Source: a virus. Taken from it: DNA of 50,395 bases. Position 1 is the stretch's first letter, and the number at the start of each line of letters is the position of its first letter. Position numbers and translations under genes: made by a program. Location: positions 1 to 50,395 of the IMG/VR virus record IMGVR_UViG_3300030107_000806, one strand, 5' to 3'. This document shows positions 1 to 50,395 of the stretch, one piece after another. The notes beneath the pieces are model-generated. The model had not been told where the DNA came from. It was given only the letters and a program-made list of their open reading frames with translations, and did no database searches.

Positions 1-1839
1 TTTATTCTTACATGGAATAAAGCTTTTGGTGAAACAGTAACAACAGGAAACTTACTTCCTAATTCTGGAGATGGTGTAGACTGGAACTCTAGTAGTACAG
101 ACCAAATTAATTCTGCTAATTCTTCTGGATATGTAAGTAATGGTAGTACAGTAAATGGATTTGATGTTACTTGTTCTACTTCTCAATCTAACTGTGGTTA
201 TAGATATAGTGTAGGTGGAGATTTTGAAGTTACTGGTACAGCAACAGTAAGCGTAGATGATATAGCATTAACAAATAATTCTATTACTCAATCAATGCTT
301 GATAATGGTATAACATTAAATAGTTATATTGATGTTGCTAACTGTGAAAGTACAGAAGGTAATTGTGAATCTAAAGGTGGTGCTAATGATTCTCATACAA
401 CTACAGTACAATTAGAAGATTCTAGTGGAAATGTATTAAGTACAACAACACAAACAAGAACAGAAGTTACAGGATTTCAAGGTAATTGTAATGGTTACCC
501 CGGCACAACTACAACTGGTATAACAACAGGATGTGGTCAGTACAATGATAGAATTATTTATCTTGGTGTAGGTGCAAATAGAGTAGATTGGTCTTGGTCT
601 GGTACAGATAGTAATTACACAAATCAATCTAGGCAAGGTCCAAATTTATTAGGGTCATCTTTAACAATGACTTATAATAATACTGAGTTTAGTCCTATTG
701 ATGATGACTCTCAAGAAGTTATTGATGATATAGATGAAACAATTGATGATGCTATTGATGATATAGATTGGGAAAATGATTATACTTGGGATGATAACTG
801 GTATGAAGACGAGTATACTTGGGAAGAAGATTTTTATTTTGAAGAAGAATATGTTATGGATGAAGACATATACTTTGAAGAATTTGAAATGGAAGAATTT
901 GACATAGGTGAATTTGAGCAACCACCAATGTTGGAAGAGTTTGACGAAATAGATTTTGAAGAAATGCCTACAATGGAAGAGGTATTTTTTGAAGAAGATT
1001 ATATAGAACCTCCAATGATGACAGAGGAACTATTTACAGAAGAATTTGAAGAAGACTTTACAGATTTTTTAGAAGAGACTGGCATGGAAGAAGAGTTCAT
1101 GGAGTTTCTGGAAGAGGAAGGAATAACAGCAGAAGAATTTTTTGAAGAGATAACCGAGGAGGAGTTTAATGATGAACTTACTGAGGAATCTTTTGAGGAG
1201 TTTGAGGAGCCATTGGAAGAAGTCTCAACAGAGGAAGAAAGCATACCAGAGACTGTTGGAACTAAAGAAGAAACAATGGAAGTTAAATCTGAATCAGAAT
1301 TAAAAGAAGAAAAAGAAGTAGCCCAAAATGAATCAAATGAACAGGAGGAAGAAGTTCAAGAAGAAGAATCCGATAGCACAGGAACTGAGGAGTCCGAAGT
1401 ACAGACAGCAGAAAGTGAAGAGCAAGAAGATATACAATCGGAAGACAGAGAAATGGACACCAACACAGGGATTACTACAGATGTTGCAAAAGTAGAAAGT
1501 AAACTAAAAAAGAATTTAAAAGCTATAGCAAAACAGATAGCAAAAGTAACAAAGATTAACACTCAAAACTTATCAAAAGAGGATTTATTTTTTAAAAGTA
1601 ATACATTAGACGCCTATAATAAAGTACAGTTTTATAAATCAAAAGAAATTTATACTGACCAAAACTTAGATTTGTTTAATCAAATTGATTTAGGCGTCTA
1701 TAGTAAAGATATTTACACAACTGTAACTCTTGCCAGTTATGTAAATAACGACCCTGTAGAAATACATAAGAAAAAATTACAGGATATTCAAGCAAGAAAA
1801 AATAAAATACTAATGGAATTGGAGGTTCTTAAACAATGA
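1..1839 (+). CDS. acidic secreted or tail-associated protein, 5' end cut by window
   Basis: The frame is open from base 1 to the stop, so about 612 residues are seen and the true start lies outside the window. The first ~230 residues are Thr/Ser/Asn/Gly-rich with paired Cys (around residues 58-65 and 113-120), as in a beta-rich exported or virion-surface domain. Residues ~230-430 are extremely acidic and low-complexity, dominated by Glu, Asp, Phe and Met. The last ~120 residues turn Lys-rich and helical. The segment beginning FGETVTTGNLLPN resembles the mature start of an exported protein, but the upstream part is missing. It overlaps the next gene by ATGA, so the two are translationally coupled. 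I do not recognise an enzymatic domain. Candidate roles are tail appendage or secreted binding protein. Confidence 0.7.
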   Translation, partial: FILTWNKAFGETVTTGNLLPNSGDGVDWNSSSTDQINSANSSGYVSNGSTVNGFDVTCSTSQSNCGYRYSVGGDFEVTGTATVSVDDIALTNNSITQSMLDNGITLNSYIDVANCESTEGNCESKGGANDSHTTTVQLEDSSGNVLSTTTQTRTEVTGFQGNCNGYPGTTTTGITTGCGQYNDRIIYLGVGANRVDWSWSGTDSNYTNQSRQGPNLLGSSLTMTYNNTEFSPIDDDSQEVIDDIDETIDDAIDDIDWENDYTWDDNWYEDEYTWEEDFYFEEEYVMDEDIYFEEFEMEEFDIGEFEQPPMLEEFDEIDFEEMPTMEEVFFEEDYIEPPMMTEELFTEEFEEDFTDFLEETGMEEEFMEFLEEEGITAEEFFEEITEEEFNDELTEESFEEFEEPLEEVSTEEESIPETVGTKEETMEVKSESELKEEKEVAQNESNEQEEEVQEEESDSTGTEESEVQTAESEEQEDIQSEDREMDTNTGITTDVAKVESKLKKNLKAIAKQIAKVTKINTQNLSKEDLFFKSNTLDAYNKVQFYKSKEIYTDQNLDLFNQIDLGVYSKDIYTTVTLASYVNNDPVEIHKKKLQDIQARKNKILMELEVLKQ

Positions 1840-2324
1840 AGATAATGGATAAACTTAGTACATATGCTGCCCTTATAGGCGTTATAGGAGCTATAGGTGG
1901 AGGTTTTTATGCATGGGGAGAATTTAATAATCGTCTTTCTGTTTTAGAAAATGAACCACCAGTTAATTTACAACCCTTAGTAGAAAAAGATAAAGAACTA
2001 GCAAAACAATTTGATGAAGTATTATTATACGCTAATGAATATAAAGTAGATTTAATAGACAGAATTAAAAAGGTTGATGATAAAATACAACCTGTAGATT
2101 TAACTATTGTATTTAAAGAAATAGCAAAAATTAGAGAACAAATAGCTATGATTGATATACCAGAACCAGTTATTTTAGACCCTTTATATCAATCTATTAA
2201 AGCACTTGAAACAATAATAGCAGAAGTTTCTAAACAAATTGCAATAGCTTTAAAAGAAAATGAATTACAAGATGTTCAAATAGAAGAAATTAAAGCTAAA
2301 TCAAATAATCCTTTAAGTAATTAA
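1836..2324 (+). CDS. membrane-anchored coiled-coil protein
   Basis: A 162-residue protein. Residues ~7-27 form one hydrophobic segment rich in Gly/Ala/Ile. The rest is charged and heptad-like with several Ile/Leu/Val stripes, consistent with a periplasmic or cytoplasmic coiled coil. The start overlaps the upstream stop in ATGA; a second Met lies three codons in. Together with the following smaller protein of the same architecture it could form a membrane pair, for example a lysis or injection component. No family is recognised, so the function is inference only. Confidence 0.7.
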   Translation: MKIMDKLSTYAALIGVIGAIGGGFYAWGEFNNRLSVLENEPPVNLQPLVEKDKELAKQFDEVLLYANEYKVDLIDRIKKVDDKIQPVDLTIVFKEIAKIREQIAMIDIPEPVILDPLYQSIKALETIIAEVSKQIAIALKENELQDVQIEEIKAKSNNPLSN

Positions 2325-2325
2325 T

Positions 2326-2541
2326 ATGAATATAAAAGATACAGTTTGGGTGGTTGGTATTATTCTTGCTCTTGGTGTAACTTGGGGCATGACATCGCAA
2401 AGAATTTCTGCTATGGAAAGCGACATGGACAGATTAGAGTCTGCTTTAATAACTTTTACTAAAATGGAAACTAGACTAGCAGTTATTGAAACAGAGGTAA
2501 AAAATATGAATAAGAAATTAGATAACATAGGAATAAAATAA
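2326..2541 (+). CDS. small protein with N-terminal membrane helix and coiled coil
   Basis: A 71-residue protein. A hydrophobic helix covers residues ~5-22, followed by heptads with regularly spaced Met/Leu/Ile. The stop overlaps the next start (TAATG). Its size and single N-terminal helix fit small phage lysis or membrane proteins, but the order (helix first, coil second) is opposite to XhlA-type holins. Position between two virion-type genes suggests late expression. Confidence 0.65.
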   Translation: MNIKDTVWVVGIILALGVTWGMTSQRISAMESDMDRLESALITFTKMETRLAVIETEVKNMNKKLDNIGIK

Positions 2542-4598
2542 TGGCAAAAAGAGACTTTAAAGAAATTCCAAAGGCAGCTCAACCGGGTCAAGTTCCTGTA
2601 GGAACAGCTCAAGTAGATATTGATAAATATATTACTGACCAAGTTAAAGACCCAAAGGTTGCTCAAGCTGCTAAACAAGCTTATACAACACAAACTGTAC
2701 AACAAAATGAATTATTACAAGGTGCTACGCAAACAGCTCCGACAGCAGTAGGAGCAAGAACTTTAACAGCACCTACTATAACTGGAGCAACTCCTGCAAG
2801 TGCTACAACAATTACAGGACCAACAGCTATATCCGCACCAACAACTACTGCGGCAACTGGAACAGCTCAAACTGGAACAGCAGCTACTGGTACTCTTGGA
2901 ACACAAGCACAGGTAGCAGCACAAACAGGAACTTTATCTACTGGTGCAACTCCAGCAGGTCAAACAGCAATACCGACAGGTCAAGCAATTGCACAGGCAG
3001 CAAGTGGAACTTTATCTACTGGTGCTTTAGCACAATCTATTACAGGAACTGCGGCAACTGTAGCAGCACAAACACAAAATTTACCGACAGCTATTCAAGC
3101 AGCAGTAGGAAATAATCCTGCTTCTGTAACTGCGGCAGTTGTTAATCAACCTACAGCAGTTAATGCACAAATTGCAGCGTTACCTACAACAACTTTAGTT
3201 TCATCACAATTACAAACTTTATTACAAGGAATTGATACAGGTACTATTCCACCTTGGGCAAGAAGTGCAGTCGATGCAGTTGACGCACAGTTAGCACAAA
3301 GAGGAATGAGTCGTTCTTCTGTTGGAAGAGACGCATTGATTAATTCTATTATTCAATCTGCTGTTCCTATTGCACAAGCGAATGCTTCTATGCTTCAACA
3401 AACTGCAATGGCTAACTTAAATAACCAACAACAAGCAGAAGTTTTAACAAAGCAACAACAGTTTCAAAGAGATTTAACTAACGCTGAAAATCAAATGAGA
3501 GCAGGTACAGCAACTGCTGGATTTGAACAACAAATGGGATTAGCTAATTTACAAAATGCACAAGATGCAGTAATGGCTACAGCAAATCAACAGCAACAAG
3601 TTCGTTTACAAAACTTAGCTAACTTACAATCAACATCTCTTAATAATGCTCAGTTACAACAGCAAATGAGTTTAGCTGGAATGAATAATCAGCAATCAGT
3701 AGCATTAGCAAATGCTCAACAAGTTGCTGGTATGGATGTTTTAAATTTAAATAATCAACAACAAGCAGTTATATCTAATTCAAATTTATTTAGAACTTTT
3801 GAACAACAAAATTTAAGTAATGAACAACAATCAACTTTAGCAAATGCAGCAAAGTTAGCAGCATTAGATATGGCTAACTTAAATAACAGACAACAAGCTC
3901 AAGTAATAAATGCTCAATCATTTTTAAATATGGATATGACTAATCTTAGTAATAGTCAACAAATAGCGGTGCTTAATGCACAACAAAAACAACAAGCTAT
4001 GTTATCTAATCAAGCAGCAACAAATGCTTCATCACAGTTTAACGCAACAAGTCAAGCTCAGACTGACCAGTTTATGGCTAACTTAACTAATACAGTTGCT
4101 CAAAGTAATGCACAGCGTAATGATGCTATGTCACAGTTTAATACAACCAATGCTAATAGAATTGCAGAAGTTAATGCAGGTAATACTTTAGAAGCTGATA
4201 GATTAGAAGAACAACTTAATTCACAAATTGCTCAGTATAATTCTAATCTTAATTTTCAACGAGACCAATTCAATACACAAAATGCTTTAGCAGTTGAGCA
4301 ATCAAATGTTCAATGGAGAAGACAAACTAATACTGCTAATACAGCAGGACAGAATGCAGTTAATCAAGCTAATGCAATGAATGCTTTTAATCTTAGTAAT
4401 CAAGGATTATCTTTTCTTTGGCAAGAGATGAGAGATGCAGCTAAGTGGGAATACGAAGCTTCAGAGAATGATGAAGAAAGAGCAGCAAGTTTAGCAGTTG
4501 CGGCATTACAAAACGAAGCGGCAAGTGATGCATCAAAGGCAGACCTTATTAAAAAAATTGGTGGTTTTGCTTTAGATATATGGAAAAATAGACCATAA
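2541..4598 (+). CDS. Gln/Asn/Ala-rich virion protein
   Basis: A 685-residue protein. Residues ~50-230 are a Thr/Ala/Gly low-complexity region. At about 235-285 is a conserved-looking module with PPWARSAVDAVDAQL and RGMSRSSVGRD. After this come many repeats built on the theme ANLNNQQQ (to ~600), a pattern expected of a long helical or fibrous rod. A short charged tail carries the last hydrophobic segment. I recall similar proteins in marine podovirus and pelagiphage structural clusters, usually without a defined function. The start is fixed by TAATG overlap with the upstream gene. Probably an internal virion or tail-rod protein. Confidence 0.7.
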   Translation: MAKRDFKEIPKAAQPGQVPVGTAQVDIDKYITDQVKDPKVAQAAKQAYTTQTVQQNELLQGATQTAPTAVGARTLTAPTITGATPASATTITGPTAISAPTTTAATGTAQTGTAATGTLGTQAQVAAQTGTLSTGATPAGQTAIPTGQAIAQAASGTLSTGALAQSITGTAATVAAQTQNLPTAIQAAVGNNPASVTAAVVNQPTAVNAQIAALPTTTLVSSQLQTLLQGIDTGTIPPWARSAVDAVDAQLAQRGMSRSSVGRDALINSIIQSAVPIAQANASMLQQTAMANLNNQQQAEVLTKQQQFQRDLTNAENQMRAGTATAGFEQQMGLANLQNAQDAVMATANQQQQVRLQNLANLQSTSLNNAQLQQQMSLAGMNNQQSVALANAQQVAGMDVLNLNNQQQAVISNSNLFRTFEQQNLSNEQQSTLANAAKLAALDMANLNNRQQAQVINAQSFLNMDMTNLSNSQQIAVLNAQQKQQAMLSNQAATNASSQFNATSQAQTDQFMANLTNTVAQSNAQRNDAMSQFNTTNANRIAEVNAGNTLEADRLEEQLNSQIAQYNSNLNFQRDQFNTQNALAVEQSNVQWRRQTNTANTAGQNAVNQANAMNAFNLSNQGLSFLWQEMRDAAKWEYEASENDEERAASLAVAALQNEAASDASKADLIKKIGGFALDIWKNRP

Positions 4599-4607
4599 TA
4601 ATAAATA

Positions 4608-5051
4608 ATGAACGATATTGAAGCAACTATAAATTTACTTTTAGATGCTAAAAATTATAAAGATATGTTTAATAAAGATGTTTCATCTGTTGTTGAATAT
4701 ATTTTACCAGCTATAAAACTTAATCAATATAGAGTTTTTAGAAGAGGTGATAAACCTTATGCATATACAAGTTGGGCATATATGAATAAAGATTCATCAG
4801 AAAAATTTCAACAAACTGGTGTAATAGAACATGAGTCTTGGTGGAATAATGGTAATGAAGTTTGGCATATTGATACAGTTGTCGAAGAAGGTAATGATGT
4901 TCTTCCTATTCATAGGTGGACATCAAATAATATTGCTGAATTAAAAGGTGATAAAACAAAAATAAATTGGATAAGAATAGGAATGAAAAATAATAATTTT
5001 TATGTTAAAAAAACTGGACACGCATTTGCAAGGAGTGAAATAAATGGGTAG
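4608..5051 (+). CDS. HlyC-like toxin-activating lysine acyltransferase family protein
   Basis: A 147-residue protein whose middle closely follows the HlyC/RTX-activating acyltransferase family. Residues ~32-41 (ILPAIKLNQY) match the family block LPAIRANQY. Residues ~51-58 (YAYTSWAY) match VAYCSWA. Residues ~85-92 (VWHIDTVV) match the block containing the catalytic Asp of HlyC (Asp92), here Asp89. Known members move an acyl chain from acyl-ACP to Lys of RTX toxins. The catalytic His near the N-terminus of HlyC (His23) has no obvious counterpart here, so activity is uncertain. It overlaps the next virion gene by 8 bases, suggesting its target is a virion protein. No RTX toxin is visible in the window. 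Confidence 0.75.
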   Translation: MNDIEATINLLLDAKNYKDMFNKDVSSVVEYILPAIKLNQYRVFRRGDKPYAYTSWAYMNKDSSEKFQQTGVIEHESWWNNGNEVWHIDTVVEEGNDVLPIHRWTSNNIAELKGDKTKINWIRIGMKNNNFYVKKTGHAFARSEING

Positions 5052-6300
5052 TATATTTAGAAAAATAAAACGAATCGTTAAAAAAAATCCTTTAACTCGA
5101 ATAATTAAAAGAGTAGGTAAAGGAATTGCTGATGTTGGTAAAAAAACTTGGCAAGGTATTAAACGAATTGGTGGTAAAGCTATGGCAGCTTATGGTAAAA
5201 TAAGTAAGAAGCTTGGACCTATAGGTATGATAGGTCTGTCAATGGCTATGCCTTATTTACTTGGTGGCTTTAGTGGAGCTGCTGGTGGACTCTGGACAAA
5301 TTTTGGAACTAAAATGGGTGGAGTAATTGGTAAAGGCGGAACTGTTTTACAAAAAGGTTTAATGCATAGTCAAAATCCATTTTTAAAAGTTATGGGTTAT
5401 GCTGGTAAAGGAATGTATAATACTGCTAACTTTATTGGTGGAACTACTCGAGGTATTTCTCAAACTATTTCTAAAACTTTCGGACAATTTGCACAAGGAA
5501 ATGTATCACAAGGATTTGCAAATCTTTATCAGGGAACAACAGAAGTTTTATCTGGTAAAGCTGGTATGGGTACAATGAAATATATTGATTCTTCTATGTT
5601 CGCAAAAGCTATAGGAGTTCCGGGAAAACATATGACAGGTGTAAACTTAGCAACACAAAATTTAGGAACACTTGTTCAAACAGGTGGTGTTAATTTAGGT
5701 AATATGAATATAGGAAATAAATTTGCTTATGAAGCTATAAATAAATCTATGTTAAAAAATGAAGCATTTAAAAGATTAAGTGGTGAAGGATTAAAATATC
5801 ATAATACACTTGTTAATAATGTTGGCTTAGATGACCAAACAGCTTTCCAATATATTAGTAATAATGGTTATGACTCAGCAACAGGTATATTAGATAAGAC
5901 TGCATCAATGGATTTTAAAGCTGGTCTTAAACCAAATGAGTATGCTTGGACTGGTCAAAATATAAATAAAACTGTTGACGCTTATAAGTTACAAACTGGT
6001 GGTGGTTTTCATTATAAAGCAAAAAAAGATGGTGATGTATTTCAAACTGAAGAAAGTATCTTATCTAAAAAGAAATCATGGAAAGATGCCGCAGCAGCAG
6101 CAGCAAAAAATTTATTCTCAAATGACCAAGAAGAAACACCAGTATATGCACCTAATGCATATGAACAACTTAATTCTGTTCATCCTAATTATGCTGGTAC
6201 AGACATAACTGGTTCAGCAGATGCAGGATTTATAAGTACAGATATGAAAAAATGGTACGCATTGATGAATAAAAAAATGAATATAACGGGGAGTAATTAA
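5044..6300 (+). CDS. internal virion protein, membrane-active type
   Basis: A 418-residue protein. The first ~55 residues are strongly basic (KIKRIVKK, RIIKRVGKG). A Gly/Met-rich hydrophobic segment at ~60-85 could insert in a membrane. The remainder is Gly/Asn/Thr-rich with a short Ala run near residue 350. The start overlaps the acyltransferase end. Composition and location fit the ejected internal proteins of podoviruses, which form a channel during DNA entry; the sequence shows no enzyme motif. Confidence 0.6.
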   Translation: MGSIFRKIKRIVKKNPLTRIIKRVGKGIADVGKKTWQGIKRIGGKAMAAYGKISKKLGPIGMIGLSMAMPYLLGGFSGAAGGLWTNFGTKMGGVIGKGGTVLQKGLMHSQNPFLKVMGYAGKGMYNTANFIGGTTRGISQTISKTFGQFAQGNVSQGFANLYQGTTEVLSGKAGMGTMKYIDSSMFAKAIGVPGKHMTGVNLATQNLGTLVQTGGVNLGNMNIGNKFAYEAINKSMLKNEAFKRLSGEGLKYHNTLVNNVGLDDQTAFQYISNNGYDSATGILDKTASMDFKAGLKPNEYAWTGQNINKTVDAYKLQTGGGFHYKAKKDGDVFQTEESILSKKKSWKDAAAAAAKNLFSNDQEETPVYAPNAYEQLNSVHPNYAGTDITGSADAGFISTDMKKWYALMNKKMNITGSN

Positions 6301-6345
6301 TAGTAGCTCAGAGAAGGGGGCGAGGAAAACTAGAAAAGGAAAACA

Positions 6346-6885
6346 ATGGCAGAAATAAATAAAACAGAACCAAATAAGTTTGAACAAGTAGGAATGAATC
6401 CTTTTAATTCTCCTACACCGGGAGAATCATTGACTGTTTCTCCAGAAACTCGTCATTCATGGGAGAGTCCTCCACAACAAACAAATATTCAACCTGTTAT
6501 GGAACAGTTATTTTTACAATTAACTGAAAAAGAAACTTATATTGAATTACTTAATCTTTTAAATAATGGCACACCAATAGACCAATTAACACAAGTTATT
6601 CTTTATAGAGGAATGACAGAAGGTATCTATAATGTTGACTTAATGTTATTATTAATTGAACCAACTATGTATTTATTAATTGCTATTGCAGAAGAAAATG
6701 AAATTGAACCAGTTATCTATGAAGAACAAGATGATGATTTAGCAGAAACTGAAACTGTTCAAAAACAAATTAGAAATAAAAAACAATCTGAAATTAGAAA
6801 AGATAGTGTACCTTCATCTATTTTACAACGAGTAAAAACTCTACCAAAGTTAGATGAATTACAAACAGAAGAAGAGGTAGGATAA
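6346..6885 (+). CDS. conserved virion-associated protein with PTPGxSLT motif
   Basis: A 179-residue protein with an N-terminal block NPFNSPTPGESLT followed by a Trp/Pro segment (WESPP), then a helical middle of Leu/Ile-rich turns and a charged tail. I recognise this N-terminal block from proteins of unknown function in virion clusters of marine phages. A purine-rich AAAAGGA element precedes the ATG by 6 bases. The stop sits one base before the next gene. Confidence 0.65.
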   Translation: MAEINKTEPNKFEQVGMNPFNSPTPGESLTVSPETRHSWESPPQQTNIQPVMEQLFLQLTEKETYIELLNLLNNGTPIDQLTQVILYRGMTEGIYNVDLMLLLIEPTMYLLIAIAEENEIEPVIYEEQDDDLAETETVQKQIRNKKQSEIRKDSVPSSILQRVKTLPKLDELQTEEEVG

Positions 6886-6886
6886 T

Positions 6887-8689
6887 ATGGCATTAAATTT
6901 TGGTGATGTAGCATTAAACTTAGCAGCAGGTGCAATTGATAAAGATGAGAAGTATCGTCAAGATGCTTTAGAACAACGCTATAAAGAACTCGCAGATAAT
7001 AAAGAACTATACAGAGCTTTAGCAACTACTCGTTATTCAAAAGATTTAGAAAAATATTATGCAGAGACAGAAAAGTATGATGCTTTAAAAAGTGCCTACA
7101 AAGAAATTCAAGATAAAAATTTATCTAAGAGAGAAGCGGCAATGAAAATTATTGGTGCTACTCCAGAGTATGCATTCCAATATCAAAATGCTAAAGATGA
7201 AACTGTGCAAGAAAATTTAATTCAAACTGTAATGTCCGGATTTAAAGATAAAACTAGAACAGAAACAGTCGGTGGTGGAGCAGGGTCTCCGGAAACAACT
7301 AAAGAAGTTGCAGATGGATTTACTTTTACTCACTCTGGTTTAAATATACAAGCACCAGACCCAGAAGATTATTTTCAAGACCCTAACTATTGGGGCAAAC
7401 TTGCTAAAGAAATTGAATCTGGAACTGTTGGTCCTCTTTCAAAACAAATTTATAAATTAATGGGTAAACAACCAGCAGAAGTAGACCTTGACCAACTAGA
7501 ACAAAAAGCTGGTACAACAATTCGAGAAGATATAGACCCAATTCCTTATAGTTCTGGTAATACAGATGCTGATATTCCGGGAATGATAACTAATCCAGAT
7601 AATTCTGCATTTGCAAATGATAGTAAAGCATTAGGTGTTCTTAATACAAAGTATCAAACTTACGCAGGTGAAGCACAAACTGGTAATAAAGCATCTATTC
7701 TTTCTGGAATAGCTGTTCTAGGTAATGGTGTTAAAGATATGGTTGCTAAAAAAGAAGGTGATGATTGGGTTATTACTGATGAAGGACAAGTTTTATTTAA
7801 TCAATCTCGACAAATTTATAATCAAGTTGTTAATGATTTATACTTTGGTATTGTTAAAGCTGATGGTAAATATGCAGGAAGAGATGATTTATTTACAGAT
7901 GAAATTATTCAAAGTATGTATTTAAATGAAGTTAGACGAAGAACTTTTACTTTAAATAATAAAAATGTATTTGGAGCTATAGGTTTAGATACAGGTGATA
8001 TTAAAGGAACATTTATGATACCAACAAGTGTTCTTCCAATCAATACAGTATTACCTGCCGGAGTAAAAGATGGATTACAAGCTCATTTAAATGAAGTATT
8101 TGCAGATTCTGAAGAAAATTTATTTCAGCTTTATCCGCAATTAATTGCTGAGTCAAAAGCATATCTTAATTCTGAAGGAATAACAACAAAAGATACTGAT
8201 GGTGGTACTGAAGGTACTGGTGAAAAAGTTGCAAGTGAAACAACTATTACAGATTTATGGAAAAATAATAGAAATAAATCACAAAAAGAAATTATAGAAA
8301 TGTTAGAATCTTTAGGTTGGAAAGTTCCAGATGAATTAAAAAATAAAAAAATAACTTTAGCACCTTCAGATTCTAATGAAGTTATTGAAAATGAAGATAC
8401 TGTACAAGATGAATTAATAGATGGTGACAATCCAAATAAAAATAATAATAAAAAAGAAAATAAAAATAAAAAATCTACAAGTAGTGGTGTAGGTGATAAA
8501 CCTTGGTTATTTTCTGATGGAACTTTTAATCCTAACTATGACCCCGGTAAAAAGAATACAAAACCCGGACAAAATTCTTATGGAAATTTAGATGGTAATG
8601 AATATACAGTAGGAACAGAAGCAAATGAATATCTTAAAGCAAAAAATTTATACGAAAGAGAACAACGAAAAAATAAATCTTGGTGGTAA
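6887..8689 (+). CDS. virion protein of unknown function
   Basis: A 600-residue protein. The N-terminus (GDVALNLAAGAID) and the following ~100 residues are helical and charged; the middle is mixed alpha/beta; the last ~120 residues are Lys/Asn-rich and disordered-looking. It sits between the PTPG-motif protein and the giant internal protein, separated by 1 and 5 bases, so all three are read together. No domain is recognised. A role in the internal core or adsorption apparatus is inferred from position. Confidence 0.65.
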   Translation: MALNFGDVALNLAAGAIDKDEKYRQDALEQRYKELADNKELYRALATTRYSKDLEKYYAETEKYDALKSAYKEIQDKNLSKREAAMKIIGATPEYAFQYQNAKDETVQENLIQTVMSGFKDKTRTETVGGGAGSPETTKEVADGFTFTHSGLNIQAPDPEDYFQDPNYWGKLAKEIESGTVGPLSKQIYKLMGKQPAEVDLDQLEQKAGTTIREDIDPIPYSSGNTDADIPGMITNPDNSAFANDSKALGVLNTKYQTYAGEAQTGNKASILSGIAVLGNGVKDMVAKKEGDDWVITDEGQVLFNQSRQIYNQVVNDLYFGIVKADGKYAGRDDLFTDEIIQSMYLNEVRRRTFTLNNKNVFGAIGLDTGDIKGTFMIPTSVLPINTVLPAGVKDGLQAHLNEVFADSEENLFQLYPQLIAESKAYLNSEGITTKDTDGGTEGTGEKVASETTITDLWKNNRNKSQKEIIEMLESLGWKVPDELKNKKITLAPSDSNEVIENEDTVQDELIDGDNPNKNNNKKENKNKKSTSSGVGDKPWLFSDGTFNPNYDPGKKNTKPGQNSYGNLDGNEYTVGTEANEYLKAKNLYEREQRKNKSWW

Positions 8690-8694
8690 AATAA

Positions 8695-11600
8695 ATGGCT
8701 ACTTCAAATCTTAATAAAGAAGATTGGGATTTATCTTCTTTAGAATCAGCTACACAAATCCCTTCTAATATTGATAACAACCAGAGTTCTACTTCTAATG
8801 TAGCAACTAATACTATTGATACATCTGGTTGGAATATTCCCGATTATATACAAAACTATGACGACCCTACTACTATTCGTAAGATTAAGTATGGTGCGGC
8901 ACAAGAAACCTATTTGTTAGGTGATGTATGGCGATTAACTAAATCGGCATTTGAAGCTGCTATAGGTCCAGATAGTTTTGCGGAAGAAAGAGAAGAGACT
9001 GAAGAAGAAAGACTACAAAAAATTTATGATAATTTTCCAGAATTTAAATCTGGAAGATTTGATAATGATATGGCAGTATGGGGTGGAAGAAGTTTAATTA
9101 TGTTGACTGACCCTGTATATATGTTAATGCCTTGGAGTAGAGCTGCTCAAGCTGGAAAACTTTATAAAGGTTGGAAAAAATATGGAGCTGCTACAGGAGC
9201 TTTAGCTGGATTAGGTGGTACTGTTGGTGCAGCAGATATGGCAATAAGGGAATTTGCAAGAACTGGTAAAGTTACGCCAAGAAATGTAGCAATAGGTGCT
9301 ACTGCTGGTGCAGTTTTATCTCCTGCTTTTTTAGGTATACAAAAAGTTGGAGCTATGGGTTTAAATAAACTTTTTCCACAGCTTTTTAAAAATAAACAAA
9401 TGCAAAAAGAAGTTACAGATATTCTTCATGGTATCCATAAAAATAAATATAATTTAAATGATAAACAATTACAAAATGTTTATAATATTTCTAAAGATAA
9501 AAATATAATAAAATTATTTCAAGATATAGATGGAGCTGAAAATGTTTATAAAAATTATCTTAAACCAAAAGAAGAACTAACTGCTTTAGTACAAGGAATA
9601 AGAGAAGCCAGTAAAAAAGGAATTAAAATTAGATTAAAAACTTTTAAGTTTCAAGGTAAAAAATATAATGTTCGTAATTATAAAGAAAGAAAAATTCTTA
9701 GTAAAGAAATTAATAAGAAAATGGGTGAATCTCTTAAAGACCAAGCTCGTAAAGAATCAAAACTTCAAATAGAAATTGTTAAACAATTACATAGTGCGGG
9801 TGGTTTAACTTCAAGAACAACTCGTCAAATTGCTAGAATGATGACAACAAATTTAGCAAGACCAGCTTTTGGTGGAGCAGGTGGAGCAGTTTATGGTACA
9901 TTATTTACTGATAGTGATGAAGGATTTTGGAAAGCAGTTGGTGCAGGTGTAGGTATTGGTATGACACATAAAGTTTTAATGCGTGGTGGTATTAAAGGTG
10001 TACCTACAGCAGTACAAAAAGAATTAGGACAAGGCATAGTTAAAAATTATTTAAGTAATCTTGATAGATTTACAAGAATAACAATGGCTATGACACAACA
10101 AAGTAAACTTACACAACGAGGACCTATCCTTGATGAGTTTTCTAATCTTTTCTTTGCACGACCAACTGATACAGTAAGATTAAATATGTGGGGTAAGGTT
10201 GCTAAAAATCAAGATGAATCACTTGGATTAATTGGTAGTGGTAATTCTGTTGAAGAATTAGCAGAAAGAAGATTTGCATTATTAGCTGATGATATTTATA
10301 CTAAGGTTGTAGCAGGAGCAAGTCGAGATGTACAAGCAGATGCTATTAAAATTGTTAGAGGATTTAAAGGAAAGACTTCTTCTGAAGCTAAAGATTTATC
10401 AAAAAGAATTAAAAATTTTTTAGGAGATTTTAGGTCATATTATAAAGATGTAGGATTTTCTGAAAAAGAAATGTTAATAAATTATTTCCCAAGAAAATTT
10501 AACTTTAAACTTATTGCTAACAATAGAGAAGAATTTCAAAAAGATATAGTTAAAATTATTGATAATTTAAAAAGAGATAAGAAAAGTAAATACTTTAAAG
10601 ATAAAAGAAAGAGTGATGATATTGCAGAAGAATATATAAATAGTGTTCAACGAACTCATACTGACCCAATTATAGATTTTAAAAAAGCTACCGGTGGGGT
10701 AGAATATTCTAATACTTATAATTTTAAATTACCAATGAGTCAACACATTGAATTAGAAAGAGCTTTACAAGGTTCATACAAAGATGTTGAAAGTATTTTA
10801 GGTAAGTGGACAGTTAATGAAGCCGATAAAGTTTTATTAGATGTAGTACGAACAAGTGTAAAATCAATTGAATTTGCAAGAGTGTTTGGAAAACATGGTC
10901 AAGGTTTCAAAACTTTTCTTGATAGATTAAACGACCAGTATGCAAAGTCTGGGTTTAAAAAGGTTCGTGGTTTTTATGGTACTAATCCCGAAGGTGCTGG
11001 AAGTCCACATCGAAATGATGTTGAAGCAATGCATAATGCTGTTAATTCTTTTTTTAATAGGTACGGAAGAAAAGGAACAGAGGGAGAAAAATTAACTGCG
11101 GCTTGGTTATCTACAATGGCTAACTTTAGTATGATGGATAAAGTTACTATTGCAAACCTTGGTGATTTAATTCAACCATTTCAAAACAGTAGACATTGGT
11201 TATCAGCTATTCAAGGTATATTTGGTGGTCAAGGAATTAGTAGACAAATGGCACAAAAATTTACACAAGGTACAAAACAAAGTTTTAAAGATGCGTATTA
11301 CTCCGATACAACTGGTTCAACACCTTATGCTATAGGTAATAAAGGAGGTAGTGTTAGGTCTTTACTTGGTATTGCTAATGAAAAGTTTTTTAAATTTATT
11401 GGATTAGAAGCAGTTACAAATATGGCAAGACGATATGCTTATAATGTTGGGGCTATAGATACATTTAAAACAGCTAAAAGATTAGCTTTACGATTACAAA
11501 AAACTGGAGGTAAAAGTTTAAATGATTTAACAGATTCAACTTCATTAAAAGATATTAACCATCTTATAAAAACTGGTGCATTAAAAGTTGGAAAAGATGG

Positions 11601-13764
11601 AAAGACTATTTTAAATCAATCAGATATTATTAATTTTGGAAGAGTAAAAAATTTTGACGAAGCAATGCAACAGTCTTCTCTTGCTAATCTTATTGATAGA
11701 GTAGGAACAAAGACAGCTAATAGAGATGCTATTATACCAACAGTAGGAAATAGATTATTATTTACACAAACAAGAAATCCTCTTGTTCGTCTTATTGGAC
11801 AATTCTCATCATGGGCTATGGCAAAATCTGCACAAACAAATGCTATGATGACAAGAGTAGAGAGTGGTGATTTACGAACAGCAATTGGTATGCTAAGTGC
11901 ATTAACTGCTTTTGGAGCTGTTAAAGATTTACGAGACTATGTAAAGTGGGGAGAATGGGATACTGTTGATAACCTTGAAGATGACCCTCAAACATGGTGG
12001 TCAGAAGCGGCAATGCTTTCTGGTAATTTAGGTTGGCTTTCTCAAACAATGGTTAATTCTTTTGTTAGATTTAAAGGTGGTTCACCTATAGAATTTTTTC
12101 CAGCAATAAGTTATGCTAGTGATGTAGCTTCTGGAGGAAAGAATGCTGTTATGGCAGGATTAAATATGCAAGACTGGGATAAAGCTGTAAGAGATTTTTA
12201 TAGAATTATGCCTGTTCCAACATTAAGAGCTATTCTTGATAGAATGGGTGTACCTTATATGGCATATCATAAAGACTTTAATATTAATCAAGACTACGAT
12301 AAAAAGAAAATATTAAAACCAAATATGTTTGCAGAGGGTGGACTTGCTACACAATCAAGAAAACTATTTGCGACTGGTGATATTGTTAAAGAAGAAAAAG
12401 AAAATAAAGAAGAAGTTTCTTTTGTAAATGCTTTTGATGAAGCAAGAAATAATAGACAAGAATTATTTATGTGGAATGGTAATCCTCATACAACAAGAAA
12501 AGCTGATGAGTCGGATGAACAATATAAAAATTTTTTAGGTGTTGACAAATTAGATAAGGATGTTGTTCTTAAAACTAATCACACACCGATAGAAGAAAAA
12601 GTATTTGAAGAAGTTACAGAAGATGCTCCAGAAAATAAACCAGTTAAAGTTATAGTAAAACAAAAACCAATTAGTATTTTTAATAATCCTTTAAACTTAG
12701 AACGAACTCAAAATTGGGCTGGTTCATTAGAAAAAGGGTATGGTGAGAATGAAAGATTTGCTATTTTTGATAATCCTATTATGGGAATTAGAGCAGGAAT
12801 TAGAGATATTAATACAAAAGTTGATAGATTAGATGGGGATGTTTCAAAAATTATAACATCGTTTGCTCCTAAAAAAGAAAATAAATACTTAAATAATTAT
12901 ATTAATTTTGTAAAAAATAAAATAGGAAAAGATATAATTACAAAAGCAGATGTTCCTAATGTAGTAAAAGCTATGATAGAATTTGAAAATAAACCTTCAG
13001 TTGCTAGATATTATTTAGATAATCCGGAATGGTTTGATGAAGCTATTCGTTTAGAAAAATTTGATTTAGATAAATCTTATAAATATGTAGATGAAAATAG
13101 AAAAGAATTTCATAGTGGTGGTATGGCACACACACATGGACCAAAGAAACCAAAGAAGACTAGCAGTTGGAAATCTTTGTTTACTTCTAATGCGGCTTAT
13201 GGCGGAGATAGTTCTAGTAGTGGAAGTAGTTCTAGTTCTTCTAGTAATACTGCTTTTAATGATAGCAAAGAAAAATATCTAGCTAGTACACAAGGTGGAA
13301 CTAATACTAATAATAATGTTACTGTTAATAGTAATAATAATAATGATAGTAATAATAACAATACATTTCTAACTGGTACAGATATTACAATTCCACTTCC
13401 GGGTGAGGATAAAGAAGTTGTTAAAGAAAAAATGAAAAGAGTTTGGGAAGACAAAGAAATGAAAGCAGGAGCTTGGAAAAAGTTTGATGCATTTGGTGGT
13501 GAAGCTAATATTGGTGGAGAATTATTTTTACAATCAGCAGGAACAGGTTTAGAAATAGATACAGGAATAAGAGCCGATGCTACTTGGCAAAGAGGTGATA
13601 CATTTATACAAGGACAATATGACGATGGCGACTGGTCTGTAATAGGTAAGAAGGGTATTCTTGAAGCCGGTGTAAAAGGTGATGAAGACCACACATCTGG
13701 CTATATAGGAGCAAACATATCCTTTAAAAGTGGCGGATTACTTGACAGAAAAAGACTTAAATAA
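8695..13764 (+). CDS. giant internal virion / ejection protein
   Basis: A 1689-residue protein, comparable in size to T7 gp16-type internal core proteins. Residues ~145-225 carry hydrophobic Gly/Ala-rich stretches, and ~380-430 a second one. Residues ~1330-1480 hold a module beginning NPLNLE then W-x-G, FAIFDNPIMGIRA and SFAPKKENKYLNNY. It matches a domain I know from phage structural and transglycosylase-like proteins (NPxNxx..W.G..F..F...GIRA..II..wAP..EN), so it may bind or cut peptidoglycan. Residues ~1500-1565 are Ser and Asn homopolymer-like linkers, and the last ~90 residues look like a Gly-rich beta domain. It ends the virion gene run. Confidence 0.75.
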   Translation: MATSNLNKEDWDLSSLESATQIPSNIDNNQSSTSNVATNTIDTSGWNIPDYIQNYDDPTTIRKIKYGAAQETYLLGDVWRLTKSAFEAAIGPDSFAEEREETEEERLQKIYDNFPEFKSGRFDNDMAVWGGRSLIMLTDPVYMLMPWSRAAQAGKLYKGWKKYGAATGALAGLGGTVGAADMAIREFARTGKVTPRNVAIGATAGAVLSPAFLGIQKVGAMGLNKLFPQLFKNKQMQKEVTDILHGIHKNKYNLNDKQLQNVYNISKDKNIIKLFQDIDGAENVYKNYLKPKEELTALVQGIREASKKGIKIRLKTFKFQGKKYNVRNYKERKILSKEINKKMGESLKDQARKESKLQIEIVKQLHSAGGLTSRTTRQIARMMTTNLARPAFGGAGGAVYGTLFTDSDEGFWKAVGAGVGIGMTHKVLMRGGIKGVPTAVQKELGQGIVKNYLSNLDRFTRITMAMTQQSKLTQRGPILDEFSNLFFARPTDTVRLNMWGKVAKNQDESLGLIGSGNSVEELAERRFALLADDIYTKVVAGASRDVQADAIKIVRGFKGKTSSEAKDLSKRIKNFLGDFRSYYKDVGFSEKEMLINYFPRKFNFKLIANNREEFQKDIVKIIDNLKRDKKSKYFKDKRKSDDIAEEYINSVQRTHTDPIIDFKKATGGVEYSNTYNFKLPMSQHIELERALQGSYKDVESILGKWTVNEADKVLLDVVRTSVKSIEFARVFGKHGQGFKTFLDRLNDQYAKSGFKKVRGFYGTNPEGAGSPHRNDVEAMHNAVNSFFNRYGRKGTEGEKLTAAWLSTMANFSMMDKVTIANLGDLIQPFQNSRHWLSAIQGIFGGQGISRQMAQKFTQGTKQSFKDAYYSDTTGSTPYAIGNKGGSVRSLLGIANEKFFKFIGLEAVTNMARRYAYNVGAIDTFKTAKRLALRLQKTGGKSLNDLTDSTSLKDINHLIKTGALKVGKDGKTILNQSDIINFGRVKNFDEAMQQSSLANLIDRVGTKTANRDAIIPTVGNRLLFTQTRNPLVRLIGQFSSWAMAKSAQTNAMMTRVESGDLRTAIGMLSALTAFGAVKDLRDYVKWGEWDTVDNLEDDPQTWWSEAAMLSGNLGWLSQTMVNSFVRFKGGSPIEFFPAISYASDVASGGKNAVMAGLNMQDWDKAVRDFYRIMPVPTLRAILDRMGVPYMAYHKDFNINQDYDKKKILKPNMFAEGGLATQSRKLFATGDIVKEEKENKEEVSFVNAFDEARNNRQELFMWNGNPHTTRKADESDEQYKNFLGVDKLDKDVVLKTNHTPIEEKVFEEVTEDAPENKPVKVIVKQKPISIFNNPLNLERTQNWAGSLEKGYGENERFAIFDNPIMGIRAGIRDINTKVDRLDGDVSKIITSFAPKKENKYLNNYINFVKNKIGKDIITKADVPNVVKAMIEFENKPSVARYYLDNPEWFDEAIRLEKFDLDKSYKYVDENRKEFHSGGMAHTHGPKKPKKTSSWKSLFTSNAAYGGDSSSSGSSSSSSSNTAFNDSKEKYLASTQGGTNTNNNVTVNSNNNNDSNNNNTFLTGTDITIPLPGEDKEVVKEKMKRVWEDKEMKAGAWKKFDAFGGEANIGGELFLQSAGTGLEIDTGIRADATWQRGDTFIQGQYDDGDWSVIGKKGILEAGVKGDEDHTSGYIGANISFKSGGLLDRKRLK

Positions 13765-13767
13765 GTC

Positions 13768-13796
13768 TTGACAAAAGCACCATAGAGGTGTATAAT
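13768..13796 (+). promoter_or_regulatory. consensus sigma-70 promoter (Hsp20 unit)
   Basis: TTGACA at 13768-13773 and TATAAT at 13791-13796 with a 17-base spacer, both perfect consensus. The spacer ends in AGGTG, the same five bases that precede the -10 of the promoters at 31098, 34372 and (minus strand) 31039. It lies in the gap between the giant virion gene and hsp20. Confidence 0.85.
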
Positions 13797-13864
13797 ATAA
13801 TAATACAGGATAGCTACAGGTAGTATTCTGTATAATAACAACTCGCTTAATGAAAGGAGCAAAT

Positions 13865-14281
13865 ATGAACCTACCTACTAGGGTCTTTGACCCATTTAAA
13901 AATATGACTGTTGGCTTTGATAATATCTTTGACCAACTCTCAACTCTATCGGACTTTGATATTCCGAACTATCCACCCTACAACATAAAGAAAATTGATA
14001 AAGAAAATTATCAATTAGAAATGGCATTGGCAGGGTTTACAAAAGCAGATGTTATTGTAGAGGTAAAAGAAAATACTTTAACAATATCTGGTAAGTCTTC
14101 TGATAAAGAAGAAGATAGTTTTGTTCATCAAGGTATAGCTCGAAGAGCATTTAAAAGACGATGGACTTTAGCAGAACATCTTGAAGTAGATGAAGCTAAA
14201 TTAAAAGATGGTATTCTTATTGTGAAGATGAAATTAAATCTTCCAGAAGAAAAGAAACCAAAAACAATCACAATAAAATAA
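13865..14281 (+). CDS. small heat shock protein Hsp20/IbpA-like
   Basis: A 138-residue alpha-crystallin-type chaperone. The motif NYPPYNI opens the crystallin domain, followed by the ALAGF, VEVKENTLTISG and GILIVKMKL blocks typical of bacterial IbpA. Such proteins hold unfolding proteins in soluble form. The start is the ATG at 13865 because AAAGGAG lies 6 bases upstream; an in-frame ATG at 13850 precedes that ribosome site and is less likely. It is expressed from its own perfect promoter between the virion and lysis-like genes, which suggests a high level during assembly. Hsp20 genes are known from T4-like cyanophages. Confidence 0.93.
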   Translation: MNLPTRVFDPFKNMTVGFDNIFDQLSTLSDFDIPNYPPYNIKKIDKENYQLEMALAGFTKADVIVEVKENTLTISGKSSDKEEDSFVHQGIARRAFKRRWTLAEHLEVDEAKLKDGILIVKMKLNLPEEKKPKTITIK

Positions 14282-14287
14282 AAGGTA

Positions 14288-14305
14288 GGGGGTATAAAAG
14301 CCCCC
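14288..14305 (+). terminator. GC hairpin after hsp20
   Basis: Five G at 14288-14292 pair with five C at 14301-14305 around an 8-base loop, just after the hsp20 stop. No T run follows, so it may be a weak terminator, mRNA 3' stabiliser, or a control hairpin ahead of the next start at 14312. Confidence 0.4.
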
Positions 14306-14311
14306 ACTTAA

Positions 14312-14542
14312 ATGAGATACTTATTAATATTAATAATAATACTAACATTAACAGGAGAAGTTATGGCAGGACCAAAAAAGAAAAAGAAACTGGAAAAGAA
14401 ATGGACTCCAGTTGATACGACAGAGCCAGTTTATACTGAACCTGTTAATAAAACAATACAATGGAAAGGAATTGAAGTAGGTAATGTGTATGGAAAAAGA
14501 CCTAACTTCAGTAAATTAATAAAAAATTTTTTAAAAAACTAA
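14312..14542 (+). CDS. small secreted basic protein
   Basis: A 76-residue protein with a clear signal peptide: MRYLLILIIILTLTGEVMAG, likely cut after VMA. The mature part begins with a KKKKK cluster and is short and basic. No family recognised. It is the second gene of the unit driven from 13768 and may act in the periplasm, for example in lysis. Confidence 0.6.
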   Translation: MRYLLILIIILTLTGEVMAGPKKKKKLEKKWTPVDTTEPVYTEPVNKTIQWKGIEVGNVYGKRPNFSKLIKNFLKN

Positions 14543-14552
14543 GGAGGAAACT

Positions 14553-14648
14553 ATGAAGTATTGGAAAGATTTAAGCAAAAAAGGTAAGATTGCAGCAGGA
14601 ATAGGTGCTGTTGTTGTTCTTTTTATTGCGTGGACTATAATAGTTTAA
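14553..14648 (+). CDS. 31-residue single-pass membrane peptide
   Basis: A short frame starting at 14553 with a strong AAGGAGG ribosome site 5 bases upstream. The peptide has a basic head (MKYWKDLSKKGK) and one transmembrane helix (IAAGIGAVVVLFIAWTIIV). It lies between a secreted protein and a holin-like protein, so a role in lysis timing or membrane perturbation is plausible. Confidence 0.6.
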   Translation: MKYWKDLSKKGKIAAGIGAVVVLFIAWTIIV

Positions 14649-14665
14649 ACTAAAAGGAGATTAAT

Positions 14666-15103
14666 ATGTTAGGCGGATTGCCTGTAGAAATGATAACAAT
14701 GCTAGGTTCTAGCTTACTGGGTGGGTTTATGTCTATCTGGGGTCAGAGCATTAAGGCAAAACAAGCAGAACAAAAGATGTTACTTGCTCGTGGTAAGTTT
14801 CAAATGGAGGAAATTGATAAAGCGAGAAGGTATGAGAACAAAGGATTTCAATGGACAAGAAGAATAATTGCTTTAACAGCAGTCTTCTTTATCATTGCGT
14901 ATCCTAAAATAGTTCCAGTCTTTTTTGATACAAGTGTCTTTCTAACATGGACAGAATTTACTAGAGGATTTTTATTCCTCATAGAAAAGAAAGAAATTGT
15001 AATGGACAAAGAGTTCTTTGGTGTAGTAATAACACCACTTGACACTCACTTAATGTCTGCTATAATAGGATTATATTTTGGTGGTAGTTTAGTTAAGAAG
15101 TAA
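14666..15103 (+). CDS. holin-like membrane protein
   Basis: A 145-residue protein with hydrophobic segments at ~5-25, ~68-88 and near the C-terminus (~128-142), and a conserved-looking TRRIIAL before the second. I recall the same pattern (MLGGLP..ITMLGS..GG ... WTRRIIAL ... ITPLDTHL) from hypothetical proteins of marine phages that are candidate holins. AAAGGAG precedes the start. It ends at the convergent junction with the minus-strand operon, overlapping it by 11 bases. Confidence 0.65.
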   Translation: MLGGLPVEMITMLGSSLLGGFMSIWGQSIKAKQAEQKMLLARGKFQMEEIDKARRYENKGFQWTRRIIALTAVFFIIAYPKIVPVFFDTSVFLTWTEFTRGFLFLIEKKEIVMDKEFFGVVITPLDTHLMSAIIGLYFGGSLVKK

Positions 15104-15326
15104 ATTTACAATACTGTTCTAACCATTCATGTACAACTAAAAATTTTCGTTTTGCTTCGGCAACAACATTAATAAAAAAATTTCGTTCCTCCCGAATTTT
15201 AAAACACTTATACATAACCTCTTTATCCTCAATGGGTAGAGAGGTTATTTCAGTTATAAGCTTACCTTCTCTATCTAGGAGAAGCTTGTACGAAAATATC
15301 GTAGTCTCTTGTATTTTTTTCGGCAT
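15093..15326 (-). CDS. hypothetical protein downstream of nrdB
   Basis: A 77-residue frame, last of the replication operon. It is charged, with KKIQETT at the N-terminus and a helical C-terminal part. The ribosome site is weak and the 3' end overlaps the convergent holin-like gene, so it is less certain than its neighbours. Ordinary amino-acid composition and tight spacing after nrdB support it. Confidence 0.5.
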   Translation of the reverse strand: MPKKIQETTIFSYKLLLDREGKLITEITSLPIEDKEVMYKCFKIREERNFFINVVAEAKRKFLVVHEWLEQYCKFTS

Positions 15327-15335
15327 ACAATACCA

Positions 15336-16337
15336 CTAACTATTTTCTACATCATCAAAAACATTTGACCAATTTCCTTTGACACTTGCTTTAGTGTAAG
15401 CAGAAGCTCTGCCTTCAAAGAAGTTTTGGTGTTCAACACCTATTACTTCATCCCACCAAGTTAAAGGATTATCACTCACTCCAAAATTAGGTTTCAATCC
15501 TAATTGTAATAAGCGTCTATCAGCAATATATCTATTGTATTGTTTCATCTCTTCTAATGTTAGACCTTGTATATCCCCCATCTCAAAAACTAATTCAATA
15601 AATTTATCTTCATGTGCAACCATTTCTCTACATATCTGATAGATTTCTTTCTTGAAATCATCTGTCCATATGTCTAGGTTCTCTTTAATAAGAGTACGAA
15701 ATATCTTTGTCATACCCTCAACATGAAGTGACTCATCCCTAATAGAATAATCAACTATCTTACACATCCCTTTCATTTTTCCAAATCGTTGGAAGTTAAT
15801 TAGTATTGCAAAGCTAGAAAATAATTGTAGTCCTTCTGTAAATCCAGAATAAACTGCAAGAGCTTTAGCTAAATCTTTTAATTGTTTCTTTGATTTTATT
15901 TCTGATGTTTCAAACTGTTGAATGTAATCATGTTTGGCTGACATCTCTTCATACTTTGCAAATGCTTTGTACTCTGACTCTGGCATACCAACAGTATCAA
16001 GCAACAATGAGTAAGCGTGTTGATGTACTGACTCAATGTTTGCAAATGAACCCATCATCATTCTTAATTCTGGTTTCTTAAATAGTGGTATATACTTATC
16101 AAAATATCCTGCACCTACATCTACATCTGATTGAGTAAACAATCTAAATATTTGTATAAGTAAATTTTTTTCTGCCGGTGATAACTTTTGATTCCAGTCT
16201 TTAACATCTTCATGCATTGGTACATCTTCTGGCAACCAATGTAATTGATTTTGTAATTGGTAATAATCAAATGCCCATGGGTATTCGAATGGTTTATAAT
16301 AAGTTCTTTCTTTAAATAATTGACTTACGCTTGACAT
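15336..16337 (-). CDS. nrdB: ribonucleotide reductase class I beta subunit
   Basis: A 333-residue ferritin-like protein that houses the metal-radical centre of class I RNR. The ligand and radical block is visible: QSDVDV (Asp ligand), then IESVHQHAYS giving Glu, His (+3) and Tyr (+7) at the spacing of the radical Tyr of E. coli R2, and later RDESLH with the second Glu/His pair. I chose the ATG at 16337, which has GAGGAGG 8 bases upstream inside the nrdA end; a TTG three codons earlier is less likely. It overlaps nrdA by 13 bases, so the subunits are translationally coupled and can supply dNTPs for phage replication. Confidence 0.95.
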   Translation of the reverse strand: MSSVSQLFKERTYYKPFEYPWAFDYYQLQNQLHWLPEDVPMHEDVKDWNQKLSPAEKNLLIQIFRLFTQSDVDVGAGYFDKYIPLFKKPELRMMMGSFANIESVHQHAYSLLLDTVGMPESEYKAFAKYEEMSAKHDYIQQFETSEIKSKKQLKDLAKALAVYSGFTEGLQLFSSFAILINFQRFGKMKGMCKIVDYSIRDESLHVEGMTKIFRTLIKENLDIWTDDFKKEIYQICREMVAHEDKFIELVFEMGDIQGLTLEEMKQYNRYIADRRLLQLGLKPNFGVSDNPLTWWDEVIGVEHQNFFEGRASAYTKASVKGNWSNVFDDVENS

Positions 16338-18229
16338 GATAAACAAACCTCCTCTTCATTGTCTTGTTCTAGTCGTACTCTCTTAACCTTTAAGTTAATA
16401 TTCTCTGCACTTTTTGCTTCCCTACTTCTTAGGTAATACAAACTTTTTAATCCTTGTTTCCATGCTTGATAATGTACTTTGTTAGTATAACGCAAGAAAT
16501 TATCATGCTCTTCTTGTGGAGCTTGTATGCGTGGAGCAACAAAAAATAAATTAACTGATTGAGCTTGACAGATATACTGTTGTCGCTTTGATGCGTGTTC
16601 GACAATCCAATTCTGGTCTATCTCATTCGCTGTTTTAAATACATCCTTTTCCATATCAGTTAAAAAGTCAAGGTGTTTTACTGAACCATCTTGTTCACTA
16701 ATGCTTTGCCATATCTTATCTTTAAATAAGGTATAATCACTATCATATTCTTTTTGTAGTTCTTCGTCTGCATTCCATTTAAGTTTAAGTAAGTTATGTA
16801 ATTGTCCATTTCTTACTTGGAATGTACCACTTAAAGTTTTATGTGTGTAAACATTTGCTCTTATTGGTTCTATCGAAGGACTTGTACCACCACAAATAAT
16901 ACTTGATGTAGCATTTGGAGCAATAGCAAGTAGGTGTGCATTACGCATACCAGTACCTTCCATGTCTGGTGCTTCTCCTCTTTCAATAGCTAACTCTTTA
17001 GAAGTTTCAACTGCTAATTCTTTTATCTGTTTAAAGATTTTTATATTCTGACCTGTAGCAATAGGACTATCAAAAGGAACATTTAATTTTTGTAAGTAAG
17101 TATGAAATCCCATAGCCCCTAGCCCAACACTTCGTTCTCTGTATGCACTATAACCAGATTTTTCAAACCCAGACATATCATCTTTAACTTTCATGTCTAA
17201 AATTTTTCCCTCATAATCATAAGAAAAATCATAAGTTGCCATGATAAAATGTTCTAAAACATTATCTAACATTCGTATCATGTCCGGAATAAATGTAGCT
17301 GATGTAGACCATTCATCATACTGTGCTAAATTAACACTAGACAAACAACATACAGCAGTTCTATCCTCATTGGTAGGTAAAGTTATTTCACTACATAAAT
17401 TAGATTGATTAACTTTTAATCCTAACTTTTGTTGTGACTCTGGTAAATGTTTATTAGATGTATCAATGAAATGTAAATAAGGTTCACCTGTTTCATGTCT
17501 TGTTTCTAATATTAATCTCCATAATTCTCTTGCATTAATAGACTTAGAAACTTTATTAGAGTGTGGGTCAATTAATTTCCAATCAATATTTTTAGATACT
17601 GCATTCATAAAGTCATCAGTAATATTAATTCCATGATGAAGGTTAAGACATTTTCTATTAATGTCACCGCCAGAAGACTTACGCATAAATAAAAACTCTT
17701 CTATCTCTGGATGAGACACACTCATATAACAAGCATAACTTCCTCGTCTTGTAGTTCCTTGATTGAATGCTAACATTTGACTATCAACCACTCTCATAAA
17801 AGGAATTGAACCTGTTGACATAGAGCCATGTGAGGTTGATGTTCCGTCACTTCTTATGTCGCCCCAATAACCACCAATACCACCACCATTACTTGCTAAC
17901 CAAATGTTCTCATCATAATGGTCACTTAATCCCCTTCTACTATCGTGTACATAATTAAGAAAACAAGATATAGGTAATCCTTTTTTTGTACCGGCATTAG
18001 AAAGTATCGGAGAAGAAAAACCAAACCAAGTTTTACTTGCATAATCATATATTCTTTGTGCCATATCCCAATCAGTCTTACCTCTATAAGTAGAGACATA
18101 CTTAGATGCTCTAGCAAAGGCGTGTTGAGGGGATGTTTCATTCTTATCTAGGTATCTATCTTGTATTGTAGCTATACCAAATGGTGTTAAATTTTTATCT
18201 CGTTCTAAATCTATTTTAATTTTACTCAT
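16325..18229 (-). CDS. nrdA: ribonucleotide reductase class I alpha subunit, without ATP cone
   Basis: A 634-residue catalytic subunit. Cys near residue 89 (GLPISCFLN) and ~295 (AVCCLSS) form the redox pair; NLCSEITLP at ~277-285 holds the catalytic Asn, Cys and Glu; the conserved PSIEPIRANVYT block follows; and the C-terminal tail ends CLSCQA, the shuttle Cys pair. The first active-site Cys lies ~135 residues nearer the N-terminus than in E. coli NrdA, and no ATP-cone is seen, so dATP feedback on overall activity is probably absent. It overlaps the upstream DUF6378 gene by 8 bases. Confidence 0.95.
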   Translation of the reverse strand: MSKIKIDLERDKNLTPFGIATIQDRYLDKNETSPQHAFARASKYVSTYRGKTDWDMAQRIYDYASKTWFGFSSPILSNAGTKKGLPISCFLNYVHDSRRGLSDHYDENIWLASNGGGIGGYWGDIRSDGTSTSHGSMSTGSIPFMRVVDSQMLAFNQGTTRRGSYACYMSVSHPEIEEFLFMRKSSGGDINRKCLNLHHGINITDDFMNAVSKNIDWKLIDPHSNKVSKSINARELWRLILETRHETGEPYLHFIDTSNKHLPESQQKLGLKVNQSNLCSEITLPTNEDRTAVCCLSSVNLAQYDEWSTSATFIPDMIRMLDNVLEHFIMATYDFSYDYEGKILDMKVKDDMSGFEKSGYSAYRERSVGLGAMGFHTYLQKLNVPFDSPIATGQNIKIFKQIKELAVETSKELAIERGEAPDMEGTGMRNAHLLAIAPNATSSIICGGTSPSIEPIRANVYTHKTLSGTFQVRNGQLHNLLKLKWNADEELQKEYDSDYTLFKDKIWQSISEQDGSVKHLDFLTDMEKDVFKTANEIDQNWIVEHASKRQQYICQAQSVNLFFVAPRIQAPQEEHDNFLRYTNKVHYQAWKQGLKSLYYLRSREAKSAENINLKVKRVRLEQDNEEEVCLSCQA

Positions 18230-18497
18230 GTGATTTACACTCCCCTGCTATTGACATATAAGCAGACCCATCAATGTATGTATCACTACTAACTGCTCCT
18301 AGTTTTGTTCTTGCTATCTTTAATAAACACATCATAATTGCTACATCGTGTGGTGTTATCTCAACATCTTTATATGCTGACCATAACTTTGCAATGTTAT
18401 TATGGTTCTTAACTTTATCTCCATAGTCCTTATGTCTGTCGCCACCAACCAATTGTATAGCAGTTGTTAATAAATCTTTAGTGTTTAACTGGTCCAT
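18222..18497 (-). CDS. DUF6378-like phage protein
   Basis: A 91-residue helical protein with the blocks GDRHKDYGD, NHNNIAKLWSAY and ITPHDVAIMMCLLKIAR ... YIDGSAYMSIAGE. I recognise this as a widespread phage family (DUF6378). The all-helical pattern is reminiscent of MazG-type NTP pyrophosphatases, but that link is inference. It overlaps both neighbours, and its place next to nrdA suggests a role in nucleotide handling. Confidence 0.75.
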   Translation of the reverse strand: MDQLNTKDLLTTAIQLVGGDRHKDYGDKVKNHNNIAKLWSAYKDVEITPHDVAIMMCLLKIARTKLGAVSSDTYIDGSAYMSIAGECKSHE

Positions 18498-18714
18498 TAT
18501 CTTTTCCTTTCTTCCCTAGTATAACCTTTTCCATTTCTCTCATGCCAATGTACTGACACAAAGCATTATTGTTTTCACAAAACCAATGTAGTCCTGTACC
18601 TGTCATCATTATGCCTGTATCATCAGACATATTAATAAATTCTATATGCATCTTTTTTGTTTTACCAATACCTGTTGTTGATAATACAATATAAGCTTTA
18701 CCTTCTTCTAACAT
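18478..18714 (-). CDS. hypothetical protein in replication operon
   Basis: A 78-residue protein if started at the ATG at 18714, overlapping the endonuclease I end by 17 bases; an upstream in-frame Met at 18786 would overlap that gene far more. It has a beta-rich start (MLEEGKAYIVLSTTG) and a basic tail. The GIGKT stretch is too short and misplaced to be called a P-loop. It overlaps the DUF6378 gene by 20 bases. Confidence 0.6.
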   Translation of the reverse strand: MLEEGKAYIVLSTTGIGKTKKMHIEFINMSDDTGIMMTGTGLHWFCENNNALCQYIGMREMEKVILGKKGKDNGPVKH

Positions 18715-19072
18715 TTTTAACCATCCATTCTTTTGGTATATCTTTATCACACCATTTAAAATTATTTTTCTCACACCACATAGCATAAGTTGTTTTAGAT
18801 TTCTTACTTAACTTAACATTAGGATTTTGAAAACAAAAACGAATATCACAATTCGTACTCTCTCTAATCCAAATATGTTTCTTTCTATCGTCAACTTTAA
18901 ATCTACCTTTTATTTCTACATATACATTAGTGCTAGGAAAATAAAGGTCGGGAAGATAAGAACGATGAATGACCGGTTGAACATACTTTATTTTTTCTCG
19001 TTCATAAAAGAACTTAATCTTCTTTGACTTTAATTTTTTTATTACTGTAGCTTCAAACTTAGAACGATACAT
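18698..19072 (-). CDS. endonuclease I, T7 gp3-like Holliday junction resolvase
   Basis: A 124-residue protein matching T7 endonuclease I along its length: MYRSKFEATVIKKL (catalytic Glu in the first helix), YLPDLYFP with the metal-binding Asp, VYVEIKGRF with the catalytic ExK, then DDRKKHIWIRES and the closing IPKEWM. The enzyme resolves branched DNA and degrades host DNA, providing nucleotides. A consensus promoter lies just upstream inside the preceding gene, so it can be expressed separately from the rest of the operon. Confidence 0.93.
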   Translation of the reverse strand: MYRSKFEATVIKKLKSKKIKFFYEREKIKYVQPVIHRSYLPDLYFPSTNVYVEIKGRFKVDDRKKHIWIRESTNCDIRFCFQNPNVKLSKKSKTTYAMWCEKNNFKWCDKDIPKEWMVKNVRRR

Positions 19073-19335
19073 TATTTTTTATTATATATTATATCATATA
19101 ATTCTTGGAATGTCAAGTCTGGATTTTGTTTTAACTTTTTAATTACCCACTTGTATGACCACGCACTTAATTGAATTTGATTTTGAAACCAGTAATGAGT
19201 TTGTTCTGGCATCATTTCAAATAAATTTTTTTCATTAATCTTTTCTTTCTCTGGTCCTTCGACTAATGATTGCAACCATTCAACAAGAATACCTCGAGCT
19301 TTCTTTCGTATCTTTTTTATTTTCTTTCTATTCAT
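19072..19335 (-). CDS. hypothetical protein
   Basis: An 87-residue protein with a very basic start (MNRKKIKKIRKKARG) and a Trp-containing helical body. The stop overlaps the endonuclease I start (TAATG) and its own start overlaps the lipoprotein gene end. No family recognised; the basic N-terminus could contact nucleic acid. Its end carries the endonuclease promoter. Confidence 0.65.
   Translation of the reverse strand: MNRKKIKKIRKKARGILVEWLQSLVEGPEKEKINEKNLFEMMPEQTHYWFQNQIQLSAWSYKWVIKKLKQNPDLTFQELYDIIYNKK
19088..19116 (-). promoter_or_regulatory. sigma-70 promoter before endonuclease I
   Basis: Read on the minus strand: TTGACA (19116-19111), 17-base spacer, TATAAT (19093-19088), with TGA directly before the -10. 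It lies in the 3' coding part of the 87-residue gene, ~15 bases from the endonuclease start. Confidence 0.8.
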
Positions 19336-19573
19336 CTTTACATTTCTCTGTGTTCTTTACTTTACTACAATAAAATTCTTTTGCTCTTTCATTCTGTGAT
19401 TTTATTTTTTCATTTTTATTTTTTAAAATCTTTTTCTTTTTATCTGGGTTAGGTTCTTCTTCCAATACTATCTCTACTACCTTTGCGGTTTCTTTAGCTA
19501 CAAATAAAGCACAACCTGTACAAGTAAATAATAATATTAATACTAATAAAAACATTACAAAAAATTTATACAT
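19328..19573 (-). CDS. small predicted lipoprotein
   Basis: An 81-residue protein with a hydrophobic export signal (FFVMFLLVLILLF) followed by TCTGC, an acceptable lipobox with the lipidated Cys at residue ~21. The mature part is short, charged and Lys-rich with two further Cys. Lipoproteins of this size act as outer spanins in lysis, but this gene lies in the replication operon between exonuclease and endonuclease I, so superinfection exclusion or another envelope role is also possible. Confidence 0.65.
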   Translation of the reverse strand: MYKFFVMFLLVLILLFTCTGCALFVAKETAKVVEIVLEEEPNPDKKKKILKNKNEKIKSQNERAKEFYCSKVKNTEKCKDE

Positions 19574-20453
19574 TTACTTTTAGCTCCTCAACATTAGGTT
19601 CTTTAACAATCTTTGTCATATATACATTACTCTTTGCATACTTAAATAATCTTAAACCTTTACCTTCGTTAGCGTCAGAATGACATTCAACTTTATGTTG
19701 ACAATAAAAACAACCTAAAGGTAATTTCATGTTACCACCTTTCTCGTGTGGTATAGGTTCGTAACATTTTGCAGGTGGTTTATCATCTGCTAATTTTTCT
19801 TTAACATCTTTAATTAAATGTTTAACATTTGGTTTCATTAAATCATCTGGTCTAAACAAAGCTAACTCTCCTGTCGCTTTATTCAATGCAAGGAAGCCAC
19901 CCTTATCACTATCTTCATTCTCTTCATAACCGGATAGCTGTGCGACATAACCAAATGGGTCGTCACCATATAACGAACCATCCTTAAACTTTTTAAAACT
20001 ATACGATGAAGCAGTCTTAACATCAACAACTTCTCCATCAATTTTACTATCCATGTGTCCTACAATTCCATCAACAGTCACTTTCTTTTGTTGGTCTGTC
20101 ACTTCATGTCCTGCTAATTCTGCAAGAAATAAAATAAGATGTTCCATAAAATGCCCTGTTAAAAATTTTAATTGTAGTGCAGGGTCTGGTGTAGTTTTCT
20201 TAAATGGTCTATGTCTATCATACCATAACTGTCTTGCTGGTCTTCCAAGTATAGACATTCGTAAAACTTTTTTATCTGCTTTCATAGGATTTGTAAAATC
20301 CATTACGACTTCTTTTATATTATTTAAAAATTTAGATAGCTGTTCTTCACTAACATTTATTTTCTTTTTATAAGTAAGATTAACAAGTAACTTATTTATA
20401 TCTGGAACTAATGTATCTAAACTTTTAGTGTGTTTCTTTCCAGTTGTTTCCAA
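19566..20453 (-). CDS. RecB-like PD-(D/E)XK exonuclease with Cys cluster
   Basis: A 295-residue protein. GHMDSKIDGEVVDVKTAS at ~137-154 is the nuclease core (Asp, then DxK), and YVAQLSGY at ~172-179 is the QxxxY motif of RecB/Cas4-type nucleases. Near the C-terminus a C-x2-C-x5-C cluster (GCFYCQHKVEC) resembles the three C-terminal Cys of Fe-S-containing family members. The usual N-terminal fourth Cys is not obvious, though one Cys lies ~20 residues upstream of the cluster. The start is TTG, with AGGAG 10 bases upstream inside the polymerase end. Probably replaces the T7 gp6 exonuclease in DNA degradation and recombination. Confidence 0.85.
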   Translation of the reverse strand: METTGKKHTKSLDTLVPDINKLLVNLTYKKKINVSEEQLSKFLNNIKEVVMDFTNPMKADKKVLRMSILGRPARQLWYDRHRPFKKTTPDPALQLKFLTGHFMEHLILFLAELAGHEVTDQQKKVTVDGIVGHMDSKIDGEVVDVKTASSYSFKKFKDGSLYGDDPFGYVAQLSGYEENEDSDKGGFLALNKATGELALFRPDDLMKPNVKHLIKDVKEKLADDKPPAKCYEPIPHEKGGNMKLPLGCFYCQHKVECHSDANEGKGLRLFKYAKSNVYMTKIVKEPNVEELKVNV

Positions 20454-22119
20454 TTTTATATTCTCCTGTTAGTGAACAACGAAGACCTAACTGGTCTCCT
20501 GCATCCACGATTGATTGTACTGCAAGTTTACCTAAACTTTCAGCGTGTTCTTCTTTAACTTGATATTGAAACTCATCATGTACATTTGCTACAGGTATAG
20601 CAACAATACTTTTTTCTTGTATATATTTTTCTAATAAGACAAGAGCTTTCTTCATAGCAATAGCTCCACCACCTTGTATTAAAGTGTTAAGGGCGGAATG
20701 CCTTTGTCTGATGATGAGCTTTCTTTGGTCGAGTCCTTTGAGGAAACCCTTTCGAGTAGCAATGTCCACTCTTTCTCGTAATCTTGCAAGACTTGGGAGA
20801 CGCTTAAGAAATCTTTCTTTAATCTGTCTTCCATAACCTTCAGACCTTCCGCAGATAGCTCCGAGTTTTTTGTTACCTGCCCCATAAATGAACGCATAGA
20901 TAAATGTCTTTGCAATATCTCTGCTTTCCAACCCTGCAAGAGTTTGATTTGTAGTGTGTATATCTCCATTAATGACTTCATTTATATATTCCTTATCATT
21001 CATATAGTGGGATAATATTCTTAACTCAAGTCCACTTGCGTCAATCCCCACTAACTTATATCCGTTTGGTACTACCCATAGTTCCCTGCATTCCTTACCA
21101 TAAGGAGAGTACACGGCAGGGATTTGAGCCATATTGGGCGACTGGTGGCTCATGCGTGATGTTATAGCCCCATTGGTTATAACTTTTCCATGCACTCTCC
21201 CATCTTCTTTTACTGCGTCAATCCATGACTCTATCATAGCCACTCGTTTTTGTAGTAAAAGAAACTCGTTAATCAATTCAGCTTCTGGTATATCTTTTAT
21301 CTCTGATAAAACTTTTTCATCTACAATTACATGACCCTTATCTGTTTTCTTTTTAGGTTTCCATCCTAGATTAATTAATCGTTGTCCTATCTGTTGTCTT
21401 GAACCAAGATTAAATTCTTGATACTTAACTTTAATAAAAGGTACACCCTTGACATATCCTCTAGCTTTATTGTTTGACTTTGGTATAAAAGTTTCTTCAA
21501 TCTTTAAAGGTTTAAATGTTTCTCTAACCTTTGTCTGTACTTCATCTATCTTTTGTTGTAGTCTAGCAAGAAGAAGATGTGCTTTCTCTATATCAATTTT
21601 AAATCCATAAGAAATTTGTCGTTCAATAATTGTTGCAACCTCATGCTCTAAATCAATTGACTCTTTAGAAAAATTTGCACTCTGTCTCTTTAATAAAGTA
21701 TAAACTTGTATTAATAATTTAACATCACGAATACAATACCTTAACATTTCTTGACTGAACTTTGTAAAGTCATCGAAGTCAAACTTCTTGTATCCAAACT
21801 TTAAACCAAATGCTTTTAAACTATGTCCTCCTTCTCTTACTGGATTAAATAATCTTGATAGAACTAATGTATCAATTACTTTACCAAGTTTAAATAAGTC
21901 AACGCCAAGTACATTCTTAATAACTGGTGCGTCAAAACCTATTATGTTGTGTCCAATAAACTCCGAATAATTACTCGCAACATCCTTAAATTTATGAATA
22001 TCATCCTCAGTATAATGTACAGTATTGCCCTTATCACAAATAGTGACCAAGCAAAAAATCTTATTAGGTAATGAACCTTTGAATAGTGGGGTCTCAATGT
22101 CGAGAAATAATTTAGCCAT
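20425..22119 (-). CDS. family A DNA polymerase with 3'-5' exonuclease, T7-like
   Basis: A 564-residue replicative polymerase, shorter than T7 gp5. Exonuclease motifs: FLDIET (residues 5-10), GHNIIGFD (~56-63) and YCIRDVKLL (~127-135). Polymerase motif A is DASGLELR (~360), motif B KTFIYAFIYGAG (~402-413), and motif C VHDEFQ (~511). The residue aligned with E. coli Phe762/T7 Tyr526 is Tyr (KTFIY), a state associated with T7-like virulent phages. A thioredoxin-binding insert is not evident. AGGAG precedes the start, 9 bases after the primase-helicase stop. Confidence 0.96.
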   Translation of the reverse strand: MAKLFLDIETPLFKGSLPNKIFCLVTICDKGNTVHYTEDDIHKFKDVASNYSEFIGHNIIGFDAPVIKNVLGVDLFKLGKVIDTLVLSRLFNPVREGGHSLKAFGLKFGYKKFDFDDFTKFSQEMLRYCIRDVKLLIQVYTLLKRQSANFSKESIDLEHEVATIIERQISYGFKIDIEKAHLLLARLQQKIDEVQTKVRETFKPLKIEETFIPKSNNKARGYVKGVPFIKVKYQEFNLGSRQQIGQRLINLGWKPKKKTDKGHVIVDEKVLSEIKDIPEAELINEFLLLQKRVAMIESWIDAVKEDGRVHGKVITNGAITSRMSHQSPNMAQIPAVYSPYGKECRELWVVPNGYKLVGIDASGLELRILSHYMNDKEYINEVINGDIHTTNQTLAGLESRDIAKTFIYAFIYGAGNKKLGAICGRSEGYGRQIKERFLKRLPSLARLRERVDIATRKGFLKGLDQRKLIIRQRHSALNTLIQGGGAIAMKKALVLLEKYIQEKSIVAIPVANVHDEFQYQVKEEHAESLGKLAVQSIVDAGDQLGLRCSLTGEYKIGNNWKETH

Positions 22120-22128
22120 TGTTTACTC

Positions 22129-23805
22129 CTAAAATTTATCGTCTGCATCATCGTTATCCGTAGGTTTTTCTGTTTCGTGTAGTCTTCCTGTGTCCTTATC
22201 ATAATATAAATAAGTTGCAGGTCCAGTCATTCCTACAAATCTATTCTTTAATACTCTTAGTGATGTCGTATTACGAATAACCTCATTGTCATTCTGTGCG
22301 TCTCTCTCTAATCCAAGCACCATATCAGATAGTTGAGCAATAGAACCACTACCTCTTAGTTGAGATAGGGATGTGACTGCTCCCTCTTCATGTCCTTTTC
22401 CATCCGGTCTTTTAAGATGTGATACAATAATCAAAGCACAATCTGTTTCTTGTACAAGTGTACGAAGCTTTGTCATAATTTCATCGAGTCCTTTTCTTTC
22501 ATCACCAAACTCTTGGGATGATACAACCATACTGATATGGTCAAGTACAATGAACTTACATTCTAAAGCTTTCGCCATGTATCTAACTCTCGATACAATA
22601 TTATCTACAGAATTAGAACCGAAATGATTATAGAAATAAAATCTACCAGAGCCAATAGTCTTGTTAAAATATTCTATCTTATCATCTTTACTTAATGATA
22701 TGTCTGGTCTTCTAAGTGGTAGGTTTGCTTCAACACCCATGATGTCAAGTGCTGTTATCTTTGGGCTTTCCTCAAGCATAATCATACCTATGTTTTGTTC
22801 AGTAGTTTTATAGATATGATAAACTAATTCTTTAATGACTGATGTCTTACCTAATCCAGTACCTGCTGTGATAGTCACTAACTCTCCACTACGAATACCA
22901 TAGGTTAATTCATCTAAACCTTTCCAACCATAGTCTGTTCGTGATTTAACTACAGGTTCTAATACCTCATCAAGTAATGATGAACCTTTTATAATTCCGT
23001 CTGGTGCATGGACAGGTGCATTCCACCAACACTTCATATACTCTTCATACTTTCTAGCACGAAGCATATCATTTGCGTCTTTGAAATTTTCTGGTAGCTT
23101 AACTATCTTTGCTTTTGCAGGGGCAAATAATTCTGCAACCTTTTTACTTTTCTCTCTACCTATCTCATCATTATCAAAGTTAATAACTATATTCTCAAAC
23201 TTATCAAGCCATGTATAACTTTTCTTAATGTCTTTAATAGCAGAAGCAACACCATTCTTAATACTAACAACAGGATATTTTGAACCGAGTAATTGATACA
23301 CACTCATAGCGTCAATCTCTCCTTCAGTTATGGTCACATACTTACCTCCATTGAATAGATGTTGTCCAAACAATCCAGCATTACTTGTTGAACCATTGAC
23401 AGAAAATTGTTTATCTTTTACAAACCTATTCTTATACCCTATGATAGTACCTTGCTCATCATAGTATGGATAGATATGTTTTGATATTAAACCTTGACCA
23501 TTATAAGAAACTTTAACTCCATATTTCTTAACAGTCTCTTCATTTATTCCTCTATCTTTTATAGCATGGAAACCACCTGCTACATTAGAAGAATAACTAC
23601 TTAAAATATTACTTGGTAATTCTTTTACTAACTCCATATTGTCGCCCTTCTCTTTAATTAATTGTATGTCCTCGCTGTCTGGTGGGAAGTAGTTCTCACA
23701 AGCAAAGCAATAACTACTACCATCTTCGTTAATACTTCTTGCGTCACTACTTCCGCACTTATCACAAGGTACATGGTATTCTACAAAATTTGATTTGTCT
23801 TCCAT
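22129..23805 (-). CDS. bifunctional primase-helicase, T7 gp4-like
   Basis: A 558-residue protein that primes and unwinds DNA at the fork. A zinc-binding domain is given by Cys14, Cys17, Cys33 and Cys36; the TOPRIM primase core by TITEGEIDA (~158-166) and INFDNDEIG; and the helicase by Walker A TAGTGLGKTS (~310-319), Walker B FIVLDHISMV and the IIVSHLKR motif near ~450. The acidic C-terminus (NDDADDKF) ends in an aromatic residue like the T7 protein, whose tail contacts the polymerase. It follows ssb closely. Confidence 0.95.
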   Translation of the reverse strand: MEDKSNFVEYHVPCDKCGSSDARSINEDGSSYCFACENYFPPDSEDIQLIKEKGDNMELVKELPSNILSSYSSNVAGGFHAIKDRGINEETVKKYGVKVSYNGQGLISKHIYPYYDEQGTIIGYKNRFVKDKQFSVNGSTSNAGLFGQHLFNGGKYVTITEGEIDAMSVYQLLGSKYPVVSIKNGVASAIKDIKKSYTWLDKFENIVINFDNDEIGREKSKKVAELFAPAKAKIVKLPENFKDANDMLRARKYEEYMKCWWNAPVHAPDGIIKGSSLLDEVLEPVVKSRTDYGWKGLDELTYGIRSGELVTITAGTGLGKTSVIKELVYHIYKTTEQNIGMIMLEESPKITALDIMGVEANLPLRRPDISLSKDDKIEYFNKTIGSGRFYFYNHFGSNSVDNIVSRVRYMAKALECKFIVLDHISMVVSSQEFGDERKGLDEIMTKLRTLVQETDCALIIVSHLKRPDGKGHEEGAVTSLSQLRGSGSIAQLSDMVLGLERDAQNDNEVIRNTTSLRVLKNRFVGMTGPATYLYYDKDTGRLHETEKPTDNDDADDKF

Positions 23806-23824
23806 GTGTCGCCCTCTCTATATA

Positions 23825-24256
23825 TTAAAAGTCTTCTCCGTTTTCTTTGTCAGAGGTAAAGCCCTCTGCTACATCAAAGTCCTCGCCATAAGGCACGAGG
23901 TCTAAGACTTGTACTGCTTGTAGGTCTAAGCTTTTACCACTCTTACCTGCAAAGTTCCACTCAAATTCTTTGTAAAGAACTTTGATTTGTGAACCATTAC
24001 CTACCAATACATCAATAGGATTTTTCTTTGCGTCAACAAGTCTTGGCACAGGATTTTTTGTACCATCATTTCTTTCGACTTTTCTTTTAAGCTTAATGAT
24101 ATTACCTCTATCATCAGTCTTAACTGTTATCCCTCTGCTTTTAAATTCATCAGCAGTCTTATCATCAATGGCTAAATCCACTTGATAAACTGGGTCGAAT
24201 GTTGTATTGGGTCTAGTAATAGCACACCAATATGCTTTTCCTTCTACTGTTGGCAT
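23825..24256 (-). CDS. single-stranded DNA-binding protein, T7 gp2.5-like
   Basis: A 143-residue OB-fold-type protein. The start MPTVEGKAYWCAITRPN and the later YKEFEWNFAGKSGKSLDLQAVQVLDL block fit the phage gp2.5-like SSB family. The tail is acidic and ends in Phe (SDKENGEDF), the feature that in T7 docks on polymerase and helicase. GGAGGG sits just before the ATG. It is the first gene of the replication operon, behind its own promoter at 24321-24293. Confidence 0.88.
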   Translation of the reverse strand: MPTVEGKAYWCAITRPNTTFDPVYQVDLAIDDKTADEFKSRGITVKTDDRGNIIKLKRKVERNDGTKNPVPRLVDAKKNPIDVLVGNGSQIKVLYKEFEWNFAGKSGKSLDLQAVQVLDLVPYGEDFDVAEGFTSDKENGEDF

Positions 24257-24292
24257 AATGCCCTCCTTTATTTAATCTATTTAATTACCTAT

Positions 24293-24321
24293 ATTATATC
24301 ATACTTCTTGCTTCAAGTCAA
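24293..24321 (-). promoter_or_regulatory. sigma-70 promoter of replication operon
   Basis: Minus strand: TTGACT (24321-24316), 17 bases, TATAAT (24298-24293) with TGA before the -10. Between the boxes CTTCTTG and CAAGAAG form an inverted repeat that could be an operator or the tail of the preceding RNA. It is placed 40 bases upstream of the ssb start. Confidence 0.82.
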
Positions 24322-24339
24322 GAAGAAAGTTTATTTTAT

Positions 24340-25114
24340 TTGGGCGGTGGTTTCGCTGACAACCATATAACCACGCATTAAGTTAATTAAACTAGTATTG
24401 CGAGTCAACACCCAAAATTCTTAAACTTTCGTAAGGAGTGTGACAGGATTATCTTTTCTTCACAATCATTCTACTCGTCAGTAGACCCTTCTCCTTACGG
24501 AAATTTAAGTGGGTAGTTTTACGCAACGCATGTGTTCAGATGGCACTACCCAAACCTTTTGTTTAGTCAGTCTGGATTTTGGTTATGCCACTATGCTTTT
24601 TAAGATAACTTTTATGTGCGTTCTTTTTCAAACTTTTTATTGTGTTACCCCATAGCAGTAGAACTTAATCTTTCCCAAGCACCTACGCACTAAACAATCT
24701 ATTAACTTGGGTGTGTTTTATACTCACGATGTTAATTCACCGAGACTGGAACTTAATTACTGACCCATATCCAGTAGTGTCATTTAAGACTTTTCATTAG
24801 TAGTCAACCAAGTTAATTCTTTTTCGGATTTCTACGGAGGACTTATGGATTTACCTCCAACCTTTCACGAGCTATCCACCTATGAGATAACGCTACTCAG
24901 TACATACCTTCAACCCCTCATGCATTTGCACATCAAGATTAAAACCACTACCTTACAACTAGCTTACTGTTGTTCAGTCAGTAGAAACATATGTCTTGCA
25001 AAAACATATGTCCGAAACCTTTATTATATTATTAATTATATTATTAATATTATAATTAATATTATAATAATAACTATTAATAACTTTAACATAGTTATTT
25101 ATTTTATATATAAT
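24340..25114 (-). ncRNA. candidate large ornate structured noncoding RNA
   Basis: There is no credible protein gene from 24257 to 25168, yet the minus strand has its own promoter at 25149-25121 and many complementary segments. Paired segments (plus coordinates): 25011-25017 with 24822-24828 (7 bp); 24854-24858 with 24836-24840 (GGAGG/CCTCC); 24808-24817 with 24701-24710 (10 bp); 24771-24775 with 24745-24749; 24685-24690 with 24616-24621; 24586-24590 with 24541-24545; 24545-24551 with 24511-24517 (7 bp); 24491-24498 with 24431-24438, extended by 24504-24509 with 24420-24425; 24460-24464 with 24439-24443; and 24480-24484 with 24471-24475. Some pairs cross or compete, as in pseudoknots. Both ends are approximate. 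Size and phage setting recall the GOLLD/ROOL class, but I cannot assign a family. Confidence 0.65.
24985..25012. repeat. 11-base direct repeat with internal palindrome
   Basis: AAACATATGTC occurs at 24985-24995 and again at 25002-25012; each copy contains the palindrome ACATATGT. It lies near the 5' end of the candidate large RNA and could be part of its fold or a protein-binding pair. Confidence 0.6.
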
Positions 25115-25120
25115 AGATAT
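25021..25120. other. extreme AT-rich block at RNA 5' end
   Basis: About 100 bases made almost only of A and T, with AATAACTAT (25069-25077) inverted at 25091-25099 and several ATTAAT/ATTATA alternations. On the minus strand it is the leader just after the promoter. It could be an unwinding element, an unstable leader, or simply spacer DNA. Confidence 0.6.
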
Positions 25121-25149
25121 ATTATATCATAGTTTGTTTCCAAAGTCAA
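25121..25149 (-). promoter_or_regulatory. sigma-70 promoter of the large RNA
   Basis: Minus strand: TTGACT (25149-25144), 17-base spacer, TATAAT (25126-25121), preceded by TGA. The predicted start is near 25114. It lies directly after the stop of the nuclease-like gene at 25169 and has no protein gene in front of it, which is the main argument that the following ~775 bases are a transcription unit. Confidence 0.8.
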
Positions 25150-25168
25150 TAACTATTTTAATTTTTTT

Positions 25169-25567
25169 TTATACCTGCGACACTTGGTCGCTATAAAACT
25201 CCTTGTTAAACATTTCTTTTATAGGAATAAGCACACATTTACTTGCCTTATTATCGCCTACATTCTTTGTCAACTTATCTTTATACTTATCCACAATTTT
25301 CTTTAGTGTTGATGTTTTAAATACAAGTGTACAAAATTCTTCCTTATCTTCTTCCAATCTATGAAACCAATAGTCAGATTTAGTAGCATAAATACCACTA
25401 GGTTTCCCTCTATATTCATACTCAATGGCTATGTTTCCAGTCTTCTTCCACCAATTTCTCTCTGACTTAACTTCAATGGTGCAGTTATTAAACATATCTT
25501 TTACTTTCTGTTCTTTAATCTGACCATACTTTAAATCAATATCAAAGTCTTTAAATCCCTTCTTCAT
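25169..25567 (-). CDS. PD-(D/E)XK-type nuclease-like protein
   Basis: A 132-residue protein. A Glu in the first helix (YGQIKEQKVKDMF), then TIEVKSE with an ExK pair at ~30-34, and GNIAIEYEYRGKPSGI followed by ATKSDYWF, together fit small restriction-fold or resolvase-like phage proteins. An acidic residue that would normally precede the ExK strand is not obvious, so activity is not certain. Its start overlaps the polybasic peptide stop (TAATG). Last gene of the early cluster, ahead of the large RNA promoter. Confidence 0.65.
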   Translation of the reverse strand: MKKGFKDFDIDLKYGQIKEQKVKDMFNNCTIEVKSERNWWKKTGNIAIEYEYRGKPSGIYATKSDYWFHRLEEDKEEFCTLVFKTSTLKKIVDKYKDKLTKNVGDNKASKCVLIPIKEMFNKEFYSDQVSQV

Positions 25568-25683
25568 TATTTACCTCTTCTAATTTTAAGTTTAAGTCTA
25601 ATGCGTCTGCGATTGCGTCTCTTACGAGAACCTATCTTGCGTCTGCCCTTATGCTTTTTTCTTTTTAAGTTTGCTCTACTCAT
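25567..25683 (-). CDS. 38-residue Arg/Lys-rich protein
   Basis: Tiny frame with roughly 60% Arg+Lys (NLKRKKHKGRRKIGSRKRR and RRRIRLKLKIRRGK). Its ATG overlaps the upstream stop as ATGA and its stop overlaps the next start as TAATG, so it is locked into the operon and is unlikely to be a chance frame. The composition implies binding to RNA or DNA; it could be an arginine-rich antiterminator-like or compaction peptide. No family recognised. Confidence 0.7.
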   Translation of the reverse strand: MSRANLKRKKHKGRRKIGSRKRRNRRRIRLKLKIRRGK

Positions 25684-25835
25684 TTCTTTTTATCATCTGT
25701 AGCTAACAACCATTCTTTCTCTGCTCTACTCAATCTATTCTCAATGTCTGCTTGTTGTTGTTCTTTATATAATTGTATAGCTTCATTTAATAGTTTAGCA
25801 ATCTTTGTTAATTGCTGTAAAATTTTTTCTTCCAT
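25680..25835 (-). CDS. 51-residue helical protein
   Basis: A short frame starting ATG at 25835 with GAGGAG about 9 bases upstream. The sequence is one long amphipathic helix (MEEKILQQLTKIAKLLNEAI... then a Gln run and acidic/basic tail), consistent with a coiled-coil adaptor. It overlaps the polybasic peptide gene by ATGA, so the two proteins may be made in equal amounts and may interact. Confidence 0.65.
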   Translation of the reverse strand: MEEKILQQLTKIAKLLNEAIQLYKEQQQADIENRLSRAEKEWLLATDDKKK

Positions 25836-25845
25836 ATAATACTCC

Positions 25846-26085
25846 TCATATTGTCATTAGTATTCCGGTTAAGAATATAGCAAAGGCAACTGAATTAATA
25901 AATATCAATGCTCTATCATGCCATAAATAACCTACTACTAACCAACCAAATACACCTACCATGTGAAAGTATAAATTGATTGGTGTTATTTCTACTGCTG
26001 TTAATACCATACCAACAAGCAATATAAAACTACTGCACCATTTAATATACCAACTTAAATCATGTGTAGGTGTAATCTTTTTCAT
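25846..26085 (-). CDS. small three-helix membrane protein
   Basis: A 79-residue protein with hydrophobic segments at ~14-28, ~37-52 and ~60-78. The start (MKKITPTHDLSWYIKW) and the WHDRALIFINSVA motif match a small phage membrane family that I believe is DUF6552. It has its own perfect promoter at 26128-26100, so it is probably expressed strongly and early. Function unknown; a superinfection or membrane-takeover role is possible. Confidence 0.7.
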   Translation of the reverse strand: MKKITPTHDLSWYIKWCSSFILLVGMVLTAVEITPINLYFHMVGVFGWLVVGYLWHDRALIFINSVAFAIFLTGILMTI

Positions 26086-26099
26086 AACATACTCTTTCT

Positions 26100-26128
26100 A
26101 TTATAACATATTTATTCTGTTTTGTCAA
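26100..26128 (-). promoter_or_regulatory. perfect sigma-70 promoter before membrane gene
   Basis: Minus strand: TTGACA (26128-26123), 17 bases, TATAAT (26105-26100), TGT before the -10. The -35 box lies in the last codons of the upstream 91-residue gene. Confidence 0.85.
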
Positions 26129-26387
26129 GCAATTCTCTAGCAGAATAAGTATCAGTTAATATACTATCTAACTTTTCTCTTAAAGTATCTCTATTGTATC
26201 TACCTGCACCAACCATTATACATTTAGAATAACTTCTAATCAAATGAATTAAATCCATATCTAATATATTTATATACTCATCTTTAGATGTTGAGTAGTG
26301 GTCTGCTATATCATCATTATGCATATCACTAGGTGTTGCTCTCTTAGTAATAACTTGTTGTAGTTCTAATAGTTCTCTTACTTTCAT
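26112..26387 (-). CDS. hypothetical early protein
   Basis: A 91-residue, mainly helical protein starting MKVRELLELQQVITKRAT with a Cys-containing hydrophobic patch in the middle (SYSKCIMVGAGRYNRD). It ends inside the promoter of the membrane gene and begins 1 base after the previous stop. No family recognised. Confidence 0.65.
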   Translation of the reverse strand: MKVRELLELQQVITKRATPSDMHNDDIADHYSTSKDEYINILDMDLIHLIRSYSKCIMVGAGRYNRDTLREKLDSILTDTYSARELLDKTE

Positions 26388-26388
26388 T

Positions 26389-26580
26389 TTACTTTCCTTT
26401 CTTTACATACTCAGATACAATCTGCTCATCAGAATAACTATCTAAATATTTATCTGTATCTACATCTAAGATACTGTCGTCTTCTACTGGCACAAGAATT
26501 TCTTCGCCTTCCCAACCAATAGTAATCCAATAGTCTATATTGTTTTTCTTTTTCTTTTTAAATGTATTAAACTTTATCAT
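26389..26580 (-). CDS. hypothetical early acidic protein
   Basis: A 63-residue protein: KKKKK near the N-terminus, then an acidic C-terminal half (DDSILDVDTDKYLDSYSDEQ). It overlaps the preceding gene by 4 bases. Acidic small early phage proteins often inhibit host DNA-binding proteins by mimicry, but nothing specific is visible. Confidence 0.65.
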   Translation of the reverse strand: MIKFNTFKKKKKNNIDYWITIGWEGEEILVPVEDDSILDVDTDKYLDSYSDEQIVSEYVKKGK

Positions 26581-26876
26581 TTACTCCCCCTTAGTTGTTG
26601 TAGTATTTCTTTCATCAGTTTTGTTTTCCTTATACCTTTCCATAATTTATTATGAAACTTATAAGTCTTTTTATTTATGATACATTTTGCTGTATCTAAA
26701 TTCCAATTCTTTAAGTAAGCATACCTCATCTTTTCATTACTTAAATATAATCCTTTTCTAATTGCATTCAATTTTATTTTCTTATACTCCCCATCAATAT
26801 GATAGACACAATGAAAATATTTTTTGGATGACTTAACAAACCAAAGGTAAGTTCCACAATCAATTAGTTTCCACAT
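26577..26876 (-). CDS. hypothetical early basic protein
   Basis: A 99-residue Lys/Tyr/Trp-rich protein (start MWKLIDCGTYLWFVKSSKKYFHC) with a basic helical second half. It reads directly on from the gene before it (stop 27066-adjacent, start 26876) and overlaps the next by ATGA-type spacing. No family recognised. Confidence 0.6.
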   Translation of the reverse strand: MWKLIDCGTYLWFVKSSKKYFHCVYHIDGEYKKIKLNAIRKGLYLSNEKMRYAYLKNWNLDTAKCIINKKTYKFHNKLWKGIRKTKLMKEILQQLRGSK

Positions 26877-27068
26877 TTATTTTTTCCTTTCATAATATTC
26901 TAATGCTTTATTAAAGTCTTCATCATAATCTTTTATAACATCTTTAACTCTAGCAGTAATAAAATCTAATCTCTGTTGTGGTAAATGATAATTTTTTTTA
27001 TTTCCCATTTCATCATTACTCTTAACAATCACTCGTAGTCTATCAATATATTTATCTGCATTTAACAT
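26877..27068 (-). CDS. hypothetical early protein
   Basis: A 63-residue helical protein (MLNADKYIDRLRVIVKSND...). It begins 3 bases after the stop of the 47-residue gene and ends one base before the next start. Composition is normal for this phage; family unknown. Confidence 0.6.
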   Translation of the reverse strand: MLNADKYIDRLRVIVKSNDEMGNKKNYHLPQQRLDFITARVKDVIKDYDEDFNKALEYYERKK

Positions 27069-27071
27069 TCA

Positions 27072-27215
27072 TTACTCCTCTTTAAATAATTTTTTAACAA
27101 ATTCTATTAACTCTAAAAATTCTTGGTTAGGTGTCAGCTCTGCACTATCCCAATCAACATTAGAATTAATTTCTAAAGCATTAATAATTTCTCGTTCCAT
27201 ATCTTTATTGTTCAT
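27072..27215 (-). CDS. 47-residue acidic early protein
   Basis: A short frame from ATG at 27215 with AAGGA about 9 bases upstream. The protein is acidic and helical (MNNKDMEREIINALEINSN to FVKKLFKEE). It fills the gap between two genes, with GAGGAG at its end serving as the ribosome site for the next gene. Function unknown. Confidence 0.6.
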   Translation of the reverse strand: MNNKDMEREIINALEINSNVDWDSAELTPNQEFLELIEFVKKLFKEE

Positions 27216-27237
27216 AATAATTATCCTTATATATCAA

Positions 27238-27513
27238 TTAGTTAAAGCGATACACACTACGAGTACCACTCCCCCCAACATACCCAATATCAAATTCTAA
27301 TCTACCAAGTATGCCTTCGTCAGTCGTCACATCAAACTCTGGGTGCATAGGTAAGTCTTCATCATTAAAAAATTCATCAAACTTTTCTTTCAATGCGTCA
27401 ACACCTACATTACCTCGTATGATTTCATAAATTATTTCTTGTTCTTCTTCAGAAAAATATTCGTTGTAAAATTCTGCAACATTTTCTCTCCAATTATATA
27501 ATGCGTCATCCAT
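27238..27513 (-). CDS. hypothetical acidic early protein
   Basis: A 91-residue acidic protein (AEFYNEYFSEEEQEIIYEII) whose C-terminus turns Gly/Ser/Arg-rich and beta-like (DIGYVGGSGTRSVYRF). It overlaps the preceding gene by 8 bases. No family recognised; the acidity fits a DNA-mimic or inhibitor, which is speculation. Confidence 0.65.
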   Translation of the reverse strand: MDDALYNWRENVAEFYNEYFSEEEQEIIYEIIRGNVGVDALKEKFDEFFNDEDLPMHPEFDVTTDEGILGRLEFDIGYVGGSGTRSVYRFN

Positions 27514-27715
27514 TTTTATGCTCCCTTATTATATCATCAACATGAACACCGCCCATTTCATCAAAGAAACCTGCGTCTGTTCCTCGTACATCCATGAGAA
27601 CGATTGTCTTATACCCTCGCCCTTGTCTTGCACTCTCAATTAACTTTGCTCTTATATCATAACCAAAATTATTTATGATATACCAACTGTCTTTAACTAA
27701 TTCACTTGCTTTCAT
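27506..27715 (-). CDS. hypothetical early protein, beta-rich
   Basis: A 69-residue protein with alternating hydrophobic strands (SWYIINNFGYDIRAKLI, GYKTIVLMDVRG), suggesting a small beta domain. Its start lies inside the end of the 51-residue gene and its end overlaps the next gene, a tight translational chain. Family unknown. Confidence 0.65.
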   Translation of the reverse strand: MKASELVKDSWYIINNFGYDIRAKLIESARQGRGYKTIVLMDVRGTDAGFFDEMGGVHVDDIIREHKNG

Positions 27716-27857
27716 TTTCTTCTCTCCATTTCTCTATGTGTTGCTCGTTTGTTGAATCGTCAATGTAATAAGTGTACCCATTTAAATTAATATAGACAGC
27801 ATTATCATCAACAACATCTATTTTCATATTTCCAATACCTATTTCAGTTCGTTCCAT
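27702..27857 (-). CDS. 51-residue early protein
   Basis: A short frame, ATG at 27857 with GGAG about 10 bases upstream. The protein reads MERTEIGIGNMKIDVVDDNA then NLNGYTYYIDD and a charged helix, consistent with a small beta hairpin plus helix. It overlaps the next gene by 14 bases. Family unknown. Confidence 0.6.
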   Translation of the reverse strand: MERTEIGIGNMKIDVVDDNAVYINLNGYTYYIDDSTNEQHIEKWREENESK

Positions 27858-27868
27858 ATTATTTACTC

Positions 27869-28075
27869 CTATCTAAACAAATCATTAACTTGTTCGATTG
27901 CTAAGTTTGTTCTACATTCTTGGTTATAATAATCTGTTATATCTTTTTCAGATACAATATAATCATAACCTCTTATATTTATTTTAGTTCCAACATTCTC
28001 TTTAATGTTTTCTTCTAAAGTTCCCTCGAATATTAACTCTCTAATACTCAAGTCTAAATCACTCATAGCACCCAT
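27869..28075 (-). CDS. hypothetical early protein after operator-promoter
   Basis: A 68-residue protein starting MGAMSDLDLSIRELIFEG. I chose the ATG at 28075 because AGGAG lies ~10 bases upstream, and because an in-frame Met at 28123 falls inside the promoter boxes and would be ahead of the transcription start. First gene of the sub-operon driven from 28131-28103. Family unknown. Confidence 0.65.
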   Translation of the reverse strand: MGAMSDLDLSIRELIFEGTLEENIKENVGTKINIRGYDYIVSEKDITDYYNQECRTNLAIEQVNDLFR

Positions 28076-28100
28076 AATTTTTTCTCCTGTTAGTTTATAT

Positions 28101-28148
28101 ATACTATAACATTGTGTCAACATTATGTCAACACAATGTTTATAGTAT
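28101..28148. promoter_or_regulatory. 48-base near-palindrome, operator candidate
   Basis: The left arm 28101-28116 (ATACTATAACATTGTG) is inverted at 28132-28148 with one extra A; the centre holds two copies of GTCAACA/TGTTGAC-type sequence. The whole promoter lies inside the palindrome, so a dimeric repressor bound here would block RNA polymerase. Confidence 0.6.
28103..28131 (-). promoter_or_regulatory. sigma-70 promoter inside a long palindrome
   Basis: Minus strand: TTGACA (28131-28126), 17 bases, TATAGT (28108-28103), with TGT ahead of the -10. A second TTGACA lies within the spacer. Confidence 0.78.
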
Positions 28149-28169
28149 GATTTATTTTTTTTATAGTGC

Positions 28170-28229
28170 AGTCGTTTTACTAAACACTAACCTCACGACT
28201 TTCCCTCGCAGTATTTCTACTGGGTGTTT
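28170..28229 (-). other. candidate pseudoknotted RNA element
   Basis: On the minus strand, between a gene stop and the palindromic promoter: AAACAC (28229-28224) can pair with GTGTTT (28187-28182), and AGTCGT (28200-28195) with ACGACT (28175-28170), in crossed order. A hairpin CAGTA-GAAA-TACTG (28222-28209) is nested between. It could be a 3' end structure of the preceding mRNA or a small control RNA. No known class is recognised. Confidence 0.4.
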
Positions 28230-28232
28230 GGG

Positions 28233-28949
28233 TTATACACTTTCCAAGACAAAGCCACTATAATCTTTTATAGCTTTTCCCTTTGCCTTTAGTCCACAGA
28301 TAACATTACTATCATCTGTAAATCTTAAATCACTTTCATCTGCATTGATAACTTTATAACTCTTATAAGTATCCGGTAATTCATGCCTAAATACAGCACT
28401 TATATTTCCACCTTTACTTAATATATCAAATGCTTCTCTTATATTATCCTCATTTAAACTATATGTCAAGTGATAATTGCTAGGTAATTGTCCATTAACA
28501 TACTTAACAGCCCTCTTATAGACCTTAGTATAATCATAGAATTGTATGTGAGGAAACTCCTCAAATATTCCTGTTGTTTCCCATGCAATATCAGATGTGC
28601 CATTTAGTCGCACACATGGTATTAGTTCTTTTTTCTTAGCATAATTAATAAAGTTATTTATTTCTCTTTTTAATTGTGTCAAGAATGTGTCTCTCTCCTG
28701 TATAAACCACCTTGTTTTATTGATACGCCCTAACTGTACATTACTAAATGCACCATGACCGGCTGTATTTAAACAAGAACTTTTACAACCATTACTTGCC
28801 ATTGGACATACATTAAACCCAGACAAATCACTAGGAGCAAGGTATAAAATCGCTGTCATATACCCATATTTCTGACCCTTAATTGTCTTAGCGTTCTTGT
28901 CAATGTTTAATAACTTTTTAGATTTAATAAACTCTAATTGTTTTACCAT
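28233..28949 (-). CDS. GP88-like phage protein with Cys motif
   Basis: A 238-residue protein. Residues ~36-60 hold SGFNVCPMASNGCKSSCLNTAG, then NVQLGRINKTRWF, and later IPCVRLNGTSDIAWE. This layout (Cys cluster, N..R..R, then an R-L/S-G-x-x-D strand) matches the phage gene-product-88 type family, whose function is not established; Cys spacing suggests metal or Fe-S binding. It is the largest protein of the early cluster. A hairpin lies 25 bases upstream of the start. Confidence 0.65.
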   Translation of the reverse strand: MVKQLEFIKSKKLLNIDKNAKTIKGQKYGYMTAILYLAPSDLSGFNVCPMASNGCKSSCLNTAGHGAFSNVQLGRINKTRWFIQERDTFLTQLKREINNFINYAKKKELIPCVRLNGTSDIAWETTGIFEEFPHIQFYDYTKVYKRAVKYVNGQLPSNYHLTYSLNEDNIREAFDILSKGGNISAVFRHELPDTYKSYKVINADESDLRFTDDSNVICGLKAKGKAIKDYSGFVLESV

Positions 28950-28973
28950 ATTATTAACTCCTTGTCAAGTAAA

Positions 28974-29010
28974 ATATAGCAAGTCATAACCCATTCATAA
29001 CTTGCTATAT
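28974..29010 (-). terminator. 11-bp hairpin in leader of GP88-like gene
   Basis: ATATAGCAAGT at 28974-28984 is perfectly inverted at 29000-29010 around a 15-base loop. On the minus strand ATTTTACTT follows, so it could be a weak terminator of the upstream gene or a translation-control hairpin; on the plus strand CTTTTTATAT follows. Confidence 0.5.
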
Positions 29011-29020
29011 CTTTTTATAT

Positions 29021-29047
29021 ATTATATCTTATTGTTGTATAAGTCAA
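29021..29047 (-). promoter_or_regulatory. possible weak promoter before GP88-like gene
   Basis: Minus strand TTGACT (29047-29042) and TATAAT (29026-29021), but the spacer is only 15 bases, unlike the 17 seen elsewhere. It overlaps the 3' end of the upstream gene. Confidence 0.4.
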
Positions 29048-29276
29048 GCGAATAATCGTTTATTCTTATACCACTTCGTCTATAATAGTTAGGATAGTAC
29101 CAAGTTTTTAAACCCTTACTAACTCTTATAAAACCCTCATTAGATTTACCACCACTTGTAATGTCTATTGAGTACCCATTATTCTTTTCTAAATTTTCTC
29201 TATATCTTGTAGGTTTAATTCCTTTTAATTGAAAATCTACAAAATGATAGAAATATACTTTAATAAAATTCCACAT
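29022..29276 (-). CDS. hypothetical early protein, Tyr-rich
   Basis: An 84-residue protein with an aromatic start (MWNFIKVYFYHFVDF) and a Tyr/Arg/Asn-rich second half. It has its own promoter at 29327-29299 and a GGAGTAAAATT ribosome site. Family unknown. Confidence 0.6.
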   Translation of the reverse strand: MWNFIKVYFYHFVDFQLKGIKPTRYRENLEKNNGYSIDITSGGKSNEGFIRVSKGLKTWYYPNYYRRSGIRINDYSLDLYNNKI

Positions 29277-29298
29277 AATTTTACTCCTTTTATTATGT

Positions 29299-29327
29299 TA
29301 TATCATATTCCTAACACCATGTCAAGA
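29299..29327 (-). promoter_or_regulatory. sigma-70 promoter of the Tyr-rich early gene
   Basis: Minus strand: TTGACA (29327-29322), 17 bases, TATAAC (29304-29299) with TGA before the -10. It sits between the stop of the 75-residue gene and the next start. Confidence 0.75.
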
Positions 29328-29328
29328 A

Positions 29329-29556
29329 TTATAATCTCGTAAATAGTTTTAAATGTGCATTGTTTGTTTGTTCAGCATATAATTTTATTGTTTTTCTTAT
29401 CTCTTTATTAAGATATTTTACTATGTCAATATCTTTTTTAGGATATATAATACATATATCTCTACCGGTTAATTTACACCAATAATCCAAACACTTTTCT
29501 TGCTCTTTTATATCGTAAAATTCAACTAATCTTTTTTCAAATTCTTTTTTATTCAT
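29329..29556 (-). CDS. hypothetical early protein
   Basis: A 75-residue protein of mixed alpha/beta character (KKEFEKRLVEFYDIKEQEKC ... RDICIIYPKKDIDIVKYL). It follows the 61-residue gene by 17 bases with an AAAGGA ribosome site. Family unknown. Confidence 0.6.
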   Translation of the reverse strand: MNKKEFEKRLVEFYDIKEQEKCLDYWCKLTGRDICIIYPKKDIDIVKYLNKEIRKTIKLYAEQTNNAHLKLFTRL

Positions 29557-29573
29557 ATTATTTTATCCTTTAT

Positions 29574-29759
29574 TTAAAGTTTTTTTAAACCAAATTCTAT
29601 TCTTGGATTATCACTATAAATCATAGATGTATCTATTTCACCTATCCATTTAATAGGAATATCCTTATTACTGTCATAATTATTATTTACTAACATAAAT
29701 AAACATTCTAAATTTTCGTCATAATTTTTTAAATCTTTTATTAATTTTTTAATTTTCAT
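29574..29759 (-). CDS. hypothetical early protein
   Basis: A 61-residue protein (MKIKKLIKDLKNYDENLECLFMLVNN), charged helix followed by short strands. Its start overlaps the preceding gene by 4 bases (ATGA-type) and it also has its own promoter within that gene. Family unknown. Confidence 0.6.
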   Translation of the reverse strand: MKIKKLIKDLKNYDENLECLFMLVNNNYDSNKDIPIKWIGEIDTSMIYSDNPRIEFGLKKL

Positions 29760-29977
29760 ATTATTTTAACTCCTACTATTTTATACTCTATTTTCTTAAA
29801 ATTGTCAAGTATTTTTACATAACTAATTTTATGTAATTTCTTGGCGGTCTTATTAAATCTTGCTATCCAATTTCTAGCGTCATACTCATTATTAAATCTT
29901 TTAATATAAGTATTTGATTTGTCTATATATTCTACTTTGTTTTTAGGTTCAGTCCATAATTCATAATCATAATTCAT
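29756..29977 (-). CDS. hypothetical early protein
   Basis: A 73-residue protein beginning MNYDYELWTEPKNKVEYI, with Tyr/Asn/Lys-rich composition and a central RFNNEYDARNWIARFNK helix reminiscent of small phage DNA- or RNA-binding folds, which is weak evidence. GGAG lies ~10 bases before the ATG; it has its own promoter. Its 3' end houses the next promoter. Confidence 0.6.
   Translation of the reverse strand: MNYDYELWTEPKNKVEYIDKSNTYIKRFNNEYDARNWIARFNKTAKKLHKISYVKILDNFKKIEYKIVGVKII
29780..29808 (-). promoter_or_regulatory. sigma-70 promoter of the 61-residue early gene
   Basis: Minus strand: TTGACA (29808-29803), 17 bases, TATAAA (29785-29780). It lies in the 3' coding end of the upstream gene. 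Confidence 0.75.
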
Positions 29978-30003
29978 AATTTTACTCCATTTATTATAAT
30001 TCC

Positions 30004-30032
30004 TTTATAACATAACTTATTTACATTGTCAA
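30004..30032 (-). promoter_or_regulatory. sigma-70 promoter of the 73-residue early gene
   Basis: Minus strand: TTGACA (30032-30027), 17 bases, TATAAA (30009-30004), TGT before the -10. It lies in the gap between two genes. Confidence 0.77.
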
Positions 30033-30049
30033 GAATTATTTTTAATTAT

Positions 30050-30268
30050 TTATGCATACATAGTTTTTTTAGTTTTTCCACCTCTAAAAGAAAATCCATT
30101 ATACGCACTTGAAATTCCATAAGAGCTATTTAGCTGTAATTTTGTCAAGTTTTCAAATTCTTTTAGTAATTTGCTTTTTGGTTTAAATATAACTTTTTTA
30201 TATGGTATTGTTGCTTTTATATAAGTTATTTTAAAATCTTTATGTTTTACAGTTCTATTATATTTCAT
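30050..30268 (-). CDS. hypothetical early basic protein
   Basis: A 72-residue strongly basic protein (HKDFKITYIKATIPYKKVIFKPK ... GKTKKTMYA) of beta-like pattern. It has its own promoter with a palindrome. Could bind nucleic acid; family unknown. Confidence 0.6.
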   Translation of the reverse strand: MKYNRTVKHKDFKITYIKATIPYKKVIFKPKSKLLKEFENLTKLQLNSSYGISSAYNGFSFRGGKTKKTMYA

Positions 30269-30294
30269 AATTTAATTCCTTTTTATATAAACCC

Positions 30295-30323
30295 TTTATA
30301 CCATATTATATAAAGGGTGTCAA
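30295..30323 (-). promoter_or_regulatory. sigma-70 promoter with inverted repeat
   Basis: Minus strand: TTGACA (30323-30318), 17 bases, TATAAA (30300-30295), TGG before the -10. ACCCTTTATA (30291-30300) is perfectly inverted at 30309-30318, covering the -10 and most of the spacer, a likely operator. Confidence 0.77.
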
Positions 30324-30334
30324 GTTTTTTTTAT

Positions 30335-30526
30335 TTATATTGCTCTTTTTTTATCGTGGGTATTTCTAACATATTGTCTAAATTTAAATTCATCAAATCT
30401 TGAATTGTCATTTATAAATATATCAATTAATCCATTTAATAAGTTATTTGGTGTAAATTGCTCATTATCATTTTTTTCTAATTTTATTAATAAATCAGCA
30501 AATTTAATATAATCTTTTTTAGTCAT
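30335..30526 (-). CDS. hypothetical first early protein
   Basis: A 63-residue helical protein (MTKKDYIKFADLLIKLEKND...). It is the first gene leftward of the divergent control region, behind an extended -10 element, and so is a candidate for the earliest-made takeover protein. Family unknown. Confidence 0.6.
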   Translation of the reverse strand: MTKKDYIKFADLLIKLEKNDNEQFTPNNLLNGLIDIFINDNSRFDEFKFRQYVRNTHDKKRAI

Positions 30527-30554
30527 AATATTTTTTCCTTTTGTTTATAAGCCC

Positions 30555-30563
30555 ATTATACCA
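30555..30563 (-). promoter_or_regulatory. extended -10 promoter of first early gene
   Basis: On the minus strand TGGTATAAT (30563-30555) is a perfect extended -10; no good -35 lies at 16-18 bases. It is 29 bases upstream of the start of the first early gene. Confidence 0.6.
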
Positions 30564-30705
30564 CAGATTTTATTTGAATTATGTTCAAATTGTGATTTAT
30601 TTGAAAATAATTTTAAATATAAATAAATTTAAATAATTAATTAAATTTTGTTAGATATAGCAAGGAATTTTTAAACTGTCAGATTGTGTAAGATATATTT
30701 ATTAA

Positions 30706-30794
30706 TCTTTACAAATCTTTACAAGCTGTCAACTAGAATTATGTAAATCTGTAAAGTCTGTAAAGTTCTGTAAAGTTTGTAATATTCTGTAATG
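30706..30794. repeat. iteron-like array of CTTTACA/TGTAAAG
   Basis: TCTTTACAA at 30706 and 30716, then TCTGTAAAG at 30748, 30757 and 30767 and a variant TCTGTAATG at 30786. The second set is the inverted form of the first, with 9-10 base spacing. It lies in the non-coding control region between the diverging operons. It fits binding sites for an initiator or regulator, and an origin of replication is possible. Confidence 0.65.
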
Positions 30795-30808
30795 TTATAA
30801 TATAACAT
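30792..30808. repeat. 17-base palindrome beside the array
   Basis: ATGTTATAATATAACAT is an odd-centred perfect palindrome directly next to the last repeat. It contains a TGTTATAAT extended -10 on the plus strand, so it may be an operator, a promoter element or a melting site. Confidence 0.5.
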
Positions 30809-30813
30809 ATTAA

Positions 30814-30845
30814 GGGCTGGGCAGGTGGCATGGCGGGTGGGATGG
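30814..30845 (+). other. G-rich block, possible G-quadruplex
   Basis: Four GGG runs (30814, 30819, 30835, 30839) and four GG runs occur within 32 bases, with almost no C or A between them, in otherwise very AT-rich DNA. It follows the iteron-like array immediately. Such a strand could fold into a G-quadruplex or serve as a primer or packaging signal. Confidence 0.55.
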
Positions 30846-30916
30846 CGTTATATATCTTACTCATACAAAATTAGCCAATTAGAGTGTCAACCAGATAGGT
30901 CGGGGGTAAATAGAAA

Positions 30917-31027
30917 TAAAAAAAGCCCTGTCGGATTATGACAGAGCTTGTAAAAACTATATAGTAATAAAATAAATATAAATAAATCTATACCTGTGTA
31001 TTAGGTGTTAGAACCCCCGGAGGGTAT
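30917..31027 (-). ncRNA. candidate ~111-nt small RNA or attenuated leader
   Basis: A minus-strand promoter (31061-31034) predicts a start near 31027, and a strong intrinsic terminator ends the transcript near 30917, well before the first early gene. The stretch has no open frame of note. It starts with a CCCUCC-GGGGG hairpin-prone segment and an ACCU/AGGU hairpin, then an AU-rich linker. It may be a regulatory RNA or a leader whose terminator is overcome by antitermination. Confidence 0.6.
30918..30949 (-). terminator. strong rho-independent terminator, leftward
   Basis: On the minus strand AAGCTCTGTC (30949-30940) pairs with GACAGGGCTT (30932-30923), 10 bp with one G-T wobble and a 7-base loop, followed by a T run (7 T counting the stem end). 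Confidence 0.85.
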
Positions 31028-31033
31028 ACTTAT

Positions 31034-31061
31034 ATTATACACCTCTATGCAGATTTGTCAA
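31034..31061 (-). promoter_or_regulatory. leftward divergent sigma-70 promoter
   Basis: Minus strand: TTGACA (31061-31056), 16-base spacer ending AGGTG, TATAAT (31039-31034). Its -35 is only 13 bases from the -35 of the rightward promoter, so the two may compete or share a regulator. Confidence 0.8.
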
Positions 31062-31074
31062 TAGAAAAAACTAC

Positions 31075-31103
31075 TTGACAAAAGTGTCAACTAGGTGTAT
31101 AAT
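31075..31103 (+). promoter_or_regulatory. rightward divergent sigma-70 promoter
   Basis: TTGACA (31075-31080), 17-base spacer ending AGGTG, TATAAT (31098-31103). TTGACA and a following TGTCAA (31085-31090) form an inverted repeat around the -35. It drives the packaging genes. Confidence 0.87.
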
Positions 31104-31121
31104 AGTATTAGGGAGGAAAAA

Positions 31122-31211
31122 ATGAAAACTATCTTTAAAAAACTAAAAAAACTATTGAAACATTATTTTAAATATAAACCAGAGAAAAAATATCTCAGAG
31201 GTAAGGATTAA
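31122..31211 (+). CDS. 29-residue cationic amphipathic peptide
   Basis: A short frame with GGGAGG 5 bases upstream of ATG at 31122, right behind a perfect promoter. The peptide (MKTIFKKLKKLLKHYFKYKP then EKKYLRGKD) is highly basic with hydrophobic residues on an i, i+3/4 pattern, i.e. an amphipathic helix. It could bind membranes or nucleic acid, or act as a leader peptide for terS, which follows by 2 bases. Confidence 0.6.
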   Translation: MKTIFKKLKKLLKHYFKYKPEKKYLRGKD

Positions 31212-31213
31212 CT

Positions 31214-31645
31214 ATGAGTTTTTTAAAGACAGTAGAACCAAATCAAAATAGAAAACTTACAGCAAAACAAGAAAAGTTTTTAGATACCCTAGGCGGTGAA
31301 GCAAAGGGCGACTTAAAAGAAGCTCTTAGACTTGCTGGATATGAGGAAACAAGCTACTATGCGGTTGTTAAAGCCCTAAAAGAACAGATAGTGGATGTTG
31401 CCAATACAATACTAGCACACTCTGCTCCCAAGGCGGCACAGAGTTTAGTAGAAGTATTGGAGAGTGATAGACCAATTCCTCAAGCTAATGTTAAATTACA
31501 AGCAGCTCAAACTTTATTAGATAGGGTTGGTGTTTCAAAGAAAGAACATTTGAATGTAAATCATAATGTAACTGGCGGAATCTTTCTATTGCCTGATAAA
31601 AAAGAAGTTGTAATAGAAGGAGAGTATACGGATGACGACAATTAA
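31214..31645 (+). CDS. terminase small subunit
   Basis: A 143-residue protein. The N-terminal half carries LTAKQEKFLDTLGGEAKGDLKEALRLAGY, the helix-turn-helix DNA-binding block of phage small terminases; the C-terminal half is the helical oligomerisation part. It recognises genome ends or pac sites and recruits TerL, located four genes downstream. It overlaps the next gene by 14 bases. Confidence 0.85.
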   Translation: MSFLKTVEPNQNRKLTAKQEKFLDTLGGEAKGDLKEALRLAGYEETSYYAVVKALKEQIVDVANTILAHSAPKAAQSLVEVLESDRPIPQANVKLQAAQTLLDRVGVSKKEHLNVNHNVTGGIFLLPDKKEVVIEGEYTDDDN

Positions 31646-31877
31646 TATATGGTTTATGTTGGTATTAATATCAATGCCCAACGCACCATCAGTTAAATAT
31701 AATGGATTTATATATCCAAACCAAGAAGAATGTCAAACAGCAAGATATGAATTACTAGAAGTATATGATAGTAAACCACAAGATTACAGGGATGCAGTTA
31801 TAATGGATGCATACTGTGTTGAATTTGAAAGCTTTAAAATTCCCGGAATGAGAGGAATAGATGACATTAAAGCGTAA
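31632..31877 (+). CDS. small exported-type protein
   Basis: An 81-residue protein with a short hydrophobic N-terminus (NIWFMLVLISMPNAP) compatible with a signal peptide, then a Cys-containing domain (QEECQTARYELLEVY ... DAYCVEFESF) where two Cys could form a disulfide. It overlaps both neighbours. Similar small proteins occur near terminase genes of marine phages; function unknown. Confidence 0.6.
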   Translation: MTTINIWFMLVLISMPNAPSVKYNGFIYPNQEECQTARYELLEVYDSKPQDYRDAVIMDAYCVEFESFKIPGMRGIDDIKA

Positions 31878-32124
31878 AACAAGTTCAACAATTCCTTTTG
31901 GCTACAGGGAGTCAGATGTGGAAGGTTTCCTAGAACCCATCGAGAATGAAATACAAGCTCTATCGGAAACAAAGGAACACATTATGAATGGCTCTCTGTC
32001 GCTAAGAGGAGCAGCAGAACAATTAGAATATGATACAGGTAGAAAAATATCAGCAGAAGGACTGCGTAAACTTGTTAACAAAGATAAAAATAAAATAAAA
32101 GGTTTACTAGACAGACAGGAATAA
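31861..32124 (+). CDS. resolvase-like helix-turn-helix protein next to terminase
   Basis: An 87-residue protein with the start STIPFGYRESDVEGFLEPI and then a helix-turn-helix (LSLRGAAEQLEYDTGRKISAEGLRKLVN), a layout I recognise from marine-phage proteins encoded just before TerL. The HTH resembles the C-terminal helix-turn-helix of serine resolvases but there is no catalytic domain. Likely DNA recognition for packaging. Confidence 0.7.
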   Translation: MTLKRKTSSTIPFGYRESDVEGFLEPIENEIQALSETKEHIMNGSLSLRGAAEQLEYDTGRKISAEGLRKLVNKDKNKIKGLLDRQE

Positions 32125-32126
32125 GT

Positions 32127-33746
32127 ATGGCGGGAAGACCAAAAGGAACTACTGGTATACCTAGGCGTTCAAGTGTAGCTACAAAAGCAAAGATACAAGC
32201 ACGAAAAGAATTAGCTGATAAAGAACGAGAGATTAGAAAGCTTGAGAATAAACTTTCAAGAATTAAAGGTAGCTATAAAGGTAAAAAAGAAGTTTTAGAG
32301 AAAGTTGAATTAGCTGTTGACCCAGTAAAAGTAGATAAGACAACAAAGAATACAGTTATAACTGAGGAAGAATTTGATAAAGCTCCGAAGAAAGTAAGAG
32401 ACTTTATAAAAGAAAACAAAGAGTCTATTGTTTTTAAACCAAACGAAGGACCTCAAACAGATTTCTTAGCAGCTTCAGAACAAGATGTTCTCTATGGAGG
32501 TGCAGCAGGAGGTGGTAAATCATATGCCATGCTTGTTGACCCACTTAGATTTATGCATAGACCTAGCCATAGGGCGTTGCTTCTTAGAAGAAGTATGCCA
32601 GAGTTAAGGGAACTTATAGATAAATCAAGAGAATTATATACTAAAGCATTTCCCGGAGCTAAGTTTAGAGAAGTAGAAAAAGTTTGGAAGTTTCCTTCTG
32701 GAGCTACATTAGAGTTTGGTTATCTTGATAGAGACGCAGATGTCTATAGATACCAAGGTCAAGCTTACAGTTGGATAGGTATTGATGAATTAACTCAATA
32801 CCCTACAGAGTTTCCACTCCAATATTTGCAATCACGATTAAGAACAACCGATTCAGAAATAAAGACTTATATTAGGTGTACTGCAAACCCGGGTGGAGTC
32901 GGTGGACATTGGGTAAAGAAACGATACCTTGACGCTAGTCCTCCTAATACTTCCTTTGAAGGTAAAGATGGATTAACAAGAAAGTTTATTCCAGCACGAT
33001 TAGATGATAACCCTTATCTATCAGAAGATGGTAGATATGAAGCAATGTTAGCATCGCTACCTCCAACACAAAGAAAACAATTACTTGAAGGTAACTGGGA
33101 TGTTTCAGAAGGTGCAGCATTTACAGAATTTGATGCAGAGATTCATGTTATACCACCTTTTAAAATTCCACTTCATTGGATGAGAGTAAAAGGTGTTGAC
33201 TATGGTTATGCAGCAGAATCAGCTTGTGTTTGGGCAACAATAGACCCAGATGATGAAACTTTAATTATATATAAAGAATTATATAAAAAAGGTTTGACAG
33301 GTGAAGACTTATCTAATATGATGATTGAATACGAAAAAGAAGAACGAAGAAGTATTCAAGGTGTACTAGACTATGCAGCATGGAATAGAACAGGAGCTGG
33401 AGGACCAACAGTAGGTGAAACTTTAGTTCGAGCAGGACATAAGCTTCGACCAGCAGATAAAAATAGAATACAAGGTAAGATACAAGTTCACGAAAGATTA
33501 AAACAAAACAAGACAACAGGTAGACCAAGACTACAAATATTTAGCACTTGCGTAAATCTTATTAGAGAATTACAAAGTATACCTATTGACCCTAATAAAC
33601 CAGAAGATGTAGATACAAAAGCGTCAGACCACGCATATGATGCACTTCGTTATCTAATTATGTCAAGACCACAAACTCCTTCGGCATATACAGAAATGAG
33701 AGATATAAAACGATTTGCACCTTCAGACCCTACATTTGGATATTAA
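32127..33746 (+). CDS. terminase large subunit
   Basis: A 539-residue packaging motor. Walker A is GGAAGGGKS (~124-132); Walker B with the catalytic Glu is SWIGIDELT (~215-223); the coupling motif is CTANPGG (~251-257). The nuclease domain opens with VKGVDYGYA (~355) and its last metal site is SDHAYDALRY (~505). The first ~100 residues form a basic coiled extension. It lies 2 bases after the HTH gene. Confidence 0.96.
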   Translation: MAGRPKGTTGIPRRSSVATKAKIQARKELADKEREIRKLENKLSRIKGSYKGKKEVLEKVELAVDPVKVDKTTKNTVITEEEFDKAPKKVRDFIKENKESIVFKPNEGPQTDFLAASEQDVLYGGAAGGGKSYAMLVDPLRFMHRPSHRALLLRRSMPELRELIDKSRELYTKAFPGAKFREVEKVWKFPSGATLEFGYLDRDADVYRYQGQAYSWIGIDELTQYPTEFPLQYLQSRLRTTDSEIKTYIRCTANPGGVGGHWVKKRYLDASPPNTSFEGKDGLTRKFIPARLDDNPYLSEDGRYEAMLASLPPTQRKQLLEGNWDVSEGAAFTEFDAEIHVIPPFKIPLHWMRVKGVDYGYAAESACVWATIDPDDETLIIYKELYKKGLTGEDLSNMMIEYEKEERRSIQGVLDYAAWNRTGAGGPTVGETLVRAGHKLRPADKNRIQGKIQVHERLKQNKTTGRPRLQIFSTCVNLIRELQSIPIDPNKPEDVDTKASDHAYDALRYLIMSRPQTPSAYTEMRDIKRFAPSDPTFGY

Positions 33747-33749
33747 AGA

Positions 33750-34019
33750 ATGCCAGTATATAGTTTTAGAAATACAAAAACAAATGAAGTATATGATTTA
33801 ATATTATCTTATGAAGAAATGTTAAAACATAAAAAGAAACGAAATGTAGAATATATTTTATCTGCACCAAAGATATTTCGTTTAAATGATATGGGCGGAC
33901 CAGAAAGTCAATTTAGAGAATGGGTAAAACAAGACCCAGATGATGTTGATATAAGTAAATCCCATAATTTTAGACAATCAAAGAAGGAGTATCTGTATGG
34001 TGACAAAGAAGATAAATAA
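33750..34019 (+). CDS. FmdB-like phage protein lacking Cys
   Basis: An 89-residue protein starting MPVYSFRNTKTNEVYD, which matches the beta-hairpin opening of FmdB-type zinc-ribbon proteins but without any Cys, as in relatives I know from T4-like cyanophages. The C-terminal half is charged. It overlaps the next gene by 23 bases. Function unknown. Confidence 0.6.
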   Translation: MPVYSFRNTKTNEVYDLILSYEEMLKHKKKRNVEYILSAPKIFRLNDMGGPESQFREWVKQDPDDVDISKSHNFRQSKKEYLYGDKEDK

Positions 34020-34368
34020 TAAAGTAATTAAAATAGGATATACAGATGTTACAATAGATGTAACTTCTCCTAATTTTAAAAAAGATAATTTAACTGACTG
34101 TTATGGGCAGTATTTACAAAGAGAAAATAAGATTGAGATACAACCTAATCTTACAAATATAGAAGAAGCTAATACTTTACTCCATGAAATACTTCATGCA
34201 ATAGCTTATACTTCGGGAGAAACCCTAGAAGGTGGGAGATTAAATGGAGATACAAACGAAGAAAGTGTAGTAAATAATTTTGCAAATTACTTGACACAGG
34301 TATTCCGAGATAATAAATGGATTTTACCATATTTTATTGAGAAATTACTTGACAAACCTCATAAGTAG
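33997..34368 (+). CDS. small HEXXH metallopeptidase-like protein
   Basis: A 123-residue protein with HEILH at ~63-67 (LLHEILHAIAY), the zinc-binding and catalytic HEXXH of zincins, and EESVVNNFANYL (~87-98) whose first Glu could be the third ligand. It lies between terminase and portal, so a role in head maturation or host-protein cleavage is possible. The promoter of the portal unit overlaps its end. Confidence 0.65.
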   Translation: MVTKKINNKVIKIGYTDVTIDVTSPNFKKDNLTDCYGQYLQRENKIEIQPNLTNIEEANTLLHEILHAIAYTSGETLEGGRLNGDTNEESVVNNFANYLTQVFRDNKWILPYFIEKLLDKPHK

Positions 34369-34377
34369 GTGTATAAT
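34349..34377 (+). promoter_or_regulatory. sigma-70 promoter of portal and capsid genes
   Basis: TTGACA (34349-34354), 17-base spacer ending AGGTG, TATAAT (34372-34377). It begins in the end of the metallopeptidase-like gene and sits 15 bases before the portal start. Confidence 0.85.
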
Positions 34378-34391
34378 ATAAATAAGGGGAA

Positions 34392-36611
34392 ATGATGGCA
34401 GAACAAGAACAACCACAAAAAGATGACGAACAAAAGCAAGACGACACTCGTCTAGCTGGTTTTGTCTATAATAAATTTGAAGGATGTGAAAGGTCTCGTA
34501 GAAATGACGAGGAACGATGGCTACAGGCGTTTCATAACTATAGAGGAAAATACTATAAGAATGTTAATTTTAGAGAACATGAAAAGTCAAAAGTTTTTGT
34601 AAAGGTTACAAAGACTAAAGTATTAGCAGCGTATGGACAGATTATTGATGTTCTATTCTCTGCAAATAAGTTTCCCATCTCAGTTGAAGAAACTAAAGTA
34701 CCCGAAGGTGTAGCAACATACGCACACCTCAATCCCCTAAAGGAGCAAATGGGTGACAATCTTCAAGAGTCATCCCCATCTATAGAAGGTAATTTAAACT
34801 ATAGACCCGGTAATGGTCTTTCCTCGACCCCCTTCTCAGAACAACCGGAACAGTCTCCACTTGGTTTTGAAGGAGATGGGAAATCTCTTAAACCGGGAAC
34901 AACATTTAATGATTTAACTGGTAAGAAAGATATACTTGGTTCATTAGATAAAGAACTAGGTGATGATGCAATTCAAGAAGGTCCAGCACCAATGCCGGAT
35001 ATGGCACAGATTAAACCTGCTTCAAAGATTGCAAGACGCATGGAAAAATTAATCCATGATGAAATAGATGAATCAAATGGTTCACAAGAATTAAGAAGTT
35101 CTGTTTTTGAATCAGTTCTTCTTGGTACAGGTATTATTAAAGGTCCTTTTACTTTTAATAAAACTTTACACAAATGGAATAAAGAAGAAGGAAGTGACGA
35201 AAGAAATTATAGTCCAGAAACAACAAGAGTTCCTAGAATTGAATTTGTAAGTTGTTGGGATTTTTACCCAGACCCAAATTCTAAAAGTTTAGATGATGCT
35301 GAATATGTAATTCATAGACATAAATTAAATAGAAACCAATTACGAGATTTAGCTGACAGACCATTTTTTAATAAAGAAGAAATTCTTGAAACATTAAACG
35401 ATGGTCCTAACTATAAGAAAAGAACTTTTGAATCTCAAATAGAATTAGAAGATAGTGACTATCAAGCAGACAATGCTCGTTATGAAGTATTAGAATACTG
35501 GGGTATTGTTGATAGAAAAATTTTAGAAGACTCACAATTAAAAATTCCAGAAGGAATGGAAGAAGAAAGTGAGTTTCAAATTAATGCATGGGTAACTGCG
35601 GATAGAGTTCTTAGAATGGTAATGAATCCATTTAAACCTTATCGTTTACCTTATCAAGCATTCCCTTACGAAAAAAATCCATATAGTTTCTTTGGTATTG
35701 GTGTACCAGAAAATATGGATGACGCACAACAAATTATGAATGGTCATGCAAGAATGGCTATTGATAACTTAGCTTTATCTGGTTCACTTGTATTTGATGT
35801 TGACGAGTCAGCATTAGTTGCAGGACAAAGCATGGACATATATCCGGGAAAAATATTTAGGCGACAAGCTGGAATGCCCGGACAAGCTATACACGGATTA
35901 AAGTTTCCAAACACATCAACAGAAAACATGATGATGTTTGATAAGTTTAGACAGTTGGCAGATGAGTCAACAGGTATACCATCATACTCACATGGACAGA
36001 CAGGTGTTCAAAGTATGACACGAACAGCTTCTGGTATGTCAATGTTACTTAGTGCTGCTAATTTAAATATTAAAACTGTTATAAAGAATTTAGATGATTT
36101 CTTGTTGAGACCTCTAGGCGAAGCATACTTCCAATGGAATATGCAGTTTTATCAAGGTGATTTAAATATTGAAGGTGACTTAGAAGTTAAAGCAACTGGA
36201 ACTTCTTCTCTCATGCAGAAAGAAGTAAGGTCGCAAAGACTAACTATGTTCTTGCAGAGTGTACAAAACCCTGCTATAGCCCCATTTGTTAAAATACCAG
36301 AACTAATAAAAGAACTTGCTTATACATTAGACCTTGACCCAGAAGCAATAATCAATGACCCTAATGAAGCAGAAATTTACGCAAAGATAATAGGATTACA
36401 AAATGCTAGACAACAAGGACCTACAGAAACTACAGACCTTGGTGGTGAAGCCGGAATGGCAGGACCTCAAGGAGTACCTAATCAAACTCCAGCAGTTGAC
36501 GGCTCGGGAGTTGGCGATGGCACAATCGGAACAGGAGGTGTTCCGCAAACAGGGGAAATGGAATTTACTGGAGCAGTTAATCCATCTGCCGGAAACAATC
36601 AAGTCATATAG
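34392..36611 (+). CDS. portal (head-to-tail connector) protein
   Basis: A 739-residue protein, the dodecameric channel for DNA. Blocks typical of large podovirus/marine-phage portals are seen: SRRNDEERWLQAFHNYRGKYY at the N-terminus, WDFYPDPNSKSLDDAEYVIHRHKL (~290-315, two motifs), NPYSFFGIGVPENMDDAQQIMNG (~430-455), then the long helical crown. The C-terminal ~65 residues are Gly/Pro-rich, ending TGEMEFTGAV, and share DNA with an overlapping gene. Two adjacent ATG are possible starts (34392 and 34395) behind AAGGGGA. Confidence 0.9.
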   Translation: MMAEQEQPQKDDEQKQDDTRLAGFVYNKFEGCERSRRNDEERWLQAFHNYRGKYYKNVNFREHEKSKVFVKVTKTKVLAAYGQIIDVLFSANKFPISVEETKVPEGVATYAHLNPLKEQMGDNLQESSPSIEGNLNYRPGNGLSSTPFSEQPEQSPLGFEGDGKSLKPGTTFNDLTGKKDILGSLDKELGDDAIQEGPAPMPDMAQIKPASKIARRMEKLIHDEIDESNGSQELRSSVFESVLLGTGIIKGPFTFNKTLHKWNKEEGSDERNYSPETTRVPRIEFVSCWDFYPDPNSKSLDDAEYVIHRHKLNRNQLRDLADRPFFNKEEILETLNDGPNYKKRTFESQIELEDSDYQADNARYEVLEYWGIVDRKILEDSQLKIPEGMEEESEFQINAWVTADRVLRMVMNPFKPYRLPYQAFPYEKNPYSFFGIGVPENMDDAQQIMNGHARMAIDNLALSGSLVFDVDESALVAGQSMDIYPGKIFRRQAGMPGQAIHGLKFPNTSTENMMMFDKFRQLADESTGIPSYSHGQTGVQSMTRTASGMSMLLSAANLNIKTVIKNLDDFLLRPLGEAYFQWNMQFYQGDLNIEGDLEVKATGTSSLMQKEVRSQRLTMFLQSVQNPAIAPFVKIPELIKELAYTLDLDPEAIINDPNEAEIYAKIIGLQNARQQGPTETTDLGGEAGMAGPQGVPNQTPAVDGSGVGDGTIGTGGVPQTGEMEFTGAVNPSAGNNQVI

Positions 36612-36621
36612 GGAGAAGTAA
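36403..36621 (+). CDS. helical protein overprinted on the portal 3' end
   Basis: A 72-residue protein in the +1 frame relative to the portal gene, sharing 209 bases. The sequence is a normal helical protein (WQDLKEYLIKLQQLTARELA ... RKQGKWNLLEQLIHLPETI) and resembles short phage proteins that usually follow the portal gene (pattern: PEW..L..yi ... E..R.QG....L..Ll.LP). AGGA lies 9 bases before its ATG and its stop touches the next start. Confidence 0.65.
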   Translation: MLDNKDLQKLQTLVVKPEWQDLKEYLIKLQQLTARELAMAQSEQEVFRKQGKWNLLEQLIHLPETIKSYREK

Positions 36622-36819
36622 ATGGGCGATAAAGTAAAACCGATAGATAATTTCGTTTGGGTTAAACGAGGAGATGTATGGGTTAAAAAATATCCTACAT
36701 CTTGGAAAGGTTATAAAGAACCTATTACAAGAGGTAAAACAACATCTGCTAGAATACAAGAGTTATCTTTTAAAGATGGCGGTTATGTTTACAAAGATAA
36801 ACACGGAAAGGAAGTTTAA
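36622..36819 (+). CDS. hypothetical protein
   Basis: A 65-residue basic protein (MGDKVKPIDNFVWVKRGDVW ...) with alternating strand-like residues. Ribosome site GGGAGAAG lies 3-10 bases before the ATG, in the end of the preceding gene. Probably a minor head protein; no family recognised. Confidence 0.6.
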   Translation: MGDKVKPIDNFVWVKRGDVWVKKYPTSWKGYKEPITRGKTTSARIQELSFKDGGYVYKDKHGKEV

Positions 36820-36821
36820 TT

Positions 36822-37001
36822 ATGAGCGGTTACAAAAAAATAGAAGTTAAAACAATTAATATACCGGGATTTGGTAGCTATACTGGTCCTATTAAAATAT
36901 TAGAATCAAAATTACCAAGTGGCAAACAAGTTACTAAAAGTAATAAAGCACCTAGACCTAGAAGAGCTAAAGGTGGATACATGAAAAAGAGAGGAAGATA
37001 A
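36822..37001 (+). CDS. 59-residue basic hypothetical protein
   Basis: A short frame, ATG at 36822, AAAGGAAG upstream. The protein has a beta-like half (EVKTINIPGFGSYTGPIKIL) and a basic end (RPRRAKGGYMKKRGR). The stop overlaps the TTG start of the Cys-rich gene. Family unknown. Confidence 0.6.
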   Translation: MSGYKKIEVKTINIPGFGSYTGPIKILESKLPSGKQVTKSNKAPRPRRAKGGYMKKRGR

Positions 37002-37118
37002 TTGTCTCTTTGTGTAATATGTGGACATGAGTGTCATTGTTCTAATGGTGGTTCTTGCTGTGGTGGGAATTGCTCTTGTGGTAGTTGTCAGCATGAAATA
37101 AAATCAGAGGTCGATTAA
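37002..37118 (+). CDS. 38-residue Cys-rich protein with TTG start
   Basis: A short frame with ten Cys in 38 residues (LCVICGHECHCSNGGSCC then GNCSCGSCQHE), including CxxC, CxC, CC and CxxC plus two His, strongly suggesting zinc or other metal binding. The start is TTG at 37002 overlapping the previous stop (TAATTG) with GAGGAAG ahead; no in-frame ATG exists. It is followed 2 bases later by the next gene. Confidence 0.6.
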   Translation: MSLCVICGHECHCSNGGSCCGGNCSCGSCQHEIKSEVD

Positions 37119-37120
37119 AA

Positions 37121-37282
37121 ATGAAAAAAGAAAAAGAATTAAATTGTATTGGCTATCCACATGATGACCCTTATGGATTAGTAGCAGCATGGTGGAAAAT
37201 ATTTACTAAACCAGAAGTTAAAAAAGAAAAACCAAAAAAAGATTTACCTAAAAAGAAATCTAGTTCAAAGGATTTTTATTAA
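37121..37282 (+). CDS. 53-residue Lys/Pro-rich protein
   Basis: A short frame starting at 37121. N-terminal half NCIGYPHDDPYGLVAAWWKI, then a Lys/Pro-rich tail (KKEKPKKDLPKKKSSSKD). The stop overlaps the next start (TAATG), fixing both. Family unknown. Confidence 0.6.
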   Translation: MKKEKELNCIGYPHDDPYGLVAAWWKIFTKPEVKKEKPKKDLPKKKSSSKDFY

Positions 37283-38184
37283 TGGCGACAGGAAACTTAT
37301 ATAAAAAACAAGGAGACTTTTTAACTCCAGCTTCTGATACTGTACCAACACTTAGTCCTTATGATGTTAATACACCTCAAGCAGCTAGAGAAGGATTACC
37401 TCTTAGAATGTTTGACCCAACAAGGTCAAGGTATAAACATGGTGAAGTTGTTGATGCAGATACTAAACAATACAATCAAGCATTAAATATTTATCATTTG
37501 ATGGTAAGAGAAGGAAAAAAACCATCAGAAATTAAAACTAGAATAGGGGAAAATATGTATAATAAAATTACTATGAATAAACAAAATATTAGACAGAAAG
37601 CAGCAACAGGTGGTATTATGCCAACTGACCCTTTGCTTGACCCTAGATTTAGTAGATACTATGAGCAACCAGAATACAGAGCATATCAAGAAGGTGGACC
37701 TGTAGAAGAAGAAGCTCCAATGGAAATTCCAGAATTAAAAGAAGATGTTAATATGCAAGTAGAGTCTATGATGACTCCAAGTGAAGTTGAAGGTGAAGAA
37801 CCAGAAATGGAAGTTGAAGCAAACATAGATACTTCCGTATTAACTTCAGATGAAGAACAAGTTTTAGAAGCAGCAGTAGAACAATATCCACAATTAATAG
37901 ATATTATTTCTAAGATGACTATGAAAGAATTTACCGGTGAAGGCGAAGTCGATGGACCGGGAACAGGAACTTCAGATTCGATTCCAGCTATGTTATCAGA
38001 TGGTGAGTTTGTCTTTACAGCTAAAGCAGTTAAGCAATTAGGTGTAGATAAACTTCGTAACATGATGGCAAAAGCAGAATCGGATTATGATAATGGTATG
38101 GGTATTCAAGAACAAAATCAAATGATGAATGAACCCATGATGGCTAAAGGTGGACTTATGTCTGCTAGTCATTATAAAAAGTAG
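37282..38184 (+). CDS. minor head protein with GPGTGTSDSIPAMLS motif
   Basis: A 300-residue protein. The first ~130 residues are mixed and basic; ~140-190 is acidic and Met/Glu-rich; ~222-247 holds GPGTGTSDSIPAMLSDGEFV, a motif I know from phage structural or tail-tip proteins; a short Met-rich tail ends it. It precedes scaffold and capsid genes, so a minor capsid or assembly role is inferred. Confidence 0.6.
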   Translation: MATGNLYKKQGDFLTPASDTVPTLSPYDVNTPQAAREGLPLRMFDPTRSRYKHGEVVDADTKQYNQALNIYHLMVREGKKPSEIKTRIGENMYNKITMNKQNIRQKAATGGIMPTDPLLDPRFSRYYEQPEYRAYQEGGPVEEEAPMEIPELKEDVNMQVESMMTPSEVEGEEPEMEVEANIDTSVLTSDEEQVLEAAVEQYPQLIDIISKMTMKEFTGEGEVDGPGTGTSDSIPAMLSDGEFVFTAKAVKQLGVDKLRNMMAKAESDYDNGMGIQEQNQMMNEPMMAKGGLMSASHYKK

Positions 38185-38216
38185 AGCCACCCGGGCAATC
38201 ACCTAGGCACTCTACT
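38180..38216 (+). terminator. hairpin between minor head gene and scaffold
   Basis: AGTAGAG (38180-38186) pairs with CTCTACT (38210-38216), with an inner CC/GG and a CCCGGG loop element. No T run follows, so it may be a processing or pausing site rather than a full terminator. Confidence 0.4.
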
Positions 38217-38267
38217 CGGCTACTCTTGCAATTAAGCAAGACCCCAATAACAAGAAAGGTGATAAAA

Positions 38268-39227
38268 ATGGTAGATAGTAATGAGAACACTTTACTAGGA
38301 AGTAAAGCCACTTCTCAGAAAACAAAAGAGCAAGAGCCAAATCCATACAACATGAAAAAAGATTATCTTGATTATGATGCAATGGATGAAGCAGCAAAGA
38401 AGCCGTTTGCTGATGCAAACACAATGGCGGTTAAGAAAGACCCTCCTAAAGTTGTAGTAGATACAATGGAAAAACAAGAGGACACTCCAGAAGAACCAGC
38501 CCCAGAAGACAAACCTTATACAAAGGTTGATTACAAAAAAAGATATGATGACCTCAAGAAACATTATGATGGTCGTGTTAATTCTTTTAAAGCAAGAGAA
38601 GAAGAACTTTTAGCTGAAGTTAAGTCGAATAGACCTAAATATAAAGCTCCAAAAAGTCCGGAAGAAATTGCTGCATTTAAAAAAGAATATCCCGATGTTT
38701 ATGGTGTAGTTGAATCAGTCTCACATCTTCAAGCGTCTAAGGAAGCAGAAGATTTAAAAGAAGAGATTAACTCTCTTAAAAAATTAAATCAATCTATTTC
38801 TAAAGAAAAAGCTGAAGCACGATTAGCAAGAATGCATCCAGACTTTGAAGAAATTCGAGAGTCAGATGATTTTCATAATTGGGCTAATAGTCAACCGGAA
38901 GATATTAAGAAGTGGGTCTATGGAAACAATGCTGACGCAGAATTAGCGTCTCGAGCAATTGACCTTTTCAAACAGGATACCGGCAAGTCTAAAAATAAAT
39001 CAGAAGTATCTGGTGATACTGTACCTGCATCAGAAATGGTAAAGGTAACTAACAGTAAAGACATTGGATATGGTACGAGGAAAATTTGGACTCGTTCTCA
39101 AATAGCAGCTATGTCTCAATCAGAGTTTGCAAAGAACGAGAAAGCCATTGAAGAAGCGGCTAGGGAAGGTCGTGTCGTAAATGACATGGGCAAAAACTAT
39201 GGCGGTTCGGGCAATCCGACAATTTAA
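38268..39227 (+). CDS. capsid scaffolding protein
   Basis: A 319-residue, very charged and helical protein directly before the major capsid gene. ~85-125 (YTKVDYKKRYDDLKKHYDGRVNSFKAREEELL split over that range) is a coiled coil; ~180-250 (ARLARMHPDFEEIRESDDFHNW) is a block I recognise from marine-phage scaffolds. I chose the ATG at 38268 because AAAGGTGAT sits 5-8 bases upstream; an earlier in-frame ATG at 38226 has no ribosome site. Confidence 0.82.
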   Translation: MVDSNENTLLGSKATSQKTKEQEPNPYNMKKDYLDYDAMDEAAKKPFADANTMAVKKDPPKVVVDTMEKQEDTPEEPAPEDKPYTKVDYKKRYDDLKKHYDGRVNSFKAREEELLAEVKSNRPKYKAPKSPEEIAAFKKEYPDVYGVVESVSHLQASKEAEDLKEEINSLKKLNQSISKEKAEARLARMHPDFEEIRESDDFHNWANSQPEDIKKWVYGNNADAELASRAIDLFKQDTGKSKNKSEVSGDTVPASEMVKVTNSKDIGYGTRKIWTRSQIAAMSQSEFAKNEKAIEEAAREGRVVNDMGKNYGGSGNPTI

Positions 39228-39293
39228 AAACAACGATAAAAGATAGAAGCTGTATCACATTAAACAACTAACTTTAACTACAAGGAGGAAGTA

Positions 39294-40265
39294 ATGGGAA
39301 CATTACAAAATGCTGGTGGTGCGGGTAGTTCGAACTTTAATGTCGGAACTTCGGGTCAAACCAATGAATTTTGGGTCCCGGAAATTTTTTCGAAGAAGAT
39401 ACAAAACTTCTTTAGAAAAACATCTGTCATTGAAGCGATAACTAATACAGATTATGCTGGTGAAATTAGTGCTTTTGGCGATACTGTTAAAATCATTAAA
39501 GAACCAAGTGTAACTGTTGCAGCATATACTCGTGCAGCTTCAACAACTAAGCAGTACCTTGGAGACCAAGAAGTTTCTCTTGTTATTGATAAAGCAAACT
39601 CATTCAAGTTTATTATCGATGACATTGAGGAAAAAATGTCACACATTAATTGGGCTTCAGTAGGTGCGTCAAGTGCGGCTTACACACTTAAAGACACTAT
39701 GGATTCAGAAGTAATTGCGGCTATGTTTAGCGGCACTTCATCTTCTGGACCAGACCATGTAATCGGTTCAGACAGTTCAACTGCTGACTCAACTTTAGGT
39801 CATGCAACTAACTCAGTTGACTTAGGATACGGCTCTGGAGAAATTACTCCATTAGCTCTTATGTCAAGATATGCAAGACTTTTAGATGAGCAAAATATAC
39901 CGGAAGAAGGTCGTTGGATGTTAGCTGACCCTAGATTCTATGAAGAACTAGCGGCAGAAGACTCTAAACTTATGACATCAGACTATAACCAAGGTGATGG
40001 TGGAGTAAGAAATGGTCTAGTAGCAAGTGGAATGATTAGAGGTTTTAAAATGTATAAAACTAATAACATTGCATCTACTTCTAACGCAACTGGTAAATGT
40101 ATGGCTGGTCATATCAGCTCTACAGCAACTGCACAATCTATTCTTAACATTGAAACTCTTAGAGACCATGACACTTTTGGTGACATCGTTAGAGGGCTTC
40201 ATGTATATGGAAGACAAGTTCTTAGAGATACTGCATTAATTAATGCATTCTATCTAATTGACTAA
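39294..40265 (+). CDS. major capsid protein
   Basis: A 323-residue HK97-fold candidate. N-terminal arm GTSGQTNEFWVPEIFSKKIQNFFRKTSVI, then DTVKIIKEPSVTVAAYTRA (E-loop region) and DQEVSLVIDKANSFKFIIDDIE, followed by the P/A-domain (RWMLADPRFYEELA). A strong AAGGAGGAAG ribosome site precedes the ATG and a hairpin follows the stop, both expected for a gene made in large amounts. Scaffold is immediately upstream. Confidence 0.93.
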   Translation: MGTLQNAGGAGSSNFNVGTSGQTNEFWVPEIFSKKIQNFFRKTSVIEAITNTDYAGEISAFGDTVKIIKEPSVTVAAYTRAASTTKQYLGDQEVSLVIDKANSFKFIIDDIEEKMSHINWASVGASSAAYTLKDTMDSEVIAAMFSGTSSSGPDHVIGSDSSTADSTLGHATNSVDLGYGSGEITPLALMSRYARLLDEQNIPEEGRWMLADPRFYEELAAEDSKLMTSDYNQGDGGVRNGLVASGMIRGFKMYKTNNIASTSNATGKCMAGHISSTATAQSILNIETLRDHDTFGDIVRGLHVYGRQVLRDTALINAFYLID

Positions 40266-40274
40266 TACTAACTA

Positions 40275-40303
40275 AAAGGGGGCGGCATTGAGTTCGCCCC
40301 TTT
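40275..40303 (+). terminator. hairpin after major capsid gene
   Basis: AAAGGGGGCG (40275-40284) pairs with CGCCCCTTT (40295-40303) with one bulged G; TTTAACAT follows. A partial terminator here would lower tail gene expression relative to capsid, as seen in other podoviruses. Confidence 0.65.
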
Positions 40304-40326
40304 AACATATAAACGAGGAAAATAAA

Positions 40327-40566
40327 ATGCCAAATGTAAAAAAAGGATTTAGTGCCGAAGATGTAATCACTAGACATCAACCAAGTGTTATAGAAGGTGA
40401 TAATGTTGCATCTGTCGACCATGGAAAAGACAAATATCCAAGAAGTTATTATAAAGCAGATTTAAGAAGAGCTTGTGATAAAGCAGATATGGGAACTCCG
40501 GGTGATACTAAACTATACCCAGACAGTACAGTACCTAATCTTAAAACAGCAGCTCAAGGTAATTAA
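40327..40566 (+). CDS. hypothetical protein after capsid
   Basis: A 79-residue charged protein (MPNVKKGFSAEDVITRHQPS ...). CGAGGAAA precedes the start. Located between capsid and tail-adaptor genes, it could be a head decoration or connector protein; no family recognised. Confidence 0.6.
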   Translation: MPNVKKGFSAEDVITRHQPSVIEGDNVASVDHGKDKYPRSYYKADLRRACDKADMGTPGDTKLYPDSTVPNLKTAAQGN

Positions 40567-40581
40567 TAAAAGAGTTTAAAA

Positions 40582-41358
40582 ATGGCAGCACCATTCCGTA
40601 CATATTTAGATTTAACTAATACTATTATTAGAGAATTAAATGAAGTTGAATTAACTACAAGTAATTTTGCTAGTGGTGCTACAGGTGTACAAAAATTAAT
40701 TAAAGACCAAATTAACAGAGCTTATTTTGATATTTGTAATGCAGAAGATAAGTGGAGTTTCTTAGCAGTAGGAGACCCATCAAATGATTATTATGGTAAT
40801 GCTTATATTGAAACCACATCTGGAACTAGATGGTATAATTTTAGAAGTGGAACAAGTAATGCAACAACATGGTATGGTCATATTGATTTTAATAATATAA
40901 CATTAACCGAAGAAGGTGTAAGTGGAAAATCTTCACCATATGAAATTAGAAAGTTACATCCAGTAACAGTAGAATATTGGAATAAACATTTTGCTATATC
41001 AGAAGCAACAGATAAAAGTGATGCTCAAAGTTATGGTATACCATTAAGAATAATTCGTAGTCCAAAGAATGATAAGTTCGGATTATCTCCAATACCAGAT
41101 GGTGTGTACAGAATTTATTTCTTTGCTTATAGTCAACCAACAGAATTAACAGCTCATGGCGATACAGTAGTATTTCCACAACAATATTCAACAGTTTTAT
41201 TAGCAAGAGCAAGATATTATATACATCAATTTAAAGATAATATTTCTCAAGCACAATTAGCAGACCAAGAATATAAAAAAGGTTTGAGAACTATGAGAGA
41301 ACAATTAATTGAACCATTCCCAGATACAATGGGGGATGATAGAACAGCAGTAGTTTAA
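40582..41358 (+). CDS. tail tubular A-like adaptor protein
   Basis: A 258-residue protein. The N-terminus (FRTYLDLTNTIIRELNEVEL) is a long helix, and the GVQKLIKDQINRAYFDICNAEDKW block and C-terminal ARARYYIHQFKDNISQAQLADQEYKKGL helices fit the adaptor proteins that dock the tail to the portal in podoviruses. It overlaps the next gene by one base (TAATG-type). Confidence 0.75.
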   Translation: MAAPFRTYLDLTNTIIRELNEVELTTSNFASGATGVQKLIKDQINRAYFDICNAEDKWSFLAVGDPSNDYYGNAYIETTSGTRWYNFRSGTSNATTWYGHIDFNNITLTEEGVSGKSSPYEIRKLHPVTVEYWNKHFAISEATDKSDAQSYGIPLRIIRSPKNDKFGLSPIPDGVYRIYFFAYSQPTELTAHGDTVVFPQQYSTVLLARARYYIHQFKDNISQAQLADQEYKKGLRTMREQLIEPFPDTMGDDRTAVV

Positions 41359-43157
41359 TGGCAGAACAAGGCGTATCAGTTATATGCGAAGGTGGATTAG
41401 ATAAAGTAGGAACAACGCATACTTTATTTAGAAGTCCGGGTGTTGCAACAGTTTTACAAAACTTTGAATCATCTATTCATGGCGGTTACAGACGAGTAAG
41501 TGGTTTTACAAAATTTGGAAGTAATCAACCTAATGGTAGTGCAGATGATATTGAAGGTATCTATAGATATGCAAAAGGTGTTGTAGCTTGTCAAGGTGCA
41601 AACATATATTATAGTACAGATGGTTCAACATGGACACAAGTAAATAAAAATACTTATATTGCTAAGACAGGAACAGTAGCAGTATCATCCGGTTCAGCAA
41701 CAATAACAGGAACAAGTACATCCTTTAGTTCAGAGTTTTCAGCAGGTGATGATATTAGAGTTAATGGAGAAGAATATAATGTTCTTTCTGTAGCAAGTAA
41801 CACATCAATGACAGTTGATGAAAACTTTGCAGCAACAGCTTCAAGTCAAACAATTTATAAAAATGGTGCAAGTGCAGCACAATTATCTAGTGCATCAGCA
41901 GTAGCAAGAACAAGTCAAAGTAATGTTCAGTTTGCTTTATACGAAGGTGAATCACAATACGGAGAATTATTTATTACTGATGGTGTGAATGAAATTGCAC
42001 AACTTAAAATTACAATTTCTGGAAGTACATATACTTATGCATTTAAAGAAATTGAAGCAAGGTCAGCTCCTTCCGACCCATCACTTTGTACAATCTTTGG
42101 AGAAAGATTAATAGTAGCAGGACAATCTGATAATCCACAAGTAGTTGCATATAGCACAAGATTAATACCAGAAGATTTTACTGGGTCAAGTGCAGGAACA
42201 ATTGATGTTGGAGACCAGATAAGAGCAATAAAACCTTTTCGTAATAAATTAATTATTTTTTGTAAAGATAGTATTTATCAATTATCTGGATTAGATAGTA
42301 CAGTAGTTTTATCATCTGTTACAAAAAATATAGGAACATTAGATGGTAATACAGTTCAAGAGATTGGTGGTGACTTAGTATTCTTAGCACCAGATGGTTT
42401 AAGAACTATTGCAGGTACAGCTCGTATTGATGATATTGAATTAAGTTCTATTAGTAGAAAAATTTTACCTATCTTTAGAGATGATGTATTACCAAATTTA
42501 GCTAATATTGTTTTTTCAAGTATGGTAATAAAAGAAAAAAGTCAATATAGATTATATTACTACAATACAACAAAAGCATCTGCTTTACAAAAAGGATTAA
42601 TAGGAACATTTAAAATATCTTCAACTGGTGCAGCAGTTTATGAGTGGAGTGAAACAAAAGGTATTCCAGCTCGTAGAGTTCACGCAGGTACAGATGAAAA
42701 TGATTCAGAAGTTTTATATCATGCTTCAGATGATGGTTATGTATATAACCATGATACAGGAAATAATTTTGCTGGAAGTAATATAGAAGCAATGTATAAA
42801 ACTCCAGATATGGATTATGGAGATGCAGGTGTTCGTAAAACTTTGTACTATATTAAAACAAGTATAAGGTCAGAAGGAACAAATAATAATTTAAAACTTC
42901 TTTGTCGTTATGACTTTGAAGATAATAATGTACCACAACCAGCAGAAATAGATATAGGTTCATTATCAAATCCAGCAGTATTCGGAACAGCAGTTTTTGG
43001 TACGGCAGTTTTTGGAGCAACACTATTTCCACAACAAAAAACAAATTTAACAGGTAGTGGTTTTACAAGTAATTTTAAAATTAGAAGTAATGGTACAAGT
43101 TCGGGGTATACTGTATCGGGCTTCTATATAGATTTTATACCGGGAGGGCGAATATAA
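41358..43157 (+). CDS. tail tubular B-like nozzle protein
   Basis: A 599-residue beta-rich protein. GGLDKVGTTHTLFRSPGVATVLQNFE at the N-terminus and the propeller-like repeats (RYAKGVVACQGANIYYSTDGSTW, DQIRAIKPFRNKLIIFCKDSIYQL, DLVFLAPDGLRTIAG) are those of podovirus nozzle/tail-hub proteins. Three short VFGTA repeats lie near residue 540. Directly follows the adaptor. Confidence 0.8.
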   Translation: MAEQGVSVICEGGLDKVGTTHTLFRSPGVATVLQNFESSIHGGYRRVSGFTKFGSNQPNGSADDIEGIYRYAKGVVACQGANIYYSTDGSTWTQVNKNTYIAKTGTVAVSSGSATITGTSTSFSSEFSAGDDIRVNGEEYNVLSVASNTSMTVDENFAATASSQTIYKNGASAAQLSSASAVARTSQSNVQFALYEGESQYGELFITDGVNEIAQLKITISGSTYTYAFKEIEARSAPSDPSLCTIFGERLIVAGQSDNPQVVAYSTRLIPEDFTGSSAGTIDVGDQIRAIKPFRNKLIIFCKDSIYQLSGLDSTVVLSSVTKNIGTLDGNTVQEIGGDLVFLAPDGLRTIAGTARIDDIELSSISRKILPIFRDDVLPNLANIVFSSMVIKEKSQYRLYYYNTTKASALQKGLIGTFKISSTGAAVYEWSETKGIPARRVHAGTDENDSEVLYHASDDGYVYNHDTGNNFAGSNIEAMYKTPDMDYGDAGVRKTLYYIKTSIRSEGTNNNLKLLCRYDFEDNNVPQPAEIDIGSLSNPAVFGTAVFGTAVFGATLFPQQKTNLTGSGFTSNFKIRSNGTSSGYTVSGFYIDFIPGGRI

Positions 43158-45887
43158 ATGGCAGGTTATACTAGACAGAGTTCATTTTCTGATGGCGATA
43201 CTATTGCAGCATCATTATTAAATAATGAATACGACCAATTACTATCAGCATTTAATGTCTCAAGTGGTCATACTCACGATGGTTCGACTACTGGTGATGG
43301 AGGACCTTTATCAACACTTTATAGTAATGCTATAAGTTTTGGTACTGGAGCAGATACTGATATAGTTGTTACATTTAATGCTAATACAGCAGATGGTGTT
43401 TTAACATGGATGGAAGATGAGGATTATTTTAAATTCTCAGATGATATTTTAATTAATAGTACAGAAAAATTACAATTTAGAGATACAGCATTATATCTTT
43501 ATTCATCAGCAGATGGACAATTAGATTTAGTAGCGGATACAGAAATACAAATAGCAGCAACAACAATTGATATTAATGGTGCTGTTGATATATCTGGTAA
43601 TACAACTATAGGTGGAAGTCTTATTGTTGGTGGTAATACAATATCATCAGCAGAACTTGCATTCTTAGATGGTGTAACCGCAGGAACAGTTACAGCTTCA
43701 AAAGCTCTTGTTGTAGATTCAAATAAAGATATAGCTTCACTTCGTAATATTACTTTAACAGGTGAATTAGATGCAGGTTCTTTAGATGTATCTGGAGATG
43801 TAGATATAGATGGAACATTAGAAGCAGATGCAATTACAATAGATGGTGTAACATTATCAGAAACAATTGCTGATACTGTCGGTGCTATGGTATCTTCAAA
43901 TACTGAAACAGGTATTGGTGTTACCTATGATGACTCAGATAATACATTAGATTTTGTTATAGGTTCAACTTCTATTACAAATGCAATGTTAGCAGGTTCA
44001 ATTGCTGACTCAAAACTTTCAACAATATCTACAGCAGATAAAATTGATATTGGTGCATTAGATATAGATGGAGCTACAGATATTGGAGCAGCATTAGCTG
44101 ACGCTGATTTAATTATTGTTGATGATGGAGCTGGTGGAACAGAACGAAAATCAGCAATGTCAAGAGTTTCAACTTATGTTGAAAGTAAAATTAGTGGTGA
44201 CATAACTATCTCTGGTGGTACGGCTGCTATAGGAAGTGGTGTTATTGTTAATGCAGATATTAATGCAAGTGCGGCAATAGCTGATTCTAAACTAGCAACA
44301 ATTTCTACAGCCGATAAAGTTTCTGGTGCAGCAATTCAAGTTGATGGAGCTACTGATGGTACTTCAATAACATTAGCTGACTCAGATAAATTTTTAGTAG
44401 ACGATGGTGGCACAACAAAATATATTAATGCATCACAACTTAATACTTATACAAGTGCAAGTGTTGCATTAGATGATGTTTCAACAGGTGATGCAGCAGT
44501 AACATTAGCTACATCTGCTGGTAATATTACTATAGATGCTCAAGGTAGTGATACTGATATTATTTTTAAAGGAACTGATGGAAGTTCCGATACAACTTTT
44601 TTAACAATTGATGGTAGTGAAGCAGGTGCGGCAACATTTAATAATAAAATTGTAGCAACTGAATTAGATATATCTGGTGATGTAGATATTGATGGTACTC
44701 TGGAAACAGATGCTTTAACAATTAATGGTACATCTTTATCAGAAACTATAGCTGATACAGTAGGAGCTATGGTCTCTTCTAATACTGAGACAGGTATTGC
44801 AGTAACTTACGAAGATGGAGATAATACTTTAGACTTTGCATTAGGTGCAGCTCAAACAACAATTACATCTTTACTGGCAACAGATATTAAAATTGGTGAA
44901 GATGACCAAACAAAAATAGATTTTGAAACAGCAGATGAAATACATTTCTATGCAGCAAACGCTGAACAAGTTTATGTTGCAGATGGTATCTTTGGTCCAC
45001 AAACAGATAGTGATGTTGACTTAGGTTCATCAAGTGTTAGATGGAAAGATGCTTATATTGATTCAGTCACAACAACTGGTAATTTAACTGTAGGTGGAAA
45101 CTTTACAGTTAACGGAACAACAACAACTGTAAATAGTACAACAACTACAGTTGATGACCCTATAATGACATTAGGTGGAGATTCAGCTCCGGGTTCAGAT
45201 GATAATAAAGATAGAGGTCTTGAATTTAGATGGCATAATGGAAGTGCTGCTAAGTTAGGTTTCTTTGGATATGATGATAGTGCTTCTGCATTTACATTTA
45301 TTCCAGATGCTTCAAATAGTTCAGAAGTATTTAGTGGTACAGTTGGTAACGCAATTTTTGGTGATATAACAGGTACACTTCAAACTGCGGCTCAAGCAAA
45401 CATTACATCACTTGGAACACTTACAGCTTTAACAGTTGATAATGTTTCTGTTAATGGAGCAACAATTGGACATACAAGTGATACAGATTTAATTACACTA
45501 GCAGATGGTGTTGTTACTGTTGCAGGAGAAGTTTCAGCTACTACTTTAGATATAGGTGGAACAAATATTACAGCAACTGCTGCAGAACTAAACATTATGG
45601 ATGGCGTAACAGCTACAGCATCCGAACTTAATATTATGGATGGTGTGACTGCTACGACAGCAGAACTAAACATAATGGATGGTGTTACTTCAACTGCTAC
45701 TGAATTAAATATAATGGATGGAGATACAAGTGCAACATCCACAACATTAGCAGATGCTGATAGAGTAGTTGTTAATGATGCAGGAACAATGAAACAAGTT
45801 GCAATGACTGATGTAACAACTTATATCAATTCAAATGCAAGTTTTGCGTCACAAGGTTTTAGCATAGCAATGTCTGTGGCGTTATAG
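43158..45887 (+). CDS. tail fibre / receptor-contact protein with repeats
   Basis: A 909-residue protein. The N-terminus (YTRQSSFSDGDTIAASLLNNEYDQLLSAFN ... GHTHDG) is the tail-docking domain common to marine-phage fibres. The shaft is Ala/Thr/Asp-rich with repeated DISGDVDIDGTLEADALTI-like units (residues ~215 and ~510) and near ~810-860 four copies of xAELNIMDGVT. It begins one base after the nozzle gene and probably forms a trimeric fibre. Confidence 0.8.
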   Translation: MAGYTRQSSFSDGDTIAASLLNNEYDQLLSAFNVSSGHTHDGSTTGDGGPLSTLYSNAISFGTGADTDIVVTFNANTADGVLTWMEDEDYFKFSDDILINSTEKLQFRDTALYLYSSADGQLDLVADTEIQIAATTIDINGAVDISGNTTIGGSLIVGGNTISSAELAFLDGVTAGTVTASKALVVDSNKDIASLRNITLTGELDAGSLDVSGDVDIDGTLEADAITIDGVTLSETIADTVGAMVSSNTETGIGVTYDDSDNTLDFVIGSTSITNAMLAGSIADSKLSTISTADKIDIGALDIDGATDIGAALADADLIIVDDGAGGTERKSAMSRVSTYVESKISGDITISGGTAAIGSGVIVNADINASAAIADSKLATISTADKVSGAAIQVDGATDGTSITLADSDKFLVDDGGTTKYINASQLNTYTSASVALDDVSTGDAAVTLATSAGNITIDAQGSDTDIIFKGTDGSSDTTFLTIDGSEAGAATFNNKIVATELDISGDVDIDGTLETDALTINGTSLSETIADTVGAMVSSNTETGIAVTYEDGDNTLDFALGAAQTTITSLLATDIKIGEDDQTKIDFETADEIHFYAANAEQVYVADGIFGPQTDSDVDLGSSSVRWKDAYIDSVTTTGNLTVGGNFTVNGTTTTVNSTTTTVDDPIMTLGGDSAPGSDDNKDRGLEFRWHNGSAAKLGFFGYDDSASAFTFIPDASNSSEVFSGTVGNAIFGDITGTLQTAAQANITSLGTLTALTVDNVSVNGATIGHTSDTDLITLADGVVTVAGEVSATTLDIGGTNITATAAELNIMDGVTATASELNIMDGVTATTAELNIMDGVTSTATELNIMDGDTSATSTTLADADRVVVNDAGTMKQVAMTDVTTYINSNASFASQGFSIAMSVAL
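45579..45722 (+). repeat. tandem coding repeat AELNIMDGVT (x4)
   Basis: Four near-identical 36-base units within the fibre gene encode (A/S/T)ELNIMDG. The same unit recurs twice at 50082-50164 in the last, partial gene, so these fibres share a module and could recombine. Confidence 0.75.
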
Positions 45888-45902
45888 TATAAGGAGGAAT
45901 AG

Positions 45903-46241
45903 ATGGCTCAAGATTTTAGAAATGTTTTACAAGATGATTTACCAACATCTCATAATGATACCAATTCATTACTATGGACTGGTGGAAATTATGATGCTAT
46001 TATTGGTATCAGATGTGTAAACATTAGTTCGTCAGCAGTTACTGTTGATGTCTACATTAGAAAATCGAGTACAGACTATTACATTGCAAAGGGGTCAAGC
46101 ATACCACCGGGAGGTTCGTTAGAACTAATTCAAGGTGGAGCTAAAATTGTTTTAGCAAGTGGTGATGTTCTTTACGGGATAGCAAGTGCTGCTAACTCAG
46201 TAGATGTAATCGTATCTGGTATTGATACAATAAGTTCGTAG
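45903..46241 (+). CDS. beta-rich tail-associated protein
   Basis: A 112-residue, beta-patterned protein (IIGIRCVNISSSAVTVDVYIRKSSTDYYIAKG ... IPPGGSLELIQGGAKIVLASGDVLYGI). The layout resembles small immunoglobulin-like or cupin-like tail accessory proteins of marine phages. AAGGAGG lies 7 bases before the ATG. Confidence 0.65.
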   Translation: MAQDFRNVLQDDLPTSHNDTNSLLWTGGNYDAIIGIRCVNISSSAVTVDVYIRKSSTDYYIAKGSSIPPGGSLELIQGGAKIVLASGDVLYGIASAANSVDVIVSGIDTISS

Positions 46242-46250
46242 GAGGATTAA

Positions 46251-46430
46251 ATGGCAAAAATTGAACAAGTTGGTGGAATGTTATATATTGGTGATGCTCC
46301 ATCTGCGGAGAATGTACCAGAACATGACTCACAAATAGATGAAACACAAACAATTAGTAATGCTGTTCTTGCAGGTCCGGTAACATTTGCCGCAACAATA
46401 ACAGTAACAGGAAATTTAGTGGTAGTATAA
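46251..46430 (+). CDS. 59-residue tail-region protein
   Basis: A short frame with GTAGGAGG before the ATG at 46251. N-terminal part (KIEQVGGMLYIGDAPSAENVPE) then a Thr/Val-rich end (AGPVTFAATITVTGNLVVV) like the opening of a fibre shaft. It may be a truncated fibre or a fibre-tip accessory. The stop is one base before the next start. Confidence 0.6.
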   Translation: MAKIEQVGGMLYIGDAPSAENVPEHDSQIDETQTISNAVLAGPVTFAATITVTGNLVVV

Positions 46431-46431
46431 T

Positions 46432-47910
46432 ATGGCAAATATAGAATTAGATGGTGCAAATAAAAAGATAAAGGTTGACTCTGGTGATTTAACACTAGAT
46501 GTACCGGGTGATATTATTTTAGATGCTGATGGTGGGGATATAACATTTGCAGATGGTGGAACTAATCTTTTAAAGATAACTAACAGTTCTTCAGATGTAG
46601 TATTTCAACCACAAGTAGATGCTAAAGATATTATCTTTAAACAATATGATGGAACAAATCTTTTAGAAATTAATGATGGTGGTTATGTTGCTATTGCAAA
46701 TGGTGCAACTGGTCCGGGTCAATTAAGACTATATGAAGATACGGATAATGGAACAAATTATTCAGCATTTCAAGTTGGAACACAATCTGGTGATATAACT
46801 TATACATTACCTACAGCCGATGGCTCTAATGGTCATGCTTTAACTACAAATGGTAGTGGTACTTTAAGTTGGGCTTCAGCAGGAACAACTTATGCAGGTA
46901 TTGACGACCAATCATCTTCCAATGATGACCAAATTACAATTTCGGATACAGCAGTTATAATAAATGAAGATTCTGATGATTTAGATTTTAGAGTAGAATC
47001 AAATGGTAACACTCATATGTTATTTGTTGATGGTGGTAATGATAAAGTTGGAATAGGGGAAAGTGGTGCTGCACCTTTAGGAACTCTTCATGTTTATGCA
47101 GGAAATAGTACAGCTACTAGTGTTCAATCAAATTCTACAGCTTTAGTTGTAGAAGGTGCTGCTAATGCAGGAATACAACTTCTATCTACTAATGATGAAT
47201 ATAACACAATAAACTTTGGTGACCCACAAGACCCTAATATTGGAGGTATTCAATATTATCATACTAACAATGATATGACTTTTACTTGTAATACAGGTAC
47301 AGCTTTTAAAATAACAGATGGTACAGCAAAATTTTTTACTACAACAGATTTTGGTGGCACAAGATGTCATATTAAAGGTTCATTTTATGCTAATAGAGGA
47401 TTAGGTTTAAATTCTTCTGATGGTGCAAGTAGTGGTGGACAAGTTAATATGGTTTATTTTGGTGTTGAAAATTCAGCACAAGGTAGCATTACAGCAGGAG
47501 CTGGTAGTGTTGTTTATAACACTTCATCTGATTACAGAAGAAAAGAAAATGTTTCAAATTTAACAGGTGCTATTGATAGAGTTAAACAATTTAAACCTTA
47601 CAGATTTAATTTTACAGACGACCCAAGTAAAAAAGTAAGAGATGGGTTTTTTGCACATGAAGTGACATCTATTGTACCAGAATCAGTTACAGGAGAAAAA
47701 GATGCAGTAGAAAAATATAGAGATGGTCAAGATATACCAGAAGGTAAAAGTGTTGGAGATAACATTTTAGATGGCTCTGGAAATACAATTCCAGACTATC
47801 AAGGTATAGACCATTCAAAGTTAGTTCCGTTATTAACTGCAGCTTTAAAAGAAGCAATTACAAAAATAGAAACTTTAGAAACTAAAGTTAAGGCATTGGA
47901 GGAGGCATAA
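46432..47910 (+). CDS. tail fibre with intramolecular chaperone (peptidase S74)
   Basis: A 492-residue protein. The shaft (residues ~1-350) is Asp/Gly/Thr-rich and repeated. At ~363-372 SSDYRRKENV opens the S74 endosialidase-type chaperone domain (Ser of the self-cleavage site, then K), followed by KQFKPYRFNF, DGFFAHEV and the closing DHSKLVPLLTAALKEAI. In this family the C-terminal domain trimerises the fibre and is then cut off. The stop overlaps the next start. Confidence 0.85.
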   Translation: MANIELDGANKKIKVDSGDLTLDVPGDIILDADGGDITFADGGTNLLKITNSSSDVVFQPQVDAKDIIFKQYDGTNLLEINDGGYVAIANGATGPGQLRLYEDTDNGTNYSAFQVGTQSGDITYTLPTADGSNGHALTTNGSGTLSWASAGTTYAGIDDQSSSNDDQITISDTAVIINEDSDDLDFRVESNGNTHMLFVDGGNDKVGIGESGAAPLGTLHVYAGNSTATSVQSNSTALVVEGAANAGIQLLSTNDEYNTINFGDPQDPNIGGIQYYHTNNDMTFTCNTGTAFKITDGTAKFFTTTDFGGTRCHIKGSFYANRGLGLNSSDGASSGGQVNMVYFGVENSAQGSITAGAGSVVYNTSSDYRRKENVSNLTGAIDRVKQFKPYRFNFTDDPSKKVRDGFFAHEVTSIVPESVTGEKDAVEKYRDGQDIPEGKSVGDNILDGSGNTIPDYQGIDHSKLVPLLTAALKEAITKIETLETKVKALEEA

Positions 47911-49088
47911 TGGCAGAGATAAGAGTAAACTCAACTGGAGCTTTAAAGTTATATGATTCTGATGATTCAAATTATGTAGCATTACAATCAGCAGGTACAG
48001 TTAGTTCTGATATTACTTGGACTTTACCAAGTGCTGATGGAAGTAATGGACAAGTATTAACTACTAATGGTAGTGGTACATTATCATGGGCGACAGCTAG
48101 TAGTGCTGACCCAACTTCTGCTGATGGAGATTCTTTAGGTACAGCTTCTGCTGAATGGTCAGATTTATATTTAGCAGATGGTGGTATAGTTTACTTTGGT
48201 AATGACCAAGATATTAGATTAACACATAATGCTGATAAAGGATTAATATTAAAACACTCAGCTACGGCTGATGATAAACCTGTTATATTAACATTACAAA
48301 CTGGTGAAACTGATATGGCAGCAGATGATGTCATAGGTAAAATAGAATTTCAAGCACCAGATGAAGGAACAGGCACAGATGCAGTATTAGTATCTGGAGC
48401 AATTCAAGCAGTTGCTGAAGGTGACCATAGTTCATCTAGTAATGCTACAAGATTAGAGTTTATGACTGGAGCTTCAGAAGCAGCAGCAACTAAGATGTGG
48501 CTAACAAGTGGTGGCAAATTAGGTCTTGGAACAGCACCAGATTTAGGAACACTTCATGTTAGAACTGCTGATAGTAGTGGAGGTTATATACAATATGGAC
48601 ATGATAATAATGATTTAACTATTGCTACTAATGATGCTAATGCAATGGTTATAGATGGAGCAGGTCATGTAACTAAACCTTTAAATCCTGCATTTATGAC
48701 ACAGCAAACAGGTGCTTTATCAGTAGCAAATGGGCATACAATATTTTCAACAAACACTACAGAAAGATACGATGTTAATTCAGATATAAGTGGTGCAACA
48801 TTTACTGCACCTGTAACTGGAAAATACCAACTTAATTTTTGTGTTCTTTATGAAAGTGTAAGTAGTGATACTACTTTTGAACCAAAACTTCAAACTTCAA
48901 ATCGTACATACGCTTCTCCTCCACAAACTAGAGCGGCAAATGGTGATGGTACTTATTTAGGAACAACAGGGTCTTATTTGTGTGATATGGATGCAAATGA
49001 TACCGCTATAGTTGTTCATGTAGGTCCAACAGCAGATGTTTCAGTTTCTGCAAACTGGAGTTGGTTTACAGGAACTTTATTAGGATAG
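47910..49088 (+). CDS. tail fibre with C1q-like C-terminal domain
   Basis: A 392-residue protein. The N-terminal shaft shares PSADGSNGQVLTTNGSGTLSW with the preceding fibre. The last ~130 residues (residues ~260-392: VANGHTIFSTNTTERYDVNSD ... FTAPVTGKYQLNFCVLY ... WSWFTGTLLG) have the C1q/TNF jelly-roll pattern, a trimeric binding head found on phage fibres. It starts at the stop of the S74 fibre (TAATG). Confidence 0.8.
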   Translation: MAEIRVNSTGALKLYDSDDSNYVALQSAGTVSSDITWTLPSADGSNGQVLTTNGSGTLSWATASSADPTSADGDSLGTASAEWSDLYLADGGIVYFGNDQDIRLTHNADKGLILKHSATADDKPVILTLQTGETDMAADDVIGKIEFQAPDEGTGTDAVLVSGAIQAVAEGDHSSSSNATRLEFMTGASEAAATKMWLTSGGKLGLGTAPDLGTLHVRTADSSGGYIQYGHDNNDLTIATNDANAMVIDGAGHVTKPLNPAFMTQQTGALSVANGHTIFSTNTTERYDVNSDISGATFTAPVTGKYQLNFCVLYESVSSDTTFEPKLQTSNRTYASPPQTRAANGDGTYLGTTGSYLCDMDANDTAIVVHVGPTADVSVSANWSWFTGTLLG

Positions 49089-49123
49089 TCAAAATGAAAC
49101 AATTAACTTTAAAGGAGGTTTAA

Positions 49124-49420
49124 ATGGCTAAAACAATTACAATAACAATATCAGATATTGATGAAAAAATTTTATATAATGATTTATTAACTACTGTTAC
49201 TAAAGATGGTGTTAGTAATGAAGGGATTAAAGATTGGCACGAACAAGCAAGTACAGGCAAAATTAATAATGCTTGGAAAAGATTTAGAACAGAATGGACA
49301 CAAAAGTTAATGGATGATAGTTCTTTTACAGATGCTATTCCAAGTAATAAAACAGATTTTGTAAATTTAGTTACAGCAAGAAGTGATTATAAAAATAGAA
49401 CACAAAGAGACGCTGATTAA
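49124..49420 (+). CDS. hypothetical protein in tail region
   Basis: A 98-residue helical protein (KTITITISDIDEKILYNDL ... WKRFRTEWTQKLMDDSSF). AAAGGAGG lies 5 bases upstream. Family unknown; small helical proteins here may assist fibre assembly. Confidence 0.65.
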   Translation: MAKTITITISDIDEKILYNDLLTTVTKDGVSNEGIKDWHEQASTGKINNAWKRFRTEWTQKLMDDSSFTDAIPSNKTDFVNLVTARSDYKNRTQRDAD

Positions 49421-49446
49421 GACGCTGCTAACAATTAAAATAATAC

Positions 49447-49475
49447 TTGACATTTAACGAAATATATGATATAAT
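49447..49475 (+). promoter_or_regulatory. sigma-70 promoter within tail region
   Basis: TTGACA (49447-49452), 17-base spacer, TATAAT (49470-49475), both perfect. Unlike the other three rightward promoters its spacer does not end in AGGTG. Expected to drive the coiled-coil protein and the following fibre-like gene. Confidence 0.82.
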
Positions 49476-49504
49476 ATATAAACTAATTGGGCAGATAGGA
49501 ACTT

Positions 49505-49699
49505 ATGTTTAAAATAGAAAATAAAGAATATGACGAAACAAAATTAGAAGATAAAGGTAAAAGAGCTTTAGCTAATATTCAGTTACTAGCTAAAGAAAGA
49601 GATACCTTACTTCTACAATTAGAAAGAAATAAAGTTTTAACAGAACACTATACGAGTATTGTTAAAGAAAATTTACCTAAAGAAGAGGAGAAAAAATAA
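49505..49699 (+). CDS. 64-residue coiled-coil protein
   Basis: Starts 29 bases after the promoter -10. Helical with heptads (DKGKRALANIQLLAKERDTLLLQLERNKVL) and a very acidic/basic tail (NLPKEEEKK). Such proteins can be fibre chaperones or trimerisation aids. The stop overlaps the next start (TAATG). Confidence 0.65.
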   Translation: MFKIENKEYDETKLEDKGKRALANIQLLAKERDTLLLQLERNKVLTEHYTSIVKENLPKEEEKK

Positions 49700-50395
49700 T
49701 GGCATCAGAAATAAAAGTCGATACAGTATCAGAAAAAACTTCTGGTTCGGGTGTTACTATTGATGGTCTTTTAATTAAAGATGGTGGTATTAGTGGTGAT
49801 GTTTCCTTAATAGGAACTACTCCAACTTTTACTATTGGTGATGCAGGTGCAGAAGATGCGGCATTAGTATTTGATGGTAATGCTCAAGACTTTTATATTG
49901 GTCTTGATGATTCAGCAGATGATTTAATCATTGGTCATGGTAGTACAGTAGGAACAAACCCTGCTATTTCTATTAATTCTGATAGAGATGTAACTATATC
50001 TGATGGTGCAATTGATTTTGATATTGCTTCGCATGATACATCTAATGGATTAAAATTAGGTGGAACTTTAGTTACAGCAACTGCGGCTGAACTTAATATT
50101 ATGGATGGTGTTACATCAACTGCGGCAGAATTAAATATTATGGATGGTGTTACATCTACAACTGCTGAAATAAATTATTCAGATTTAGCAACATTAGGAA
50201 CAACAGCAGCATCGAAAGTATTTACAGCCGATGCTAATAATTTAACAAAAATAACAGGTGGTGTATATTTAGAAGAAGCTAACTTAACTTTTGATGCAAC
50301 ACAAGATTGGGATGTAAGAGCATCACCAGTTGCAAAAGTAACATTGACAAATAATGTAACCTTTGATGCACCGACAAATCCAACAACAGGACAAT
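49699..50395 (+). CDS. tail fibre-like protein, 3' end cut by window
   Basis: Open to the last base (232 codons seen). N-terminus EIKVDTVSEKTSGSGVTIDGLLIKDGG is a typical fibre/tail-spike opening, followed by a Asp/Gly-rich shaft and two ELNIMDGVTST repeats, then a VKVTLTNNVTFDAPTNPTTGQ-like beta segment. The end lies outside the window. Confidence 0.75.
   Translation, partial: MASEIKVDTVSEKTSGSGVTIDGLLIKDGGISGDVSLIGTTPTFTIGDAGAEDAALVFDGNAQDFYIGLDDSADDLIIGHGSTVGTNPAISINSDRDVTISDGAIDFDIASHDTSNGLKLGGTLVTATAAELNIMDGVTSTAAELNIMDGVTSTTAEINYSDLATLGTTAASKVFTADANNLTKITGGVYLEEANLTFDATQDWDVRASPVAKVTLTNNVTFDAPTNPTTGQ

Follow-up and report, generated by a model that had tools for sequence, protein, structure and literature searches.

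The window analyzed here, a virus record of 50,395 bases whose cultured relatives are Pelagibacter phages (HTVC115P being the closest), contains a noncoding region at positions 25149-24293 on the minus strand, between the genes for P0001 and for an ssDNA-binding protein (SSB), and the question is what this region encodes and on what it acts. An earlier note on this DNA had proposed a large, ornate noncoding RNA forming an independent unit of ~775 nt. Its premise that about 900 bases here lack a credible gene is borne out: apart from a 95-aa plus-strand frame, which homologous units do not keep, the region has no ORF of notable size, and a protein-coding test found no conserved open frame across those units, so that we rejected a protein-coding reading. 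A search of the region for tRNA and tmRNA was likewise negative. We find that the region is a mosaic on the minus strand, in which an AU-rich leader is followed by at least six structured RNA modules, D1, D2, M3, M4, M5 and M6; further copies of D1, D2, M4 and M6 are present in other viral contigs. The proposal of a large, pseudoknot-rich, noncoding stretch with its own promoter pattern holds, but in place of a single RNA of fixed architecture there are separable modules. The features are as follows.

25169..25567, minus strand: P0001, a small conserved protein (phrog_13596, of unknown function) 5' of the array, used as synteny anchor
25121..25149, minus strand: P_A, predicted promoter of the RNA unit, TTGACT-17-TATAAT with TG before the -10 box (extended -10), 11/12, at the same place in homologous loci
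25021..25114, minus strand: AU-rich palindromic leader after P_A, recognized by its sequence and present even in the shortest relatives without other modules
24822..25017 (R1 core 24829-24984), minus strand: D1, a manA-like RNA, from covariation and the manA alignment of relatives
24697..24822, minus strand: D2, a structured module of ~120 nt with stem TTAACTTGG/CCAAGTTAA and three inner helices, with covariation and no Rfam match
24556..24698, minus strand: M3, a putative module with stem TTGTTTAGT/ACTAAACAA, known from the window and one near relative only
24509..24557, minus strand: M4, an H-type pseudoknot with an exchangeable insert, AGGT-TT-GGGTAGT-GCCA...ACTACCC
24422..24507, minus strand: M5, a module found in few copies, whose stem CGTAAGGAG/CTCCTTACG encloses hairpins
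24338..24417, minus strand: M6, a pseudoknotted module of ~75 nt, GGGTG...CGCCC, with a TCGC/GCGA pseudoknot and GTGGTT/AACCAC
24293..24321, minus strand: P_B, predicted promoter of the SSB/replication operon, TTGACT-17-TATAAT with extended -10, equal in quality to P_A
23825..24256, minus strand: gp2.5-like SSB gene, first of the replication operon (phrog_112, E=6e-10)
22129..23805, minus strand: T7-type primase-helicase gene, second in the operon after SSB, from a family search

Promoter-like sites are frequent in AT-rich DNA (11 found versus 7.6 expected), and the promoter pattern alone is therefore little proof. We searched IMG/VR with both flanking proteins and obtained dozens of distinct homologous loci with the same gene order, in dozens of which the two-promoter layout is conserved. 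Both the strong minus-strand promoter and the separate promoter of the next operon (P_B at 24321-24293), as originally read from the window, are confirmed by these loci. The replication operon 3' of the array consists of the SSB, primase-helicase and polymerase genes, the SSB product matching Pfam SBB_T7 with E=0.01, under the cut-off. Across homologous loci, the P_A-P_B unit measures 148-828 nt, the window's being the longest: the 148-nt unit contains the AU-rich leader and a small hairpin, units of ~315-330 nt contain the leader and D1, and others span 500-830 nt. This suggests that the locus grows through module addition. Some relatives carry additional genes; in HTVC115P (L004:3544-4017) a lysozyme gene is located between P0001 and P_A, with similarly placed ORFs in many relatives and none in the window, and in L073 (~1388-1597) a 69-aa ORF with its own Shine-Dalgarno (SD) sequence lies between a D1-M4 array and the SSB promoter. 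The -35 box of P_B sits inside an inverted repeat (CTTCTTG..CAAGAAG, window 24325-24304), which is kept in relatives with a different sequence (e.g. AGCAC..GTGCT in L021) and is perhaps an operator or a processing hairpin. A plus-strand segment at 49430-49479 of the window matches the P_A promoter and leader start at 76% and may be a further promoter of this type.

We compared D1 with known RNAs. Its fold comprises an outer stem (TTTCGGA/TCCGAAA), a 5' hairpin, helices P1-P5 and a possible P4-P5 loop pseudoknot. The D1 pattern has 70 matching stretches in viral contigs, which together with the synteny set represent ~50 distinct sequences. RNAalifold on 48 sequences gave 34 pairs, with compensatory changes in 22; 93.9% of the cells are paired, a figure that drops to 36-47% when the partners are slid by 1-3 columns. 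The P5 loop is more complementary to the P4 3' strand within sequences than between them (4.75 versus 3.36 bp, 0 of 5000 permutations, with weight limited by the relatedness of the sequences), and the same permutation test on these related sequences also supports the P4 apical stem (3.59 versus 3.07). Since the P5 loop and the P4 5' strand are both complementary to the P4 3' strand, two pairings would compete for one strand. The window copy scores 133 bits with our R1 model and is itself among the input sequences of that model.

Rfam searches of the window and its relatives, at gathering and at permissive thresholds, returned manA (RF01745) only, in relatives and below the cut-off: 42.9 bits in L127, 40.2 bits (E=2e-7) in L192, 33.6 bits in L250 and 25.9 bits in the cultured phage HTVC008M, compared with a gathering threshold of 55.2 bits that none of the D1 copies checked reaches. 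The window copy of D1 has no manA match at E<=5, so that the Rfam check proposed in the earlier note, which could itself name no family, matched none. Matches to SpF11, ceN61 and Pseudomonadales-1 in the window (E<=5) were rejected as chance level. The L192 copy aligns to manA over the whole model and the HTVC008M copy is likewise full-length; the CUGAAnAA / GUAAGG / GGUA..AAUCC segments and consensus helices of manA are found, and the same helices covary in D1. L250 and L218 are D1-manA intermediates that carry CUGAAUAA as in manA. Aligning with manA but scoring below its cut-off, D1 is, judged by sequence, a divergent branch of manA-type RNA and by score not an Rfam member. manA has been described as a riboswitch candidate from marine metagenomes and T4-like cyanophages, with a possible pseudoknot marked (Weinberg et al. 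2010, PMC2864571), and has been reported in cyanophage S-CREM1 (PMC9964418). D1 relatives share its 5' hairpin, P1, P2 with CUGAAnAA...GUAAGG, P3, P4 and P5 with GGUA...AAUCC, as well as the occurrence in marine phages 5' of genes, whereas D1 in the window belongs, as one of several modules, to a long array ahead of a second promoter.

Several observations accompany the D1 searches. A ~79-aa protein family (..KFDDWLNKS..TYYRGYL..FDYEYIAVR) without a Pfam or PHROG match is repeatedly encoded right after D1 (L131, L138, L143, L163, L166 and others). The only match of the D1 pattern in genome_contigs, L198 (NHBP01000011.1), comes from a Planctomycetaceae MAG; this 9.8-kb contig is likely a mis-binned phage, its downstream gene matching that of phage contigs. 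L250:2540-3100 is a long noncoding stretch with M6, the D1 intermediate bearing CUGAAUAA and further hairpins, probably another large array. A weak R1 match in L205 (18.9 bits), apparently in coding sequence, was left out.

No Rfam match was obtained in scanned loci bearing D2, M4, M5 or M6. Compensatory changes are nevertheless found in 8 of 25 D2 pairs (98% of cells paired versus at most 48% when slid), in 4 of 12 M4 pairs, both pseudoknot stems included (pattern TGGC-TT-GGGTAGT-GCCA-[insert]-ACTACCC, 46 stretches), and in 9 of 19 M6 pairs (35 stretches), where the crossing helix is 98.9% paired and three of its four pairs have changed on both sides. The M5 stem shows compensatory changes in L199 and L204, as judged by eye. 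Taken over D1, D2, M4 and M6, the proposed pairs are formed in 94-98% of cells and in at most 52% in slid controls; shuffle controls leave shared ancestry in, and the D1, M4 and M6 sets were gathered by conserved sequence patterns. Some of the contigs are fragments, and for those from IMG/VR the host and habitat were deduced from relatives. The complementary segments noticed initially, some of them crossing, thus correspond to helices with compensatory changes in four modules, pseudoknots included, and the two checks suggested for homologous phages, for covariation and for a conserved protein frame, both left the noncoding reading standing.

Promoter and hairpin counts run high in low-GC DNA, and both strands fold better than shuffles (z = -3.8 for the minus and -3.65 for the plus strand, with 20 shuffles only), so that fold energy is not strand-specific and was set aside as evidence. 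These properties would suit plain AT-rich intergenic sequence in which complementarity arises by chance, an explanation with next to no probability in our view, which is refuted by the conservation of the modules, with their covariation, in many viral contigs. A strand assignment comes from the paired cells in the D1, D2, M4 and M6 alignments, which contain 336 G-U and 14 A-C combinations: the RNA strand is the modelled strand, i.e. the minus strand of the window. The same bias bears on the idea of a DNA-level element, in which palindromes would serve replication, recombination or packaging. The array adjoins replication genes, and its modules resemble mobile palindromes in the way they move and nest, but G-U is allowed where A-C is not, and the orientation to genes is fixed, which defines an RNA strand; we consider this idea very improbable.

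On which genes, then, do the modules act? Elsewhere, they are found directly 5' of Shine-Dalgarno sequences and start codons, nearly always in one orientation. An SD-preceded gene start is located at most 90 nt downstream in 35 of 58 D1 copies (2 on the mirror side), 25 of 55 M4 copies (0) and 10 of 23 M6 copies (0). D1 shares in this way the 5' UTR location of manA, although in the window indirectly, as P_B intervenes. A promoter-like site lies within 150 nt upstream of 35 of the 58 D1 copies, and some D2 copies have one of their own. By inspection of L157, L200, L202 and L204, D2 precedes genes as well, among them a primase-like gene (L200 and L205, translated start read by eye) and a small gene (L157). 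In the window, the SSB start codon follows the end of M6 by ~80 nt and that of M4 by ~250 nt, compared with ~19 nt for M4 in other phages.

Cultured phages provide two such arrangements. In HTVC008M, a T4-like pelagimyophage, D1 (R1 score 91.7 bits, E=1e-21) directly follows a TTGACA...TATAAT promoter pattern and directly precedes the gp32 SSB gene (L208:1427-2643, KC465899.1 ~4988-6204); a small hypothetical ORF is annotated over the start of the RNA. HTVC115P has an X5-M4 array ahead of its SSB gene. By DNA similarity, the window unit matches only HTVC115P among cultured phages and D1 only HTVC008M; the L207 and L230 arrays have no match in isolates, and the L207 contig is related to HTVC033P. 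A survey that applied Riboswitch Scanner to pelagimyophages did not report any riboswitch (PMC7029224), yet in HTVC008M the SSB gene is preceded by a manA-like RNA. Non-homologous SSB genes, gp32 in HTVC008M and gp2.5-like in the window, thus have the same RNA upstream in two unrelated phages. By analogy with phage T4, SSB might bind the leader and repress its own translation; T4 gene 32 is autoregulated and has a leader pseudoknot. The array before a gp2.5-type SSB gene and the lone D1 before gp32 would agree with such a scheme. We consider it improbable, however, since the genes after most D1, M4 and M6 copies are other than SSB, and since P_B intervenes in the window.

The modules are also exchanged and nested. 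A 38-nt module is identical in the D2 loop of L206 (1289-1326) and the M4 insert of L205 (13181-13218), a 62-nt module occurs in the M4 insert of L006 (416-477) and in D2 of L202 (2652-2709) and L204 (1234-1295), and another insert is common to D2 of L010, L200 and L139. Nested inserts have clean ends, and one insert can occupy loops of different larger modules. More than 30 listed loci have at least two modules on the same strand, some of these loci being overlapping fetches of one contig; the order D1-D2-...-M4-M5-M6 is frequent but not fixed. Because modules are mixed, matched and nested before genes in many marine phages, the region probably helps to control those genes.

These findings together lead us to favor, with slightly better than even confidence, the reading that the array serves the replication operon as a leader RNA, modular in build and acting mostly in cis. 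The P_A transcript would run through the array into the SSB operon, and a further transcript of this operon, lacking the leader, would start from P_B. The array would act mainly in cis on P_A-SSB transcripts, controlling or protecting the mRNA, and D1, D2, M3, M4, M5 and M6 would be separable domains, exchanged among marine phages and combined by them in series or one inside another, usually as 5' leaders. The transcription, the read-through and the action in cis are inferred from sequence. We count in support the synteny, the covariation, the G-U bias, the gene orientation, the HTVC008M and HTVC115P loci, the more than 30 arrays and the lack of a terminator; against it we count P_B between array and SSB in the window clade, the distance of M6 and M4 to the SSB start, and M3, which is without comparative support.

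The main rival starts from the position of P_B, which separates the array from SSB in the window clade and so allows for a free or processed P_A RNA. On this account, the P_A transcript would end or be processed before P_B and act in trans as a stand-alone large noncoding RNA, in analogy to GOLLD and ROOL. It draws on the P_A promoter, the lack of an ORF, the separate SSB promoter, the presence of this layout in dozens of loci and the dense pseudoknotted structure. We consider it rather unlikely: no terminator-like site was found between P_A and the SSB gene, the unit varies between 148 and 828 nt, single modules from it are found as gene leaders elsewhere, and no Rfam family is matched. Without an intrinsic terminator before P_B, the independent ~775-nt unit of the earlier note is established at its 5' end, by P_A, and not at its 3' end, and the GOLLD/ROOL type assigned to it fails against the Rfam covariance models of these families.

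Pelagiphages are among the most abundant ocean viruses, and to our knowledge almost nothing is known about their gene regulation. If the modular leader reading is extended beyond this locus, marine phages, many of them related to SAR11 phages, may share a recombining repertoire of RNA modules that form combinatorial leaders. It would include one class resembling manA and, in addition, four or more families not described so far, of which two are pseudoknots; with its members strung together and nested, it would represent a modular regulatory system without a described counterpart, a proposal we make tentatively and at just short of even confidence. No prior description of such module arrays was found in the literature searched, whose scope left most subscription journals outside. 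The words "intergenic", "promoter", "noncoding" and "untranslated" are absent from the main text of a pelagiphage transcriptome paper on other phages (PMC12753301). The modules provide searchable and testable models, and they bring many more phages into the orphan manA class. They also illustrate, in a natural case at a single syntenic locus, how RNA domains evolve through shuffling and nesting.

Among known systems, tandem riboswitch leaders and the phage glutamine riboswitch, described in a methylophage (PMC9004378), resemble the array in having serial structured RNA domains 5' of genes in marine phages, but the array modules are more numerous, nested, without a known ligand and, apart from the related manA, without an Rfam model. 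The leader of T4 gene 32 is similar as a structured leader with a pseudoknot 5' of an SSB gene, a position that D1 takes before gp32 in HTVC008M; here, however, the modules are common to many unrelated genes, and SSB binding is an analogy only. With GOLLD and ROOL the region shares its large size, its many pseudoknots and its phage context, whereas the window array is modular and variable in make-up, and its modules are used singly upstream of genes.
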